This document shows, in pieces, positions 1-43,077 of a stretch of 43,077 nt of DNA. Source of the DNA: a virus. A program made the translations under genes and the position numbers. The stretch covers positions 1 to 43,077 of the IMG/VR virus record IMGVR_UViG_3300047357_000466. The stretch is one strand, 5' to 3'. Every line of letters starts with the position of its first letter. The first letter of the stretch is position 1. The notes beneath the pieces are model-generated. The model had not been told where the DNA came from, did not search any database, and worked only from the letters and a program-made list of their open reading frames with translations.

Positions 1-1329
1 AGAGGATATGAAGGATTTTTATTTCAGGTAAAAGCAAAAAGAAATTCAGGAGAATATGGTTATTTTACTTCTGTTGTTTATTTAAACTCTTCAAGCTTTG
101 AAGTTCAAAACCCTAATCCATTTACTTTAGTTGATAGTTCTTTTTCAAAGTATATTGAGATTAAAGTACCTGCATTAATACACATGTCAGATGCTAACAA
201 GAATTTAGAATTTTCTGAAACTTTTTTTGGAACAGGAAGCGACGCAGTACTTTCAACTGCAAATTATGAAATATCTTTAGGATTAATATCTGAAGTTAAA
301 ACAGTTACTGGATATGATTATATTGAAATTGTTAATGAAAGAGAAATAACATTAGCACAGGAAGATGAGTTTGTAGATATAGCTGTTAATTTAAATGAAG
401 ATCCGGATGGAGACTTTTTTCAAATATATGGAACTAAAGACGGTTCGCAATCTGGTTTTGAGAATTATATTAATGGTAGAATAGAAACATCATCAGATGA
501 TATTACCGTTTTTTATGATGTTGAAGTTAGCGAACAAATAGGTTTAAATTATATAAGTACTTATCAATCAACATTCTCACAAGTTTCTAATTTTGATCAA
601 AACTTGATATACAGACCTGTAATTTTAAATTCTTCAGTAAGTAGTAACTTTTTATTACAAGTATCTATGAGAATTTATAATGAAACAGATAATACACAAA
701 TATTAAAAAGAGCTTCTTTAATATACAATAAGCCTAAGAAGTATGGTAAAAGAATGTCTAAAATAAATTTAAGTGGAAATTACTCTCCAACTGTAATTTA
801 TAATAAACTAGATAATACATCAGTTAATAGAGAAATTAATCAATTTGTTAACTCAGCTAGACCCGTTATTGGAGAAACTAAATATGTGCCTGTTGCTATC
901 AATGTATATGGCGTTGTTGCAGGATCTACTAATATAACACTACAAGGAACTGAAATAGAGTCAACAAATGAAATTGATTATTCTCAAAATGGAGAAGGAG
1001 AAATAACTTTATCTAAAGTTTCTGATAATTTTATTAAATTTAGCATTGCTAAACCGGCTGGAGATTCATTAGAGTCTATAAGTTTGGTTAATGCTGATAA
1101 TATTGTTTTAATTATTAAATCAGGAGTAGTAGAACAACAAATTAGCCACAATCCATCTTTTCCAGATGTTGATTTAGGAAATGGAGAAGTTTTATTTAAA
1201 GTAGAGAAAGCAGTCGCAACAAGATTCGATAGAAAAGATACTAATTTAAGTCAAGATAAATTTTATATTAATATAAAAAATGGAGAAACAGAATCTCTAT
1301 TATATCATGGTAAAGTAAATATTATATAA
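1..1329 (+). CDS. Phage structural protein, 5'-truncated (function unknown)
   Basis: The reading frame is open from the first base, so the gene begins before the window; the first in-window ATG at 184 is almost certainly internal. At least 442 residues are visible. The sequence is rich in Ser, Asn, Thr and beta-branched residues, with no predicted membrane segment, no coiled coil and no catalytic motif that I recognise. This composition is typical of tail, baseplate or fibre proteins. The stop codon shares one base with the start of the tail-tube-like gene downstream, so the two are probably co-transcribed late genes. I cannot assign it to a T4 gene product; a baseplate or tail-associated role is inferred from context only. 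Confidence 0.6.
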   Translation, partial: RGYEGFLFQVKAKRNSGEYGYFTSVVYLNSSSFEVQNPNPFTLVDSSFSKYIEIKVPALIHMSDANKNLEFSETFFGTGSDAVLSTANYEISLGLISEVKTVTGYDYIEIVNEREITLAQEDEFVDIAVNLNEDPDGDFFQIYGTKDGSQSGFENYINGRIETSSDDITVFYDVEVSEQIGLNYISTYQSTFSQVSNFDQNLIYRPVILNSSVSSNFLLQVSMRIYNETDNTQILKRASLIYNKPKKYGKRMSKINLSGNYSPTVIYNKLDNTSVNREINQFVNSARPVIGETKYVPVAINVYGVVAGSTNITLQGTEIESTNEIDYSQNGEGEITLSKVSDNFIKFSIAKPAGDSLESISLVNADNIVLIIKSGVVEQQISHNPSFPDVDLGNGEVLFKVEKAVATRFDRKDTNLSQDKFYINIKNGETESLLYHGKVNII

Positions 1330-1880
1330 TGATACTAAACAGTAGAAATAATTTATTTAATTTTAAATTTCCTCGTAAATTTATACCAGTTGAAGTGGCT
1401 GATAAATACAGGAAGTATTTAAATAGAATGCCTGGAAACTTAATCACAGAACCTATTGATTTTATTAATTATTCAATACAGGGTATTGCAATACCAGGAA
1501 TATCTTTTGATCCTGTTGAACAAGCTCCTAATGATGGTACTATAACATATCATAGAGGATCAATACCTATCCAAAACACAATTGACAGACAGTTTCAAGT
1601 AGAGCTACAATTATTGGATGGTTATATAAATTATTGGATTTTACAAGATACCTTGTTATACTATTATGCAAAGCAAACAAAAAAACCATTTTTAGACGAT
1701 TTAAAGCTTCAAATATTAGATGCTGAAGGAATACATGTTATGAGCGCTACTTTTGAAAAACCTATTTTAAATTCAATAACAGAGCTAGAATTAAATATGA
1801 GTTCTAATGTTGCAGAGTTTAACACGTTTACACTTAACTTTTATTATAATAAATTTAATTTAAAGTTAGAAATTGATTAA
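1329..1880 (+). CDS. Tail-tube-like structural protein
   Basis: 183 residues. The pattern resembles the T4 gp19 tail-tube fold: an N-terminal Asn-Leu-Phe-Asn-Phe segment, an IAIPGI turn near residue 54, a central DRQFQVELQLLDGYINYW segment, and a C-terminal run of beta strands ending in NTFTLNFYYNKF. Tube-type proteins of contractile phages (gp19, and the tube-like domains of gp48 and gp54) are of this size or carry such a domain. It overlaps the preceding structural gene by one base, which supports a tail role. No enzymatic motif is present. Whether it is the major tube protein or a tube-initiator or baseplate-tube adaptor cannot be decided here. Confidence 0.45.
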   Translation: MILNSRNNLFNFKFPRKFIPVEVADKYRKYLNRMPGNLITEPIDFINYSIQGIAIPGISFDPVEQAPNDGTITYHRGSIPIQNTIDRQFQVELQLLDGYINYWILQDTLLYYYAKQTKKPFLDDLKLQILDAEGIHVMSATFEKPILNSITELELNMSSNVAEFNTFTLNFYYNKFNLKLEID

Positions 1881-1891
1881 GATATATACTA
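1881..1891 (+). promoter_or_regulatory. Candidate late-promoter-like element GATATATACTA
   Basis: GATATATACTA lies directly before the ATG at 1893, in the short gap after the tail-tube-like gene. It resembles the GATATATAATA elements upstream of the head genes at 41400 and 41803. The distance to the ATG is very short, so a transcript starting here would be leaderless or begin inside the gene; this lowers confidence. Confidence 0.2.
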
Positions 1892-1892
1892 T

Positions 1893-2261
1893 ATGAAAAC
1901 ATTTTTAGATTACATGACAAAGGCTGATGCCACTGAAGCAGAACTTCAAATATTGCAAGAATCTTTGCAGTCAGAATGGACTAAATCTCTAGAAGAAAAA
2001 GTAGATTCTGCTCTTGAAGAATTTGTATCAGAGTATAAGAACGAGGACGGAACATACGATATCGAAAGACTTAATAATGAAATGACTAACGAAGGCATTT
2101 TAGGTTCTATTTTTGGAGGTCTTACTGGATTTGCTTTAGGAAAAACAATTGGTAAAGCAGTTGCTAAAGTATTAGGTATTGAAAAAGGAATAATGTATGA
2201 AATGCTAACCTCTCGATTAGTTGGTGCCGCTCTTGGTGCTGCAATCGGTAAAAAACTATAA
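1893..2261 (+). CDS. Glycine-zipper protein with capsid-targeting-like N-terminus
   Basis: 122 residues. The N-terminus MKTFLDYMTKADATEA resembles the T4 internal-protein targeting peptide (MKTYQEFIAEA type). Residues 1-67 are acidic and helical. From about residue 68 there is a hydrophobic glycine-zipper stretch (GILGSIFGGLTGFALGKTIG) followed by a second Gly/Ala-rich segment ending LGAALGAAIGKKL. Glycine zippers pack helices in membranes. An Asn-Glu-Gly junction (MTNEGIL) just before the zipper could be a maturation site releasing a membrane-active fragment. It follows a tail gene and precedes the RuvC-like gene by two bases. The function is unknown; a packaged, membrane-interacting ejection protein is an inference. 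Confidence 0.6.
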   Translation: MKTFLDYMTKADATEAELQILQESLQSEWTKSLEEKVDSALEEFVSEYKNEDGTYDIERLNNEMTNEGILGSIFGGLTGFALGKTIGKAVAKVLGIEKGIMYEMLTSRLVGAALGAAIGKKL

Positions 2262-2263
2262 GA

Positions 2264-2926
2264 ATGATTTACGTAGCAGTAGACTTCTCTTTAAATTCAC
2301 CCGGCATCTGTATTCACGACGATTCGAAAGATTCATACCACTTTGTGTCTTATATTAAAAAAGGACAAGGAACTAAAAAAGATCAAAAGAAACAAGAAGA
2401 TATTTCTCTTCTAAAAGACACTACATTAGTTTATCAGCCCGACTGGGATAAAAGTAATAACTATTCAAGCGCTGAAATATCTAAAGTTAAAAGATATTCA
2501 AGAACGGCTCAAGATCTTATCGATATTATATTAAAGATAACTAAAACTAAAGACAATTATATTATTGGTTTTGAAGGAACTTCTTTTGGTTCTAAGATGG
2601 GAACTAATAATATTATTGATATGGCAGCAGGTGCAGCCCTTCTAAAAGCTGAAATGCTAAACCAATTAGATGTTAAAGCTTTAGAGACTGTCGCACCTTC
2701 AACTATTAAGAAACATGCTGGTAAAGGTAATATGAATAAGACGATGCTTTGGAAAGTTTTTATTGATAATAATATAAAAGACCAAAAACTAGCATCCTCT
2801 AAACTATTTAATTATTGTGTTGATGAGATTGGAGAAGTTTCTAAGATCCCAAAACCTTTTGACGATTTGGTTGATGCCTTCTTCTTGAACAGCTTACTTC
2901 AAACGTTATTTAACCCTCAGGCTTAA
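2264..2926 (+). CDS. RuvC-like Holliday-junction resolvase
   Basis: 220 residues with an RNase H-like fold of the RuvC resolvase type. The first strand reads MIYVAVDFSLNSPG, placing Asp7 as the first metal ligand. A second acidic ligand, Glu104, sits in IIGFEGTSFGS, and the C-terminal KPFDDLVDAFF supplies Asp201 and Asp204. This Asp-Glu-Asp-Asp arrangement is the catalytic set of RuvC-family endonucleases, which nick four-way junctions in a two-metal mechanism. In T4 junction and branch clearing before packaging is done by the unrelated endonuclease VII (gp49), so this gene may replace it. It sits at the start of the recombination and replication block, upstream of gp32 and primase. Specificity for Holliday junctions is inferred. 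Confidence 0.75.
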   Translation: MIYVAVDFSLNSPGICIHDDSKDSYHFVSYIKKGQGTKKDQKKQEDISLLKDTTLVYQPDWDKSNNYSSAEISKVKRYSRTAQDLIDIILKITKTKDNYIIGFEGTSFGSKMGTNNIIDMAAGAALLKAEMLNQLDVKALETVAPSTIKKHAGKGNMNKTMLWKVFIDNNIKDQKLASSKLFNYCVDEIGEVSKIPKPFDDLVDAFFLNSLLQTLFNPQA

Positions 2927-2992
2927 AACTCTAAGCTTATATTACATATATGATAAAAAGTTTCAATAAACAATAAATAAAATAATAAAATA

Positions 2993-3178
2993 ATGAAAAA
3001 GAAAAAAATAGCCCCTGCTTACTTATTAAAACTTAAAGAGATTTTATTCTCTATGATTTCACAAAACAGAATAACAGAAACTGAAGCACTTGATGTTTTA
3101 AGAAAAGCGGGATTAGTAAAGCTCCCAGAGGCTGATGGATGGATGGATGAAGAAGGATCCACATACCGAAAATTATAG
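2993..3178 (+). CDS. Small hypothetical protein
   Basis: 61 residues, starting MKKKKIAPAYLLKLKEIL and preceded by an A-rich leader typical of this genome. The first two thirds look helical and basic (EILFSMISQNRITETEALDVLRKAG, resembling a short helix-turn-helix-like fold); the C-terminus is acidic (EADGWMDEEGS). It stands alone between the resolvase and the gp32 promoter region, with 66 bases before and 141 bases after it. I do not recognise the family. A small DNA- or RNA-binding regulator is possible but unproven. Confidence 0.55.
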   Translation: MKKKKIAPAYLLKLKEILFSMISQNRITETEALDVLRKAGLVKLPEADGWMDEEGSTYRKL

Positions 3179-3202
3179 AGATATATATTTTAAGATTATA
3201 TT

Positions 3203-3232
3203 TTGAAACCTTTTAAAGATTCATTGTATAAT
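3203..3232 (+). promoter_or_regulatory. Sigma70-like promoter upstream of gene 32
   Basis: A TTGAAA hexamer (3203-3208), an 18-base spacer and a perfect TATAAT (3227-3232) lie 88 bases before the gp32 start, inside the longest gap of this block. The same TTGAAA-N18-TATAAT layout occurs before the clamp candidate at 27347-27376. An early or middle promoter read by host RNA polymerase is the likely role. A GATATATATTTT element at 3180 lies just upstream. Confidence 0.5.
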
Positions 3233-3319
3233 TAATGAAAGTTTTTTAAAGGTACCTTAATGAACAATCAAAGATTTAAAGATTATTAACAAAATTAACG
3301 AAATTAAAGATTTAAAGAA

Positions 3320-4228
3320 ATGGCAGAATTTGACATTTTCAACTTAAGCGTAAGCGATGTTGAAACACACGACACACAAAGCACTAAAACGGATGTACTA
3401 TACAAGCCGAGTGCAGATCAAGGAAAAGATGGAACTTATAAAGCATTAGTACGCTTTGTTCCTAATCCAGCAAACCCAAGAAATTCACTAGTTAAAAAAT
3501 ACGTACACTGGTTAACAGATGCATCAGGTAATGGTCGATTAATTGACTCGCCTAGTTCTGTTGGCGAAAGTTGTCCAATTGCAGAAGCTTTTTTCAAATT
3601 AAGAAATAGCGATTCAGCAGTTGACCGTAAGATGAGTGAAAAATTAAAGAGACGTGAACAATACTATTCTCTTATTAAAGTAATTAAAGACCCTCAAAAT
3701 CCAGATCTAGAAGGACAATACTTAGTATATAAGTTCGGATATAAGATTAAGGAAAAGATTGACGAGGAATTAAAACCAGCTTTTGGTGAACCAACTCAAG
3801 TATTTGACCTCTTTGAAGGTAAAAACTTTGAATTGATTATCACAAGACAAGGTGAATACAACAATTACGACAAATCTAAATTCTCTGCAAGTACTTCAGC
3901 AATCACAGTAAATGGAGAAGCTGCTGAAAGAACAAAAGAGACTATGACAGCTATTAAAGCTGAATTAGATGCAGCACCATCATTAGAGCCTTACGAATAT
4001 AAGGTATGGGATGGAGATGCAAGAGATTTCGTAAACGGAATTTTACGTCAATACTTAAACCCAGGAGGTTCAATTGATGCAGTGGTTTCAAAACCTAAAG
4101 CTGCACCAAAGGCATCTAAGCCAGTTGAAGTATCTACACCAGTTGTAGAAACTACTTCAACAACAGAATCAACAAGTGCAGATAGTAGTGATGATCTAGA
4201 TTCTTTCTTGAATGACCTCGACATCTAA
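3320..4228 (+). CDS. 32: Single-stranded DNA-binding protein (T4 gp32-like)
   Basis: 302 residues, close to T4 gp32 (301). It coats ssDNA at forks and recombination intermediates and organises the replisome. Visible features: an N-terminal region before residue 35; an OB-fold core with KALVRFVPNPANPRNSLVKK (41-60), KYVHWLTDASG, GESCPIAEAF and the EGQYLVYKFGYKI strand; a Ser/Thr/Pro-rich linker (about 255-285); and an acidic C-terminal tail ending DDLDSFLNDLDI, the protein-interaction tail typical of gp32. Only one cysteine (Cys85) remains where T4 has the CPVC pair, so the structural zinc site appears to be lost. The last 17 bases overlap the primase start. A sigma70-like promoter lies upstream. 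Confidence 0.9.
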   Translation: MAEFDIFNLSVSDVETHDTQSTKTDVLYKPSADQGKDGTYKALVRFVPNPANPRNSLVKKYVHWLTDASGNGRLIDSPSSVGESCPIAEAFFKLRNSDSAVDRKMSEKLKRREQYYSLIKVIKDPQNPDLEGQYLVYKFGYKIKEKIDEELKPAFGEPTQVFDLFEGKNFELIITRQGEYNNYDKSKFSASTSAITVNGEAAERTKETMTAIKAELDAAPSLEPYEYKVWDGDARDFVNGILRQYLNPGGSIDAVVSKPKAAPKASKPVEVSTPVVETTSTTESTSADSSDDLDSFLNDLDI

Positions 4229-5339
4229 GATAGACGAAACATTAAAGCAAAAAATTAGAAGCTTAGTAAAGCAAGTTGTAGTAAACGAGCACACTGACCC
4301 TAATAAAAGAATGCTTAAGGAAATGCCAGGCCGTTTGAGCCTGGCATGCCCTTATTGTGGAGACTCTACAACAGATACACATAAGAAGAGAGGTAATATA
4401 TATTGGGATAGTTTACAGTTTCATTGTTTTAACTGCTCTGCCCATGGAGATGTTTATTCTTTATTAAAAGATCATCACGTAGGATTCAAAGATAGAGAAG
4501 ATTCTATTGCTATTATAGATTTCATACAGGAACATAGAATACAAGCAAACACTGTAGAAGTATTAGAACACGACATCTTTAAAAAGATATACGACTTAGC
4601 CCCAACTCGAGAAGAATTAAGTAAAACATTTGGATATAAAGAAATAGAAGTAGGAGATCCTGGTTATTTTTACTTAAGAGGGAGAATGCTATCTCATAAG
4701 CTTGAAAACTTTATGTATTCTCCTAAAGATAAAAGAATGGTTGTTCTTAATTTAGGCCCTAATAAAAAAGTTATAGGTTTTCAAACAAGAGCTCTTTCTA
4801 AATATAGAAATGCAAGATACCTAACGTATGATATTGAAAAAATATATCAAGAAATGAATAAAGATCTTGAAGTATCTGAAGCTGAATTGATAAGTCTTAA
4901 AAAAATATCTACTCTTTTTGGTATATTAAGAGTTGACTTACAAAGAACAGTAACCATGTTTGAAGGTCCTATTGACGCAATGTTTATGTCAAATAGTATT
5001 GGATTAGCAACCGCGGGTAGATCAACAGAAGAATTTGATGAAATACCAACAATACGTTATATGTTTGATAATGATAAAACAGGTAAAGAGAAGATGATGC
5101 AAAAACTTCGAAGAGGTAAAGAAATATTTATGTGGGGTAAATTTCTTAATGATACCAAGCTAGATTTAAAATACGATAAATGGCTAGACGGAGTTAATAA
5201 AGAAAATAGAGATAAATATCCTAAAGAATTAGGTGATTTAAATGATCTAGTACGAGTAGCATACTATTTAAAAGATGATTGTCTTAAAAATCTATCTGAA
5301 TATTTTAGTAATTCTAAACTAGATGCATTTTACCTATGA
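4212..5339 (+). CDS. 61: DNA primase (T4 gp61-like)
   Basis: 375 residues, near T4 gp61 (342). It synthesises RNA primers for lagging-strand replication together with the gp41 helicase. An N-terminal zinc-binding domain is evident from CPYCGDS (Cys46, Cys49) and CFNCSAHG (Cys72, Cys75). A TOPRIM catalytic domain follows: TVTMFEGPIDAMFM supplies the motif-1 Glu, and RYMFDNDKTGKEK supplies the acidic metal-binding pair. The start overlaps the end of gene 32 by 17 bases, suggesting translational coupling. The final ATGA overlaps the next small gene. A strong GC-rich hairpin lies within the zinc-domain coding region at 4323-4347. Confidence 0.9.
   Translation: MTSTSKIDETLKQKIRSLVKQVVVNEHTDPNKRMLKEMPGRLSLACPYCGDSTTDTHKKRGNIYWDSLQFHCFNCSAHGDVYSLLKDHHVGFKDREDSIAIIDFIQEHRIQANTVEVLEHDIFKKIYDLAPTREELSKTFGYKEIEVGDPGYFYLRGRMLSHKLENFMYSPKDKRMVVLNLGPNKKVIGFQTRALSKYRNARYLTYDIEKIYQEMNKDLEVSEAELISLKKISTLFGILRVDLQRTVTMFEGPIDAMFMSNSIGLATAGRSTEEFDEIPTIRYMFDNDKTGKEKMMQKLRRGKEIFMWGKFLNDTKLDLKYDKWLDGVNKENRDKYPKELGDLNDLVRVAYYLKDDCLKNLSEYFSNSKLDAFYL
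4323..4347 (+). other. Perfect inverted repeat inside the primase gene
   Basis: ATGCCAGGC (4323-4331), a seven-base loop and GCCTGGCAT (4339-4347) form a perfect 9-bp GC-rich stem in an otherwise AT-rich coding sequence, about 110 bases into the primase gene. No T-run follows, so it is not a standard terminator. It may be an RNA structure affecting gp32/primase mRNA, or chance. Confidence 0.4.
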
Positions 5340-5557
5340 CAAATAAAGAGATTAACGAAATGATAGATCATGAGTTTGACGAATTCGAACACGATCGAAA
5401 CCGTAGAAAAAATATTAAAGCTTTTTTAAAACTTAAAAGCTCTGTATATGATTTTACAGAAACTAAATTAACTATGACAGATCCTAAGTTTAAGAAAAAA
5501 CTTAATACCTCTGTTTATATTAAACACAAAAATAAAAATAATAATCAACTGTTTTAA
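5336..5557 (+). CDS. Small basic/acidic hypothetical protein
   Basis: 73 residues. The start overlaps the primase stop in an ATGA arrangement, so it is probably translated by coupling with primase. The N-terminal half is acidic (MTNKEINEMIDHEFDEFEHD), the rest is strongly basic and Lys/Asn rich (RNRRKNIKAFLKLK, IKHKNKNNNQLF). No membrane segment or known motif is seen. I do not recognise it. Its position between primase and UvsY suggests a replication or recombination accessory role, but the sequence itself does not show one. Confidence 0.6.
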   Translation: MTNKEINEMIDHEFDEFEHDRNRRKNIKAFLKLKSSVYDFTETKLTMTDPKFKKKLNTSVYIKHKNKNNNQLF

Positions 5558-5568
5558 ACTAATAATCA

Positions 5569-5997
5569 ATGGCAGATTTAAAAGATAAAATACTTAAATT
5601 AGACGAATATCTAGGAAGACAAAGATTAGATTGGACCGATAAAATAAAAGAGCTTACAATTAATTTAAAGAAAGGTGTAAACCTTGAAGAAGTTAGTTCA
5701 TTTTCATTAAGTTATCGACAAATATTAGTAGAACAGCTTGCATCTATGTCTAATAAAATGCGAGCTCAAAAAGCAACAGTTGATCAAAAATATAAAACAA
5801 AATGGATAGAATATTATCAATACGATTATAAGCTAACCGACAAGCAACGAGAAAGATTTCTTGAAGCGGATTTAGCAGAAGATAGACAGCTGCTAGATTT
5901 ATTAGAAACACAGAAGAGCTTTATTGAAGCTTCTGTAAAAACTCTTGACAATATGGGCTTTGCAATAAAGAATCGCCTCGATATGACAAGAATATAA
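5569..5997 (+). CDS. uvsY: UvsY-like recombination mediator
   Basis: 142 residues, compared with 137 in T4 UvsY. UvsY loads the UvsX recombinase onto gp32-coated ssDNA. The identification rests on length, an all-helical composition, and a C-terminal segment LDNMGFAIKNRLDMTRI (126-142) that matches the T4 C-terminal pattern ending in GFAIKHIQDMRAF. Residues 70-95 are basic (MRAQKATVDQKYKTKW), as expected for a DNA-binding helix. It lies immediately upstream of uvsW, as in T4. gp32, UvsX and UvsW partners are all encoded in this window. Confidence 0.75.
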   Translation: MADLKDKILKLDEYLGRQRLDWTDKIKELTINLKKGVNLEEVSSFSLSYRQILVEQLASMSNKMRAQKATVDQKYKTKWIEYYQYDYKLTDKQRERFLEADLAEDRQLLDLLETQKSFIEASVKTLDNMGFAIKNRLDMTRI

Positions 5998-6015
5998 AAA
6001 ATAGTTTCATGAAAA

Positions 6016-7524
6016 TTGGTACTAACATTAACAGATGATAATCAATTTCTACGAATTGATGATGCTACTGAACTTGAGTTAGAACAGATTACAATCTCCC
6101 TTACAAAAAGAATTGAAAGTTGGAGATTTAATCCGTTAGTAAAACGAGGAGTGTGGGATGGTTATGTCTCTTATATTAAAGATGACAAATGGATTCCAGC
6201 TGGACTATGGAGGCATGTTATACAAATTTGTAAAGATTATAAGATAGAGATTCAAATGAACGGAATAAAACGTTTAATTGATCCAGATATTAACGCAGAA
6301 GCATTTGAAGAATGGGCTCTTAATTTCTTTAAAGGTGCTGAGATAACTCCAAGAGATTATCAAATAGAAACAGCATATAACATACTTAAATTTAGAAAGT
6401 GTTTAGCGGAGTTGGCAACCTCAGCTGGTAAAACTTTAATTAGTTTTATGACTGTTGCATATATGCTAGAAAAGAAAAAAGCTCAAAAAATATTATTTAT
6501 AGTACCTAACGTATCTTTAGTTGTACAGGCCCATGAAGATTTTCATGAATATAATTACATGAATAAAGTTAATTTAAAGATTCAACAGATATATTCAGGT
6601 AAAAAAATTAAAAGCAATAAAAATATAATTATTGGTACTTATCAATCTTTAGTAAAAAAAGATAAAGAATATTTTAGTCAATTTGACGCTGTTTTAGTAG
6701 ATGAAACGCATAAGGCAAAAAGTGCATCTATAAAAACAATATTACAAAAATGTACCAACGCAAAATATAAATTTGGTCTTTCAGGAACAATACCTAAAGA
6801 TGGATCCCTTGATAAATTAACCCTTATGAGCCAGACTGGTCCAGTTATTAGTGAAGTCAAAGCAGCTTTTCTACAAAAACAAGGACATATTGCAAAATGT
6901 GCGGTTAAAATAATTCAGATGAACTATGCAACAGAAAATCAAAGACAAGCGTTTCAAGAGCTTGCGCAGAACAAATATGATAGAAAAGATGTTTTCCAAC
7001 TTGAGCAAAATTTTATTATTAATAGTGAACAACGCCTTAATTTTATTTCAAACGTTATTTCCAGAGTACCCAGGAATAGCCTTGTCCTTTTTCACAGGAT
7101 TGAACACGGTAAAAAATTATATGAAAAACTTAGACAAGAAAGCGATAAAAGAGTTTTTTATGTCGATGGTGGAACCAATACTGATATTAGAGAAGAATAT
7201 AAAAAGAAAATGGAAGCCGGTGAAGAGGTTGTCATCGTTGCGTCCTATGGTACTTTTTCAACAGGAATCTCGATTAAAAAAATCCACAACATATTCTTTA
7301 CGGAATCTTTTAAAAGTGAAGTGATTATCAGACAATCAATAGGACGTGGTTTAAGACAACATAAATCAAAAGACAAGGTTTTAATAATTGACTTTGTTGA
7401 CGACATTAGAACGCCAGAGTGGGATAATTATCTATATAAACATGGTAAAGCTCGCCAGGCAATATATAAACAAGAAAAGTTTGATTATAATATTAAAATA
7501 GTCAATTTTGAAGGAGATATATAA
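6016..7524 (+). CDS. uvsW: UvsW-like recombination helicase
   Basis: 502 residues from a TTG start; T4 UvsW has 503. It is a superfamily 2 branch-migration helicase that unwinds R-loops and remodels stalled forks. The N-terminal domain carries ESWRFNPLVKRGVWDGYV, matching the RFNPRFRYGNWDG segment of T4 UvsW. Motifs: PRDYQ (Q-like), LATSAGKTL (Walker A), VDETH (DExH box), FGLSGTIP (motif III), FSTGIS and QSIGRGLRQH (motif VI). An ATG at 6009 is in the wrong frame by one base within an AAAA run; deleting one A would give an MKLVLTLTDD start, so the true N-terminus may be affected by a homopolymer error. Otherwise TTG is used. Confidence 0.9.
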   Translation: MVLTLTDDNQFLRIDDATELELEQITISLTKRIESWRFNPLVKRGVWDGYVSYIKDDKWIPAGLWRHVIQICKDYKIEIQMNGIKRLIDPDINAEAFEEWALNFFKGAEITPRDYQIETAYNILKFRKCLAELATSAGKTLISFMTVAYMLEKKKAQKILFIVPNVSLVVQAHEDFHEYNYMNKVNLKIQQIYSGKKIKSNKNIIIGTYQSLVKKDKEYFSQFDAVLVDETHKAKSASIKTILQKCTNAKYKFGLSGTIPKDGSLDKLTLMSQTGPVISEVKAAFLQKQGHIAKCAVKIIQMNYATENQRQAFQELAQNKYDRKDVFQLEQNFIINSEQRLNFISNVISRVPRNSLVLFHRIEHGKKLYEKLRQESDKRVFYVDGGTNTDIREEYKKKMEAGEEVVIVASYGTFSTGISIKKIHNIFFTESFKSEVIIRQSIGRGLRQHKSKDKVLIIDFVDDIRTPEWDNYLYKHGKARQAIYKQEKFDYNIKIVNFEGDI

Positions 7525-7526
7525 GA
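7516..7526 (+). promoter_or_regulatory. Candidate late-promoter-like element GATATATAAGA
   Basis: GATATATAAGA overlaps the uvsW stop codon and lies 33 bases before the polyprotein gene at 7560. It shares the GATATATAA core seen upstream of the head genes. If real, it would give the virion-cargo block its own late transcription start. The evidence is a short AT-rich match only. Confidence 0.25.
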
Positions 7527-7559
7527 TATACGTAAATAAAATAAATAAAATTTATAAAA

Positions 7560-9788
7560 ATGGCAAAAATGAATAAGATTAGTTCTTTTAAGTCTTTCTC
7601 TGAATTAAGAGAGACAGAAATAGCTGATAAATTACAACAAGAAAATAAAGCCAAAAGATTAGAGCTAACAACCAGGATAGGTAAAATATTAGACGAGATG
7701 GAAATAACATCTTTTGAAAATCTAGAAGAAGAAGTTAGAGATCAATTAATAGAAAAATCATTTGGTTTAATTAAAGAAGGAGATAAAACAAAGGTTTCTA
7801 AGAAAGAAATTAAATTTCACCTAGATGCTTTTAAAAAAGGAGATATTGAAGGTGAAGATTTAGCACAGGCTATTTCAGATATTATATTTGGAGAAGTAAA
7901 AGGGCCAGGCATGGAATCTAAAGATCCTGAACAAGTTTCAGAAGCAACTGTTGTTATGGATGCAATAAACCCTGGTGATAAAGATTTCTTAAAATTCTTA
8001 AAAAAGAATAAAGTTAAAATAATTGACACTGTAAAATCAGGCCCAAGTGGACATCCTGAAATTACAATGCAAGGAAAAAGAAAAGATCTTGAAGCAGTAT
8101 TAGCTGATAGTGAATTAGGATGGGATGATCCTGGTTTAGCAGAATTTATTGAAGAATCAGTAAACATTTCAGAAGCAGTAATAGTTACTGGTAGAAGAGA
8201 CGCTAAAAAAGTTTTAACAGCATATACTAAATTTTTCCAAAAATATCCAGCATTAGCTGATAGAAGATTTACAGGTTTACATTTAGGAGCAATTAAATCC
8301 TTAATGGTTTCTGCACTAACAGACGCTAATTTTCATAGAGAATCAGCAGCATGCGGAAAGGCTATTAAAGGAGCAAAGCTTCAACCAGTTTTTATTAAGC
8401 CAATGGAATTAAATAAAACAGAAATTAAAGTACCTGTTGGTAAAGTAGCATCTATTTTAGATGATAATGCATCTCTTATTTCTGGTGCAGCCAGCTTTTC
8501 TGGTTTAGGTATTGCTGAAGGAACGGCATTATACTTAGATTCTCTTAAATATGTTAAAGAAGCAGAGGCAGTTATTGCATGTTTTAATTCTACGTTTGAA
8601 AGTGAAGTTACTGACGTAACAGAAGGTAATGCATTTTTAGGAGCAAGAGCTAAGGCTATTGAAGAAGATGCTGAAGAATTTGAATTTAACGGTAAAAAAT
8701 ATCCAGTAATTAAAGAATCAGAAGAAGTTACTGAATCAGACGAACCAAAGTGTAATAATAAAAAAGGACATTTATATAAGCAAATTGACAAGGACGGAAC
8801 GGTAGAATGTGTGCACTGTGGTTTAAGAAATTCATTAAGCGAATCAGTAATTAAAGAAGCAGAAGAAGCAGAAGAAGCAGAAGAAGTTACTGAAGCTAAA
8901 TTTGTAAAAGATTTTGATAAAGATGTTTTAGATGCTGAAACCAAAGCAGATATAACAACTTACTACCCTTCTGCTAAATTCTTTATAGGTAAATCAACCC
9001 ACTTCTTCGGAGAATTAGATAAAAATTTATTTTTTAAAGCATATTATAAAGATTATGTAAAGAAGGCTGGTGGTAAAATCGATGGTGATTTTAAAATTGT
9101 AATGATATATTCTGAAAAAGGTAGTAATTTTGTACCTTTATTTACTAGAGAAGTTACTGAATCAGTGGTTACTGAAGCTAAAATTAATTCTGACGAAGAG
9201 TTTAAAGAATATGCTACAACTGTTTTACAAAAAGCGTTTGGTGAAGATTATGACGAAGCAAAAGCAAACGAAGTTATTGATGGTATTTTAGCAAAAGTTG
9301 ACGGAGATTACGGCGCTGCTGTAGGAATGTTAACATCTTCATTAGGAGAATCAGTAGTTACTGAAAAATATAACAAGAAAAAGTTATTAAAAGCAATTAA
9401 GAATAAAGACGACATGTTCATTCAATTAGCAGACGGTACTGAACTACTAGTTTATAACCCAGATTCTAATAATGACGACAATGCAGAAATGTGGCACGAT
9501 GATGTGGTATTTGCGCTCGATCAAGACGGAGAAGAACATGAGGTTAAATACTCAGATATTGCAGGTATTGGTGAATCTGCAGTTACTGAAGCTAACGCTG
9601 ATGGAACTATTTCAGATGATGAAGACGAAAAAAGAGAGGAACTTTTAAATAGAGTTAAAGAACAAATGGAAGAGCTATTAGCATCTGCAGAATTAGACGC
9701 TAAAGATATTGGAGGCCCTTTTAGATCTCCTGGTATTATGTTCGATATTAGAAAACAACTTGATAAGCAAGTTAAAAAGTTTAAATAA
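7560..9788 (+). CDS. Modular internal-head polyprotein candidate
   Basis: 742 residues. The N-terminus (MNKISSFKSFSELRETE) resembles a capsid-targeting peptide. The rest is a string of small domains joined by Glu-rich linkers that repeatedly contain hydrophobic-x-Glu-small sites: VSEA (126-129), ISEA (203-206), IAEG (318-321), VTEG (353-356), VTES (390-393), IKEA (431-434), VTEA (443-446), VTES then VTEA (532-540) and VTEA (675-678). T4 prohead protease gp21 cuts after Glu in such contexts. A zinc-ribbon-like module is visible (Cys398, His404, Cys417, Cys420). No catalytic motif is recognised. A terminator follows. Processing by gp21 and packaging in the head are inferences from these sites and from the neighbouring genes. 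Confidence 0.65.
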   Translation: MAKMNKISSFKSFSELRETEIADKLQQENKAKRLELTTRIGKILDEMEITSFENLEEEVRDQLIEKSFGLIKEGDKTKVSKKEIKFHLDAFKKGDIEGEDLAQAISDIIFGEVKGPGMESKDPEQVSEATVVMDAINPGDKDFLKFLKKNKVKIIDTVKSGPSGHPEITMQGKRKDLEAVLADSELGWDDPGLAEFIEESVNISEAVIVTGRRDAKKVLTAYTKFFQKYPALADRRFTGLHLGAIKSLMVSALTDANFHRESAACGKAIKGAKLQPVFIKPMELNKTEIKVPVGKVASILDDNASLISGAASFSGLGIAEGTALYLDSLKYVKEAEAVIACFNSTFESEVTDVTEGNAFLGARAKAIEEDAEEFEFNGKKYPVIKESEEVTESDEPKCNNKKGHLYKQIDKDGTVECVHCGLRNSLSESVIKEAEEAEEAEEVTEAKFVKDFDKDVLDAETKADITTYYPSAKFFIGKSTHFFGELDKNLFFKAYYKDYVKKAGGKIDGDFKIVMIYSEKGSNFVPLFTREVTESVVTEAKINSDEEFKEYATTVLQKAFGEDYDEAKANEVIDGILAKVDGDYGAAVGMLTSSLGESVVTEKYNKKKLLKAIKNKDDMFIQLADGTELLVYNPDSNNDDNAEMWHDDVVFALDQDGEEHEVKYSDIAGIGESAVTEANADGTISDDEDEKREELLNRVKEQMEELLASAELDAKDIGGPFRSPGIMFDIRKQLDKQVKKFK
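8856..8886 (+). repeat. Nine-base tandem repeat, about 3.4 copies
   Basis: GAAGCAGAA is repeated three times and followed by a partial GAAG copy, in frame, encoding Glu-Ala-Glu steps in a linker of the polyprotein. It separates the zinc-ribbon-like module from the next module and is probably a length-variable linker. Confidence 0.8.
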
Positions 9789-9797
9789 AATAGAAAA

Positions 9798-9836
9798 AAA
9801 GATGACCTGGATTTTTCCGGGTCAAATCTTTTTATT
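9798..9836 (+). terminator. Rho-independent terminator after the polyprotein gene
   Basis: GACCTGGA (9804-9811) pairs with TCCGGGTC (9816-9823), with one G-T pair, around a TTTT loop. Flanking AAAGAT and ATCTTT can extend the stem, and a T-rich run follows. It separates the 742-residue gene from the next gene at 9848. Confidence 0.75.
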
Positions 9837-9847
9837 ATATTAGTAGT

Positions 9848-10150
9848 ATGAAGAAAACAAAATTATACGAAGAATTTATTAACGAAGAAATCTATTTAAC
9901 TTATAGCGAGATAGTGGGTTATCAATTTGATAAGTTTGTAGAATCATATCTTAAACTAAATAAAAATAATAAAACAGTTTACGATAAAAAAGAAGACTTT
10001 ACTTATGGTTTTAGAAAAGGATCTAAAACGGCACATTGGAAATATGACCATGATAATTTTGAATTACATCATAGTGAAAAAGAATTCCATGTTTTAGGTC
10101 TTATAAATTTTTATAAACAAGCATCTAAAGGACACCCTTGGTCTAAATAA
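9848..10150 (+). CDS. Small protein with capsid-targeting-like N-terminus
   Basis: 100 residues. The first 14 residues, MKKTKLYEEFINEE, match the T4 internal-protein targeting pattern (Met-Lys, aromatic, Glu-Phe-Ile, x-Glu), with a possible cut after INE. The remainder is charged and rich in Lys, Tyr and His (EIVGYQFDKFVESYLKLNK, KTAHWKYDHDNFELHH) with no known motif. It follows a terminator and leads the ligase-like genes, ten bases upstream of the next start. I infer a head-packaged small protein; the activity is unknown. Confidence 0.6.
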   Translation: MKKTKLYEEFINEEIYLTYSEIVGYQFDKFVESYLKLNKNNKTVYDKKEDFTYGFRKGSKTAHWKYDHDNFELHHSEKEFHVLGLINFYKQASKGHPWSK

Positions 10151-10160
10151 ATTATACACA

Positions 10161-11444
10161 ATGAAAATATTATCATTTAAAGATTTTTTAATAGAAAGAG
10201 AAAATAAAGAAGCATTAGATTCTAAATTAATTTTAGAAGGTGGTGCGGCTGGACACATGTCACATCCATTTGATGAAAAAGATTTGACATTTGCAGATTT
10301 TAAAAAGATAGTAACTTCTGGTCTTCAAGGTGAATTAAACTTTGAGGAAGAAGCAACTGAAAAAACTGATGGTCAAAATGTATTTGCAACAGTTCAAGAT
10401 GGTGAAGTAAAATTTGCCAGAAATAAAACTGAATTAGCAAATCCAATGGACCTTGCTACTTTTAAGAATAAGTTTGAAGGACATCCAAGTAAATTAGTAC
10501 AAGATACTTTTCAATTTGCTGCAGAAGATTTAGCAAACTCATTAAATAAATTATCCCCTAAAGATTTAGAAGTTTTTGATAATGGTAAAAACTGGATGAA
10601 TATGGAGTTAATTTACTCTAAGAATCCAAACGTTATCTATTATGACCGCGATGTTATTCAATTTCATGGAATAAAGAAAACTGATGGAGAAGGTAATATT
10701 ATTGGAGATGATAACAAACCAGCAAGATCAATTGCAAAAGCAATGCAAGATCTTAAAATTAACGTTGGTAAAACATTTACAGTTATTCCACCTCAAATTA
10801 TTAAATTAGGTAAAGATTTAGATTTTGAAAAAAATCAATCTAAATTTATAAAACAAATTGAAGCATTAAGAGATCGCTATAACTTAACAGATGCTGATGA
10901 AGTTTCTAAATATCATGAAATGTGGTGGAGAGAAACAATAGATACAAATTTTCCTGATTTACAACAAGATTATAAAGAAGGTTTATTATTAAGATGGGCT
11001 TATGGAGATAAGAAATCTTTAAATATGAGAAGCCTTGCAAAAGAAATAGGAAAAGATGAAGCAGCTTCTGTTAAGAAATTTGATAAAGAAGATGTTAAAA
11101 AGAAATATAAAGAAAACATTAGACCGTTCGAAGATTTATTCTTAGAACTAGGATCTATAATTCTTAAGAATGCTTCTAATTTTGTAGCAGCTAATCCAGC
11201 TAGTGAAATGCAAAGACTGCATACCCAGATCAGAAATGAATCAGATAAAATTAAAAAAGGTGGAGGAGAGGCTCAAATTGCAAAAGTTGAAGCCGAACTT
11301 GCTAGATTAGATAGAATCGGAGGAATAGAATCTATTATACCAACTGAAGGGATAGTTTTTGTATATAAAGGAAAAACAATGAAATTAACAGGTACATTTG
11401 CAGCCATTAATCAATTAATGGGTATCATAAAATACGGAAGATAA
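10161..11444 (+). CDS. Ligase-fold nucleotidyltransferase-like protein with targeting-like N-terminus
   Basis: 427 residues. The N-terminus MKILSFKDFLIERENKEA is capsid-targeting-like. Motifs of the covalent nucleotidyltransferase superfamily (DNA/RNA ligases, capping enzymes) can be placed: motif I EKTDG (Lys68 as candidate nucleophile in Lys-x-Asp-Gly), FARNK shortly after, MNMELIY (147-152) as motif III, EGIVFVYKG (396-404) as motif IV and MKLTG (407-411) as motif V. The GGAAGHMSHPFDEKDLTFADF segment before motif I looks like a conserved family signature. An EGLLLRW at 273-279 is an alternative motif IV. Substrate is unknown: DNA ends, RNA ends and nucleotide transfer are all possible. It is followed one base later by a second ligase-like gene. 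Confidence 0.6.
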   Translation: MKILSFKDFLIERENKEALDSKLILEGGAAGHMSHPFDEKDLTFADFKKIVTSGLQGELNFEEEATEKTDGQNVFATVQDGEVKFARNKTELANPMDLATFKNKFEGHPSKLVQDTFQFAAEDLANSLNKLSPKDLEVFDNGKNWMNMELIYSKNPNVIYYDRDVIQFHGIKKTDGEGNIIGDDNKPARSIAKAMQDLKINVGKTFTVIPPQIIKLGKDLDFEKNQSKFIKQIEALRDRYNLTDADEVSKYHEMWWRETIDTNFPDLQQDYKEGLLLRWAYGDKKSLNMRSLAKEIGKDEAASVKKFDKEDVKKKYKENIRPFEDLFLELGSIILKNASNFVAANPASEMQRLHTQIRNESDKIKKGGGEAQIAKVEAELARLDRIGGIESIIPTEGIVFVYKGKTMKLTGTFAAINQLMGIIKYGR

Positions 11445-11445
11445 T

Positions 11446-13329
11446 ATGGCACTTAAAAAATTAAGAGAACATTTTCAAGAAACTAACATTAATGAGTTTC
11501 ACAGATTGTTAAAAAATAGAGTAATAGTTGTTGAAAAGATTTCAGCCCCATCTTTTTATGTTAGAAGAAATAAAGAAAAATTTGAATTTTACAAATCTTC
11601 AAAATCTAAACCTCTGACAATAATAGATAGAACTATTATGTCTCTTTATGAAGTTGCAATTAAACATATACAGAGTTTAAATCCTAAAAGTAAAAAAGAA
11701 TTGCCAGATAATTATAGATTTGGCTTTGAGTATTTGCCAGAAGAAAGGGTTTCTGAATATGTATACACTAAAATACCTAAAAATACTTTAATATTAACAC
11801 ATATCCAACAGCTGGGTGAAAATGGAAAAGTAAAAAAGACAATTATAGATCCTTTAATTATAAAAAAATGGGCTAATGTATTAGAAGTACAACAACAAGA
11901 AATTATATTTGACGGAACTTTAGATTCAACTCAAAAAGAAAAGCTTATTAATTTATTAGAAATGAATGATAAATCTTTTTCTGAGTCATTCGATTACGAC
12001 GTAGAAACAGACAAATTAGTTTCTTTTACAAAAGAAATATACAAGATATTTGATACTAACTCAACATCAAGTATTCTTCAAGAGGATTTAGAATCTGAAA
12101 TAGATGGTTTAGTTTTAAATTTTGCTGAAGGTAAAAAAATACAATCTTACAAATTAGAAGATTTTATTAGAAAACCTTTAAATGAAATTAGGGAAGGTTC
12201 ACACACATATCAAATAGCAATTGCAGATATATTAGAATTTTTTGTTAATTATGATTTTTCAGAAACAAATCTAGTTGAAGAAAATGCAGAAAAAAGATAC
12301 CTAGAATTAATTTCAGCAGCATTTAACAAATACGTTAACAAAAATGCAACAAGATATATTGGAGTTAATTTCCAAAATGCAGAATTTTCTTCTTCTAAAT
12401 TATTTAATTTAAACACAACATTTATTAAAAACGAAAAAACATTAACACACGTTTCAAACGAAGTTTTATCAAGTTTGTTTAAAATAACATTAGGTACTTT
12501 TAGAAAGCATAAAACGAAAGCAACAGATATACTAAATGACGATATGATATCTCAATTAAATAATATAGTTGATAAAATCAATGATGTCGTTTTTCTAGAA
12601 AAAGCAGACGAAAATTCTATATACGATTATAAGAATTTTATGATGCATAACAATATAAAAAGCGAAGTAACTTTAAATGAAGCGTTAACTGTTAAGCACG
12701 CTGAGCAAGGTAAAGAATTAGTAAATATGTTCGTTGGTAGATTTCAACCATTTACATTAGGACATGCAAAGGTTTTAGAAGCTATTCATAAACAAAATGG
12801 ATATCCAGTTATTGTATTTTTAATTAAAGCAAAATCTAAAAAGAAAGGTGACGAATTTAGAAAGCCTTATTCTGAAGATTTACAAATTAAAATGTTTAAG
12901 CAAGTTCAAAAGCAATATAAATTCTTAAAGGAAATTATAGTACTTGATAGAGGTGCTATTGATTATATGTTTAACGAATTAAGACCTAAATATGAACCAG
13001 TTCTTTGGGGAACCGGATCAGACCGAATGACTTCTTATGGATATCAAGTAAATAATGATTCTTATAGAGATCAATTAAATGTAAGATCTGATTTTGGATT
13101 ATTTGAAATACCAAGAAATGATAATAATATATCAGCAACTCAAGTAAGAAATGCACTATTAGATGGTAATGAAAAGGAGTTCAAAAAGATGACACCAAGG
13201 GCAATTCATAAAATGTATGACACTTTAAAGTCTGAACTTGAAAAATCTATGGAGATGGTCGCAGCTTCTAAAGTTATATCAGAATCAGTTATGACATTTC
13301 AAGAATATATGAATAAATTAAAATCATAA
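11446..13329 (+). CDS. Ligase-fold protein fused to an NMN-adenylyltransferase-like domain
   Basis: 627 residues in two parts. Residues 1-245 resemble a ligase-fold nucleotidyltransferase: VVEKISAPSFYVRR (Lys31 as candidate nucleophile), RFGFEYLPE (91-99, motif III), EIDGLVLNF (218-226, motif IV) and YKLEDF (235-240, motif V). Residues 423-600 form a Rossmann-type nucleotidylyltransferase: MFVGRFQPFTLGHAKVLEAI carries the HxGH-type signature (Thr-Leu-Gly-His at 437-440, with Gly431-Arg432-Phe433-Gln434-Pro435) and NISATQVRNAL (561-571) is the ISxTxxR motif of the NadM/NadR-type NMNAT family. The C-terminus ESVMTFQEYMNKLKS resembles a targeting peptide placed at the end. NAD+ synthesis or repair during infection is a reasonable inference. 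Confidence 0.65.
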   Translation: MALKKLREHFQETNINEFHRLLKNRVIVVEKISAPSFYVRRNKEKFEFYKSSKSKPLTIIDRTIMSLYEVAIKHIQSLNPKSKKELPDNYRFGFEYLPEERVSEYVYTKIPKNTLILTHIQQLGENGKVKKTIIDPLIIKKWANVLEVQQQEIIFDGTLDSTQKEKLINLLEMNDKSFSESFDYDVETDKLVSFTKEIYKIFDTNSTSSILQEDLESEIDGLVLNFAEGKKIQSYKLEDFIRKPLNEIREGSHTYQIAIADILEFFVNYDFSETNLVEENAEKRYLELISAAFNKYVNKNATRYIGVNFQNAEFSSSKLFNLNTTFIKNEKTLTHVSNEVLSSLFKITLGTFRKHKTKATDILNDDMISQLNNIVDKINDVVFLEKADENSIYDYKNFMMHNNIKSEVTLNEALTVKHAEQGKELVNMFVGRFQPFTLGHAKVLEAIHKQNGYPVIVFLIKAKSKKKGDEFRKPYSEDLQIKMFKQVQKQYKFLKEIIVLDRGAIDYMFNELRPKYEPVLWGTGSDRMTSYGYQVNNDSYRDQLNVRSDFGLFEIPRNDNNISATQVRNALLDGNEKEFKKMTPRAIHKMYDTLKSELEKSMEMVAASKVISESVMTFQEYMNKLKS

Positions 13330-13338
13330 ATAAATAAA

Positions 13339-13350
13339 GAATATATAATC
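13339..13350 (+). promoter_or_regulatory. Candidate late-promoter-like element GAATATATAATC
   Basis: GAATATATAATC lies 27 bases before the start at 13377, in the gap after the ligase/NMNAT gene. It shares the ATATATAA core with the elements before the portal and head-core genes. A match in an AT-rich genome is weak evidence alone. Confidence 0.3.
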
Positions 13351-13376
13351 TTATAATATAAAATAAAATAAAAGTC

Positions 13377-15278
13377 ATGAATAAATCACACTTTAATCAA
13401 GATGATAGAGTAGATGAAGGAAAAATAACAATAAAAAGACGTTATACTGAAAACTACCCTGCAAAAACTGTTGGTAAATCAGCAAGAATTAGAAACAAAA
13501 TGTTGGAAGCAATTTCTGACGGTGCTATTACTCAAGAAGAATTTGATTCTATTATAGCAGAATTATCGTCTGATTCAAAAAGATGGTTATCTCGTAATTC
13601 TAGGTTATTTAATATTACAGAAGCTGGAATAACATTAACAGGGTTAGGTAAAAAGATTTTATCTCAAATTACAGTAAATGAAAAAACAGAAAAGAATCCA
13701 GAAATATGGGTTCCTGGGAAGTTTGATAAAGACGTTTCTAAATTAACAGCCGACGAATTAACAATAGACAATATAAAAAAATTATCAAAAAAACATAGAG
13801 TATTTTTAGACGATGCAATTGCATACGTTGAGTATAGCTTCGATGTTGATATTGTAGAAAATAAAGAAAATAATATGAAAACAAAATTAGTTTTTGAATC
13901 TTTTGGAGATTTTGTAAATTCATTAAACAAAAATAATGAAGAATTAAACGAAGGAACTAGAGGTCAATTTGGAATGATTGATAAAAAAGGAAATATCCAA
14001 TCAGTGTATATGCATTACGATTCATATCCTGAAAATATTTTACCTTTAATAAAAAAGGGTTATAAAAACGCTAAAAAAGTACAGGCAGTTATTGATAGAG
14101 GAGATACTTCTGGATTAGATAAAACAGTTGATGCTATGAATTTCTATGAAGATGGAAGAAAACCAACATCTGGTAAAAAAGCAGACATAGATCGTTATAT
14201 TAAAAAAGCAGCTGATGATGGTGGAGCAGAATACATTTATTTATATGACGAGTCTGATAAAACTTGGTATATGGTAGATGTTTATGGAGACATGCAATTA
14301 GTTCCAGCATTTGAATCTGTAGTTAATGAAGCATTTAAATCTTCTAAATTAAGAAATTTAGTAAGTATGGATCAATCACAACGCGATGGATATGGTAAAG
14401 CAAGAAATTTAGCAGCAGCTATTTATGGATTATCAAAACTAAAATTAGATAAAATTGAAGATTCTTCTTTAATTGATGTAGATCCTAAAGAAGCTTATAA
14501 AAAATATCAAAACAATAGAGACTATTTAGTTTTTTATATAGTAGACAACGAAAAAGAAAATGAATACAGTAAAGGTTCATTTACAGCATCAATAAAACCA
14601 GGTATTTTAGCTTTAACCAGAGGAAAAGACTTTTTATCAGTTCAATACGTCCAAGCTAGAAGAAACACAAAAGTAACACGTACTTTAGGAAAAGATGATG
14701 GTAATGCAATTGGTGGTAATAAAAGATATTCTGGATATGATGCATCGGGTATTTCTTCAGTTGTAAGAGCTTCTAAATTAGCAGACAGAGCAATTGTAAT
14801 TGATATTGTTAATGGTGGCGAAACTTCAAAAGAAGAAAGAAACGAAAGAGCAAGAGCAAAAGAAGGAGCTTTAGCTTTTAAATCTGACGCAGACTTTAAG
14901 AAAGCTAACAAGGCAAGATACCAAGAAATCTTAGCAACTAAAGCTTCTAAGTTACCTCTTGATAAAATGGTTAATGATGCTATTGATGATTTAGGAAAGC
15001 AAATTAAAGATGGTCTTAAGGCTAATAAAAAGACAGAATACGGAGAGCTTAAAATTGGAGAAAATTCTAAAGGTAGAGCAGTTAAAATTACAGATGCTTC
15101 AAACCACATGAGTAGAATCTTATCTGATTATCAAAGATATGTTGAATACATGGTAAAAGCAGAAGAAGAAAAAGGTAGAGATTATTCATCAGGATATTAC
15201 GAAAAGAATTCAAAACAATACGCTAAAGATATTAAAGATTCAGTTAAAAAAATACCTACGTTCGATTACGCTTGGTAA
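13377..15278 (+). CDS. Modular putative internal-head protein, possible fusion
   Basis: 633 residues. Residues 1-160 form a charged first unit (IRNKMLEAISDGAITQEEF). At Met167 a new targeting-like sequence begins, MKTKLVFESFGDFVNSLN, preceded by an A-rich stretch like true starts in this genome (internal ATG at 13875). A module at about 190-310 follows (TRGQFGMIDKKGNI, MHYDSYPENILPLIKKGY, ADDGGAEYIYLYD), a pattern I associate with small domains found in many phage proteins. SVVNEAFKSS (314-323) looks like another processing site, after which a 310-residue Lys-rich unit runs to the stop. No catalytic residues are recognised. Two products, from the first start and from 13875, are possible. Confidence 0.6.
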   Translation: MNKSHFNQDDRVDEGKITIKRRYTENYPAKTVGKSARIRNKMLEAISDGAITQEEFDSIIAELSSDSKRWLSRNSRLFNITEAGITLTGLGKKILSQITVNEKTEKNPEIWVPGKFDKDVSKLTADELTIDNIKKLSKKHRVFLDDAIAYVEYSFDVDIVENKENNMKTKLVFESFGDFVNSLNKNNEELNEGTRGQFGMIDKKGNIQSVYMHYDSYPENILPLIKKGYKNAKKVQAVIDRGDTSGLDKTVDAMNFYEDGRKPTSGKKADIDRYIKKAADDGGAEYIYLYDESDKTWYMVDVYGDMQLVPAFESVVNEAFKSSKLRNLVSMDQSQRDGYGKARNLAAAIYGLSKLKLDKIEDSSLIDVDPKEAYKKYQNNRDYLVFYIVDNEKENEYSKGSFTASIKPGILALTRGKDFLSVQYVQARRNTKVTRTLGKDDGNAIGGNKRYSGYDASGISSVVRASKLADRAIVIDIVNGGETSKEERNERARAKEGALAFKSDADFKKANKARYQEILATKASKLPLDKMVNDAIDDLGKQIKDGLKANKKTEYGELKIGENSKGRAVKITDASNHMSRILSDYQRYVEYMVKAEEEKGRDYSSGYYEKNSKQYAKDIKDSVKKIPTFDYAW

Positions 15279-15279
15279 T

Positions 15280-16767
15280 ATGAAAACAATGTATACATCA
15301 TTTAGCGAATTTTCAAGAGGGATTAAAGAAAACATCTCACCAGAAAGTATTGGAGGAATGGGAGATGTTATATTACCGAATGGTGATGAACTAGGTTCTG
15401 GTGATATTCCTTCTGAAGAAGATGATGAAAATAAAGAAAAAATAAATACAAAATCTATGGATTTTAATAGTTTTATAAACAAATCAACGGTTAGTAAATT
15501 AGTCATTGAGAAATCAGCAACAGATACTCTAGCGGATGATGTTTCTGGAGAATTATATATTGCAAAACTTAAAGGCAAGTCAGCTACTATTAAAGCAACG
15601 ACTACGACAAAGACATGGGATGATGGAGTTCCGGTATTAAAGTATTTAGCAAGAGGTAAAAGTAAATCAATGTCTTTTGATTTATATCAAAGACCTTTTC
15701 AAGTGGTACACGACTATGCACATGGCTGGTGGTACTTCACAGATGGTGGAAAATGGTACGGATTACACGTAAGCGACGGTTATAGTGAAGCTGCTGATTT
15801 ACCATTCGATATGCAAATTCCAGAAAACAAAATACAAGAGGGTGTTATGTCTGACATTCACCAAATGATAGGTAATCATAAAACTTTTGATTCATTTCAA
15901 AAAGAATTCTTTAAAGAATATGGAGATAACAAAGCTATGAAAAAAACCAAAGACTTTTTAGAATGGCTAGAAGCTTTATATTCAGATTCACAATATGCAG
16001 TATCTGAGGCAAGACCAGGTACTTACACGTACCAAATGGATAGTGAAGGAAATACTAGAAAAGTATTACCACCATATTATGGTAATTCAGAACTTCATGA
16101 TAAATCAAAAGAACTATTTAAAAAACCATGGAAAAAGCTTAGTGATAAACAACAAGATGAAGTTTTAGCAGCATTTGCAATAGTTGAGGCAAGATCAATT
16201 AATAAAATCCAGAAGGAATACTCTAAGGTCGTAAATGATATGGCTGAAGTTGTTGTAAACTGGAAAGCAGCTAAAGGCTCTGGTGATGCAAAGGCAGAAG
16301 CTAGCTTCTTAGCAAAATTAAAAGATTTAACTTCTAATAAAAAATCATTAATGTCAGAATTAGATGACGCAGTAGGTATTAAAGATTTAAATATTGAATT
16401 AGCAGAATCAGTAAATGAATCTATGAGTTCTTATTATTTTGATAGTCCAAGTGAATATGGTCAATTTTCAAATGAAGCACCTGCAAAGGGTGAAACTAAA
16501 TATTTAGTAATGGCTACTAATAAAGCTTTATTTAATGGACAAGAAATTAGATTAGAAGGATCAATAAGATTTGGTTCAACCTCTAAAAAAGAAATTTTAG
16601 GAGTTTTTGATAAAGAATCAGAAGCTTTAACATTTTATAAATCAGCTATGAAAAAACCACAAGGAACTATGGTTTCTTTTACGGTAGGATCTGTTGTTGG
16701 TGTAACTAAATTTAGATCTCAATATACCGAGATAGAAGGATATCTTGCAACAGCAAAGGTAAAATAA
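15280..16767 (+). CDS. Modular putative internal-head protein
   Basis: 495 residues starting MKTMYTSFSEFSRGIKEN, a capsid-targeting-like N-terminus. Several units follow: an acidic linker (about 36-55), a Trp/Tyr/Gly-rich unit (about 80-185, including HGWWYFTDGGKWYGLHV), IQEGVMSDIHQMI and KTFDSFQKEF (185-210) resembling an internal targeting or linker repeat, VSEARPG (241-247) as a possible processing site, a helical unit (270-375), and LAESVNES (374-381) before a final beta-rich unit. It begins one base after the previous stop and ends before a strong terminator, closing the 9-kb cargo-like block. No enzyme motif is recognised. Confidence 0.6.
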   Translation: MKTMYTSFSEFSRGIKENISPESIGGMGDVILPNGDELGSGDIPSEEDDENKEKINTKSMDFNSFINKSTVSKLVIEKSATDTLADDVSGELYIAKLKGKSATIKATTTTKTWDDGVPVLKYLARGKSKSMSFDLYQRPFQVVHDYAHGWWYFTDGGKWYGLHVSDGYSEAADLPFDMQIPENKIQEGVMSDIHQMIGNHKTFDSFQKEFFKEYGDNKAMKKTKDFLEWLEALYSDSQYAVSEARPGTYTYQMDSEGNTRKVLPPYYGNSELHDKSKELFKKPWKKLSDKQQDEVLAAFAIVEARSINKIQKEYSKVVNDMAEVVVNWKAAKGSGDAKAEASFLAKLKDLTSNKKSLMSELDDAVGIKDLNIELAESVNESMSSYYFDSPSEYGQFSNEAPAKGETKYLVMATNKALFNGQEIRLEGSIRFGSTSKKEILGVFDKESEALTFYKSAMKKPQGTMVSFTVGSVVGVTKFRSQYTEIEGYLATAKVK

Positions 16768-16820
16768 TAATTTCGCGTATCAACGAAACACGTCAACAAT
16801 ATACTGTTGAAACAATTTTA

Positions 16821-16855
16821 AAAGTCTCTGTATAATCTACAGAGACTTTTTTATT
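16821..16855 (+). terminator. Rho-independent terminator closing the cargo block
   Basis: AAAGTCTCTGTA (16821-16832) and TACAGAGACTTT (16838-16849) form a perfect 12-bp stem with a five-base loop, followed by a T run. It separates the 495-residue gene from the methylglyoxal synthase gene. Confidence 0.9.
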
Positions 16856-16865
16856 TAAATAGTAT

Positions 16866-17243
16866 ATGAAAATAGCTTTAATAGCGCACGACAACAAAAA
16901 AGCTGACATGGTCGCTTTTGTATCAAAAAGATTACCTTTCTTTAATAGAAAGGATATTACTATTGTAACCACTGGAACAACGGGAAAACACGTTATGCAT
17001 GCTGGGATAGAAGACGTTATTAAAGTAAATTCAGGGCCACTTGGAGGAGATGCTCAGATAGCAGCAATGGTTACTGAAGGTGAAATAGATTTAGTTATCT
17101 TTTTAAGAGATCCATTAGGCAAACATCCACATGATGTTGATATCAGTATGTTAATGCGATTATGTGACGTTCATGATATACCTCTCGCAACAAATTATAG
17201 AACAGCAAGCTACTTAGTTAAATATTTAAAATCTTGTAAATAA
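16866..17243 (+). CDS. mgsA: Methylglyoxal synthase
   Basis: 125 residues, a little shorter than E. coli MgsA (152) but covering the whole catalytic domain. It converts dihydroxyacetone phosphate to methylglyoxal and phosphate, bypassing lower glycolysis. The key residues are all in place: His8 (IALIAHDNKK, E. coli His19), Asp62 in SGPLGGDAQIAAM (Asp71), Asp82 (Asp91), and KHPHDVD with His89 and Asp92 (His98 and Asp101). The phosphate-binding TTGTTGKH segment is also present. It is first in a short operon with a small gene and a cytidylyltransferase-like gene, and is separated from the cargo block by a terminator. Why a phage would carry it is not clear from the sequence. Confidence 0.9.
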   Translation: MKIALIAHDNKKADMVAFVSKRLPFFNRKDITIVTTGTTGKHVMHAGIEDVIKVNSGPLGGDAQIAAMVTEGEIDLVIFLRDPLGKHPHDVDISMLMRLCDVHDIPLATNYRTASYLVKYLKSCK

Positions 17244-17479
17244 TGGAAATGTTTTTATTTAAACCGGATAATTATAAAGAATGGTCAGATAGCGCTATTA
17301 AAAAAATAATAAAAGTTGTAGATTCATGTATCAGTGATGACCATTTAGACTCTGCTAAACAAATGATAGATCATTTTATTTTAATGCTTGCCTTAAATGA
17401 AACTTACTCAGAAGAAACTGTACAAGATATATCAAAACAATTATATTTATATTTAAATATTAAAAAATCTAATATATGA
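17243..17479 (+). CDS. Small hypothetical protein in the mgsA operon
   Basis: 78 residues. The start overlaps the mgsA stop by one base and the end overlaps the next start by four bases, so it is translationally linked on both sides. It is mostly helical and acidic, with a motif-poor sequence (MEMFLFKPDNYKEWSDSAIK, DSAKQMIDHFILMLALNE). No signal peptide, membrane segment or metal site is apparent. I do not recognise the family. Confidence 0.65.
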   Translation: MEMFLFKPDNYKEWSDSAIKKIIKVVDSCISDDHLDSAKQMIDHFILMLALNETYSEETVQDISKQLYLYLNIKKSNI

Positions 17480-18051
17480 GTTCTAAAACAAAAATAGGAT
17501 TTACAGCAGGAAACTTTGATCTATTACATCCTGGCTATATTTATACATTTGAAACTGCAAAACAACACTGCGATCACTTCATAGTTTTTCTACAAATTGA
17601 TCCATCTGAAACAAGATTCACGAAATATAAACCAGTAATACCTTTATATGAAAGATATAAAACTTTAATGGCAATACAATACGTTGATGAAGTTATAACA
17701 TATCAAACAGAAGAAGATCTAATTAAATTAATAAAATTCTATAAACCTGATGTTAGAATTTTAGGAGAAGACTATATTGGTAAAGGATTCACAGGAGATG
17801 ATTTACCCCCTAAGGTAATTTATACAACGCGATCACATAACTGGTCAACTACTAAACTCAAGGATTTAATTACAATGCAAACTATTAAGCAAAATCCTGA
17901 AATAGTAGATAGAGCTAAGAATGAAAAAGAACAAACGTCTCACCAAAGATTAATGTTAGCAATTAGAGATCAAATTGCACAACATGCTGAAGGTAATTTA
18001 ACTGAGGCACAATATAAATCAGCAATTAAAGAATTATTAGAAGAATCATGA
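17476..18051 (+). CDS. TagD-like cytidylyltransferase family protein
   Basis: 191 residues; the first 130 match the glycerol-3-phosphate cytidylyltransferase family (TagD, about 130 residues). GFTAGNFDLLHPGYIYTF corresponds to the HxGH region, but the second histidine is Tyr (His-Pro-Gly-Tyr). YVDEVI, VRILGEDYIGK and RSHNWSTTKLKD match TagD's YVDEVI, VFVMGDDWEGK and RTEGISTTKIKE segments. A helical C-terminal extension of about 60 residues is unusual. The family transfers CMP or AMP to phosphorylated alcohols or sugars. With the RmlB-like dehydratase next to it, production of a nucleotide-activated sugar or polyol is a reasonable inference. The start overlaps the previous gene by four bases. 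Confidence 0.75.
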   Translation: MSSKTKIGFTAGNFDLLHPGYIYTFETAKQHCDHFIVFLQIDPSETRFTKYKPVIPLYERYKTLMAIQYVDEVITYQTEEDLIKLIKFYKPDVRILGEDYIGKGFTGDDLPPKVIYTTRSHNWSTTKLKDLITMQTIKQNPEIVDRAKNEKEQTSHQRLMLAIRDQIAQHAEGNLTEAQYKSAIKELLEES

Positions 18052-18983
18052 GAATAATCGTAACAGGAGGACTTGGATTTATTGGATCATCTTTTGTAAA
18101 TTTATTAAACAGAAGAATACCAAATGCTAAGATAGTTATTTTAGATAAAATGACGTATGCTGCTAATCCTAACAATATAATTAAACCAACAAGCATTATT
18201 AAAAAAGATATATGTGATGTGACTCCTGAGGATTTAGGATCTTACGACTATATTGTACATTTCGCCGCAGAAAGCCATGTCGATAACTCTATTAAAAATG
18301 GAAGGCCATTTGTTAGAACAAATGTTGAAGGTACTTTTAACTTATTAGAGTGTGCAAGACAAAACCCTGATCTTAAAAAGTTTATTCATATTTCAACAGA
18401 TGAGGTTTATGGAGATATGGCAGATATTGGATTACTAGCAGAAGCAAATGAAGCATATAGTTTATCAGCATCTTCATATTATTCAGCAACAAAAGCTTCA
18501 AGTGATTTATTAGTTGAAGCAGCGGGTAGAACGTTTGGTTTACCATATTTAATTACAAGAACTTGCAATAACTATGGAGAACATCAAAATGAAGAAAAAT
18601 TCATTCCTAAAATAATGAAGTCAATTGCCAATGATTTAACAATACCAGTATATGGAGATGGTAAGCAAGTTAGAGAGTGGATTGATTGCGAAGACAACGT
18701 ACAAATTATATATGAACTTATGCTATCAGATCTAGAAGGTGAGGTTTATAACATTGGCTCTGGAGAGAGATATGAAAACATAGAAATTATAAATATGATC
18801 GGAGAAATGTTAGGAAAAACTCCTAAGTTTGAATTTGTTAAAGACAGATTAGGGCATGATCGTAGATACGCAATAAACTCAACTAGAGTTAGAGAAATAT
18901 TCTCAGATTGGGAAACTCTTTCATTTCAAGAGTTTTTATTAGAACAAGTAAATACATTAAAATTAAAACAAGAACAATTATGA
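18048..18983 (+). CDS. NAD-dependent nucleotide-sugar dehydratase (RmlB-like)
   Basis: 311 residues of the extended short-chain dehydrogenase family. GGLGFIGSSF (7-16) is the NAD-binding glycine motif; FAAESHVDNSI is typical of dTDP-glucose 4,6-dehydratases; STDEVYG gives the catalytic Thr117-Asp118-Glu119; YYSATKAS supplies the Tyr145-x3-Lys149 pair; RTCNNYGEHQ and the RLGHDRRYAI segment bind the nucleotide sugar. RmlB converts dTDP-glucose to the 4-keto-6-deoxy sugar. The protein is shorter than typical RmlB (about 350), so UDP- or CDP-sugar specificity is possible. It overlaps its neighbours by four bases on each side. Confidence 0.85.
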   Translation: MRIIVTGGLGFIGSSFVNLLNRRIPNAKIVILDKMTYAANPNNIIKPTSIIKKDICDVTPEDLGSYDYIVHFAAESHVDNSIKNGRPFVRTNVEGTFNLLECARQNPDLKKFIHISTDEVYGDMADIGLLAEANEAYSLSASSYYSATKASSDLLVEAAGRTFGLPYLITRTCNNYGEHQNEEKFIPKIMKSIANDLTIPVYGDGKQVREWIDCEDNVQIIYELMLSDLEGEVYNIGSGERYENIEIINMIGEMLGKTPKFEFVKDRLGHDRRYAINSTRVREIFSDWETLSFQEFLLEQVNTLKLKQEQL

Positions 18984-19201
18984 ACATTAAATTAATTAAA
19001 ATGCTTAAGTCATCAGCAGAAGCTGATAAAGCAAAAGCTCTTTTATCCTTAGATTTATTAGGAAATAAAGGAACAGGTATTGGAGACCACTCAACTGGAG
19101 ATTTTTATACTAATGCTGAAGAAGCACTGGCAATGTTAGTTGATGCAGACGATAGATTAGGGGCTATTGAAAAATACTTCCCAGCAGTTGAACAACTTTA
19201 A
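18980..19201 (+). CDS. Small hypothetical protein at the end of the sugar operon
   Basis: 73 residues from the ATG at 18980, which overlaps the dehydratase stop as ATGA. An earlier in-frame ATG at 18908 lies inside the dehydratase and is less likely. The protein starts MNIKLIKMLKSSAEADKAKA and is helical with an acidic second half (TNAEEALAMLVDADDRLGAIE). It resembles short conserved phage proteins with no known role; I cannot name it. A strong terminator follows at 19230. Confidence 0.65.
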   Translation: MNIKLIKMLKSSAEADKAKALLSLDLLGNKGTGIGDHSTGDFYTNAEEALAMLVDADDRLGAIEKYFPAVEQL

Positions 19202-19229
19202 AAAAGTGAATATTTTTTAAAAATAAAGG

Positions 19230-19258
19230 CCCAAACATTTTTTTGTTTGGGTTTTTTT
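19230..19258 (+). terminator. Rho-independent terminator
   Basis: CCCAAAC (19230-19236) and GTTTGGG (19245-19251) form a perfect stem with a T-rich loop, followed by seven T residues. It ends the mgsA-dehydratase operon. Confidence 0.9.
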
Positions 19259-19293
19259 GCTTATATTAGTACTATAATTAAAGCATAACGCAT

Positions 19294-19605
19294 ATGAAAA
19301 TGTTCAAGAAAGACGGAAAGACCGCAGTTTTAGTAAGCCCAGGATTTGGTGCAGGATTTAGTACATGGAACAAGCCAGAAATGGCAGTTGACTTCGATTT
19401 AGTTGAAGCGTTCTTAAGTGGCGATAAGACTCGCTTTGCATACATTGTCAATGAGAAATACAACGCGGACGATAGCTTATACCTAGGTGGTATGGACGGC
19501 TTAATAGTTGTATGGGTCGATGGAGGTAAGAAATTCCGTGTTGAAGAATACGATGGAGCCGAACATGTCGAGGTATTTAAAGGAATTGAATGGTTTACAG
19601 CTTAA
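19294..19605 (+). CDS. Conserved phage hypothetical protein
   Basis: 103 residues. The sequence has a KTAVLVSPGFGAGFSTWN N-terminal segment, a DFDLVEAFLSGDKTRF helix, LYLGGMDGLIVVWV and a KFRVEEYDGAEHV strand near the C-terminus. This pattern recurs, to my knowledge, in many phage genomes as a conserved protein of unknown function. Its GC content and codon choice look higher than those of the flanking genes. It follows a terminator, so it probably has its own promoter; a TATAAT-like sequence lies at 19272. No catalytic motif is evident. Confidence 0.7.
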   Translation: MKMFKKDGKTAVLVSPGFGAGFSTWNKPEMAVDFDLVEAFLSGDKTRFAYIVNEKYNADDSLYLGGMDGLIVVWVDGGKKFRVEEYDGAEHVEVFKGIEWFTA

Positions 19606-19608
19606 GTT

Positions 19609-19770
19609 ATGAGCAAGAAAAAGAAATATAATGATAAATTGGACTTTAACGGAGGGTGGTCTTCTGGTGAAGCATCACATCATATTTCTAAAAAGATGAC
19701 TGAACAAACTGTAGATTCAAAGAAAACATATACAAGAAAAAAGAAGCATAAAAATAAAGAAGATGAGTAA
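19609..19770 (+). CDS. Very small basic protein
   Basis: 53 residues from the ATG at 19609, three bases after the preceding stop. It starts MSKKKKYNDKLDFNGGW and ends in a Lys/Arg-rich tail (TYTRKKKHKNKEDE). The net charge is strongly positive, suggesting nucleic-acid contact. The stop overlaps the start of the next gene by eight bases, as in other gene pairs here, which supports it being a real gene. No family is recognised. Confidence 0.5.
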   Translation: MSKKKKYNDKLDFNGGWSSGEASHHISKKMTEQTVDSKKTYTRKKKHKNKEDE

Positions 19771-20359
19771 TAGAACATTTACATGGTGGAGAAGGTTTCA
19801 TTCTCCAATAAAGTTAAAAAAGAATCAAATGTGGAAAGGATATCCTCAATTATTACAGAGAATTGAATTTGGAGAATTTGAGTATTGTCATCTTTCCGAG
19901 GAATGTCTTCTAGAAGAAGAGTTATATAGGCTTGAAGAAATAGAAATTCGTAAAGAACTTACAAGATCTGATGAAGAAGCAATTCAAGAAAAATTGTTTG
20001 ATCGAAGAAAGCTTAAAAATAAAAGAGTAAAGCTTATGATGCAGGCTCATTTAAAAAAAGAACATGAAATATTAAAAAGCCTTAAGGAAAATCTATGTAA
20101 AGAATTTAATATGTCAAACGAATTTATGAATAATTTCTTTGATAATTTTGATGGAGACACAAGACAATTATATTACGCTTTAAGAGCGGTTGCTAATAAA
20201 AAACCTATTCCGTCTAATAGCGATATAGATAAATATCCTAGATCATTTGTGCAACAGCCTAGACATGTGTTAAAGCACGAACATCGTGGATTAAATAAAA
20301 TATGGAAAAAAGTAGTAAAACAAAATAAAATTTGGAATGCACATGGAATCACAGATTAA
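19763..20359 (+). CDS. Hypothetical charged helical protein
   Basis: 198 residues. It starts MSNRTFTWWRRFHSPIKLKK, then has an acidic stretch (LSEECLLEEELYRLEEIEIRKE), a long charged helical region likely to form a coiled coil (about 75-120), and a basic C-terminus (RHVLKHEHRGLNKIWKKVVK). It resembles no enzyme family I know. The end overlaps the next gene by 23 bases if that gene starts at its first ATG. It sits in a run of small accessory genes between the sugar operon and the glucosyltransferase. Confidence 0.6.
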   Translation: MSNRTFTWWRRFHSPIKLKKNQMWKGYPQLLQRIEFGEFEYCHLSEECLLEEELYRLEEIEIRKELTRSDEEAIQEKLFDRRKLKNKRVKLMMQAHLKKEHEILKSLKENLCKEFNMSNEFMNNFFDNFDGDTRQLYYALRAVANKKPIPSNSDIDKYPRSFVQQPRHVLKHEHRGLNKIWKKVVKQNKIWNAHGITD

Positions 20360-20603
20360 ACCTTATTTAGTTTATTTTTATCCTTATGAAGATGAACGTT
20401 TTTTTGAAAAGCAAAAAAAACCACAAGACCATGTTTGTTGTGTAATGGCATCTAGTCAAAAAGAAGCCATGGCTAAAACAGAAGTAATAGCACAAAATGC
20501 TGGAGTTAAGTTTGTTAAGTTTATGGGAATCGGAACAGGTAAAGAAGAATGGGTAAACGAGTATGAACCTCTTAGAGATTTTGGAAGAGGACCAAGAAAA
20601 TAA
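20337..20603 (+). CDS. Small hypothetical protein
   Basis: 88 residues from the ATG at 20337; a second in-frame ATG at 20343 (MESQIKPYLVYFYP) gives a smaller overlap with the upstream gene and may be the true start. The order YLVYFYPYEDERFF, HVCCVMASSQKEAMAKTEVI, GVKFVKFMGIG suggests a small alpha/beta fold. There is no motif that allows a functional name. Confidence 0.6.
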   Translation: MHMESQIKPYLVYFYPYEDERFFEKQKKPQDHVCCVMASSQKEAMAKTEVIAQNAGVKFVKFMGIGTGKEEWVNEYEPLRDFGRGPRK

Positions 20604-20631
20604 AATATATAAAAAAAATAAAAATTAAACA

Positions 20632-20865
20632 ATGTCAACAAAACATCCCTGGGAATACAAGCAAGAAGTTATAAAAGACAAAGCTAGTAAAGAAGAATTT
20701 CAAAAACTTATAGACAAGATTAAGAATAAAGAAGACCAACATAAATCGGATATGTTTATAAAAAAAGTAGAAAAATCTAAAACCAAGAAAACACAATATC
20801 ATTTTATCGATGGAATTCCTCATAAAATGGTTGGTGGAAACTGGGTTCCTTTAACTAAAATGTAA
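20632..20865 (+). CDS. Small hypothetical protein
   Basis: 77 residues, preceded by a clear A-rich leader. The first 50 residues are charged and helical (KDKASKEEFQKLIDKIKNKE); the C-terminus contains YHFIDGIPHKMVGGNWVPL, a compact Gly/Trp-containing segment. An ATATATAA element lies at 20605-20612, 20 bases before the start. No family is recognised. Confidence 0.6.
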   Translation: MSTKHPWEYKQEVIKDKASKEEFQKLIDKIKNKEDQHKSDMFIKKVEKSKTKKTQYHFIDGIPHKMVGGNWVPLTKM

Positions 20866-20906
20866 ACAAAACTGATTATCAAGATATAATACTTAAAATA
20901 AAATAC

Positions 20907-21191
20907 ATGAAGAGTATATTAGAAGAAGCAAATGACATTGTAAACAATAGAAGTGAAGAAGCAGATAGAAACTATGGTCCTTTTTCTGAAGGAATGGATA
21001 GAGCTGCTATGATATTCCAAGGAATGACAGGTCATCCCGTAACCGGTGCTGATATGTTTAAAGCATTAGTAGCTCTTAAATTTTCTAGAGAAAGCTACAA
21101 CCACAAAAGAGATAATTTATTAGACGCAGTCGCATACATTCAAGGATTAGATAATTATGTTCAGGAGAACAATTCTAAAAACAATGAATGA
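20907..21191 (+). CDS. DUF6378-like phage protein
   Basis: 94 residues. The pattern matches a family of small phage proteins of unknown function: an ILEEANDIVNNRSEEADRNYG start, a central FSEGMDRAAMIFQGMTG and a C-terminal MFKALVALKFSRESYNHKRDNLLDAVAYIQ. The last segment (Lys-x-x-Arg and Asp-Ala-Val-Ala-Tyr) is the most recognisable. Proteins of this kind are often found near nucleotide-metabolism genes in phages, and here it lies close to a dUTPase-like gene. No activity is established from the sequence. Confidence 0.65.
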   Translation: MKSILEEANDIVNNRSEEADRNYGPFSEGMDRAAMIFQGMTGHPVTGADMFKALVALKFSRESYNHKRDNLLDAVAYIQGLDNYVQENNSKNNE

Positions 21192-21351
21192 TAAAAGACC
21201 CAAAAAACCAATCAAAGTAACTCATCCTAAATACGGCACGGGAGAGATCTATGAGTGTTTTGAATTTTATAATGAAGAATTTATGAATATAAAATTTGAA
21301 AAATTAGATAAAGTAATATACATTAGTTCAAATTCTATAAAAAAAATATAA
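21184..21351 (+). CDS. Small protein with an SH3-like helicase-tail motif
   Basis: 55 residues from the ATG at 21184, which overlaps the previous stop by eight bases; an ATG at 21157 in the same frame would give 64 residues but a much larger overlap. The segment KVTHPKYGTGEIYECFEF resembles the HPKFGxGxV motif of the small SH3/Tudor-like domain at the end of UvrD/PcrA helicases, which contacts RNA polymerase. The rest is short strands ending in lysines. A host-polymerase-binding role is only a suggestion. Confidence 0.5.
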   Translation: MNDKRPKKPIKVTHPKYGTGEIYECFEFYNEEFMNIKFEKLDKVIYISSNSIKKI

Positions 21352-22392
21352 ATGAAAGTAGCAATAACTTCAGTATTTTCAAACTTAACGTACAACAGCA
21401 AAAACCACCGAGGATTAGAGGTAACATACTTTAAAAAACTTTTAGAAGAAAACGAATATGACGTTGATTTAATTGGTAAAAAAAATAGAAATACAGAAGA
21501 ATTTGATTTCTATAAAAACTACACTGACGCTGATTGGAATTCTTATGAAGCAATTTTTATTCAATTAAGTACTGCTAATTTCTTTGGAGGTGTTGTTGGA
21601 GAACATACTGAACCAATCGCAAGAGCCCTTGCAGGATATGGTGGTAAAATATATGTTCTAGTAAATGATCCTCGGATTGATTTCTTAAACCCGGTTGATA
21701 AGTTAAAAAGATTTAATCTACTTCAAGATCTTAGTTCAGAGTGGTCCGAGATCATTGAGGAAGCAACATATTTATTTCCAGGTAAAAACATTAGTAAATT
21801 CTTAGGAAGAACACCTAAAAACTGGCAAAAACTAGATTGGTTTACATATATGTTTAAGCACAGAATGGCTGAGAAGTTAAATAATACAAAAACAACAAAC
21901 GCTCTTTTTGATTTTGATGCTCCTAAAAAAGAATGGGATGCTATTTACTATGGAGATAATCGAGCAGCCTTTAGAGAACAACAAGTTCGAAAGTATATGC
22001 CACATAGCGAAAAAAGTTTACTAGTAGGTTATAAAACTAAAAAAGTTCCAACGACCTTTGCAAAAAAGATGGAACACTCGGTTTTATTAGATACTATTTC
22101 AAAAAGTAAAGCAAGTTTAATATTAGGAGATGACGAACATTTAAATAATGTGACAACATTCCGCTTTTATGAAACTATGGCAAGTGATTGTTTGGCAGCG
22201 ATCCAAATCGAATACGATCCAGAAATGGAATTAATACAAGACCCTGTATTGCGTGATCAATTATATGTAAAATCATCAAAGGATGTTGAGAAATTAGTAG
22301 CATCTTATTCGGATGATTTAATTGCAAGACAGAAGAAAGAATTAAGAAACATATTCAACAGATTAGATATAACCTTTAAAATAAACAAGTAA
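21352..22392 (+). CDS. DNA beta-glucosyltransferase homologue (T4 BGT-like)
   Basis: 346 residues, close to T4 beta-glucosyltransferase (351). The match is spread over the whole length: IFIQLSTANFFGG and YVLVNDPRIDF resemble the T4 LIVVNSSINFFGG and YYLFTDIRLPF segments, placing Asp106 at the catalytic Asp100. DAIYYGDNRAAFREQ provides Arg204 and Arg208, with the same spacing as Arg191 and Arg195. LILGDDEHLNNVTTFRFY plus ETMASD supplies Asp260, Arg271 and Glu274 for UDP-glucose binding; Tyr261 is replaced. The T4 enzyme puts glucose on 5-hydroxymethylcytosine in phage DNA to block restriction. The base modified here is unknown. It sits next to a dUTPase/dCTPase-like gene and the DNA polymerase. 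Confidence 0.8.
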   Translation: MKVAITSVFSNLTYNSKNHRGLEVTYFKKLLEENEYDVDLIGKKNRNTEEFDFYKNYTDADWNSYEAIFIQLSTANFFGGVVGEHTEPIARALAGYGGKIYVLVNDPRIDFLNPVDKLKRFNLLQDLSSEWSEIIEEATYLFPGKNISKFLGRTPKNWQKLDWFTYMFKHRMAEKLNNTKTTNALFDFDAPKKEWDAIYYGDNRAAFREQQVRKYMPHSEKSLLVGYKTKKVPTTFAKKMEHSVLLDTISKSKASLILGDDEHLNNVTTFRFYETMASDCLAAIQIEYDPEMELIQDPVLRDQLYVKSSKDVEKLVASYSDDLIARQKKELRNIFNRLDITFKINK

Positions 22393-22859
22393 TGGCAAAC
22401 ATAGATAACGAATGTAAAGACTTAGAAGTAAAAGACTTTTATGATCAGTCAAACACTCACCTAGCAGATATCATGGAAAACCAAAAAAAGATGCAAGAGC
22501 AGACTTACGGTTTTAACTTTGATGATATGACAATCCGAGAAATTATGGATTTCTGGCACTGCAATACACATGCAGTTGTTGATGAAATTCACGAAATGAC
22601 TGATGCTCTTGGTGGTATTAAAGATGGTTCTGGAAATGCAGTATGGAAATACTGGAAAAAAGACTTTACAAAATACGATACATTAAAGATTTCTGACATG
22701 TCTGAAGGAGACAAAAAAGAATTGTATATGGAATGGGTAGATATTCTACACTTCTTTATTAATTACGCCGCTTCAATCGGGCTAGATGCTAAAACAGCAT
22801 ATAACTATTATTTCGCAAAAGCAGAAGAAAATGTTAACCGTCAGAAAAATAACTATTAA
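22392..22859 (+). CDS. All-alpha dUTPase/dCTPase-like NTP pyrophosphatase
   Basis: 155 residues with the all-alpha NTP pyrophosphatase (MazG/dimeric dUTPase) pattern: HAVVDEIHEMTDALGG gives an E-x-x-E metal site and MEWVDILHFF gives an E-x-x-D site. KAEENVNRQKNNY near the C-terminus resembles the Asn-x-x-Arg-Gln segment of dimeric dUTPases. T4 gp56 (dCTPase/dUTPase) belongs to this superfamily and keeps unmodified dCTP out of phage DNA. A role in dUTP or dCTP removal is therefore likely, but the base specificity cannot be told. It overlaps both neighbours by one base. Confidence 0.75.
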   Translation: MANIDNECKDLEVKDFYDQSNTHLADIMENQKKMQEQTYGFNFDDMTIREIMDFWHCNTHAVVDEIHEMTDALGGIKDGSGNAVWKYWKKDFTKYDTLKISDMSEGDKKELYMEWVDILHFFINYAASIGLDAKTAYNYYFAKAEENVNRQKNNY

Positions 22860-24256
22860 TGATATTAGATATCGAACAAAGAGATAGGGATGTCATTGTT
22901 TCCTATTACGATACTGAAGGTAAAGTAGCATATAAACAATATCCAATTGCTCAATTCCAGAATTGGTATATATGTGATGAAAAAGAAAAAGGAGTTAGCT
23001 CTGAATTTAAAAACTGGGATGGAAGGCCTGTTAAATTAGGAAACGCTAGACAATTCAATAAATTTTCATTAAATTATTTTATAGACGGATTACCTGAAAA
23101 AGATAAAGAAGAAATTTTAGCATATAATATGCCTAAAACCTATTTTGTCGATATTGAAACTGAAATTGTAGATGGTTTTCCTAAAGCTGAAGAAGCTAAA
23201 AGTAGAATTTTATCATTCTCAATTATTACACCAGAACGTAAAGCAATTGTATTAGGACTGGAAGATATGGCTCCTGATAAAATTAAAAAGATCAATGATG
23301 ATACTAATGAGTACTTCAAAGACTTTGATCAGGATTGGGAATTTAAGTACCATAAGTTTAATACTGAATATGATATGGTATATACTTTTTTAATGAAGTT
23401 TTTACCTAAATTTCCAATGATGACTGGCTGGAACTTTATAAACTATGACTGGCAATATATCGTGAATAGATGTAAAAGATTGCAAATAGATGTTACTGAA
23501 ATAGGCATGACTAAAAAGGTTGATAGAAACGATTCTAGACCTTTACATATTGGTATTTTAGATTACATGCAGTTATATGATAAATATGATCGTAGTGTGA
23601 AAGTAAAAGAATCTAATGCACTTGATTACGTTTCTGGTCAAGTATTAAACGTAAAGAAGATTAAATACTCAGGCTCATTACAGGATTTATATAGAGATAA
23701 TTTCGTTAAATACATTTATTATAACGTGGTCGATTCAGTGTTGGTATACTATATTGATCAAAAGTTAAAATCAATGGAAGTTCTTTTAACTCTTGCAAAT
23801 ATAACAAGAATGCCGCTATATAAAGCAGCTTCTCCTGTGGCAGTCACAGAATCTTTAATGGCAAGAAAGCTAGCAGAGCAAGGAATGCGAATAGGAACCG
23901 AAAGAAGAGAAGATAGTGAAAAGAATTCTCAATACGCCGGAGCATTTGTTAAAGAACCTATTGTTGGATATTATGAAGGTGTAAGTGCATTTGACTTTGC
24001 TTCCCTATACCCATCCATAATGAGACAATTTAATATTTCGCCAGATGCTTATATAGAGCAGGTATATAAGACTGAGGTTGCGGAAAGACGTAAAGACAAA
24101 GATGTTATTGTTTGTGATAATGGTGTAGTTTATAAAAAAGATGATAGTATTCTTAAAAAGATATTAACAGATTTATATGCTCAAAGGAAACAATATAAGA
24201 AAATGTCGTATGATTATTTTACTAAAGCCGATCAGCTTAAAAAAAGATTAAGATAA
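22859..24256 (+). CDS. 43A: DNA polymerase, N-terminal half (T4 gp43 type)
   Basis: 465 residues of a family B polymerase that ends inside the fingers. The proofreading exonuclease is complete: YFVDIETEI (Asp98, Glu100), WNFINYDWQYI (Asp197) and YNVVDSVLVYYI (Asp292). The palm begins with motif A, AFDFASLYPSIM (Asp379), and the open frame stops after a charged helix (LYAQRKQYKKM, then residues 451-465). Motifs B and C are absent and are found 3.9 kb downstream in a separate gene. The two parts together (865 residues) are close to full-length gp43 (898). Nothing suggests decay: both halves are intact and in good frame. They must associate to give an active enzyme. Confidence 0.9.
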   Translation: MILDIEQRDRDVIVSYYDTEGKVAYKQYPIAQFQNWYICDEKEKGVSSEFKNWDGRPVKLGNARQFNKFSLNYFIDGLPEKDKEEILAYNMPKTYFVDIETEIVDGFPKAEEAKSRILSFSIITPERKAIVLGLEDMAPDKIKKINDDTNEYFKDFDQDWEFKYHKFNTEYDMVYTFLMKFLPKFPMMTGWNFINYDWQYIVNRCKRLQIDVTEIGMTKKVDRNDSRPLHIGILDYMQLYDKYDRSVKVKESNALDYVSGQVLNVKKIKYSGSLQDLYRDNFVKYIYYNVVDSVLVYYIDQKLKSMEVLLTLANITRMPLYKAASPVAVTESLMARKLAEQGMRIGTERREDSEKNSQYAGAFVKEPIVGYYEGVSAFDFASLYPSIMRQFNISPDAYIEQVYKTEVAERRKDKDVIVCDNGVVYKKDDSILKKILTDLYAQRKQYKKMSYDYFTKADQLKKRLR

Positions 24257-24294
24257 TATAATTATCAACAAGCCCTGCAGACGATATGTAAATA

Positions 24295-24305
24295 GATATA
24301 TAAAA
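24295..24305 (+). promoter_or_regulatory. Candidate late-promoter-like element GATATATAAAA
   Basis: GATATATAAAA in the 122-base gap between the polymerase N-terminal half and nrdB. It shares the GATATATAA core of the head-gene elements, though nrdB would not be expected to be a late gene. It also overlaps a small AATAGAT/ATCTATT hairpin (24291-24311). Confidence 0.2.
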
Positions 24306-24323
24306 TCTATTATCATAGATATG

Positions 24324-24346
24324 AAGGCCTAACAAGGCCTTTATTA
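24324..24346 (+). terminator. Short terminator-like hairpin between polymerase half and nrdB
   Basis: AAGGCCT (24324-24330) and AGGCCTT (24335-24341) form a 7-bp stem with a four-base AACA loop. The T-run after it is short and interrupted, so termination may be partial. Confidence 0.5.
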
Positions 24347-24378
24347 GTCTAAATCAGTAAGCAAAAAAAAATAAAAAA

Positions 24379-25392
24379 ATGGAAAATTCAAATTTATTTA
24401 TAGAGAGAGTAGAGTTCAAACCGTTTGAATATCCTGAATATTATACGGAAGGTTGGTTAAAACAAGCACAAGCTTTTTGGCTACACACTGAAATATCAAT
24501 GCAAGGAGATGTTAAAGATTGGAACGAAAAGTTAACAAAAGGAGAAAAGAATTTAGTTGGGAATATTCTTTTAGGCTTTGCTCAAACAGAATGTGCAGTG
24601 AGCGATTATTGGACAACAATGGTAACCAAATGGTTTCCTAAACATGAAATTAAACAAATGGCAATGATGTTTGGTTCTCAAGAAACTATTCATGCAACAG
24701 CATACTCTTATTTAAATGAAACATTAGGTTTAGAAGATTTTGCGGCGTTTTTACACGAACCTGCTATTTCAGAAAAATTTGAACTATTAACTTCTACTTC
24801 AGCAGATTATACTCATGTTAATTTAGCAGAAGATGATAAAGCACGTAAAGAAGTTGCTAGATCACTTGCTATTTTTTCAGCTTTCGCTGAAGGAGTTTCA
24901 CTATACAGTTCTTTCGCTGTTTTATATAGTTTTCAAATGAGAAACTTATTAAAAGGTATTGGACAACAAATGAAATGGTCTGTAAGAGATGAATCTCTAC
25001 ATTCTAAAATGGGATGTCAATTATTTAAACAAATGGCAGCCGAATATCCTGAATTACAAGAAGATGTAAAAGAAGATGTTCTTAAAGCAGCTAAATTAAT
25101 GGTTGAAATGGAACATAAATTCATAGACATGATATTTGAACAAGGAGATCTTGAGAATCTTAAAGCAAATGATCTAAAGCAATTTATTTTAAAAAGAGCT
25201 AATGAAAAGATTGCAGAATTAGGATATACAAAAGGTCCTTTTATGGAATATGATGAAGATGCTGCAGCAGAATTAGATTGGTTCTATCACTTAACAGGTG
25301 GAACAACACATACTGATTTCTTTGCAACAAGATCTACAGATTATTCTAAAGCAGGTGAAGATGAAAACTGGGACGAAGACGAATTATTTTAA
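24379..25392 (+). CDS. nrdB: Ribonucleotide reductase small subunit
   Basis: 337 residues of the class I beta-subunit family, which holds the metal cofactor for dNTP synthesis. Ligands can be placed: Glu71 (AQTECAV) at the first position, Glu102 and His105 (QETIHATAY), Glu171 (FAEGVSLY), and Glu205 and His208 (RDESLHS). Tyr109 is at the radical tyrosine position. The first ligand is Glu rather than the Asp of E. coli class Ia. The C-terminus ends in an acidic DENWDEDELF, typical of the tail that docks on NrdA. nrdA follows after 21 bases. Both genes lie between the two halves of the DNA polymerase. Confidence 0.92.
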   Translation: MENSNLFIERVEFKPFEYPEYYTEGWLKQAQAFWLHTEISMQGDVKDWNEKLTKGEKNLVGNILLGFAQTECAVSDYWTTMVTKWFPKHEIKQMAMMFGSQETIHATAYSYLNETLGLEDFAAFLHEPAISEKFELLTSTSADYTHVNLAEDDKARKEVARSLAIFSAFAEGVSLYSSFAVLYSFQMRNLLKGIGQQMKWSVRDESLHSKMGCQLFKQMAAEYPELQEDVKEDVLKAAKLMVEMEHKFIDMIFEQGDLENLKANDLKQFILKRANEKIAELGYTKGPFMEYDEDAAAELDWFYHLTGGTTHTDFFATRSTDYSKAGEDENWDEDELF

Positions 25393-25413
25393 AAAGACTA
25401 AAACAATATAAAA

Positions 25414-27243
25414 ATGAGTAGCGAAAAAACAAATTATGGAGAATCACAAGGTTGGGAACTTGGTGTTGATTTTCCAACATGGGCAAACACAGAAATTTAC
25501 GTAAAAACAATAAGCAACGGATATTTATTAGAAGGAGAAACTCCTAAAGACGCATATTGGAGAGTTGCAACAACAGTTGCTAAAAGGTTACAAAAACCTG
25601 AAATGGCCTCTAAATTTTATGATTATATTTGGAGAGGTTGGTTAAATTTAGCTAGCCCAGTATTATCAAACACTGGAACCGAAAGAGGATTACCAATATC
25701 TTGTTTTGGTATTGATGTTGCCGATTCAATTCACGACATTGGCGCAAAAAATTTAGAGATGATGTTGTTAGCAAAACACGGAGGTGGAGTTGGTATTGGT
25801 ATAAATCAAATTAGACCAGCAGGTGCAACTATACGAGGAAATGGAACATCAGACGGTGTAGTTCCTTTTTGTAAAGTATATGACTCAACTATTCTCGCAA
25901 CTAATCAAGGTTCAGTTAGAAGAGGAGCTGCATCAGTTAATATAGATATTGAACATAAAGATTTTTGGGAATGGTTAGAAATTAGAGAACCTAAGGGAGA
26001 TGTTAATAGACAATCTTTAAATCTTCATCAATGTGTTGTTGTTTCTGATGGTTTCATGCAAAAAGTAAAAGAAGGAGATAAAGAAGCAAGAAAAAGATGG
26101 ACAGCAGTTATTAGAAAAAGAAGAGCAACTGGAGAACCATATATAATGTTTAAAGGAAATATTAACAGAATGAATCCAGACGCGTATAAGCAAAATGGAT
26201 TAAAAGTTTATATGACTAATATTTGTTCTGAAATTACACTACACACGGACGAAAACCATTCTTTTGTATGTTGCCTTTCATCTGTTAATTTATCAAGATA
26301 TGATGAATGGAAAGATACTGATTTAATATACACTGCAACTTGGTTTTTAGATGGAGTATTAGAAGAATTTATTCAAAAAGCAAAATATATGCGTGGATTT
26401 GAAAACTCAATTCGTTCTGCTGAAAAAGGTAGAGCATTAGGATTAGGAGTTCTTGGATGGCATACATATTTACAAGATAGAAATATTCCATTTGAAGGTT
26501 TAACTGCACAATTTGAAACTCGTAAGATTTTTTCACAAATCAAGATTGAATCTGAAAGAGCATCAAGAGATATGGCAACTGAAATGGGAGAACCTCTATG
26601 GTGTGTTGGGACTGGAATGCGAAACACACACTTAAGGGCTATTGCACCTACGGTTTCTAATTCTAAATTGGCTGGAAACGTTTCCCCAGGTATTGAACCT
26701 TGGGCAGCAAATGTATTCACAGAACAAACTGCTAAAGGAACTTTTATTAGAAAGAATCAAACTTTAGAAAAATGTCTTGATAGTATTGGTAAAAATACAA
26801 AAAAGACATGGGATCAAATTTTAAAAGATGGAGGATCAGTTCAAGGACTTGATTGGATAGATAATTACTCAGTACATATTGGTTCAAAAATAAATTTAGA
26901 ATCAGGTTTAGGAAAACCTTTAACTAAAAAAGAAATTGAAAAAGAACCTCTTGAAAAACAAGGAGATTATATCCCTATGAAAGATGTTTTTAAAACATTT
27001 AAAGAAATTAATCAATTAGAACTTGTAAGACAAGGTGGAATAAGACAACAGTATGTTGATCAAGCTGTTTCATTAAATTTAGCATTTCCTACAGAGGCAG
27101 AACCTAAGTTTATCAATCAAGTTCATTTAGAAGCATATGAACAAGGTATTAAAACTTTGTATTATATGAGAACCGAATCGGTACTAAGAGGAGATATTGC
27201 GCAATCAGCAATAGACCCAGATTGTTTAAGCTGTGACGGATAA
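25414..27243 (+). CDS. nrdA: Ribonucleotide reductase large subunit
   Basis: 609 residues, shorter than E. coli NrdA (761) because the N-terminal ATP-cone activity domain is missing. The catalytic core is intact: Cys97 in GLPISCFG (E. coli Cys225), TNICSE with Asn269, Cys271 and Glu273 (Asn437, Cys439, Glu441), FVCCLSSVNLS (Cys462 region), and TLYYMRTES for the radical-transfer tyrosine pair. The C-terminus ends CLSCDG, the redox cysteine pair that is re-reduced by thioredoxin or glutaredoxin. Loss of the ATP cone would remove dATP shut-off, which suits a phage needing high dNTP levels. It is followed by a strong hairpin and terminator region. Confidence 0.95.
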   Translation: MSSEKTNYGESQGWELGVDFPTWANTEIYVKTISNGYLLEGETPKDAYWRVATTVAKRLQKPEMASKFYDYIWRGWLNLASPVLSNTGTERGLPISCFGIDVADSIHDIGAKNLEMMLLAKHGGGVGIGINQIRPAGATIRGNGTSDGVVPFCKVYDSTILATNQGSVRRGAASVNIDIEHKDFWEWLEIREPKGDVNRQSLNLHQCVVVSDGFMQKVKEGDKEARKRWTAVIRKRRATGEPYIMFKGNINRMNPDAYKQNGLKVYMTNICSEITLHTDENHSFVCCLSSVNLSRYDEWKDTDLIYTATWFLDGVLEEFIQKAKYMRGFENSIRSAEKGRALGLGVLGWHTYLQDRNIPFEGLTAQFETRKIFSQIKIESERASRDMATEMGEPLWCVGTGMRNTHLRAIAPTVSNSKLAGNVSPGIEPWAANVFTEQTAKGTFIRKNQTLEKCLDSIGKNTKKTWDQILKDGGSVQGLDWIDNYSVHIGSKINLESGLGKPLTKKEIEKEPLEKQGDYIPMKDVFKTFKEINQLELVRQGGIRQQYVDQAVSLNLAFPTEAEPKFINQVHLEAYEQGIKTLYYMRTESVLRGDIAQSAIDPDCLSCDG

Positions 27244-27250
27244 AAATAAA

Positions 27251-27336
27251 GGTGTGGTTTGAAGACCACCCTTAGGACCGAGATAGTTCTCGGATTAGAA
27301 GCCAGGAGTTCGCTACTTCCTGGCTTCGTTTTTTAT
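27251..27336 (+). terminator. Three-hairpin region ending in a terminator after nrdA
   Basis: Three hairpins lie in tandem. First, GTGGT (27254-27258) pairs with ACCAC (27265-27269). Second, CCGAGA (27278-27283) pairs with TCTCGG (27288-27293) around a four-base TAGT loop. Third, GAAGCCAGGA (27298-27307) pairs with TCCTGGCTTC (27318-27327) and is followed by a run of T residues. The last is a standard terminator; the first two could be part of a small structured RNA or 3' UTR protection. The block is much more GC-rich than its surroundings. Confidence 0.8.
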
Positions 27337-27346
27337 ATAACTTATT

Positions 27347-27376
27347 TTGAAACTTTATGAATTATTTGCTTATAAT
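27347..27376 (+). promoter_or_regulatory. Sigma70-like promoter upstream of the clamp candidate
   Basis: TTGAAA (27347-27352), an 18-base spacer and TATAAT (27371-27376) lie 31 bases before the start at 27407 and directly after a terminator. The layout matches the gp32 promoter at 3203-3232, suggesting shared early or middle expression. Confidence 0.5.
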
Positions 27377-27406
27377 ACTCAAATAAGTTACTAAAAAATA
27401 AATATC

Positions 27407-28162
27407 ATGAAAATTACAATTAACAAAGTTGATCAAACTAATTTTATCAACTTCATCAATAGACTTAAAGTTATCGATACTTTCGTTTATTTCAAGATTA
27501 AAAATGGTGTAGTTCAGGCTTCGGCTTATTTACCTCAACGAGATGCGGTAAAACACCATAGATTACCAATCGGTCAAGTTTTTCAAGTTGAAGAAGGTTC
27601 AATATCAACAGATAAAGAACTTAAAGTTGCTTTCTTTGATGCTCAAAAATTAACAGATGCCTTTAAGCAATTTGAGTACGATTCTATTCAAGGTGAATTA
27701 GAGTTTATTGAAAATGAAGATGACTTTGTTGCAACTAGCTTTAGAATCTATAATGATGAGCTTGAAATTACTTTAGCATGCTCAGAGCCTTCTTTAGGAT
27801 ATAAAGATCTTACAGACACTCAGATTCAAACTATCTTTAACGTAGAAGATGCAAATTATAAATTTGACATGGATTACACTACGTTAAATAAAGTAAGATC
27901 TCTATTTGGATTAGATAAAGAAGAAACTTTTTCTATTGAAGCGAATGGAAAAGGTGTTAAGCTAACTGGAAACACATACAATATGCTAGTGACTCCTGAT
28001 TATGATGGAGATTCTTCAGGTAAAGTTACACTATTCAAAAAATATTTAAATCTTTTAGACAAAGAAGATTATACAGCAAACGTATTAGATAATAGAGTTG
28101 TTTTAAAATCTAATGATTCTGAAACATTATTAACTATTGCAACATGTTCAACTGCTGAATAA
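27407..28162 (+). CDS. 45: Sliding clamp candidate (T4 gp45-like)
   Basis: 251 residues, near T4 gp45 (228). The two-domain all-alpha/beta pattern is consistent with a clamp: an N-terminal half with alternating strands and a helix (DAQKLTDAFKQFEYDSIQG) and a C-terminal half with a helix (DYTTLNKVRSLFGLDKEE) followed by strands (FSIEANGKGVKLTGNTYNM) and a final strand near LLTIATCSTAE. The T4 AEDLQQLLRVSRGL-then-strands layout is similar. Identity at motif level is low, so the assignment leans on position between the polymerase halves and on size. It has its own sigma70-like promoter and an A-rich leader. The gp43 C-terminal half follows after six bases. Confidence 0.6.
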   Translation: MKITINKVDQTNFINFINRLKVIDTFVYFKIKNGVVQASAYLPQRDAVKHHRLPIGQVFQVEEGSISTDKELKVAFFDAQKLTDAFKQFEYDSIQGELEFIENEDDFVATSFRIYNDELEITLACSEPSLGYKDLTDTQIQTIFNVEDANYKFDMDYTTLNKVRSLFGLDKEETFSIEANGKGVKLTGNTYNMLVTPDYDGDSSGKVTLFKKYLNLLDKEDYTANVLDNRVVLKSNDSETLLTIATCSTAE

Positions 28163-28168
28163 TATTAA

Positions 28169-29371
28169 ATGATAGAGATACAGGAACTTATTGATAAACC
28201 AGAAAGCGAGCTTAGTGTTCAAGAAACTGAAACATTGATTGATCATTATCAAACAATGTCTGCAAAATACACAGCGTACGAACAGGCAGTTAAAGTAACA
28301 CTAAACTCGATTTATGGTGCCTTTGGTAATAAATGGTTTCACTTTTTCGATATTGAAATAGCAGAATCAATTACATTACAAGGCCAAAGTGCCATTCTAT
28401 ATTCTGAAAAAATATTAAATAAATATTTTCAAGAATTTTGGCCAAAAGATACAGTAGTTCATGAACACTTTAATATTAGTATTAAAAATAAATTAGTAAG
28501 ACCATCCGTAGTTTATATTGACACAGATTCTTGCTATGTTCAGTTTGAAGAAATGTATGAGTCTATTGAATGGTTAGGAGAATCAAAACCTCCTATTGAT
28601 AAGTTTATTATGGATTTATATGAATTTAGACTTAAAGATTATATCACTAAATGTATGCAAAAATATGCAGATGTTACTAACACAAAAAACTTCTTGTTCT
28701 TCGAGTTAGAATCAATCGCATATTCAGGTATATGGTTAGCAAAAAAGAAGTATTTACAAAACATAGCATGGGAGGATAGATTAGAAGTTTCTGATAGATA
28801 TGATTCTCTTAAAAAAATTAAAACAATCGGGTTTGATACAATACAATCTTCAACACCGGCACTTGCACGTAAACACCTAACTGATGCTTTAAAAATAGTC
28901 CTTTCTGAAAAACCAACAGCAGATCTTCTTAAAAAGCTAGTAGATTATTTGAAGAAAGGTAAGAAAGAATTTAAATTGGCGGATATAGACCAAATAGCAT
29001 TTAATAAAAGAACAAACAATATTGAAAAATATATTGTAGATGATACTATTGAATTTCAAATAGGATTAAAGTGTCCACCTAATGTTAAAGCCGCAGGATT
29101 TTATAATTTCTTAATGAATCAATCCCCTAAATATAAAAACAAATATAAAATGATAGGTAATGGCGAGAAATTAAAGCTGTATCACTGTAAGCATTTATCA
29201 TGCGATATGTTTGCTTATTTGCCAGGAGATCATCCTTATGAAATTGCGCCTGAAGTTGATTACGAACTACAATTTGAAAAAAGCGTAATAGACCCTTTAA
29301 ATAGAGTATTGAAGGCAGTAGGTCTTCAGACTTTAAACAGAAATTTAATTTATTCAACATCATTATTTTAA
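28169..29371 (+). CDS. 43B: DNA polymerase, C-terminal half (T4 gp43 type)
   Basis: 400 residues carrying the rest of the family B polymerase. Motif B is QAVKVTLNSIYGAFGN (39-54) and motif C is VVYIDTDSCYVQF (Asp118 and Asp120 as metal ligands). The KKK-x-Y and thumb-region pattern (YSGIWLAKKKYLQNIAW, FDTIQSSTPALARKHL) matches T4 gp43. The last residues, ending in NRNLIYSTSLF, correspond to the clamp-binding tail. The first 35 residues form a charged helix that would complete the fingers of the N-terminal half at 22859. Start chosen at 28169, six bases after the clamp candidate. Without the other half it lacks motif A and exonuclease. Confidence 0.9.
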   Translation: MIEIQELIDKPESELSVQETETLIDHYQTMSAKYTAYEQAVKVTLNSIYGAFGNKWFHFFDIEIAESITLQGQSAILYSEKILNKYFQEFWPKDTVVHEHFNISIKNKLVRPSVVYIDTDSCYVQFEEMYESIEWLGESKPPIDKFIMDLYEFRLKDYITKCMQKYADVTNTKNFLFFELESIAYSGIWLAKKKYLQNIAWEDRLEVSDRYDSLKKIKTIGFDTIQSSTPALARKHLTDALKIVLSEKPTADLLKKLVDYLKKGKKEFKLADIDQIAFNKRTNNIEKYIVDDTIEFQIGLKCPPNVKAAGFYNFLMNQSPKYKNKYKMIGNGEKLKLYHCKHLSCDMFAYLPGDHPYEIAPEVDYELQFEKSVIDPLNRVLKAVGLQTLNRNLIYSTSLF

Positions 29372-29372
29372 T

Positions 29373-29558
29373 ATGAAACATCAAGCAAACTTTTACGAGA
29401 CTATCGCTAGCATTACGAAAAACACTCCAAACAATATGGAGTTAGGTACTTCTATAAGATCTTTAATTAATAAAATTGAAGACTCAAAAAAGAAAGAAGC
29501 GATTAAAGACCCTAATCAAGTAACAATATTTCAAGATTTAGAAAATTATGGATCCTAA
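29373..29558 (+). CDS. Small hypothetical protein
   Basis: 61 residues directly after the polymerase C-terminal half (one-base gap) and overlapping the next gene by 11 bases. It is charged and probably helical (ELGTSIRSLINKIEDSKKKEAIKD), ending VTIFQDLENYGS, a short hydrophobic/acidic tail that faintly resembles a clamp-binding motif (Gln-x-x-Leu). It sits in a replication block, so a clamp-associated role is conceivable but unsupported otherwise. Confidence 0.55.
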   Translation: MKHQANFYETIASITKNTPNNMELGTSIRSLINKIEDSKKKEAIKDPNQVTIFQDLENYGS

Positions 29559-29739
29559 AAAATTAACAGAAAATTTAACAACAGAACAGTTAAAACAAGT
29601 ACAAGAGTATCAGAAACTTCACATGAGGCTTAAAATTTTAAAAGCTCAAATGGCAGAAATTCAAGATGAAACGCACGACTTAATTGAAACTCTTGATAAA
29701 ATGCGTATAAAAGATAATAAAAATAAAAACAATGGCTAA
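29548..29739 (+). CDS. Small coiled-coil protein
   Basis: 63 residues, almost entirely helical with clear heptad spacing (LTTEQLKQVQEYQKLHMRLK, LKAQMAEIQDETHDLIETLD), ending in a basic Asn/Lys tail. It overlaps the upstream gene by 11 bases and the UvsX gene by eight bases, so the four genes from gp43B to UvsX form a coupled set. A dimeric scaffold or accessory protein is likely; no family is recognised. Confidence 0.6.
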   Translation: MDPKKLTENLTTEQLKQVQEYQKLHMRLKILKAQMAEIQDETHDLIETLDKMRIKDNKNKNNG

Positions 29740-30832
29740 AAAAGATTTTACATTCGATGATTTAAATAAAGAACTAGCGGAATTAAATCCACTAGGTTCT
29801 GTTATGGATCAATCTAATTTTAGTGAAGTTACTGAATGGATTCATACAGGAAACTATCACCTAAATGCATGCGTTAGTGGTTCTCTATTTGGAGGATGGC
29901 CTAACAATAGATCAAGTTCAGTTGCAGGTCCTTCAGGAACTGGTAAAACATTCCTTACATTAAACTCAGTTAGAGAAGCAATTAACATGGGATATAATGT
30001 AATATATTATGATAGTGAAGCAGCTGTAGATAAAGAACAAATGATTAAATTCGGTATTGATATTACTAAAGTAAATTATCAACCAATGAATACTGTTCAA
30101 GATTTTAGAACTTCTATTACAACAATTACTCAAAAGATGCAAGAAATCAAAAGAAAAGGTGGAGAAATACCTAAACTTATGATTATCTTAGATTCTGCAG
30201 GTAATTTAGCAACTGCAAAAGAAATTGCAGATGCAGCAAGTGGTTCTGAAAAATCAGATATGACTCGTTCTAAAATTCTTAAGTCTATCTTTAGAATTAT
30301 AATGACGCCACTAGCTGATTTAAAAATTCCATTTATCTTTACAAACCACACATATCAATCTCAATCTTTTATTCCGATGCAAATTGCAGGTGGAGGAACA
30401 GGTCCTGAGTACGCTGCATCTATTGTATTGATGTTAAATAAAGCACAGTTAAAAGATGGAGCAGATAAAGTAGGTATTATTGTAACTGCAAAACCTTCAA
30501 AAAATAGATTTGCAAAACCAACACCTATTAAATTTCACCTAAACTTTAGTGAAGGTATGAATCCATACGTTGGATTAGAACAATACGCAACATGGGATAT
30601 TTGTGGAATAACAAGAGGAACTATTGAGAAAGGAAAGAAAGTTCCTAAAGCAACTGCAAGAGGTTGGATTTGTGAGCATTTAGATCATGCAGTTCCTAAC
30701 AAAGAATTCTTTACAGAAAAGGTATTTACTCAAGAAGTTCTTGAAAGAATTGAAGCGCATATCCAACCTATATTTAACTATAACTCAGAAGCAGCAAGTT
30801 TAGATGTAGAAGAAATGTTACAAGAGGATTAA
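29732..30832 (+). CDS. uvsX: UvsX RecA-like recombinase
   Basis: 366 residues (T4 UvsX 391). It forms filaments on ssDNA, pairs homologous DNA and drives recombination-dependent replication. Walker A is GPSGTGKT (66-73); Walker B is LMIILDSAG (around 149-157), followed by NLATAKE, which matches the T4 LDSLGNLASKKE region. The NHTYQSQSFIPMQIAGGGTG segment is the loop region with the QIAGG signature typical of UvsX/RecA. The C-terminus is acidic (DVEEMLQED). Partner genes for UvsY, UvsW and gp32 are 22-26 kb upstream in this window. Confidence 0.93.
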   Translation: MAKKDFTFDDLNKELAELNPLGSVMDQSNFSEVTEWIHTGNYHLNACVSGSLFGGWPNNRSSSVAGPSGTGKTFLTLNSVREAINMGYNVIYYDSEAAVDKEQMIKFGIDITKVNYQPMNTVQDFRTSITTITQKMQEIKRKGGEIPKLMIILDSAGNLATAKEIADAASGSEKSDMTRSKILKSIFRIIMTPLADLKIPFIFTNHTYQSQSFIPMQIAGGGTGPEYAASIVLMLNKAQLKDGADKVGIIVTAKPSKNRFAKPTPIKFHLNFSEGMNPYVGLEQYATWDICGITRGTIEKGKKVPKATARGWICEHLDHAVPNKEFFTEKVFTQEVLERIEAHIQPIFNYNSEAASLDVEEMLQED

Positions 30833-31143
30833 TGAAAGCTAACGTTCATAAAATATTAGAAGATAAATTGCCTATAAAATATATTTTAGGCATTCAGGAT
30901 AAACTCGAAGCGTTTCCTGATGCTTTTGATATTTTATACATATTTATTAACGAAGCAGTTAGGCGCCCTGATAGACAAAAGGAAACATTCACGAAGCATG
31001 CTTTGATGAAATACCATTCTAAAGGTAATCATGAGAATGCAGAAGAAGGTCTTAAAAGAGGAATTCAATTAGGCCTTTTAGAACAAATTAAATTTGAAAA
31101 AGGAAAAGAAACTTACGAAATAAAAATAAACCCATATATATGA
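30832..31143 (+). CDS. Hypothetical protein with winged-helix-like C-terminus
   Basis: 103 residues, overlapping the UvsX stop by one base and the oxygenase start by four. The first half is helical (EDKLPIKYILGIQDKLEAFPD); the second half (ETFTKHALMKYHSKGNHENAEEGLKRGIQLGLLEQIKFEKGKET, spread over residues 51-97) reads like recognition helices followed by a two-strand wing. That suggests DNA binding. It is too short for gp59, the helicase loader, and I cannot name it. Confidence 0.6.
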   Translation: MKANVHKILEDKLPIKYILGIQDKLEAFPDAFDILYIFINEAVRRPDRQKETFTKHALMKYHSKGNHENAEEGLKRGIQLGLLEQIKFEKGKETYEIKINPYI

Positions 31144-31712
31144 TAGCAATATTTGACGATTTTATACAAGATCAAGATTTATTAGACACAATAGCAAGAG
31201 AAGGAGATTCATTTTTTGTACCTACTGGAGACTATAAATACTGGAAAGGATGGTGGTCTAAAGACGCCGTTAATACAAAACAAAGATTAGCCCAATATAT
31301 CTGGGGTGATAACTTTCCGCTTAAACTAAACTTAGAGGTTGACGGTTTTGAATATTGGACTGGTCTACAAACAGCCCTTGAAGATGGTAGAAGAAATTAT
31401 TTAGAAATGCATTACGATGATGATGTTCATTTAAGAGAAAAAACAGGAGAAAGAATGTTTCCAATACTAGGATGTGTATATTACCCTCCAGGATTTGATT
31501 TTAAAGGAGGAGATCTATTGGTATATACTGATGGAGAAAGCAACACACCTGATCGTATTAAAACAAGACCAAATAGATTAGTAATTTTTAATCCAGGTGA
31601 GGTAGCACATTGTGTTGATACTGTAACTGAAGGAGTAAGAGGAGCGATTGCTATTAATATATGGGGACAAGAGCCGTGGTCAGTAGGTCAAGGATTTATT
31701 GGTGTAGAATAA
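31140..31712 (+). CDS. Fe(II)/2-oxoglutarate-dependent oxygenase
   Basis: 190 residues with a double-stranded beta-helix pattern. The iron ligands are visible: EMHYDDDV gives His91 and Asp93, and GEVAHCVDTVTEGVRGAIAI gives His157 and Arg167, the 2-oxoglutarate contact. GGDLLVYTDGES is the strand preceding the second histidine. Prolyl-4-hydroxylase-like oxygenases of this size are common in T4-like cyanophages and other marine phages, but their substrate is usually unknown. Here it lies between UvsX and gp41, so a DNA or nucleoprotein substrate, including base modification, is possible. The start overlaps the preceding stop by four bases. Confidence 0.85.
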   Translation: MIAIFDDFIQDQDLLDTIAREGDSFFVPTGDYKYWKGWWSKDAVNTKQRLAQYIWGDNFPLKLNLEVDGFEYWTGLQTALEDGRRNYLEMHYDDDVHLREKTGERMFPILGCVYYPPGFDFKGGDLLVYTDGESNTPDRIKTRPNRLVIFNPGEVAHCVDTVTEGVRGAIAINIWGQEPWSVGQGFIGVE

Positions 31713-31762
31713 AAGAAACAAATCAGTAAATTACACTATAACCTATATAAAAACAAACACGT

Positions 31763-33076
31763 ATGAAATTCGGCGAAAATTTTGAAAAAATATTCTTTAA
31801 ATTATCACTTTCTAAACCAAAATATTTAGATAAAATACAAAAAGGATTTTATGAATCTGATGAAATAGATATTTTACATGCTGTAGCTAAGAAATTTCAT
31901 AATAAATTCCACGAGTGTCCATCATTAGATCAGATGACATTACTTATATCTGATTCTAAATTTAAAAATAGAGTTGATGCTGACTTAATAGAAATAATAT
32001 ATTCTGTTGATTTAGCAGAATACGACGAAGAATGGTTAACATCAACTGCAGAATCTTGGATTAAATGGCGTAATTTCGATAATACTCTTATTGATACTAT
32101 TGAATACGTTAAAACAACTGAAGTTACTCCTGAAAATGTAGATAGTATAGTTTCTAAAGTAAAAGGACTTATAAACGATAGAAATGCTATTGTATTTAAT
32201 TCTGATTTAGGATTAGATTTCTTTAATCCGGACGATCACTGGGATGAAGAAAGACAAAAAGTAAGCAGTGGCTATCACTTCTTAGATAGAGTTCTTAATG
32301 GAGGATATGATAAAGATGGTTCTTTAGTTGTTTATGTTGGAGAACAAAATATCGGTAAATCTATATTCCTAGCGAATGATGCTGCGAGTTTTGTAAAGAT
32401 GGGAGTAAATACAGCATTTGTTTCAGCGGAAATGGCAGCTCATAAAGTAATGAAACGTATTGGAGCTAATCTTCTTACTATTGAAATGAATGATTACGAT
32501 GAGAAAGCTAAAAATAGAGATCTCATGAAGCGTAAGATTGAAACAGTTGGTGATGGTTTAACTCCACCTGGTCAATTATTTGTAAGACAATTTCCAACGT
32601 CACAGGCAACAGTACCAGATATTGAAGCATATTTAAAACAAATAGAAGAAGAAAGAAAAATAAAATTAGGCTGTGTTGTTATTGATTACATTAACATCTT
32701 AGCAAATTACAGAAATCTAAATTCAGAAAACATGTACTTAAAGATTAAGCAAATCGCCGAAGATTTAAGAGCAATGGGAGTACGTAATGGATGGTTAATT
32801 GTAACAGCGACTCAGATTAATAGAAATAATTATAATTCCAGTGATATTGGAATGGGAGACGTTGCAGAATCTGCAGGTCTTTCACACACTGCTGATATGA
32901 TGCTTGGTATTATCCAAGACGATTTAATGCGAGCAAGCCAAGAATATTGGCTTAAAATCCTGAAAATCAGGGACGGTGAAGGTAAAGGAACTAAATGTAA
33001 ACTTCATATTAATTATGGTTATATGAGACTTACTGAAACCGACGAGGTAACTAATTCAAACATACACAGTTTATAA
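31763..33076 (+). CDS. 41: Replicative DNA helicase (T4 gp41-like)
   Basis: 437 residues, near T4 gp41 (475). It is a DnaB-type hexameric helicase that unwinds the fork and activates primase. An N-terminal helical domain (1-145) precedes the RecA-like motor: Walker A GEQNIGKS (193-200), FVSAEMAAHKVMKRI as motif 1a, GCVVIDYINIL as Walker B and WLIVTATQINR as motif H3, with KILKIRDG near the C-terminus. It is preceded by 50 bases without a gene, containing a CTATATAAAAA element. The gene ends by sharing a base with the next start. Confidence 0.92.
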   Translation: MKFGENFEKIFFKLSLSKPKYLDKIQKGFYESDEIDILHAVAKKFHNKFHECPSLDQMTLLISDSKFKNRVDADLIEIIYSVDLAEYDEEWLTSTAESWIKWRNFDNTLIDTIEYVKTTEVTPENVDSIVSKVKGLINDRNAIVFNSDLGLDFFNPDDHWDEERQKVSSGYHFLDRVLNGGYDKDGSLVVYVGEQNIGKSIFLANDAASFVKMGVNTAFVSAEMAAHKVMKRIGANLLTIEMNDYDEKAKNRDLMKRKIETVGDGLTPPGQLFVRQFPTSQATVPDIEAYLKQIEEERKIKLGCVVIDYINILANYRNLNSENMYLKIKQIAEDLRAMGVRNGWLIVTATQINRNNYNSSDIGMGDVAESAGLSHTADMMLGIIQDDLMRASQEYWLKILKIRDGEGKGTKCKLHINYGYMRLTETDEVTNSNIHSL

Positions 33077-33522
33077 TGGGAAGAACTAAAAGAGATAAAA
33101 TATTCGACAATACGTTTGAAGAAACGGAATATGAATTTGACACTTCAATGACTTTTAATCTAGCACCACACATGGTAGATAATAGATCAGAGGAAGATAA
33201 AATTGAAACTAGAATTATTGCCGATACTATTCATGAGTTAATAATCAAATCTAGATTTAAACACTTTAACAATATTGATGAATTTCAACAAACAGTTAAA
33301 TTAAAAAAGATAGACATCAACGAAGTATATGGATATATTAGTGATGAAACAAGAGATACACACTCTTTAATAGAGGTTTTCTCAGAGCTATGCGATTATT
33401 TTAACATTAATCCTAATAGATTTTACCAATCTCTTGGTAATAAATTTAAAGAAGAGCTAATTGAACAATTAGACGAAAGAACTAATATTTTACAAAGAAA
33501 AAACATAAATAGATTATTCTAA
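33076..33522 (+). CDS. gp33-like late-transcription coactivator candidate
   Basis: 148 residues. The C-terminal half (from HSLIEVFSELCDYFNINPNR through the KFKEELIEQLDERTNIL segment) resembles the layout of T4 gp33: two helices, a small turn, an Ile/Leu-rich helix, and a hydrophobic C-terminal tail (here INRLF, T4 LDFLL) that binds the clamp. The N-terminal half is charged and probably disordered. gp33 links the late sigma gp55, RNA polymerase and the sliding clamp; gp55 is encoded 5 kb downstream and a clamp candidate 5 kb upstream. The similarity is weak and length exceeds gp33 (112), so the call is tentative. Confidence 0.35.
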   Translation: MGRTKRDKIFDNTFEETEYEFDTSMTFNLAPHMVDNRSEEDKIETRIIADTIHELIIKSRFKHFNNIDEFQQTVKLKKIDINEVYGYISDETRDTHSLIEVFSELCDYFNINPNRFYQSLGNKFKEELIEQLDERTNILQRKNINRLF

Positions 33523-33523
33523 T

Positions 33524-34639
33524 ATGATTGACCCTAAAATCTTAAACAAACCTGTTAAAAGGATTTGGATATTAGGAGATATGCACTTAGGTGTTCGCTC
33601 TAATTCTATGGAGTGGCTCAATATCCAAAAAGACTTCTATGAAAATGTATTCATACCAACTTTAAAAGAAAACGTAAAGGATGGGGATATATTAGTTCAA
33701 GTTGGAGACGCGTTTGATAATAGACAAAGTATAAATTTAAAAGTATTAAATTATGCTGTTGATTTTTTTGAAAGAGTTGGAGAAATTCTGCCAACCCATG
33801 TTATATGTGGAAATCATGATATATGGGCAAAGAAAAGCAATGAAGTAACTTCAATTGATAGCTTAAAATGGATTCCAAATGTAGCGATATACAAAGAACC
33901 TAAAGAGTTTAATTGGGCTGGTAAAAAGGTTTTATTAATGCCATGGAGAAGAGATACAGAACATGAAGTAGAGACTTTAGCAAAATATCCACATACAAAT
34001 ATTGTATTTTGTCACTCTGAAGTTAGAGGTATTAAGTTAAATTCTAAAGTAACAAATCACCACGGAGTTGAAGCAAATTCTTATGATAATTATGAGGCTG
34101 TTTTTTCAGGACACATACACTATAGACAGCGTAAAGGTAAATTAAGAATGGTCGGTGTTCCATATCAATTAACTAGATCTGACGCTAACAACGAAAAAGG
34201 ATTTGACCTCGTTGATTTAAGTGACATGAGCGAGACTTTCTTTGAAAATACTAGATCACCTAAATTTATTAAGAAGTATCTTACAAGTCTATATAATGTA
34301 CCTTTAGGTGAATTTAAAAATGAGATTGAAAACAATTTTGTAGATCTATTTGTTCCATCTTATATTGCAGCATCTAACTCTTTATCTAAATTAATTAACA
34401 AGATACAAGAAGGTGCTCGTAAAATAGAACCAAACATATACGAACAAGATACATTTATCGATAAAGATATGTATGATATGGATGAAATTGAAGATATGTA
34501 TAAAAATTACAATATTCTACATTTATGTAATATGTATATCGATGGAATGACACACGACGATGAAACAAAATTACAGATCAAGGATAGAATAAAGAAGCTG
34601 CATGATTTATGTGCATATAATTACGATAACGACCAATGA
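33524..34639 (+). CDS. 47: Recombination nuclease subunit (T4 gp47, Mre11/SbcD-like)
   Basis: 371 residues (T4 gp47 339). A calcineurin-like phosphoesterase: ILGDMHLG (Asp, His), VQVGDAFDN (Asp), VICGNHD (Asn, His), FCHSE (His) and FSGHIHYRQ (His-x-His) supply the two-metal site. It works with gp46 in end resection for recombination-dependent replication and host DNA degradation. The C-terminal 100 residues are helical and probably bind gp46. It overlaps gp46 by four bases (ATGA). Confidence 0.93.
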   Translation: MIDPKILNKPVKRIWILGDMHLGVRSNSMEWLNIQKDFYENVFIPTLKENVKDGDILVQVGDAFDNRQSINLKVLNYAVDFFERVGEILPTHVICGNHDIWAKKSNEVTSIDSLKWIPNVAIYKEPKEFNWAGKKVLLMPWRRDTEHEVETLAKYPHTNIVFCHSEVRGIKLNSKVTNHHGVEANSYDNYEAVFSGHIHYRQRKGKLRMVGVPYQLTRSDANNEKGFDLVDLSDMSETFFENTRSPKFIKKYLTSLYNVPLGEFKNEIENNFVDLFVPSYIAASNSLSKLINKIQEGARKIEPNIYEQDTFIDKDMYDMDEIEDMYKNYNILHLCNMYIDGMTHDDETKLQIKDRIKKLHDLCAYNYDNDQ

Positions 34640-36309
34640 GAATCCAATCTATAGAATTTAAGAATTTTGCAAGTTATGGAAATTCAATTCAACGTTTAGA
34701 ATTTGAAGATGAATCTTCAGAGTTATTTTTAACACTAGGAAAAAATGGACATGGTAAAACTACTATTGCGAATGCGATTGTTTTTGCATTATATGGTAAA
34801 GTCGAGGGAGTTAAAATGGCAGATCTGCCAAATAGAATCAACAAAGAACTTTGGGTAAAGGTTAATTTATTATGCGGAACTAATGAAGTTTCAATAGAAA
34901 GAGGATTAGCTCCTAATAAATTTGAAGTTAAATTAAATGGAGTTGAATTCGATAAGGCTGGTAAAAGATCCGTTCAAGAATATTTAGAAGAAGAAATATT
35001 TGGAATTCCATACCATGTATTTAAAAATATTATTATATTGTCAGTTAATGATTTTAAATCATTTTTAACAATGACAAATAATGATAAAAAACAAATCATA
35101 GATAGAATGTTTGGATTTTCTATTCTTAATGATATGCAACGTCAAATTAAAGAACAACGTAAAAGTTTAAAAGTTGAGTTAGACGTTTATGATAGAGAAT
35201 TAAAGCAATTAACTGAAAACATTACCTCAGTTAATATGAAACTTAATGAAATGTTAGCAGAATCTAATAAAAAAGATAAAGCTAAAATTGAAGAATTAAA
35301 AAATACTCTTAAAAAATACGGAGATAATAAAGATAAATTAGTCGAAGCACAAACTAAAATATCAAGCTCTATTAAAGACTTGAATTCAGTAAACCATACC
35401 GCAATTCAAAATAAATCAGATCTTGAATATGAATTAAAAGAACTTAAAAAGAAATTAAGCCTTTATGAAAGTAATTCATGTCCAACATGTACTGCTCCTT
35501 TAACTTCTGATTTTCATGATGGCAGAAAAAAAGAACTAGAAACTTTAATATCAGATTTACCTAATAAAATTGTAGATGCCAATAAAGATGTTTTAGATAT
35601 TAAAGATAAAATATTTTTAATGAATCAAAAAAATGATCAAGTTCGAGAAAAGGTTGCTTCAATAAATACAAATATATTGAATCTCAAAAAAGAGTTAATT
35701 ACTATTAAAGATTCTATCGATAGTGAAGGTAATTTTCCACACATGAAAGAATTGATTAAAGGGTTTGAATCTCAAGAATCTGAAAAAACTACAGCGCAAT
35801 CTAAAGTCAATAGTGATTATTATTTTTTAGAAAATATAGAAGAAATATTAGGTGAAGATGGTGTAAAAAACTTGGCGATTCAAACAATATTACCGGGCCT
35901 AAATACAAACATAGCGGCAATGGCCCAAACAATGCACCTTCCATTTCATATTAGATTCAATGATAAGTTTGATTGTATTATAAATCACCTAGGAGAAGAT
36001 ATTAATCCACTAACACTTTCAACAGGTGAACGTAAAAAAGCAGACTTTATAGTTATTATCGCAATCATTAAAATATTAAAACTAAGATTTCCACAATTAA
36101 ACTTATTATTTTTAGATGAATTATTAAGTTCAGTAGATGCCGATGGAGTTCATAATATATTAAAAATATTAAGCAATGTTATTAAAGAAAGCAAGATTAA
36201 TACATTTGTAATTAATCATTCAGTTCTTCCACATGAATTATTCGATAAAAAAATACAAATATATAGAGAAAATGGCTTCTCTAAATTTGAGATAGAAGCT
36301 ATAGAATAA
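34636..36309 (+). CDS. 46: Recombination nuclease ATPase subunit (T4 gp46, Rad50/SbcC-like)
   Basis: 557 residues (T4 gp46 560). The N-terminal ATPase half has GKNGHGKTT (35-43, Walker A). Two long coiled-coil arms flank a zinc hook, CPTC, near residue 283. The C-terminal half carries LSTGERKKADF (ABC signature), LLFLDELLSSVD (Walker B and D-loop) and FVINHSV (switch histidine). Together with gp47 it forms the end-processing complex. It follows gp47 with a four-base overlap and precedes a tail gene by seven bases. Confidence 0.95.
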   Translation: MRIQSIEFKNFASYGNSIQRLEFEDESSELFLTLGKNGHGKTTIANAIVFALYGKVEGVKMADLPNRINKELWVKVNLLCGTNEVSIERGLAPNKFEVKLNGVEFDKAGKRSVQEYLEEEIFGIPYHVFKNIIILSVNDFKSFLTMTNNDKKQIIDRMFGFSILNDMQRQIKEQRKSLKVELDVYDRELKQLTENITSVNMKLNEMLAESNKKDKAKIEELKNTLKKYGDNKDKLVEAQTKISSSIKDLNSVNHTAIQNKSDLEYELKELKKKLSLYESNSCPTCTAPLTSDFHDGRKKELETLISDLPNKIVDANKDVLDIKDKIFLMNQKNDQVREKVASINTNILNLKKELITIKDSIDSEGNFPHMKELIKGFESQESEKTTAQSKVNSDYYFLENIEEILGEDGVKNLAIQTILPGLNTNIAAMAQTMHLPFHIRFNDKFDCIINHLGEDINPLTLSTGERKKADFIVIIAIIKILKLRFPQLNLLFLDELLSSVDADGVHNILKILSNVIKESKINTFVINHSVLPHELFDKKIQIYRENGFSKFEIEAIE

Positions 36310-36316
36310 AATTAAT

Positions 36317-37441
36317 ATGGCTTCATACAATTTAAAATACAATTCAGACGATAGTGTTGTTAGGCACTTGATCATAGGCTTATTAGCAGACTTAAATAAT
36401 AAGCTATATTTCTATAGACAAATAGATGCAAACACACGCAAAGCAATTGATGTTCCTTTTTATTATTCAATAACGGGAGATGATCAATTCTTAAGAGATA
36501 ATTTTTTGTTTTCAACAGCATCTGGGCCAGATTGTCATCCTGATGTAGGGTTTGCTGATGGTAATTATGATGTTGTTCCAAGAGGGGTTGCAAAATTAAC
36601 AGGAATGTCAATTGATTCAGGTAGCTTAGTAAATAAGCGTAATATTGGAAGCTATACTAAAATGAATAGCGAGGGTGCAATGGAAGGTTATCAATCTGAA
36701 TTTGAAATGATTCCAGTAGAGCTTTCATTTGATATTGAGATTTTAATTAGCTCCACATTAGATGCTTTTAAAATAACCGAAATGATGGTTAAGACTTTAT
36801 ATAAGTCTAATAATTTTAATGTTGAGGTTGGTCATTTAGATGAGGCAACATATAGATTAAATTCATATTATGCAATCCCTGATGATTTTGAAATACAGTC
36901 ACCAATTGATTTTACATTTGATGATAAAGATAAATATAAAATAACTTTCCCAATAGTGGTAAATTCTTTTATACCTGCTTTTGAATTTGATTCAGAAACA
37001 CATGTTGGTAATAGAATGTTTGAGATTATATCATCTGCAATTACTAAAAACAATCTAGAAGAATCAACTCCAGCAGTAAACAGAGGAGACACAACAATGG
37101 TTATAGATTCAAAGGGATCTAAACCTGCACCAAATAATAATAATTTTGCAGCAGATACTTCATTTAATGCAAGTGATACATATATTCCTAATGCAGGGAG
37201 TTCTAATTCAACACCAATAATTATTGACGCTGATCAGCAACAAGAGGCATTAACTCTTTCCCCTGGAACATCAGGACAAGAATCTGTTATTATTGCGGCA
37301 AACGGGCCAATTCAAATAGACACTTCTAATTTTACAGGACCACAGTCTATTGAGATTTTAGCAGGAGGAGCAATAAGTATTAAATATTATCAAGACTCTT
37401 GGTATGTTGTTGGATATTCTAACAGTAATGTTACTTATTAA
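36317..37441 (+). CDS. Tail terminator/sheath-stabiliser candidate (T4 gp15-like) with extra C-terminal domain
   Basis: 374 residues. The first 235 residues resemble T4 gp15 (272): an N-terminal HLIIGLLADLNNKLYFYRQID, a VPFYYSITGDDQFLRDNF segment, GYQSEFEMIPVELSFDIEIL and a following helix (DAFKITEMMVKTLY), then KYKITFPIVVNSFIPAFEF. gp15 caps the tail tube and sheath and joins tail to head. The rest (about 245-374) is a Ser/Asn/Thr-rich linker and a beta-rich domain ending SIKYYQDSWYVVGYSNSN, similar in style to display or fibre-type domains and absent from T4 gp15. It opens the morphogenesis block after gp46. Confidence 0.55.
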   Translation: MASYNLKYNSDDSVVRHLIIGLLADLNNKLYFYRQIDANTRKAIDVPFYYSITGDDQFLRDNFLFSTASGPDCHPDVGFADGNYDVVPRGVAKLTGMSIDSGSLVNKRNIGSYTKMNSEGAMEGYQSEFEMIPVELSFDIEILISSTLDAFKITEMMVKTLYKSNNFNVEVGHLDEATYRLNSYYAIPDDFEIQSPIDFTFDDKDKYKITFPIVVNSFIPAFEFDSETHVGNRMFEIISSAITKNNLEESTPAVNRGDTTMVIDSKGSKPAPNNNNFAADTSFNASDTYIPNAGSSNSTPIIIDADQQQEALTLSPGTSGQESVIIAANGPIQIDTSNFTGPQSIEILAGGAISIKYYQDSWYVVGYSNSNVTY

Positions 37442-37455
37442 AAAAAAATATAACG

Positions 37456-38211
37456 ATGAAAACAAACATATTATCTCCGTTTTTTAAAGATAAAGATTCT
37501 TCAACATTTTATATTAATGGTAGAACCTTTGAATTAAATAATGATATCCTAACAGAAACTGAACACGTGAGTAATACTTTAAAAAATGCAATCAATGCGT
37601 TTGAATCATTTGAATTTTTAACTAATAAAATAAATTGGTATAATGGATCTTCTCAATTTGAATATCTCATTAAAGAAAATGTTTTTAAAGTTAATGGAAT
37701 TAAAATAAATGGTTCTTTCACGAATCACGTTTTACAAGCAGGTTTAGTAAGGTATAATAATAAGAATAAATCAGATTTATTTGAATCTTTACCAAATTTA
37801 ATTGAAAACTTTATAGTTTTAGATTTTGTAGCTTCATTTAATAATAAAAATATAAATGTTGATTTATTTAAAATAAAAGAAAGTGTGTATGTTTCTAGAT
37901 TTAATTCAGAAACAAAACTTGCAAGATTTTTTAAAGCAGATTCTGCAAACATAGCACTTGATATTGTTTCTGAAGAAACTGAATTAGATGCATCTTCTTT
38001 CTTATTAGATTTATTAGAAGGAGAATCTAAAACAATAGCAGACATAAACGCAAAAATAGAATCATACGAAGATATGGTATCATTTTTAAAAGATCAAAGA
38101 GGTTTATTAGCAGAGGCTGACAAATCAATTTCTGAAATAAAAGCGGCTGATATACTTATTACAAAAGAGATATTAGATTGGAAAAATAAGATTGCAGAGT
38201 TAAAGAAGTAA
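37456..38211 (+). CDS. Hypothetical protein, probably structural
   Basis: 251 residues, 14 bases after the gp15-like gene. Residues 1-150 are Asn/Phe-rich with alternating strands (FYINGRTFELNNDIL, YLIKENVFKVNGIKINGS); residues 165-251 are helical and charged with coiled-coil-like spacing (IADINAKIESYEDMVSFL, EIKAADILITKEILDWKNK). It ends before a clear terminator. No family is recognised. A head or tail accessory role is suggested by location only. Confidence 0.6.
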   Translation: MKTNILSPFFKDKDSSTFYINGRTFELNNDILTETEHVSNTLKNAINAFESFEFLTNKINWYNGSSQFEYLIKENVFKVNGIKINGSFTNHVLQAGLVRYNNKNKSDLFESLPNLIENFIVLDFVASFNNKNINVDLFKIKESVYVSRFNSETKLARFFKADSANIALDIVSEETELDASSFLLDLLEGESKTIADINAKIESYEDMVSFLKDQRGLLAEADKSISEIKAADILITKEILDWKNKIAELKK

Positions 38212-38235
38212 TTAAGAATTACATATTACTCTAAT

Positions 38236-38260
38236 AAAGGGAACGAAAGTTCCCTTTTCT
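38236..38260 (+). terminator. Rho-independent terminator
   Basis: AAAGGGAAC (38236-38244), a GAAA tetraloop and GTTCCCTTT (38249-38257) form a perfect 9-bp stem with a stable GNRA loop and a T-rich end. It separates the tail-type genes from the gp55 operon. Confidence 0.92.
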
Positions 38261-38319
38261 TATTAATAAACAAATTTCACTTTTACTGTATAACCTTTAA
38301 ATAAATTAAATTATAAACA

Positions 38320-38697
38320 GTGCCACGTAAAAAGAACTACCTTAACAACAAAGACTTTCATGCAGAAATGAGTCTTTCAAAAGAACAAGACTCACTTACG
38401 CCGAAGGCGGAGAAGATGCTTCTTCTACTTGCTGAAAAAGCAATAAACAAGATGAGATACGTTAACGAAGACGATAGACATGACTGCCTTCAGTTTGCTA
38501 TTTTAGATCTTCTTAAATATTGGAGAAACTTTAATCCTAAATATCCTAATGCATTTGCATATTTTACAGAAATTGCAAAAAGAGGATATGCTAAAGGATG
38601 GAATAAAATCCATCCACAAAAATATAAAGGAACTATATCAATTGATGGATATGGATCTGATAAAGGCGGAGAACAGTCTGGAATCTACACAATATAA
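38320..38697 (+). CDS. 55: Late-transcription sigma factor (T4 gp55-like)
   Basis: 125 residues from a GTG start; T4 gp55 has 185. Recognisable segments: KKNYLNNKDFHAEM near the N-terminus (T4 YVNNKELL), and a core resembling sigma region 2, with RHDCLQFAILDLLKYWRNF, NPKYPNAFAYFTEIAKRGY and WNKIHPQKYKG. gp55 directs RNA polymerase to late promoters that consist mainly of a -10 box. The T4 C-terminal clamp-binding tail is missing here, consistent with the shorter length; the end reads GGEQSGIYTI. It begins the gp55-gp4-portal run after a strong terminator. GATATATAATA-type elements in the window are possible targets. Confidence 0.8.
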   Translation: MPRKKNYLNNKDFHAEMSLSKEQDSLTPKAEKMLLLLAEKAINKMRYVNEDDRHDCLQFAILDLLKYWRNFNPKYPNAFAYFTEIAKRGYAKGWNKIHPQKYKGTISIDGYGSDKGGEQSGIYTI

Positions 38698-38698
38698 C

Positions 38699-39187
38699 AT
38701 GTCAATAAAGAATGTTAAACCAACTAAAAACTCAGGATTTAATCAAGGTTATTTTATTCCTAACTTTCCTGAGAAATATATCGGACCAACTCCGATTATA
38801 TACAGAAGCTCATGGGAGCGCAAATTCTGTATTTGGTGTGACATGAATGATAAAGTATTAAATTGGTCAAGTGAACCTGTTGAAGTTAAATATTGGTCAA
38901 GACAAGATAATAAGGCACATAAATATTATCCTGATTTTTATTTTAAACAAAAACAACAAGATGGATCTAATAAAGAGTATTTAGTTGAAATTAAACCGAA
39001 GGCACAAATTCAAAAACCAGAACCTCCTAAGAAAAATTCAAAAAAAGCTATAAAATCTTATAAATTTTTGGCAGAGCAGTACGTTAAAAATATGGATAAA
39101 TACAATGCTGCTAAAGAATACTGTGAAGGTCGTAATTGGAACTTTATAGTATTAACAGAAGACACTATATTAAATGGGTTACGTTAA
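38699..39187 (+). CDS. 4: Head completion protein (T4 gp4-like)
   Basis: 162 residues from the ATG at 38699, two bases after the gp55 stop; T4 gp4 has 150. A longer frame from 38549 overlaps gp55 and is not needed. It matches T4 gp4 closely: PIIYRSSWERKFCIWCDMND, NWSSEPVEVKYW, HKYYPDFYFK, EYLVEIKPKAQIQKPEPP and NWNFIVLTEDTI. The DxxxK-type core (PDFYF then EIKPK) belongs to the PD-(D/E)XK endonuclease fold. gp4 acts late in head assembly, closing the portal after DNA packaging. Its end overlaps the next gene by 14 bases. Confidence 0.9.
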   Translation: MSIKNVKPTKNSGFNQGYFIPNFPEKYIGPTPIIYRSSWERKFCIWCDMNDKVLNWSSEPVEVKYWSRQDNKAHKYYPDFYFKQKQQDGSNKEYLVEIKPKAQIQKPEPPKKNSKKAIKSYKFLAEQYVKNMDKYNAAKEYCEGRNWNFIVLTEDTILNGLR

Positions 39188-39764
39188 AAAGCAAATAAGA
39201 GAATTAACAAAAAGTGCAGGTAATAAAGGTTCTGCCAGGAAAATTGCTGAGAAGTGGTTTAAATCAAGTCTTAAAGAAAGAAGCGTAAAGGAAGCATCTT
39301 ACACCAGATCCAGATTTGAACCTGGAAAAATATACATATTTGATTATACTCCAATTACACAAAACCTTCCATGGTATGATAAGAATCCGGTTGTATTAGC
39401 CTTAGAACAATTAGATAATCAAAATGATTTAGGAGTTAATTTAAATTTATTACCAAATAATATTAAAGAAGATTTATTAGATGACCTATATAGCAGAATG
39501 GAAGGTCAAATAAAAGGGGGATCTACTGGAACAAAATATTATGACGCAAAAGCACAGGGAGGATTAAGAATAACATACGATGGTATGAAATCTTATTTAC
39601 AAAAAAGTGGATGTGACTTTGCAATTAGACAGTATAAAGTAAGTAGAAAATCAAGTCAAGCCGTTATTAGTTATTCTAAATGGCCAGATATAGCACTATG
39701 TGATTTTATTGAATTAAATGGTGCAACGATTAGAGAAATTAGAAGATTGTTTTCTAAGAAATAA
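39174..39764 (+). CDS. Conserved phage packaging/structural protein, possible gp2-type
   Basis: 196 residues overlapping gp4 by 14 bases. The recognisable core is GKIYIFDYTPITQNLPWYDK plus NPVVLALEQ, then DLGVNLNLLPNNIKEDLLDD and a basic middle; near the C-terminus YSKWPDIALCDFIELNGA. I associate this pattern with a conserved protein found beside head-completion genes in marine T4-like phages. In T4, gene 2 (DNA end protector) adjoins gene 4, so a gp2-like role is suggested by position. The N-terminal part is basic (KKQIRELTKSAGNKGSARK), fitting DNA contact. The identity is uncertain. Confidence 0.6.
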   Translation: MGYVKKQIRELTKSAGNKGSARKIAEKWFKSSLKERSVKEASYTRSRFEPGKIYIFDYTPITQNLPWYDKNPVVLALEQLDNQNDLGVNLNLLPNNIKEDLLDDLYSRMEGQIKGGSTGTKYYDAKAQGGLRITYDGMKSYLQKSGCDFAIRQYKVSRKSSQAVISYSKWPDIALCDFIELNGATIREIRRLFSKK

Positions 39765-39769
39765 AAAAA

Positions 39770-39781
39770 GAATATATAAAC
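39770..39781 (+). promoter_or_regulatory. Candidate late-promoter-like element before the portal gene
   Basis: GAATATATAAAC lies 20 bases before the portal start, sharing the ATATATAA core with the elements at 41400 and 41803. It is placed as a gp55-type -10 element would be. Confidence 0.4.
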
Positions 39782-39801
39782 AAAATTAATATTATATTAT
39801 A

Positions 39802-41397
39802 ATGGCAGGATTCGTAGATAGAAATGGACCATTAAGCTACAATAAGAAATCATTTACACTGAGAGATCAGCTAAAGAAGCTAAGCTCTTTTGGTATGTAT
39901 TATGATGATTTAGTACTTAGGCAATCACAGGCAATAGGTCCGATTGAAGACGCAATAGGTTTTGGTCAAATGAACCAAATGGGATTAGACTCAGATGATA
40001 TGTATGGTGCTTTCGCAGCCCTTTCAATGTCTGATACTACAATGCGTAAGAATGTACCGTTCTTCGATCAAAATTACGAAAGTAAGCGTAATGAATTAAG
40101 AGCATTTTCAACGTATGATGAAATTGAAGATATTTTAGATATTCTTTGTGATGAGTCTGTTGTTTATGATAATAAAAACTTTTTTGCAACTCCTGAACTT
40201 ATAGGAATGGAAGTTAGTGAAGAAGTTGAAAAATATTTACAAAAAGCATATCGAGATATTTATCAATATTTTGGATTTAATCAAGATCAATCGGCATGGT
40301 ACTTTTATAGAAAGTTCTTAGTTGATGGTTATCTTTCTTTTGAAATAGTTTATAACCCTGAACAAACTCAAATTATTGGATTTAAAGAAATTGATCCTAT
40401 AACATTAATTCCAGGATATAATAAAACAGATGGCAAGAAAGTATGGACTCAATTTAAAGACGATCCAGTTAAGGAGAGAGTCCTGTATGATTCTCAGATC
40501 ATTTATATTTCTTATTCATCAATTACCACAGCCTCGAGAGTAAGTTACTTAGAGAGACTTATAAGGTCATTTAATTTAATGAGAATTATGGAACACACTA
40601 GAGTAATCTGGGCTGTTACTAATTCTTCTTATAGAATGAAATTTATAATCCCAGTTGGTGGTAAATCTAAAACAAGAGCAAAACAATCACTTGCTCAGTT
40701 AATGAATAACTATAAAGAAGTTGTAGATTTTGATTGGGAATCTGGAAGTATGCATACTGACGGTAAACCAATGTTACAATTTAATAAAGAATATTGGTTA
40801 CCTTCGAAAGATGGAGAACAGCCGGAGATTGAAACACTAGGAGGAGAAGGTCCTGAATTATCAGACACAGAAGCTCTTAAATATTTCTCAGATAAATTAA
40901 AAATGGTTTCTAAAATACCATTTAATAGATTCATGTATGAAGATGGTGGTGGAGATTTCAATTTAGCCGCTGACGGTATGATTAGAGATGAGATTAAGTT
41001 TGGTAAATTTATTAAACGTTTAAGATCTACATTCCAAGAAATTTTAGTTAAACCGTTATACATTCAAATGTGTTTAAAATTTCCTGAATTTGAAAATGAT
41101 GCATCTTTTAAAACACAGATATCTCTACAATTCCTTGAGGAAAACATGTTTGCTGAATTAAAACAAATGGAAATCATGGAACGTAGAGTAGAGTTTATTA
41201 GTTCTGTAAAAGATTCTCTAGTTGAAACAAATCCAGAAACAATGGAAGAAGAATATTATTTCGATTCAGATTTCTTAGTCGATAGATACTTAAAACTAAG
41301 TCCAGATGATAAAGCAGCTAATGCAGCTTACAAGGCAAGAAAAGCTGCTAAAGATGCAGAAGAACCTGAGATTGACCCAATGGACATGGGAATATAA
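39802..41397 (+). CDS. 20: Portal vertex protein (T4 gp20-like)
   Basis: 531 residues (T4 gp20 524). The portal dodecamer nucleates head assembly, and DNA enters and leaves through it. Evidence is length, helical composition and T4-like segments: KNVPFFDQNYESKRNELRAF, AFSTYDEIEDILDILCDESV, SYLERLIRSFNLMRIMEHTR with VIWAVTNSSYRMKF, KMVSKIPFNRFMYEDGG and EIKFGKFIKRLRSTFQEIL. The C-terminus is helical and acidic (PEIDPMDMGI). It is followed by a core protein and the prohead protease, the T4 order. Confidence 0.93.
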   Translation: MAGFVDRNGPLSYNKKSFTLRDQLKKLSSFGMYYDDLVLRQSQAIGPIEDAIGFGQMNQMGLDSDDMYGAFAALSMSDTTMRKNVPFFDQNYESKRNELRAFSTYDEIEDILDILCDESVVYDNKNFFATPELIGMEVSEEVEKYLQKAYRDIYQYFGFNQDQSAWYFYRKFLVDGYLSFEIVYNPEQTQIIGFKEIDPITLIPGYNKTDGKKVWTQFKDDPVKERVLYDSQIIYISYSSITTASRVSYLERLIRSFNLMRIMEHTRVIWAVTNSSYRMKFIIPVGGKSKTRAKQSLAQLMNNYKEVVDFDWESGSMHTDGKPMLQFNKEYWLPSKDGEQPEIETLGGEGPELSDTEALKYFSDKLKMVSKIPFNRFMYEDGGGDFNLAADGMIRDEIKFGKFIKRLRSTFQEILVKPLYIQMCLKFPEFENDASFKTQISLQFLEENMFAELKQMEIMERRVEFISSVKDSLVETNPETMEEEYYFDSDFLVDRYLKLSPDDKAANAAYKARKAAKDAEEPEIDPMDMGI

Positions 41398-41399
41398 GA

Positions 41400-41410
41400 G
41401 ATATATAATA
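41400..41410 (+). promoter_or_regulatory. Candidate late promoter GATATATAATA before the core protein
   Basis: GATATATAATA, 16 bases before the start at 41427. An identical 11-base copy sits at 41803-41813 before the protease gene. A repeated exact element before two adjacent head genes, plus a gp55 gene nearby, supports a -10-only late promoter. Confidence 0.5.
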
Positions 41411-41426
41411 AAAATAAATTAATAAA

Positions 41427-41765
41427 ATGAAAAGAGTAAGATTATACGAAGATTTTATAGCTGAAGATGCAAAAACAGTTACACCTGATTCGGATATTAA
41501 AATTGATGATTTTTCAACAGACGATGGGATTGAACTTAAATCTCAAGAAATTATTGGAGCAATAGTTAGTTCTGCGACTGAAAAAGAATTTAAAGAATAT
41601 TTTTTTGATCAATATGGCAACACAGCTTTTACGGAAGCAGATATGCAAAGTTTAGTCACAATGTATAATGAATATGTAGAAGAAGTTACCGCGATAGAGA
41701 CCGAAGAGGAAGAAGAAGAGAAAAAAGAAGAAGAAGGAGAAGATGATCCTTTAGCAGATATTTAA
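41427..41765 (+). CDS. Prohead core protein candidate (T4 gp67-like)
   Basis: 112 residues. The N-terminus MKRVRLYEDFIAEDAKT is very like the T4 capsid-targeting peptide MKTYQEFIAEA, with a gp21-type cleavage point after FIAE. The middle is helical (IIGAIVSSATEKEFKEYFF). The C-terminus is a long acidic run (TEEEEEEKKEEEGEDDPLADI). T4 gp67 is also small with an acidic tail and sits between gp20 and gp21, exactly the position here. Prohead core proteins are digested by gp21 before DNA packaging. Confidence 0.65.
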   Translation: MKRVRLYEDFIAEDAKTVTPDSDIKIDDFSTDDGIELKSQEIIGAIVSSATEKEFKEYFFDQYGNTAFTEADMQSLVTMYNEYVEEVTAIETEEEEEEKKEEEGEDDPLADI

Positions 41766-41802
41766 AAAATTAATTTTTTTAAAAATCACACTTTTTAATA
41801 AA

Positions 41803-41813
41803 GATATATAATA
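41803..41813 (+). promoter_or_regulatory. Candidate late promoter GATATATAATA before the protease gene
   Basis: An exact second copy of the 11-base element, 21 bases before the start at 41835 and separated from the preceding gene by 37 bases. Confidence 0.5.
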
Positions 41814-41834
41814 CAAATATAATAAAATAATAAA

Positions 41835-43077
41835 ATGAGCAAAACTGACTTATTAATCTTAGAAAGATCTGCTTCGGGTTTAGAATTTAAAGAAGAAAAC
41901 GGAGTATATGTATTAGAAGGAGTTTTTGGCGAATTAGATACGAAGAATAGAAACAACCGTATTTACACTGCTGAAGAGTATCTACCACAGATCGAATCAT
42001 TACAAGATAAAATCAAAGCATCTAAACTTTTAGGTGAATTAGATCATCCACAAAATTTTGACGTTTCTTTAAAGAATGTATCACACATTATTGAAGAAAT
42101 AACATACGATGAAGCAAATAAGCAAATTAAAGGACGTATTAGATTATTAGATACTGACGCTGGTCGTCAAGCTAAAGCACTTGTTGATGCTGGAGTACCA
42201 CTTCAAATTTCTTCAAGAGCAGCCGGCGCTGTAGAATCTAATGGTAAAGTAAAGATTAAACAATTATTTACTTATGATTTAGTTGCAGATCCTGGATTTG
42301 AAAACGCAGAATTAAAGAGAGTTAACGAATCTTTTGGATTTGAAAACAACTCTGATATTCTAATTTATGAAATCGGTGGAAGCTCAAACTTAAACGAAGA
42401 AACAACAAAAATCGAAAATAAACAAACAGAAACAATGGCAGAATCTAAATTTATCACTGTTGAAGATTTTAATAAGTACTCACAATATCTTTCTGAAGAA
42501 ATGAAGAGTATTAAAGAATCTATGGCAGCTGCTAAAGAAAATGGCAATGATACAGAAATAGAAAATCTAAAAGAATATGCTGGATATTTAGCAGAAAAAT
42601 TAGATCAGTCTATTAATACAGCCGAAGAATTAGCAACAAAAACAGATCAATCAATTCAGTACACGGAATCTATTGCTGAAAAATTAGATCAATCAATTCA
42701 ATACTCTGAGCATATTGCTGAAGGTGTTGATTCAATTAAAGAGTACACTAACTACTTAGCAGAATCTTATAACGAAGGAGCAACAACTCACGAAGGTTTA
42801 TTAAAGTACATCGACTACTTAAAAGAAAACTTAGAAAAAGTTACAGAATACGCAGAATATGTTGCTGAAACTGTAAATTCTAATTTAATTTTAGAAGATG
42901 AAGCTGGTAAAGAAGTTGAGGAAATCGAAGCTGAAAACGATGCAAAAGACGTTACTGAACCAACAGTTGATGCTGAAGGTAATGAGCTTGAACACGGAGC
43001 TGAAGTTAAAGATGTTGAAAAAGATCTAGAACTTGAAGGTGAAGGAGACGCTGAAGGAGAGGAAATCTCAGAAGAAG
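41835..43077 (+). CDS. 21: Prohead protease (T4 gp21-like) with scaffold-like extension, 3'-truncated
   Basis: 414 residues are visible from the ATG at 41835; the frame is still open at the window end. Residues 1-165 match the gp21 serine protease: GVFGELDTKNRNNRIY, LLGELDHPQ (His71), LQISSRAAGAV (Ser126/127) and YDLVADPGFENAEL (Asp152 near the active site). T4 gp21 ends near 212. Here, from about residue 200, a long coiled-coil region follows with repeats such as IAEKLDQSIQYTE and IAEGVDS, then an acidic Glu-rich segment. That looks like a gp22-type scaffold fused in frame. Met201 (42435) is in an A-rich context and could start a separate scaffold product. Confidence 0.85.
   Translation, partial: MSKTDLLILERSASGLEFKEENGVYVLEGVFGELDTKNRNNRIYTAEEYLPQIESLQDKIKASKLLGELDHPQNFDVSLKNVSHIIEEITYDEANKQIKGRIRLLDTDAGRQAKALVDAGVPLQISSRAAGAVESNGKVKIKQLFTYDLVADPGFENAELKRVNESFGFENNSDILIYEIGGSSNLNEETTKIENKQTETMAESKFITVEDFNKYSQYLSEEMKSIKESMAAAKENGNDTEIENLKEYAGYLAEKLDQSINTAEELATKTDQSIQYTESIAEKLDQSIQYSEHIAEGVDSIKEYTNYLAESYNEGATTHEGLLKYIDYLKENLEKVTEYAEYVAETVNSNLILEDEAGKEVEEIEAENDAKDVTEPTVDAEGNELEHGAEVKDVEKDLELEGEGDAEGEEISEE

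Follow-up and report, generated by a model that had tools for sequence, protein, structure and literature searches.

The open reading frame at positions 7560–9788 of the window, a 43,077-base uncultivated virus record taken at its full length, whose right end carries a head module like that of T4, most probably encodes a prohead polyprotein that would be cut after Glu by the window's own gp21-type S77 protease, releasing small internal proteins. The frame begins with ATG on the plus strand and stays open throughout, giving a chain of 742 residues. In the proposed mechanism, an N-terminal sequence resembling a capsid-targeting sequence (CTS) would draw the chain into the prohead core, and the protease would cut after Glu at hydrophobic-x-Glu↓(A/G/S/K) sites (the arrow marks the cut) in flexible linkers, yielding about nine products of 4–16 kDa (residues 19–128, 129–205, 206–355, 356–392, 393–433, 446–534, 540–602, 603–677 and 678–742). 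After release, the products would remain in the head and probably pass into the host together with the DNA, and whole modules would be gained, lost and reordered at the joints among relatives. Cleavage, packaging and ejection of the chain would follow from T4 precedent (PMC9026906, PMC5694885), and the cut specificity presumed for the window's protease is deduced from T4 and from the motif. The original prediction of a string of small core or effector proteins released in the prohead is supported by the coincidence of sites and borders, module insertions and deletions, CTS-led and standalone modules, the gp21 homologue and the T4 form of the sites; we infer the cleavage, the virion location and the effector role of the modules. 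The features are listed in Table 1.

Table 1. Positions of the 742-residue chain, its segments and the related genes of the window.
Feature	Positions	Strand	Remarks
CTS-like N-terminus MAKMNKISSFKSFSELRE, residues 1–18 (candidate cut end)	7560–7613	+	SFxxFxE pattern
N-terminal helical segment, residues 19–128, ending VSE↓A	7614–7943	+	Predicted secondary structure
Module M1, residues 129–205 (ATVVMDA...ISE), alpha/beta	7944–8174	+	Recurs in at least 5 other contexts
Module M2, residues 206–355 (AVIVTGRRDAKKV...VTE), helical	8175–8624	+	IAEG-320 and VKEA-334 within its helices
Module M3 (GNAF), residues 356–392	8625–8735	+	Also in protease-scaffold fusion of relatives
Candidate zinc-ribbon module, residues 393–433, three Cys, ending IKE↓A	8736–8858	+	Sequence
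Acidic spacer AEEAEEAEEVTE, residues 434–445	8859–8894	+	Whole module here instead in L001/L119
Module M4, residues 446–534 (AKFVKDFD...VTE), mostly beta	8895–9161	+	Homology and model
Linker DNA repeat GAATCAGTGGTTACTGAAGC (ESVVTEA, double site VTE↓SVVTE↓A)	9159–9178	+	DNA repeat scan
Module M5, residues 540–602 (AKINSDEEFKEY...VTE), helical	9177–9365	+	Homology and model
Linker DNA repeat (ESVVTEK), site VTE↓K 602	9348–9367	+	DNA repeat scan
Module M6, residues 603–677 (KYNKKKLL...VTE), small beta fold	9366–9590	+	Homology and model
C-terminal module, residues 678–742 (ANADGTISDDEDEKREEL...KKFK), helical, and stop codon	9591–9788	+	ORF and model
Single small gene, T4-like CTS MKKTKLYEEFINE↓E	9848–10150	+	
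Gene with CTS-like start MKILSFKDFLIE..., 427 aa	10161–11444	+	
Second putative modular polyprotein, 633 aa	13377–15278	+	wHTH-like module, internal CTS-like sequence, LNE↓GTRGQ module (phrog_1987), linker ESVVNEA, C-terminal domain
Third modular protein, 495 aa, CTS-like start	15280–16767	+	Sites IQE↓G, VSE↓A, IVE↓A, VNE↓S
Portal	39802–41397		
gp67-position prohead core gene, small, acidic, start MKRVRLYEDFIAED, MKRVRLYEDFIAE↓D...	41427–41765	+	
S77 prohead protease (gp21 homologue) fused to scaffold-like region	41835–43077	+	Runs off contig

The repeated hydrophobic-x-Glu-small sites claimed for this frame were borne out, at about an order of magnitude over chance. Against 2,000 residue shuffles, the patterns [VIL][TNS]E[ASGK], ES..[VILMA]xE[ASGK] and [VIL]xE[AS] occurred 10, 7 and 14 times, with 0.82, 0.28 and 2.6 expected (P ≤ 0.0005 for each). 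No other ORF of the window showed such an excess, the nearest being 13377–15278 (4 matches to [VIL][TNS]E[ASGK], 0.5 expected). The P1 glutamates lie at residues 128 (VSE↓A), 205 (ISE↓A), 320 (IAE↓G), 355 (VTE↓G), 392 (VTE↓S), 433 (IKE↓A), 445 (VTE↓A), 534 (VTE↓S), 539 (VTE↓A), 602 (VTE↓K) and 677 (VTE↓A). In an AlphaFold2 model built on a 34-row alignment (mean pLDDT 64.9), modules M1, M2, M5 and M6 form blocks mostly at 70–90; the gaps below pLDDT 50 comprise 23% of the residues but hold 15 of the 19 [VILM]xE[ASGKN] sites (binomial 4e-7; Fisher against all other Glu, 7e-5). The four sites outside these gaps are 65, 128, 320 and 334. Site 128 is barely outside a gap, yet is a true border by homology, and IEKS-65, IAEG-320 and VKEA-334 were dropped as cut sites because they fall within predicted helices. 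Most of the sites originally listed therefore stand, with the exception of IAEG-320, and VTE↓K at 602 had been overlooked; their placement at domain borders agrees with the model, but some of the linkers, all described as acidic, are not notably so.

Relatives were gathered by a viral-contig scan, which gave 34 loci, and then through the portal and a neighbouring gene, which gave 120, nearly all of them viral contigs; an alignment of many short fragments was poor and was left out of the analysis. The 742-residue protein matches these relatives in pieces, with residues 353–398 alone in one protein, 580–678 in another and 128–205 in many. When BLAST homology breakpoints were collected independently of the site motif, 111 of 160 linkers lay within 10 residues of one, whereas 1,000 rotations gave 41 on average and never more than 58; as the loci are related to one another, the result cannot be read as an exact P value, though the effect itself is large. 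We then took 78 module starts, their register fixed by conserved module residues. The residue directly before the module (P1) was Glu in 77 of them and P3 was V, I, L, M or F in 71, with P2 free and P1′ being A, G, K, S or N; the few starts lacking a hydrophobic P3 read PTNE↓A, VTNE↓A or YFE↓A. Judged by residues, this rule for module starts is the T4 gp21 pattern.

These conserved positions bear directly on another reading, that of a polyvalent-type multidomain protein packaged and ejected whole, its linkers serving as flexible joints or only its N-terminal propeptide being cut. Shuffled multidomain virion effectors are known, some of them packaged unprocessed (N4 vRNAP, discussed in PMC5512222), and the low-confidence linkers of the model would fit flexible tethers. 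However, flexible joints need neither the P1 Glu nor the hydrophobic P3, and doubled sites such as VTE↓SVVTE↓A and the coincidence of a site with the N-terminus of a standalone homologue (see below) also argue against it, so that we regard this reading as unlikely.

Close relatives differ by whole modules inserted or deleted at the sites. Locus L001, about 90% identical, has a module of about 70 residues between sites 433 and 445 in place of the acidic spacer of the window; in L030, another protein has this module after ESMVTE↓A, and the candidate zinc-ribbon module follows VTE↓S. Residues 393–536 are missing from L005, which has about 80 residues added ahead of IQE↓ATVVMDA. Additional modules of gene 13377–15278 lie in both L001 and L005 exactly at the linker ESVVNEA, and other modules occupy the position of residues 19–128 in relatives. 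A gene split in L014 was rejected as a sign of modularity, as it looks like an assembly frameshift. Comparison of linker positions in related phages, the check suggested with the original prediction, gave a clearly favourable result: the sites coincide with homology breakpoints, whole modules are gained or lost between them, and the comparison shows them to be module borders. By its breakpoints, module starts, insertions and deletions and standalone homologue, the ORF joins several proteins at sites of protease type.

Modules also occur behind N-terminal CTS-like starts. The SFxxFxE pattern of the chain's own start resembles the T4 internal protein CTS MKTYQEFIAE↓A and is kept in relatives, and the T4 form is matched more closely by the neighbouring genes at 9848 and 41427. 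In several phages the wHTH-like module follows such a start (MATFEDFLSE↓GKKIQIKRRYT), and in others an internal linker (ESVVSE↓SKIQIKRKYT). Likewise, the GTRGQ module (phrog_1987), internal in the window, is a separate gene with a CTS-like start in L029 (MNNIKNFNDFVNESQGINE↓GTRSQFG). Linker and N-terminal CTS thus look equivalent as module leaders. In Synechococcus phage ACG-2014f, a GTRGQ-type module is a standalone protein beginning MGTRSRIG, so a cut at NE↓G, with a predicted product starting GTRS, would regenerate a natural N-terminus. A Streptococcus phage encodes a standalone relative of the GTR module of 100 residues (MATKARIG); in Streptococcus phage YS43 (L133, 2221–3300), such a relative sits with a toxin-antitoxin pair of the RelE/ParE type on one side and the portal gene on the other. 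Relatives of the window include genomes of 160–179 kb, among them that of L097. In a 178.7-kb relative, modular proteins cluster at 92.7–106 kb, and single genes with MKxxKLFEQFxNE-like starts occur elsewhere; CTS-like starts were found in 17 of its 204 ORFs, versus about 6 in background windows.

The linkers are conserved beneath the protein level as well. Over 37 linkers with the consensus GAATCAGTAGTTACTGAAGC, the first Val is encoded by GTA in 25 of 27 cases (background 41%), the second by GTT in 35 of 37 (49%) and Thr by ACT in 24 of 25 (45%). Within the window, this 20-bp repeat occurs with at most three mismatches at 8841, 9159, 9348, 9573 and 14313, where none is expected by chance, and exact 18-bp copies were found in 11 loci. 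The pattern has a single orientation in all eight records with matches and never appeared in the backward control. Since unrelated joints within one ORF share linker DNA, the linkers seem to have spread by copying, and part of the motif repetition would then be due to copying, which we counted against the polyprotein reading. Conservation as DNA also means that the linker may serve as a recombination joint, a spot where modules could be swapped. Carried to its end, this argument would make the linker chiefly a recombination-promoting repeat, with protein processing absent or incidental; codons far more uniform than background and the exact copies speak for it. Yet more distant relatives keep hydrophobic-x-Glu in other words (INES, MNEG, IQEA, ICEA and LTEA), and FLSE↓G and FLNE↓K occur in the N-terminal CTS-like cases, which makes a chiefly DNA-level role very improbable.

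The processing enzyme of the polyprotein reading would be the protease at the end of the window, where the contig end truncates its gene; L087 has a complete one. The protease of the window matches PF03420 (E 1e-11) and phrog_207, 'head maturation protease' (E 8e-43), and aligns with T4 gp21 at 27% identity over 132 residues (BLASTP E 7e-12), with GEL(D/N)HP and SSR common to both, confirming the gp21 gene of the original prediction. The nearest public phage relatives of the portal are huge uncultured phages, followed by Sphingomonas phage PAU and Prevotella Lak phages. In nearly all loci of the clade, the gene between portal and protease starts with a CTS-like peptide. This gp67-position gene encodes 111–123 residues in most phages, 213–215 in L056 and L073, 348 in L062, 800 in L047 and at least 1,315, with 14 linkers, in L049. 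Relatives thus have from none to many inserted modules, placed behind the CTS-like start, and complete genes retain the core-type C-terminus. The GNAF module, part of the 742-residue protein, likewise recurs in the protease-scaffold fusion.

Such placements could point to a core or scaffold protein that is sacrificed: like T4 gp22 and gp68, it would be degraded and removed, and its pieces would have no later role; T4 gp22 is itself rich in hydrophobic-x-Glu sites. Several modules (M1, M2, M5 and M6) are nevertheless predicted to fold with fair confidence, the fast shuffling of unrelated folds is unlike a scaffold, and one of the modules forms a gene of its own in a cyanophage and in a Streptococcus phage. 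We therefore find a purely sacrificial role improbable and retain the release of internal proteins from a polyprotein as the preferred reading.

Among known systems, the closest are the T4 internal proteins IPI, IPII, IPIII and Alt, which share the N-terminal CTS of the MKxYxEFIxE↓A type, the hydrophobic-x-Glu cut form and a gp21-family protease in the genome. Besides the IPII/IPIII sequence given above, T4 sites of this form include ITE↓A in IPI and FLTE65↓A in gp23. Alt is cut at ITE-6 and LTE-619, the latter a C-terminal site (PMC5694885), and Asp at position 10 of the IPIII CTS prevents processing of that protein (PMC9026906). T4 differs in having one gene per internal protein, with one or two cuts each, whereas about ten or more proteins could share one chain with internal sites here. 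The contrast with T4 drawn in the original prediction thus holds for the polyprotein form but is incomplete, as single genes of the T4 style, each with a CTS-like start, occur in these phages too. The gp67-position gene resembles T4 gp67 and gp22 in its portal-protease position, acidic C-terminus and many hydrophobic-x-Glu sites, and differs in that it can also bear cargo-like modules behind the CTS-like start.

Polyvalent proteins of phages and conjugative elements carry 2–15 shuffled domains per chain, and their packaging and early delivery have been predicted (Iyer et al. 2017, PMC5512222). The 742-residue protein, with multiple domains in one phage-encoded chain, shares this architecture. 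Polyvalent proteins, however, are built of known conflict domains, and the processing discussed for them rests on their own MPTase domains (PMC5512222), while no MPTase domain was found here and the joints look like trans sites for the prohead protease. The head and inner-body proteins of phiKZ and SPN3US are likewise cut after Glu at many sites by a gp21-related protease (PMC10052503, PMC9026906). In SPN3US, 42 head proteins are uncut and almost all of the cuts identified take off an N-terminal propeptide (PMC10052503), which counts against a polyprotein; the sites here part predicted folded, independently moving modules instead. Given the shared T4 internal protein signals, the polyvalent conflict domains not found and the propeptide cuts of SPN3US, we class the 742-residue protein with the CTS/gp21 internal-protein route, in a polyprotein form, rather than with the polyvalent proteins. 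The literature searched, which included few subscription journals, yielded papers on T4, phiKZ, SPN3US, P1 and polyvalent proteins and no published prohead polyprotein of comparable kind.

Searches for families and folds gave few leads. The 742-residue protein had no match to known internal proteins, those of T4 included, in 50,697 phage records, Pfam or NCBIfam, and in PHROGs only one at E 0.07; tblastn of the whole protein and of two module stretches against the 50,697 phage genomes found nothing. Foldseek returned no match below E 0.001 for either model (742-residue protein and 13377–15278), PADLOC gave no convincing match, and conflict domains (ART, MPTase, ArdC, PBECR and others) had no match in Pfam, NCBIfam or PADLOC, with remote folds possible. 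No known effector domain was found in the modules; fold and family searches gave nothing reliable. VIA-align placed M1 near acylphosphatase, KH and NikR-type alpha/beta folds (Z 6.6 and less), which are too common to assign a function. For the wHTH-like module (residues ~17–100 of 13377–15278), the best PDB fold match was the T4 MotA activation domain (E 0.24, weak), which is only a lead because a profile search of PDB sequences gave no backing; the idea of a virion-delivered transcription factor is of interest, if true. A Pfam match of the same protein to Toxin_BN_H (22 bits, cut-off 52) was taken as chance, being far under the threshold and partly over a low-confidence stretch.

The arrangement suggests that proteins destined for delivery into bacteria are loaded in modular fashion. 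More tentatively, and with slightly less than even confidence, we propose that open-ended prohead polyproteins serve this T4-related clade as a cassette system, in which a small host-acting protein and a linker make up one cassette and the linker is both protease site and recombination joint; cargo could then be added in one step with no new promoter or targeting signal, and the core-assembly gene could carry cargo too. If true, double-stranded DNA phages would use a polyprotein strategy of the RNA-virus type with the head-maturation protease as processing enzyme, and a single targeting signal would load many small proteins in equal numbers. From sequence alone, the cut rule would give the exact ends of dozens of small virion-delivered proteins, and the predicted products would be directly testable as host-takeover or counter-defence factors. 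It would also offer a natural design for placing several cargoes in T4-type heads with one CTS.

Several other genes were noted. The 627-residue protein at 11446–13329 has an NMN-adenylyltransferase/cytidylyltransferase-like domain and ends in ISESVMTFQEYMNKLKS, a CTS-like C-terminal tail reminiscent of the C-terminal cut of T4 Alt. In L087 (14266) and relatives, the N-terminus of the major capsid protein, MANLINSAEVRETWAPIIESATGINE↓AEKL, has the same motif form and is a candidate maturation site. The family B DNA polymerase of the window is split into two ORFs (22859–24256 and 28169–29371), between which lie both ribonucleotide reductase subunit genes and a 251-residue gene; L029 has a similar polymerase N-terminal half followed by a reductase gene. 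Finally, a methylglyoxal synthase (NF003559, E 1e-45), seemingly an unusual enzyme for a phage, is encoded at 16866–17243.

Follow-up and report, generated by a model that had tools for sequence, protein, structure and literature searches.

The window analysed here, a 43,077-nucleotide stretch from a marine T4-like phage, carries two adjacent genes for ligase-like proteins, the second of which is fused to a domain resembling NMN adenylyltransferases (NMNATs). The locus therefore raises the question of what such a pair does, and whether it travels in the phage head. The first gene (10161..11444, + strand) encodes P1, a 427-residue protein with a predicted RNA-ligase fold and intact ligase motifs (K68xDG, R87, E149, E396GIV and K408). 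The second, which lies 1 nt further on (11446..13329, +), encodes P2, a 627-residue protein composed of an Rnl2-type ligase domain (approximately residues 1-382) and an NMNAT-like HIGH nucleotidyltransferase (approximately residues 424-605). Both reading frames, and all the motifs quoted for them in the original prediction, are present at these positions. The T4-like character of the window is also seen in a portal protein (39802..41397, +; PF07230, E 5e-70) and a prohead core protease that is incomplete at the window end (41835..43076, +; PF03420, E 1e-11). Pfam matches below the cut-off in neighbouring genes, such as PF22133 in the gene at 13377-15278 (22 bits versus 52 required), were disregarded.

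Folds and active-site motifs of P1 and P2

The AF2 model of P1 has a pLDDT of 88, and its first PDB fold match is T4 Rnl1, with a best E value of only 1.4e-3. RNA or DNA ligases constitute nearly all of its best 33 PDB fold matches; against a viral structure library, cytidyltransferase-fused phage proteins rank first and many annotated RNA ligases appear further down. Sequence searches of P1 against Pfam, NCBIfam, PHROGs and PDB gave no match, and no ligase Pfam family was matched by P1 or its 36 relatives. Alignment of these 36 diverse relatives demonstrates that K68, D70, G71, E149, E396, G397 and K408 are invariant, with ligase motifs I (KxDG), III, IV (EGxV) and V (K) all retained. Motif I of P1, K68-T-D-G (10362..10373, +), contains the predicted nucleotidyl-acceptor lysine. 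Motif position and alignment were the sole basis on which the pocket placement of K68, and of K31 in P2, was assessed, and the proposed location of Lys68 in a ligase active site is supported at that level. P1 thus belongs, as modelled, to the polynucleotide-ligase fold of the covalent nucleotidyltransferase superfamily, and its assignment to Rnl1 follows the predicted fold, with no sequence-family match to Rnl1.

P1 shares with T4 Rnl1 the order of the KxDG, EGxV and K motifs. Unlike Rnl1, it has an extended helical segment inserted between motif IIIa and motif IV, a leader peptide, a nucleotidyltransferase partner and an N-terminal HxxHxx[DE] signature, in addition to lacking a sequence-profile match. 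This signature (H32xxH35xxD38; 10254..10274, +) lies upstream of motif I and is common to cyanophage DUF6267: it was found in 36/36 P1 and 16/16 DUF6267 sequences, and in 0 of about 1083 other ORFs. The P1 family is unannotated and occupies at least 595 places on viral contigs; one fused P1, used to query the contigs of bacterial and archaeal genomes, retrieved no confirmed member. Most phages with the pair (15/20 records) encode an ATP-dependent DNA ligase of their own besides P1, so that P1 is not required for replication.

The best fold match of the N-terminal half of P2 is T4 Rnl2 (E 9e-8, prob 1.00). The Pfam family RNA_ligase (PF09414) is matched by 18 of the 52 P2 relatives (best E 1.6e-7), and not by the window copy itself. 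Together with the Rnl1 match of P1, these data agree with the ligase fold anticipated for both proteins. A profile comparison between P1 and P2 is weak (E 0.06), though K68 is aligned with K31. Lys31 was expected in the active site as well; it does align with motif I of the P2 relatives (EKMDGS), but the window P2 reads EKISAPS, in which the lysine is retained and the D and G of KxDG are replaced (KISA; 11536..11547, +). Among P2-NMNAT proteins, 26 of the 29 without a P1 neighbour keep KxD[GA], versus 0/31 of those with one, and three P1-positive lineages show three different motif I lesions. As each P2 next to a P1 shows this decay, the idea of two active ligases is not supported in its original form. 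The association of the decay with P2 genes beside P1, as read from the sequences of a few independent lineages, suggests a division of labour between the two proteins. P2 also differs from T4 Rnl2 in its C-terminal NMNAT-like fusion; the accessible part of a 2021 jumbo-phage survey describes Rnl2 fused to HNH and reports no nucleotidyltransferase fusion.

The NMNAT-like domain of P2 (12715..13260, +) scores 42.7 bits against PF01467, whose cut-off is 21, and contains both HIGH-type motifs, GxFxPx[HT]xxH and ISxTxxR, as GRFQPFTLGH and ISATQVR. Its fold matches are NMNAT/PPAT folds, and its sequence matches include 2qjo, 1f9a and 1ej2, NMNATs being the best sequence matches of P2. The NMNAT-like character proposed for this region is thereby supported. 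Its scores are far below the NMNAT equivalog cut-offs (about 32 bits versus 409 for NF003791, and 27 versus 181 for TIGR01527), and some relatives also match HIGH_NTase1, citrate lyase ligase or FAD synthetase. In the window clade, the nucleotidyltransferase motifs stay intact while the ligase motif of P2 decays. P2 resembles the phage NadM and NadR NMNATs in the GRFQPFxxGH and ISxTxxR motifs and in the structures matched, but its NMNAT domain is fused to a ligase fold rather than to a Nudix or kinase domain, and NAPRTase is mostly absent from its clade. NAPRTase/NadV occurs in only 2/8 P1+P2 records, and NAPRTase co-occurs in 12/26 records; the NadV coupling is not strict.

Recurrent pairing of ligases with HIGH-type nucleotidyltransferases

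The pairing of a ligase with a HIGH-type nucleotidyltransferase recurs in hundreds of phages and has been largely unnoticed so far. It takes the form of P1 with a separate P2-type nucleotidyltransferase, of nucleotidyltransferase-P1 fusions and, in jumbo phages and in phages of Campylobacter and Vibrio, of ligase-nucleotidyltransferase fusions. The partners span at least three HIGH types (GRFQPFTLGH, GRFQPMGKHH and GGFKPxTGAH).

A candidate further couple is found in cyanophages, where DUF6267 (T4-GC71; 470 phage records) adjoins the nucleotidyltransferase T4-GC190, on its upstream side, in 73 of 78 loci. DUF6267 carries HxxHxx[DE]...KxDG...EGxV in the same order as P1, and these motifs point to a putative ligase-nucleotidyltransferase couple. 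Since hhalign profile comparisons of DUF6267 with P1, and profile comparisons with P2, gave no significant similarity, we keep the kinship between P1 and DUF6267 at the motif level. The cyanophage couple is like P1/P2 in its HIGH nucleotidyltransferase, leader pattern and ligase-motif neighbour, and unlike it in gene order and fusion. Literature searches returned no match for DUF6267, for the cyanophage 'cytitidyltransferase' or for a heterodimeric phage DNA ligase.

Putative targeting peptides and possible delivery

P1 begins with a capsid-targeting-like leader, MKILSFKDFLIER (10161..10199, +), which is predicted to be disordered; residues 1-29 have pLDDT <50 in the AF2 model. The leader pattern [FY]xx[FY][ILV]xE occurs in 42/44 distinct P1 leaders, and the [IL]xE at its end may be a cleavage site of the prohead protease. 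P2 ends with a leader-like peptide containing MTFQEYMNKLKS (13276..13326, +), and TFxxF is found in 37/40 distinct P2 C-termini of the window clade. The targeting peptides noticed originally are therefore real and conserved. The same leader (YEEFINE) is present on the 100-residue ORF upstream of P1 (9848..10150, +). A 112-residue ORF with the leader YEDFIAE (41427..41765, +), located between portal gp20 and the prohead protease, occupies the place of the T4 prohead-core genes and serves as an internal reference for the peptide; a conserved N-terminal targeting peptide is thus common to P1 and the gene at the prohead-core position.

Whether these peptides direct P1 and P2 into the head can be considered from their distribution and from published virion data. 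The pattern is present on 65 of 349 non-P1 genes near P1 versus 2.0 expected, an about 30-fold N-terminal enrichment, and on 33/35 leaders of the cyanophage nucleotidyltransferases. The T4-GC190 family has been detected in purified S-SM1 virions (PMC3037559), and cytidylyltransferase/NMNAT-like proteins are found in the virion proteomes of S-CREM2, S-CBWM1, S-SZBM1 and S-SCSM1 (PMC10665884; PMC9602691). The authors of these proteomic studies consider that abundant proteins were possibly carried over in CsCl preparations (PMC10665884; PMC9602691). In T4, a CTS marks internal proteins that are packaged into the head and injected to counter host defences (PMC3012670); they resemble the present proteins in their short N-terminal targeting peptide and variable cargo, but the P1/P2 cargo is enzymatic and the peptide of P2 is at the C-terminus. 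No gene carries the leader in fused nucleotidyltransferase-P1 loci (0/103), implying that not all members of the family are packaged, and no enrichment of the T4 late-promoter TATAAATA was detected upstream of leader-bearing genes (3/124 versus 10/424). These two null results and the carry-over caveat favor a reading in which P1 and P2 are not packaged and work solely within the host cell, the leader being coincidental or of unrelated nature. The N-terminal enrichment, and the sharing of the leader with the portal-protease ORF and a virion-detected nucleotidyltransferase family, argue against it, and we regard it as rather unlikely. The predicted head delivery accordingly gains from the shared prohead-type peptide and from the reported virion detection of cyanophage nucleotidyltransferases with the same leader, P1 and P2 themselves being known from genes.

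Functional readings and implications

We tentatively favor, at somewhat short of an even chance, a reading in which P1 and P2 are packaged together and injected as a pair of enzymes that act on RNA ends and have NMNAT-type activity. The capsid-targeting-like peptides would bring both proteins into the prohead, where the protease may trim them, and they would enter the host together with the phage DNA. P1 would be the working covalent nucleotidyltransferase: Lys68 would take AMP from ATP and pass it to a 5'-phosphate end, followed by sealing as in Rnl1 and Rnl2. The substrate would be RNA rather than DNA, two possibilities between which the present evidence does not discriminate. The Rnl2-derived domain of P2, having lost motif I, may be kept as a nucleic-acid-binding module or as a partner subunit contacting P1, and would tether the active nucleotidyltransferase. 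The pair could mend host or phage RNA cut by early defence nucleases, and the nucleotidyltransferase would join ATP and NMN to give NAD+ or some related dinucleotide.

Alternatively, restoration of NAD+, part of the original prediction, could be the real job, with the NMNAT domain delivered early against NAD+-depleting defences and the ligase domains as carriers or accessories. The intact nucleotidyltransferase motifs beside a decayed P2 ligase motif, the recurrence of NMNAT-like proteins in cyanophage virions and the co-occurrence of NAPRTase in 12/26 records are consistent with this role. The invariant active site of P1 is not, nor are the low equivalog scores and the non-ligase fusions described for NadM and NadR; moreover, NMNAT alone cannot use nicotinamide, and few P1+P2 records have the NAPRTase/NadV for its salvage. 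We consider it possible but unlikely as the main function. A similarly modest chance is given to a HIGH domain that is no NMNAT and acts on a nucleic-acid end or another phosphorylated small molecule, the ligase and the nucleotidyltransferase working on one 5' end in sequence (capping, decapping or tagging). With partners of several HIGH types, a shared NMN substrate is not assured, and the low equivalog scores and the additional family matches point the same way; the best sequence matches of P2, however, are NMNATs, and to our knowledge no HIGH nucleotidyltransferase takes a polynucleotide end as acceptor. Successive action on one RNA 5' end might even constitute a new virion-borne pathway for a dinucleotide-type (NAD-like) cap, which would be installed, removed or ligated through; such a pathway would be conserved across phages as far apart as the jumbo phages and the cyanophage core with DUF6267 and T4-GC190. 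We regard this as distinctly unlikely.

A pair that seals nicks or DNA ends, and so repairs or circularises the incoming phage DNA, would fit delivery with the genome and a fold common to DNA ligases. It is very unlikely, given that RNA ligases provide the best fold matches, that PF09414 comprises RNA ligases and that a separate DNA ligase is usually present. The closest folds (Rnl1, Rnl2, Rnl3 and Trl1) use ATP or GTP, which counts against an NAD+-dependent ligase releasing NMN from which the nucleotidyltransferase remakes NAD+. Although this is a chemically neat account of a ligase-NMNAT fusion, it is an idea without computed support: neither P1 nor P2 matches the NAD+-dependent ligase family (PF01653), which occurs in 1/20 carrier records, and we disfavor it as extremely improbable.

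Membership in a ligase-nucleotidyltransferase couple is a candidate reason for the presence of NMNAT-like proteins in cyanophage virions. The P1 family, and possibly the very common DUF6267, become testable as RNA- or DNA-end enzymes. If the favored RNA-end pair is active, these phages would carry a ready-made end-repair kit that works ahead of phage gene expression, with direct bearing on anticodon-nuclease and NAD-depletion defences.

Fold and active sites of the two ligase-like proteins

Both members of the gene pair, P1 (427 aa, 10161-11444) and P2 (627 aa, 11446-13329), were recovered as plus-strand ORFs of the window, exactly where the original prediction had placed them. The 43,077-base record is a fragment of a T4-like phage that also codes for UvsW, gp32, a T4 portal and an S77 prohead protease. 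Elsewhere in it, the products of 22859-24256 and 28169-29371, genes separated by about 4 kb and several other genes, resemble by sequence two pieces of a split family-B DNA polymerase.

The P1 sequence has no significant match in Pfam, NCBIfam, PHROGs or the PDB. AlphaFold2, given 36 relatives, produced a confident model (pLDDT 88, pTM 0.84), whose closest solved structure is T4 RNA ligase 1 (probability 0.96, E = 1.4e-3); almost every one of the top 33 matches is an RNA or DNA ligase, which bears out the proposed ligase fold. In a viral structure library, four large phage proteins rank first, two of which bear the name cytidyltransferase-like; uncharacterised phage proteins come next, and then many annotated RNA ligases. 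Since K68, D70, G71, R87, E149, E396, G397 and K408 are invariant in the 36 relatives, down to approximately 33% identity, P1 appears to be catalytic. At least 595 relatives in viral contigs were confirmed among the 600 pattern matches listed.

The P2 model (pLDDT 83.5) likewise agrees with the fold claimed for its N-terminal half, which matches T4 RNA ligase 2 (E = 9e-8, probability 1.00), the tRNA ligase Trl1 and an archaeal RNA ligase; Pfam RNA_ligase (PF09414) is matched by 18 of 52 P2 relatives, at best with 1.6e-7. Lys31 was expected in the ligase active site and does occupy the position of motif I, the KxDG motif with the nucleotidyl-acceptor lysine, but the site itself has decayed to EKISAPS. 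KxD[GA] is found in none of 31 P2 proteins with a P1 neighbour, and in 26 of 29 representative P2-NMNAT proteins without one, mostly of large-genome phages (typically EKMDGSAF ... FGLEYF ... IEGIVFRF ... LAKMVDP); whole-record searches of 12 such P1-less records found P1 in none. In the tree, each of three P1-positive lineages has a lesion of its own: replacement of D/G, K to N, or K to Q. Motif I is also lost in two P1-less lineages, and therefore independent events are few. We infer from these sequences that P1 may have taken over catalysis, leaving the P2 ligase domain as a putative partner or binding domain.

The C-terminal part of P2 exceeds the PF01467 cut-off and its model matches PPAT/NMNAT structures, as anticipated; among proteins of solved structure, NMN adenylyltransferases are the closest to it in sequence. 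With NMNAT equivalog models it scores far below the cut-offs, so that NMNAT-like HIGH nucleotidyltransferase (NTase) is the safe name. NAPRTase occurs unevenly, in 2 of 8 records with P1 and P2, 6 of 12 with P2-NMNAT only and 4 of 4 with the P2-like domain alone; therefore, coupling with nicotinamide salvage is not obligatory. A second HIGH NTase (17476-18051; PF01467, 51 bits) lies beside an ORF resembling an NAD-dependent sugar epimerase.

Targeting-like peptides and virion proteins

P1 starts with MKILSFKDFLIER, and the leader pattern [FY]xx[FY][ILV]xE is present on 42 of 44 distinct P1 leaders, and a TFxxF peptide on 37 of 40 distinct P2 C-termini of the window clade, in keeping with the predicted targeting-type peptides. 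Among the 349 other genes in the neighbourhood of P1, 65 also have the leader, where protein interiors predict 2.0; one of the 65 is the window ORF between the portal and prohead protease genes. In P2-NMNAT loci of large-genome phages, the leader is on 58 of 610 genes (3.0 expected). It was found on 0 of 103 in fused NTase-P1 loci, and a late-promoter test was negative.

In cyanophages, the NTase T4-GC190 carries the same leader pattern as P1 in 33 of 35 distinct starts, and purified virions of S-SM1 were found to contain this protein (PMC3037559). Cytidylyltransferase/NMNAT-like proteins were reported in S-CREM2, S-CBWM1, S-SZBM1 and S-SCSM1 virions, with the authors' caution on carry-over (PMC10665884, PMC9602691). 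The targeting peptides and injected anti-defence proteins of T4 provide a precedent (PMC3012670).

Cargo-like proteins at 7560-9788 and 13377-15278 contain repeated ES[VA][VI][TKN]E linkers (four in one, one in the other), which could be prohead-protease sites between domains. An MGS-like (methylglyoxal synthase-type) domain protein (16866-17243; PF02142, 59 bits) adjoins this cluster.

Recurrent coupling of ligase and nucleotidyltransferase

Ligase and NTase domains are combined in several ways. A P1 gene adjoins P2[ligase]-NTase in the window clade and LR756500; NTase-P1 fusions of 639-1065 aa, with GRFQPMGKHH or GGFKPxTGAH NTases and in one case an additional ParB-like domain, occur in Mel-JY01, LR756508 and loci L065-L086; P2[ligase]-NTase stands alone in large-genome phages; and the P2-like ligase domain alone, its lysine lost, is found in huge phages. 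One 915-aa ParB-like, HIGH NTase and P1 fusion (L004:6525-9272) has a terminase-like ORF a few genes downstream, and another phage has two diverged tandem P1-P2 pairs (L016:6001-13239). In fused loci, TATTTATA precedes the fusion-gene start codon by 11-12 nt (L066:407-414, L071:2569-2576, L073:5212-5219, L086:2655-2662) and is perhaps an initiation signal of this phage group.

Outside the P1 and P2 families, Campylobacter Firehammervirus 503-aa proteins (PF01467 3.6e-5, PF09414 weak) are fusions of an NTase with a ligase-like domain bearing KxDG, as are related proteins of Vibrio phages. In T4-like Campylobacter and Vibrio phages, such fusions with a HIGH NTase are named 'hypothetical protein' and have 503 and 484 aa, respectively (L202:1975-3486, L205:2056-3510); the Campylobacter one lies approximately 2 kb upstream of gp20. 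Judged by motifs alone, Xanthomonas phage X1 and Stenotrophomonas phage Ps15 (L201:128-3477, L206:393-3510) have a Pol-beta-like ORF (GDIDI/GDVDI) upstream of a small ligase-like ORF (KxDG, SRS, EGVxI; no Pfam support) beside a HIGH NTase.

The cyanophage family DUF6267 (T4-GC71), found in 470 phage records, lies immediately upstream of T4-GC190 in 73 of 78 loci. Itself unannotated, it carries a ligase-like KxDG...EG[FY]V...K (L207:4782-5774, L208-L290). HxxHxx[DE]-(20-60)-KxDG followed by EGxV is present in 36/36 P1 and 16/16 DUF6267 proteins, and in none of approximately 1083 other ORFs. hhalign of P1 with DUF6267 did not support homology, and therefore the link is at the motif level only.

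Novelty and possible function

RNA ligases, phage NMNATs, capsid targeting and cyanophage virion NMNAT-like proteins are each known singly. The portions consulted of surveys of jumbo-phage RNA repair and viral NAD+ systems name Rnl2-HNH, NadM-Nudix and NadR-kinase fusions, and describe no ligase-NTase coupling; because of this, the combination of ligase, NTase and leader is, as far as could be checked, new, its elements being known.

The ligase content of the carrier phages speaks against two other roles. A replication ligase is disfavoured for P1, since 15 of 20 carriers have their own ATP-dependent DNA ligase and some also a canonical RNA ligase, and an NMN-recycling NAD+ ligase is disfavoured as an NAD+-dependent ligase occurs in just one of the 20. 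Our best reading, held tentatively, is that P1 and P2 may be packaged together as a pair that repairs RNA ends and has NMNAT-type activity, and that would act at the start of infection.
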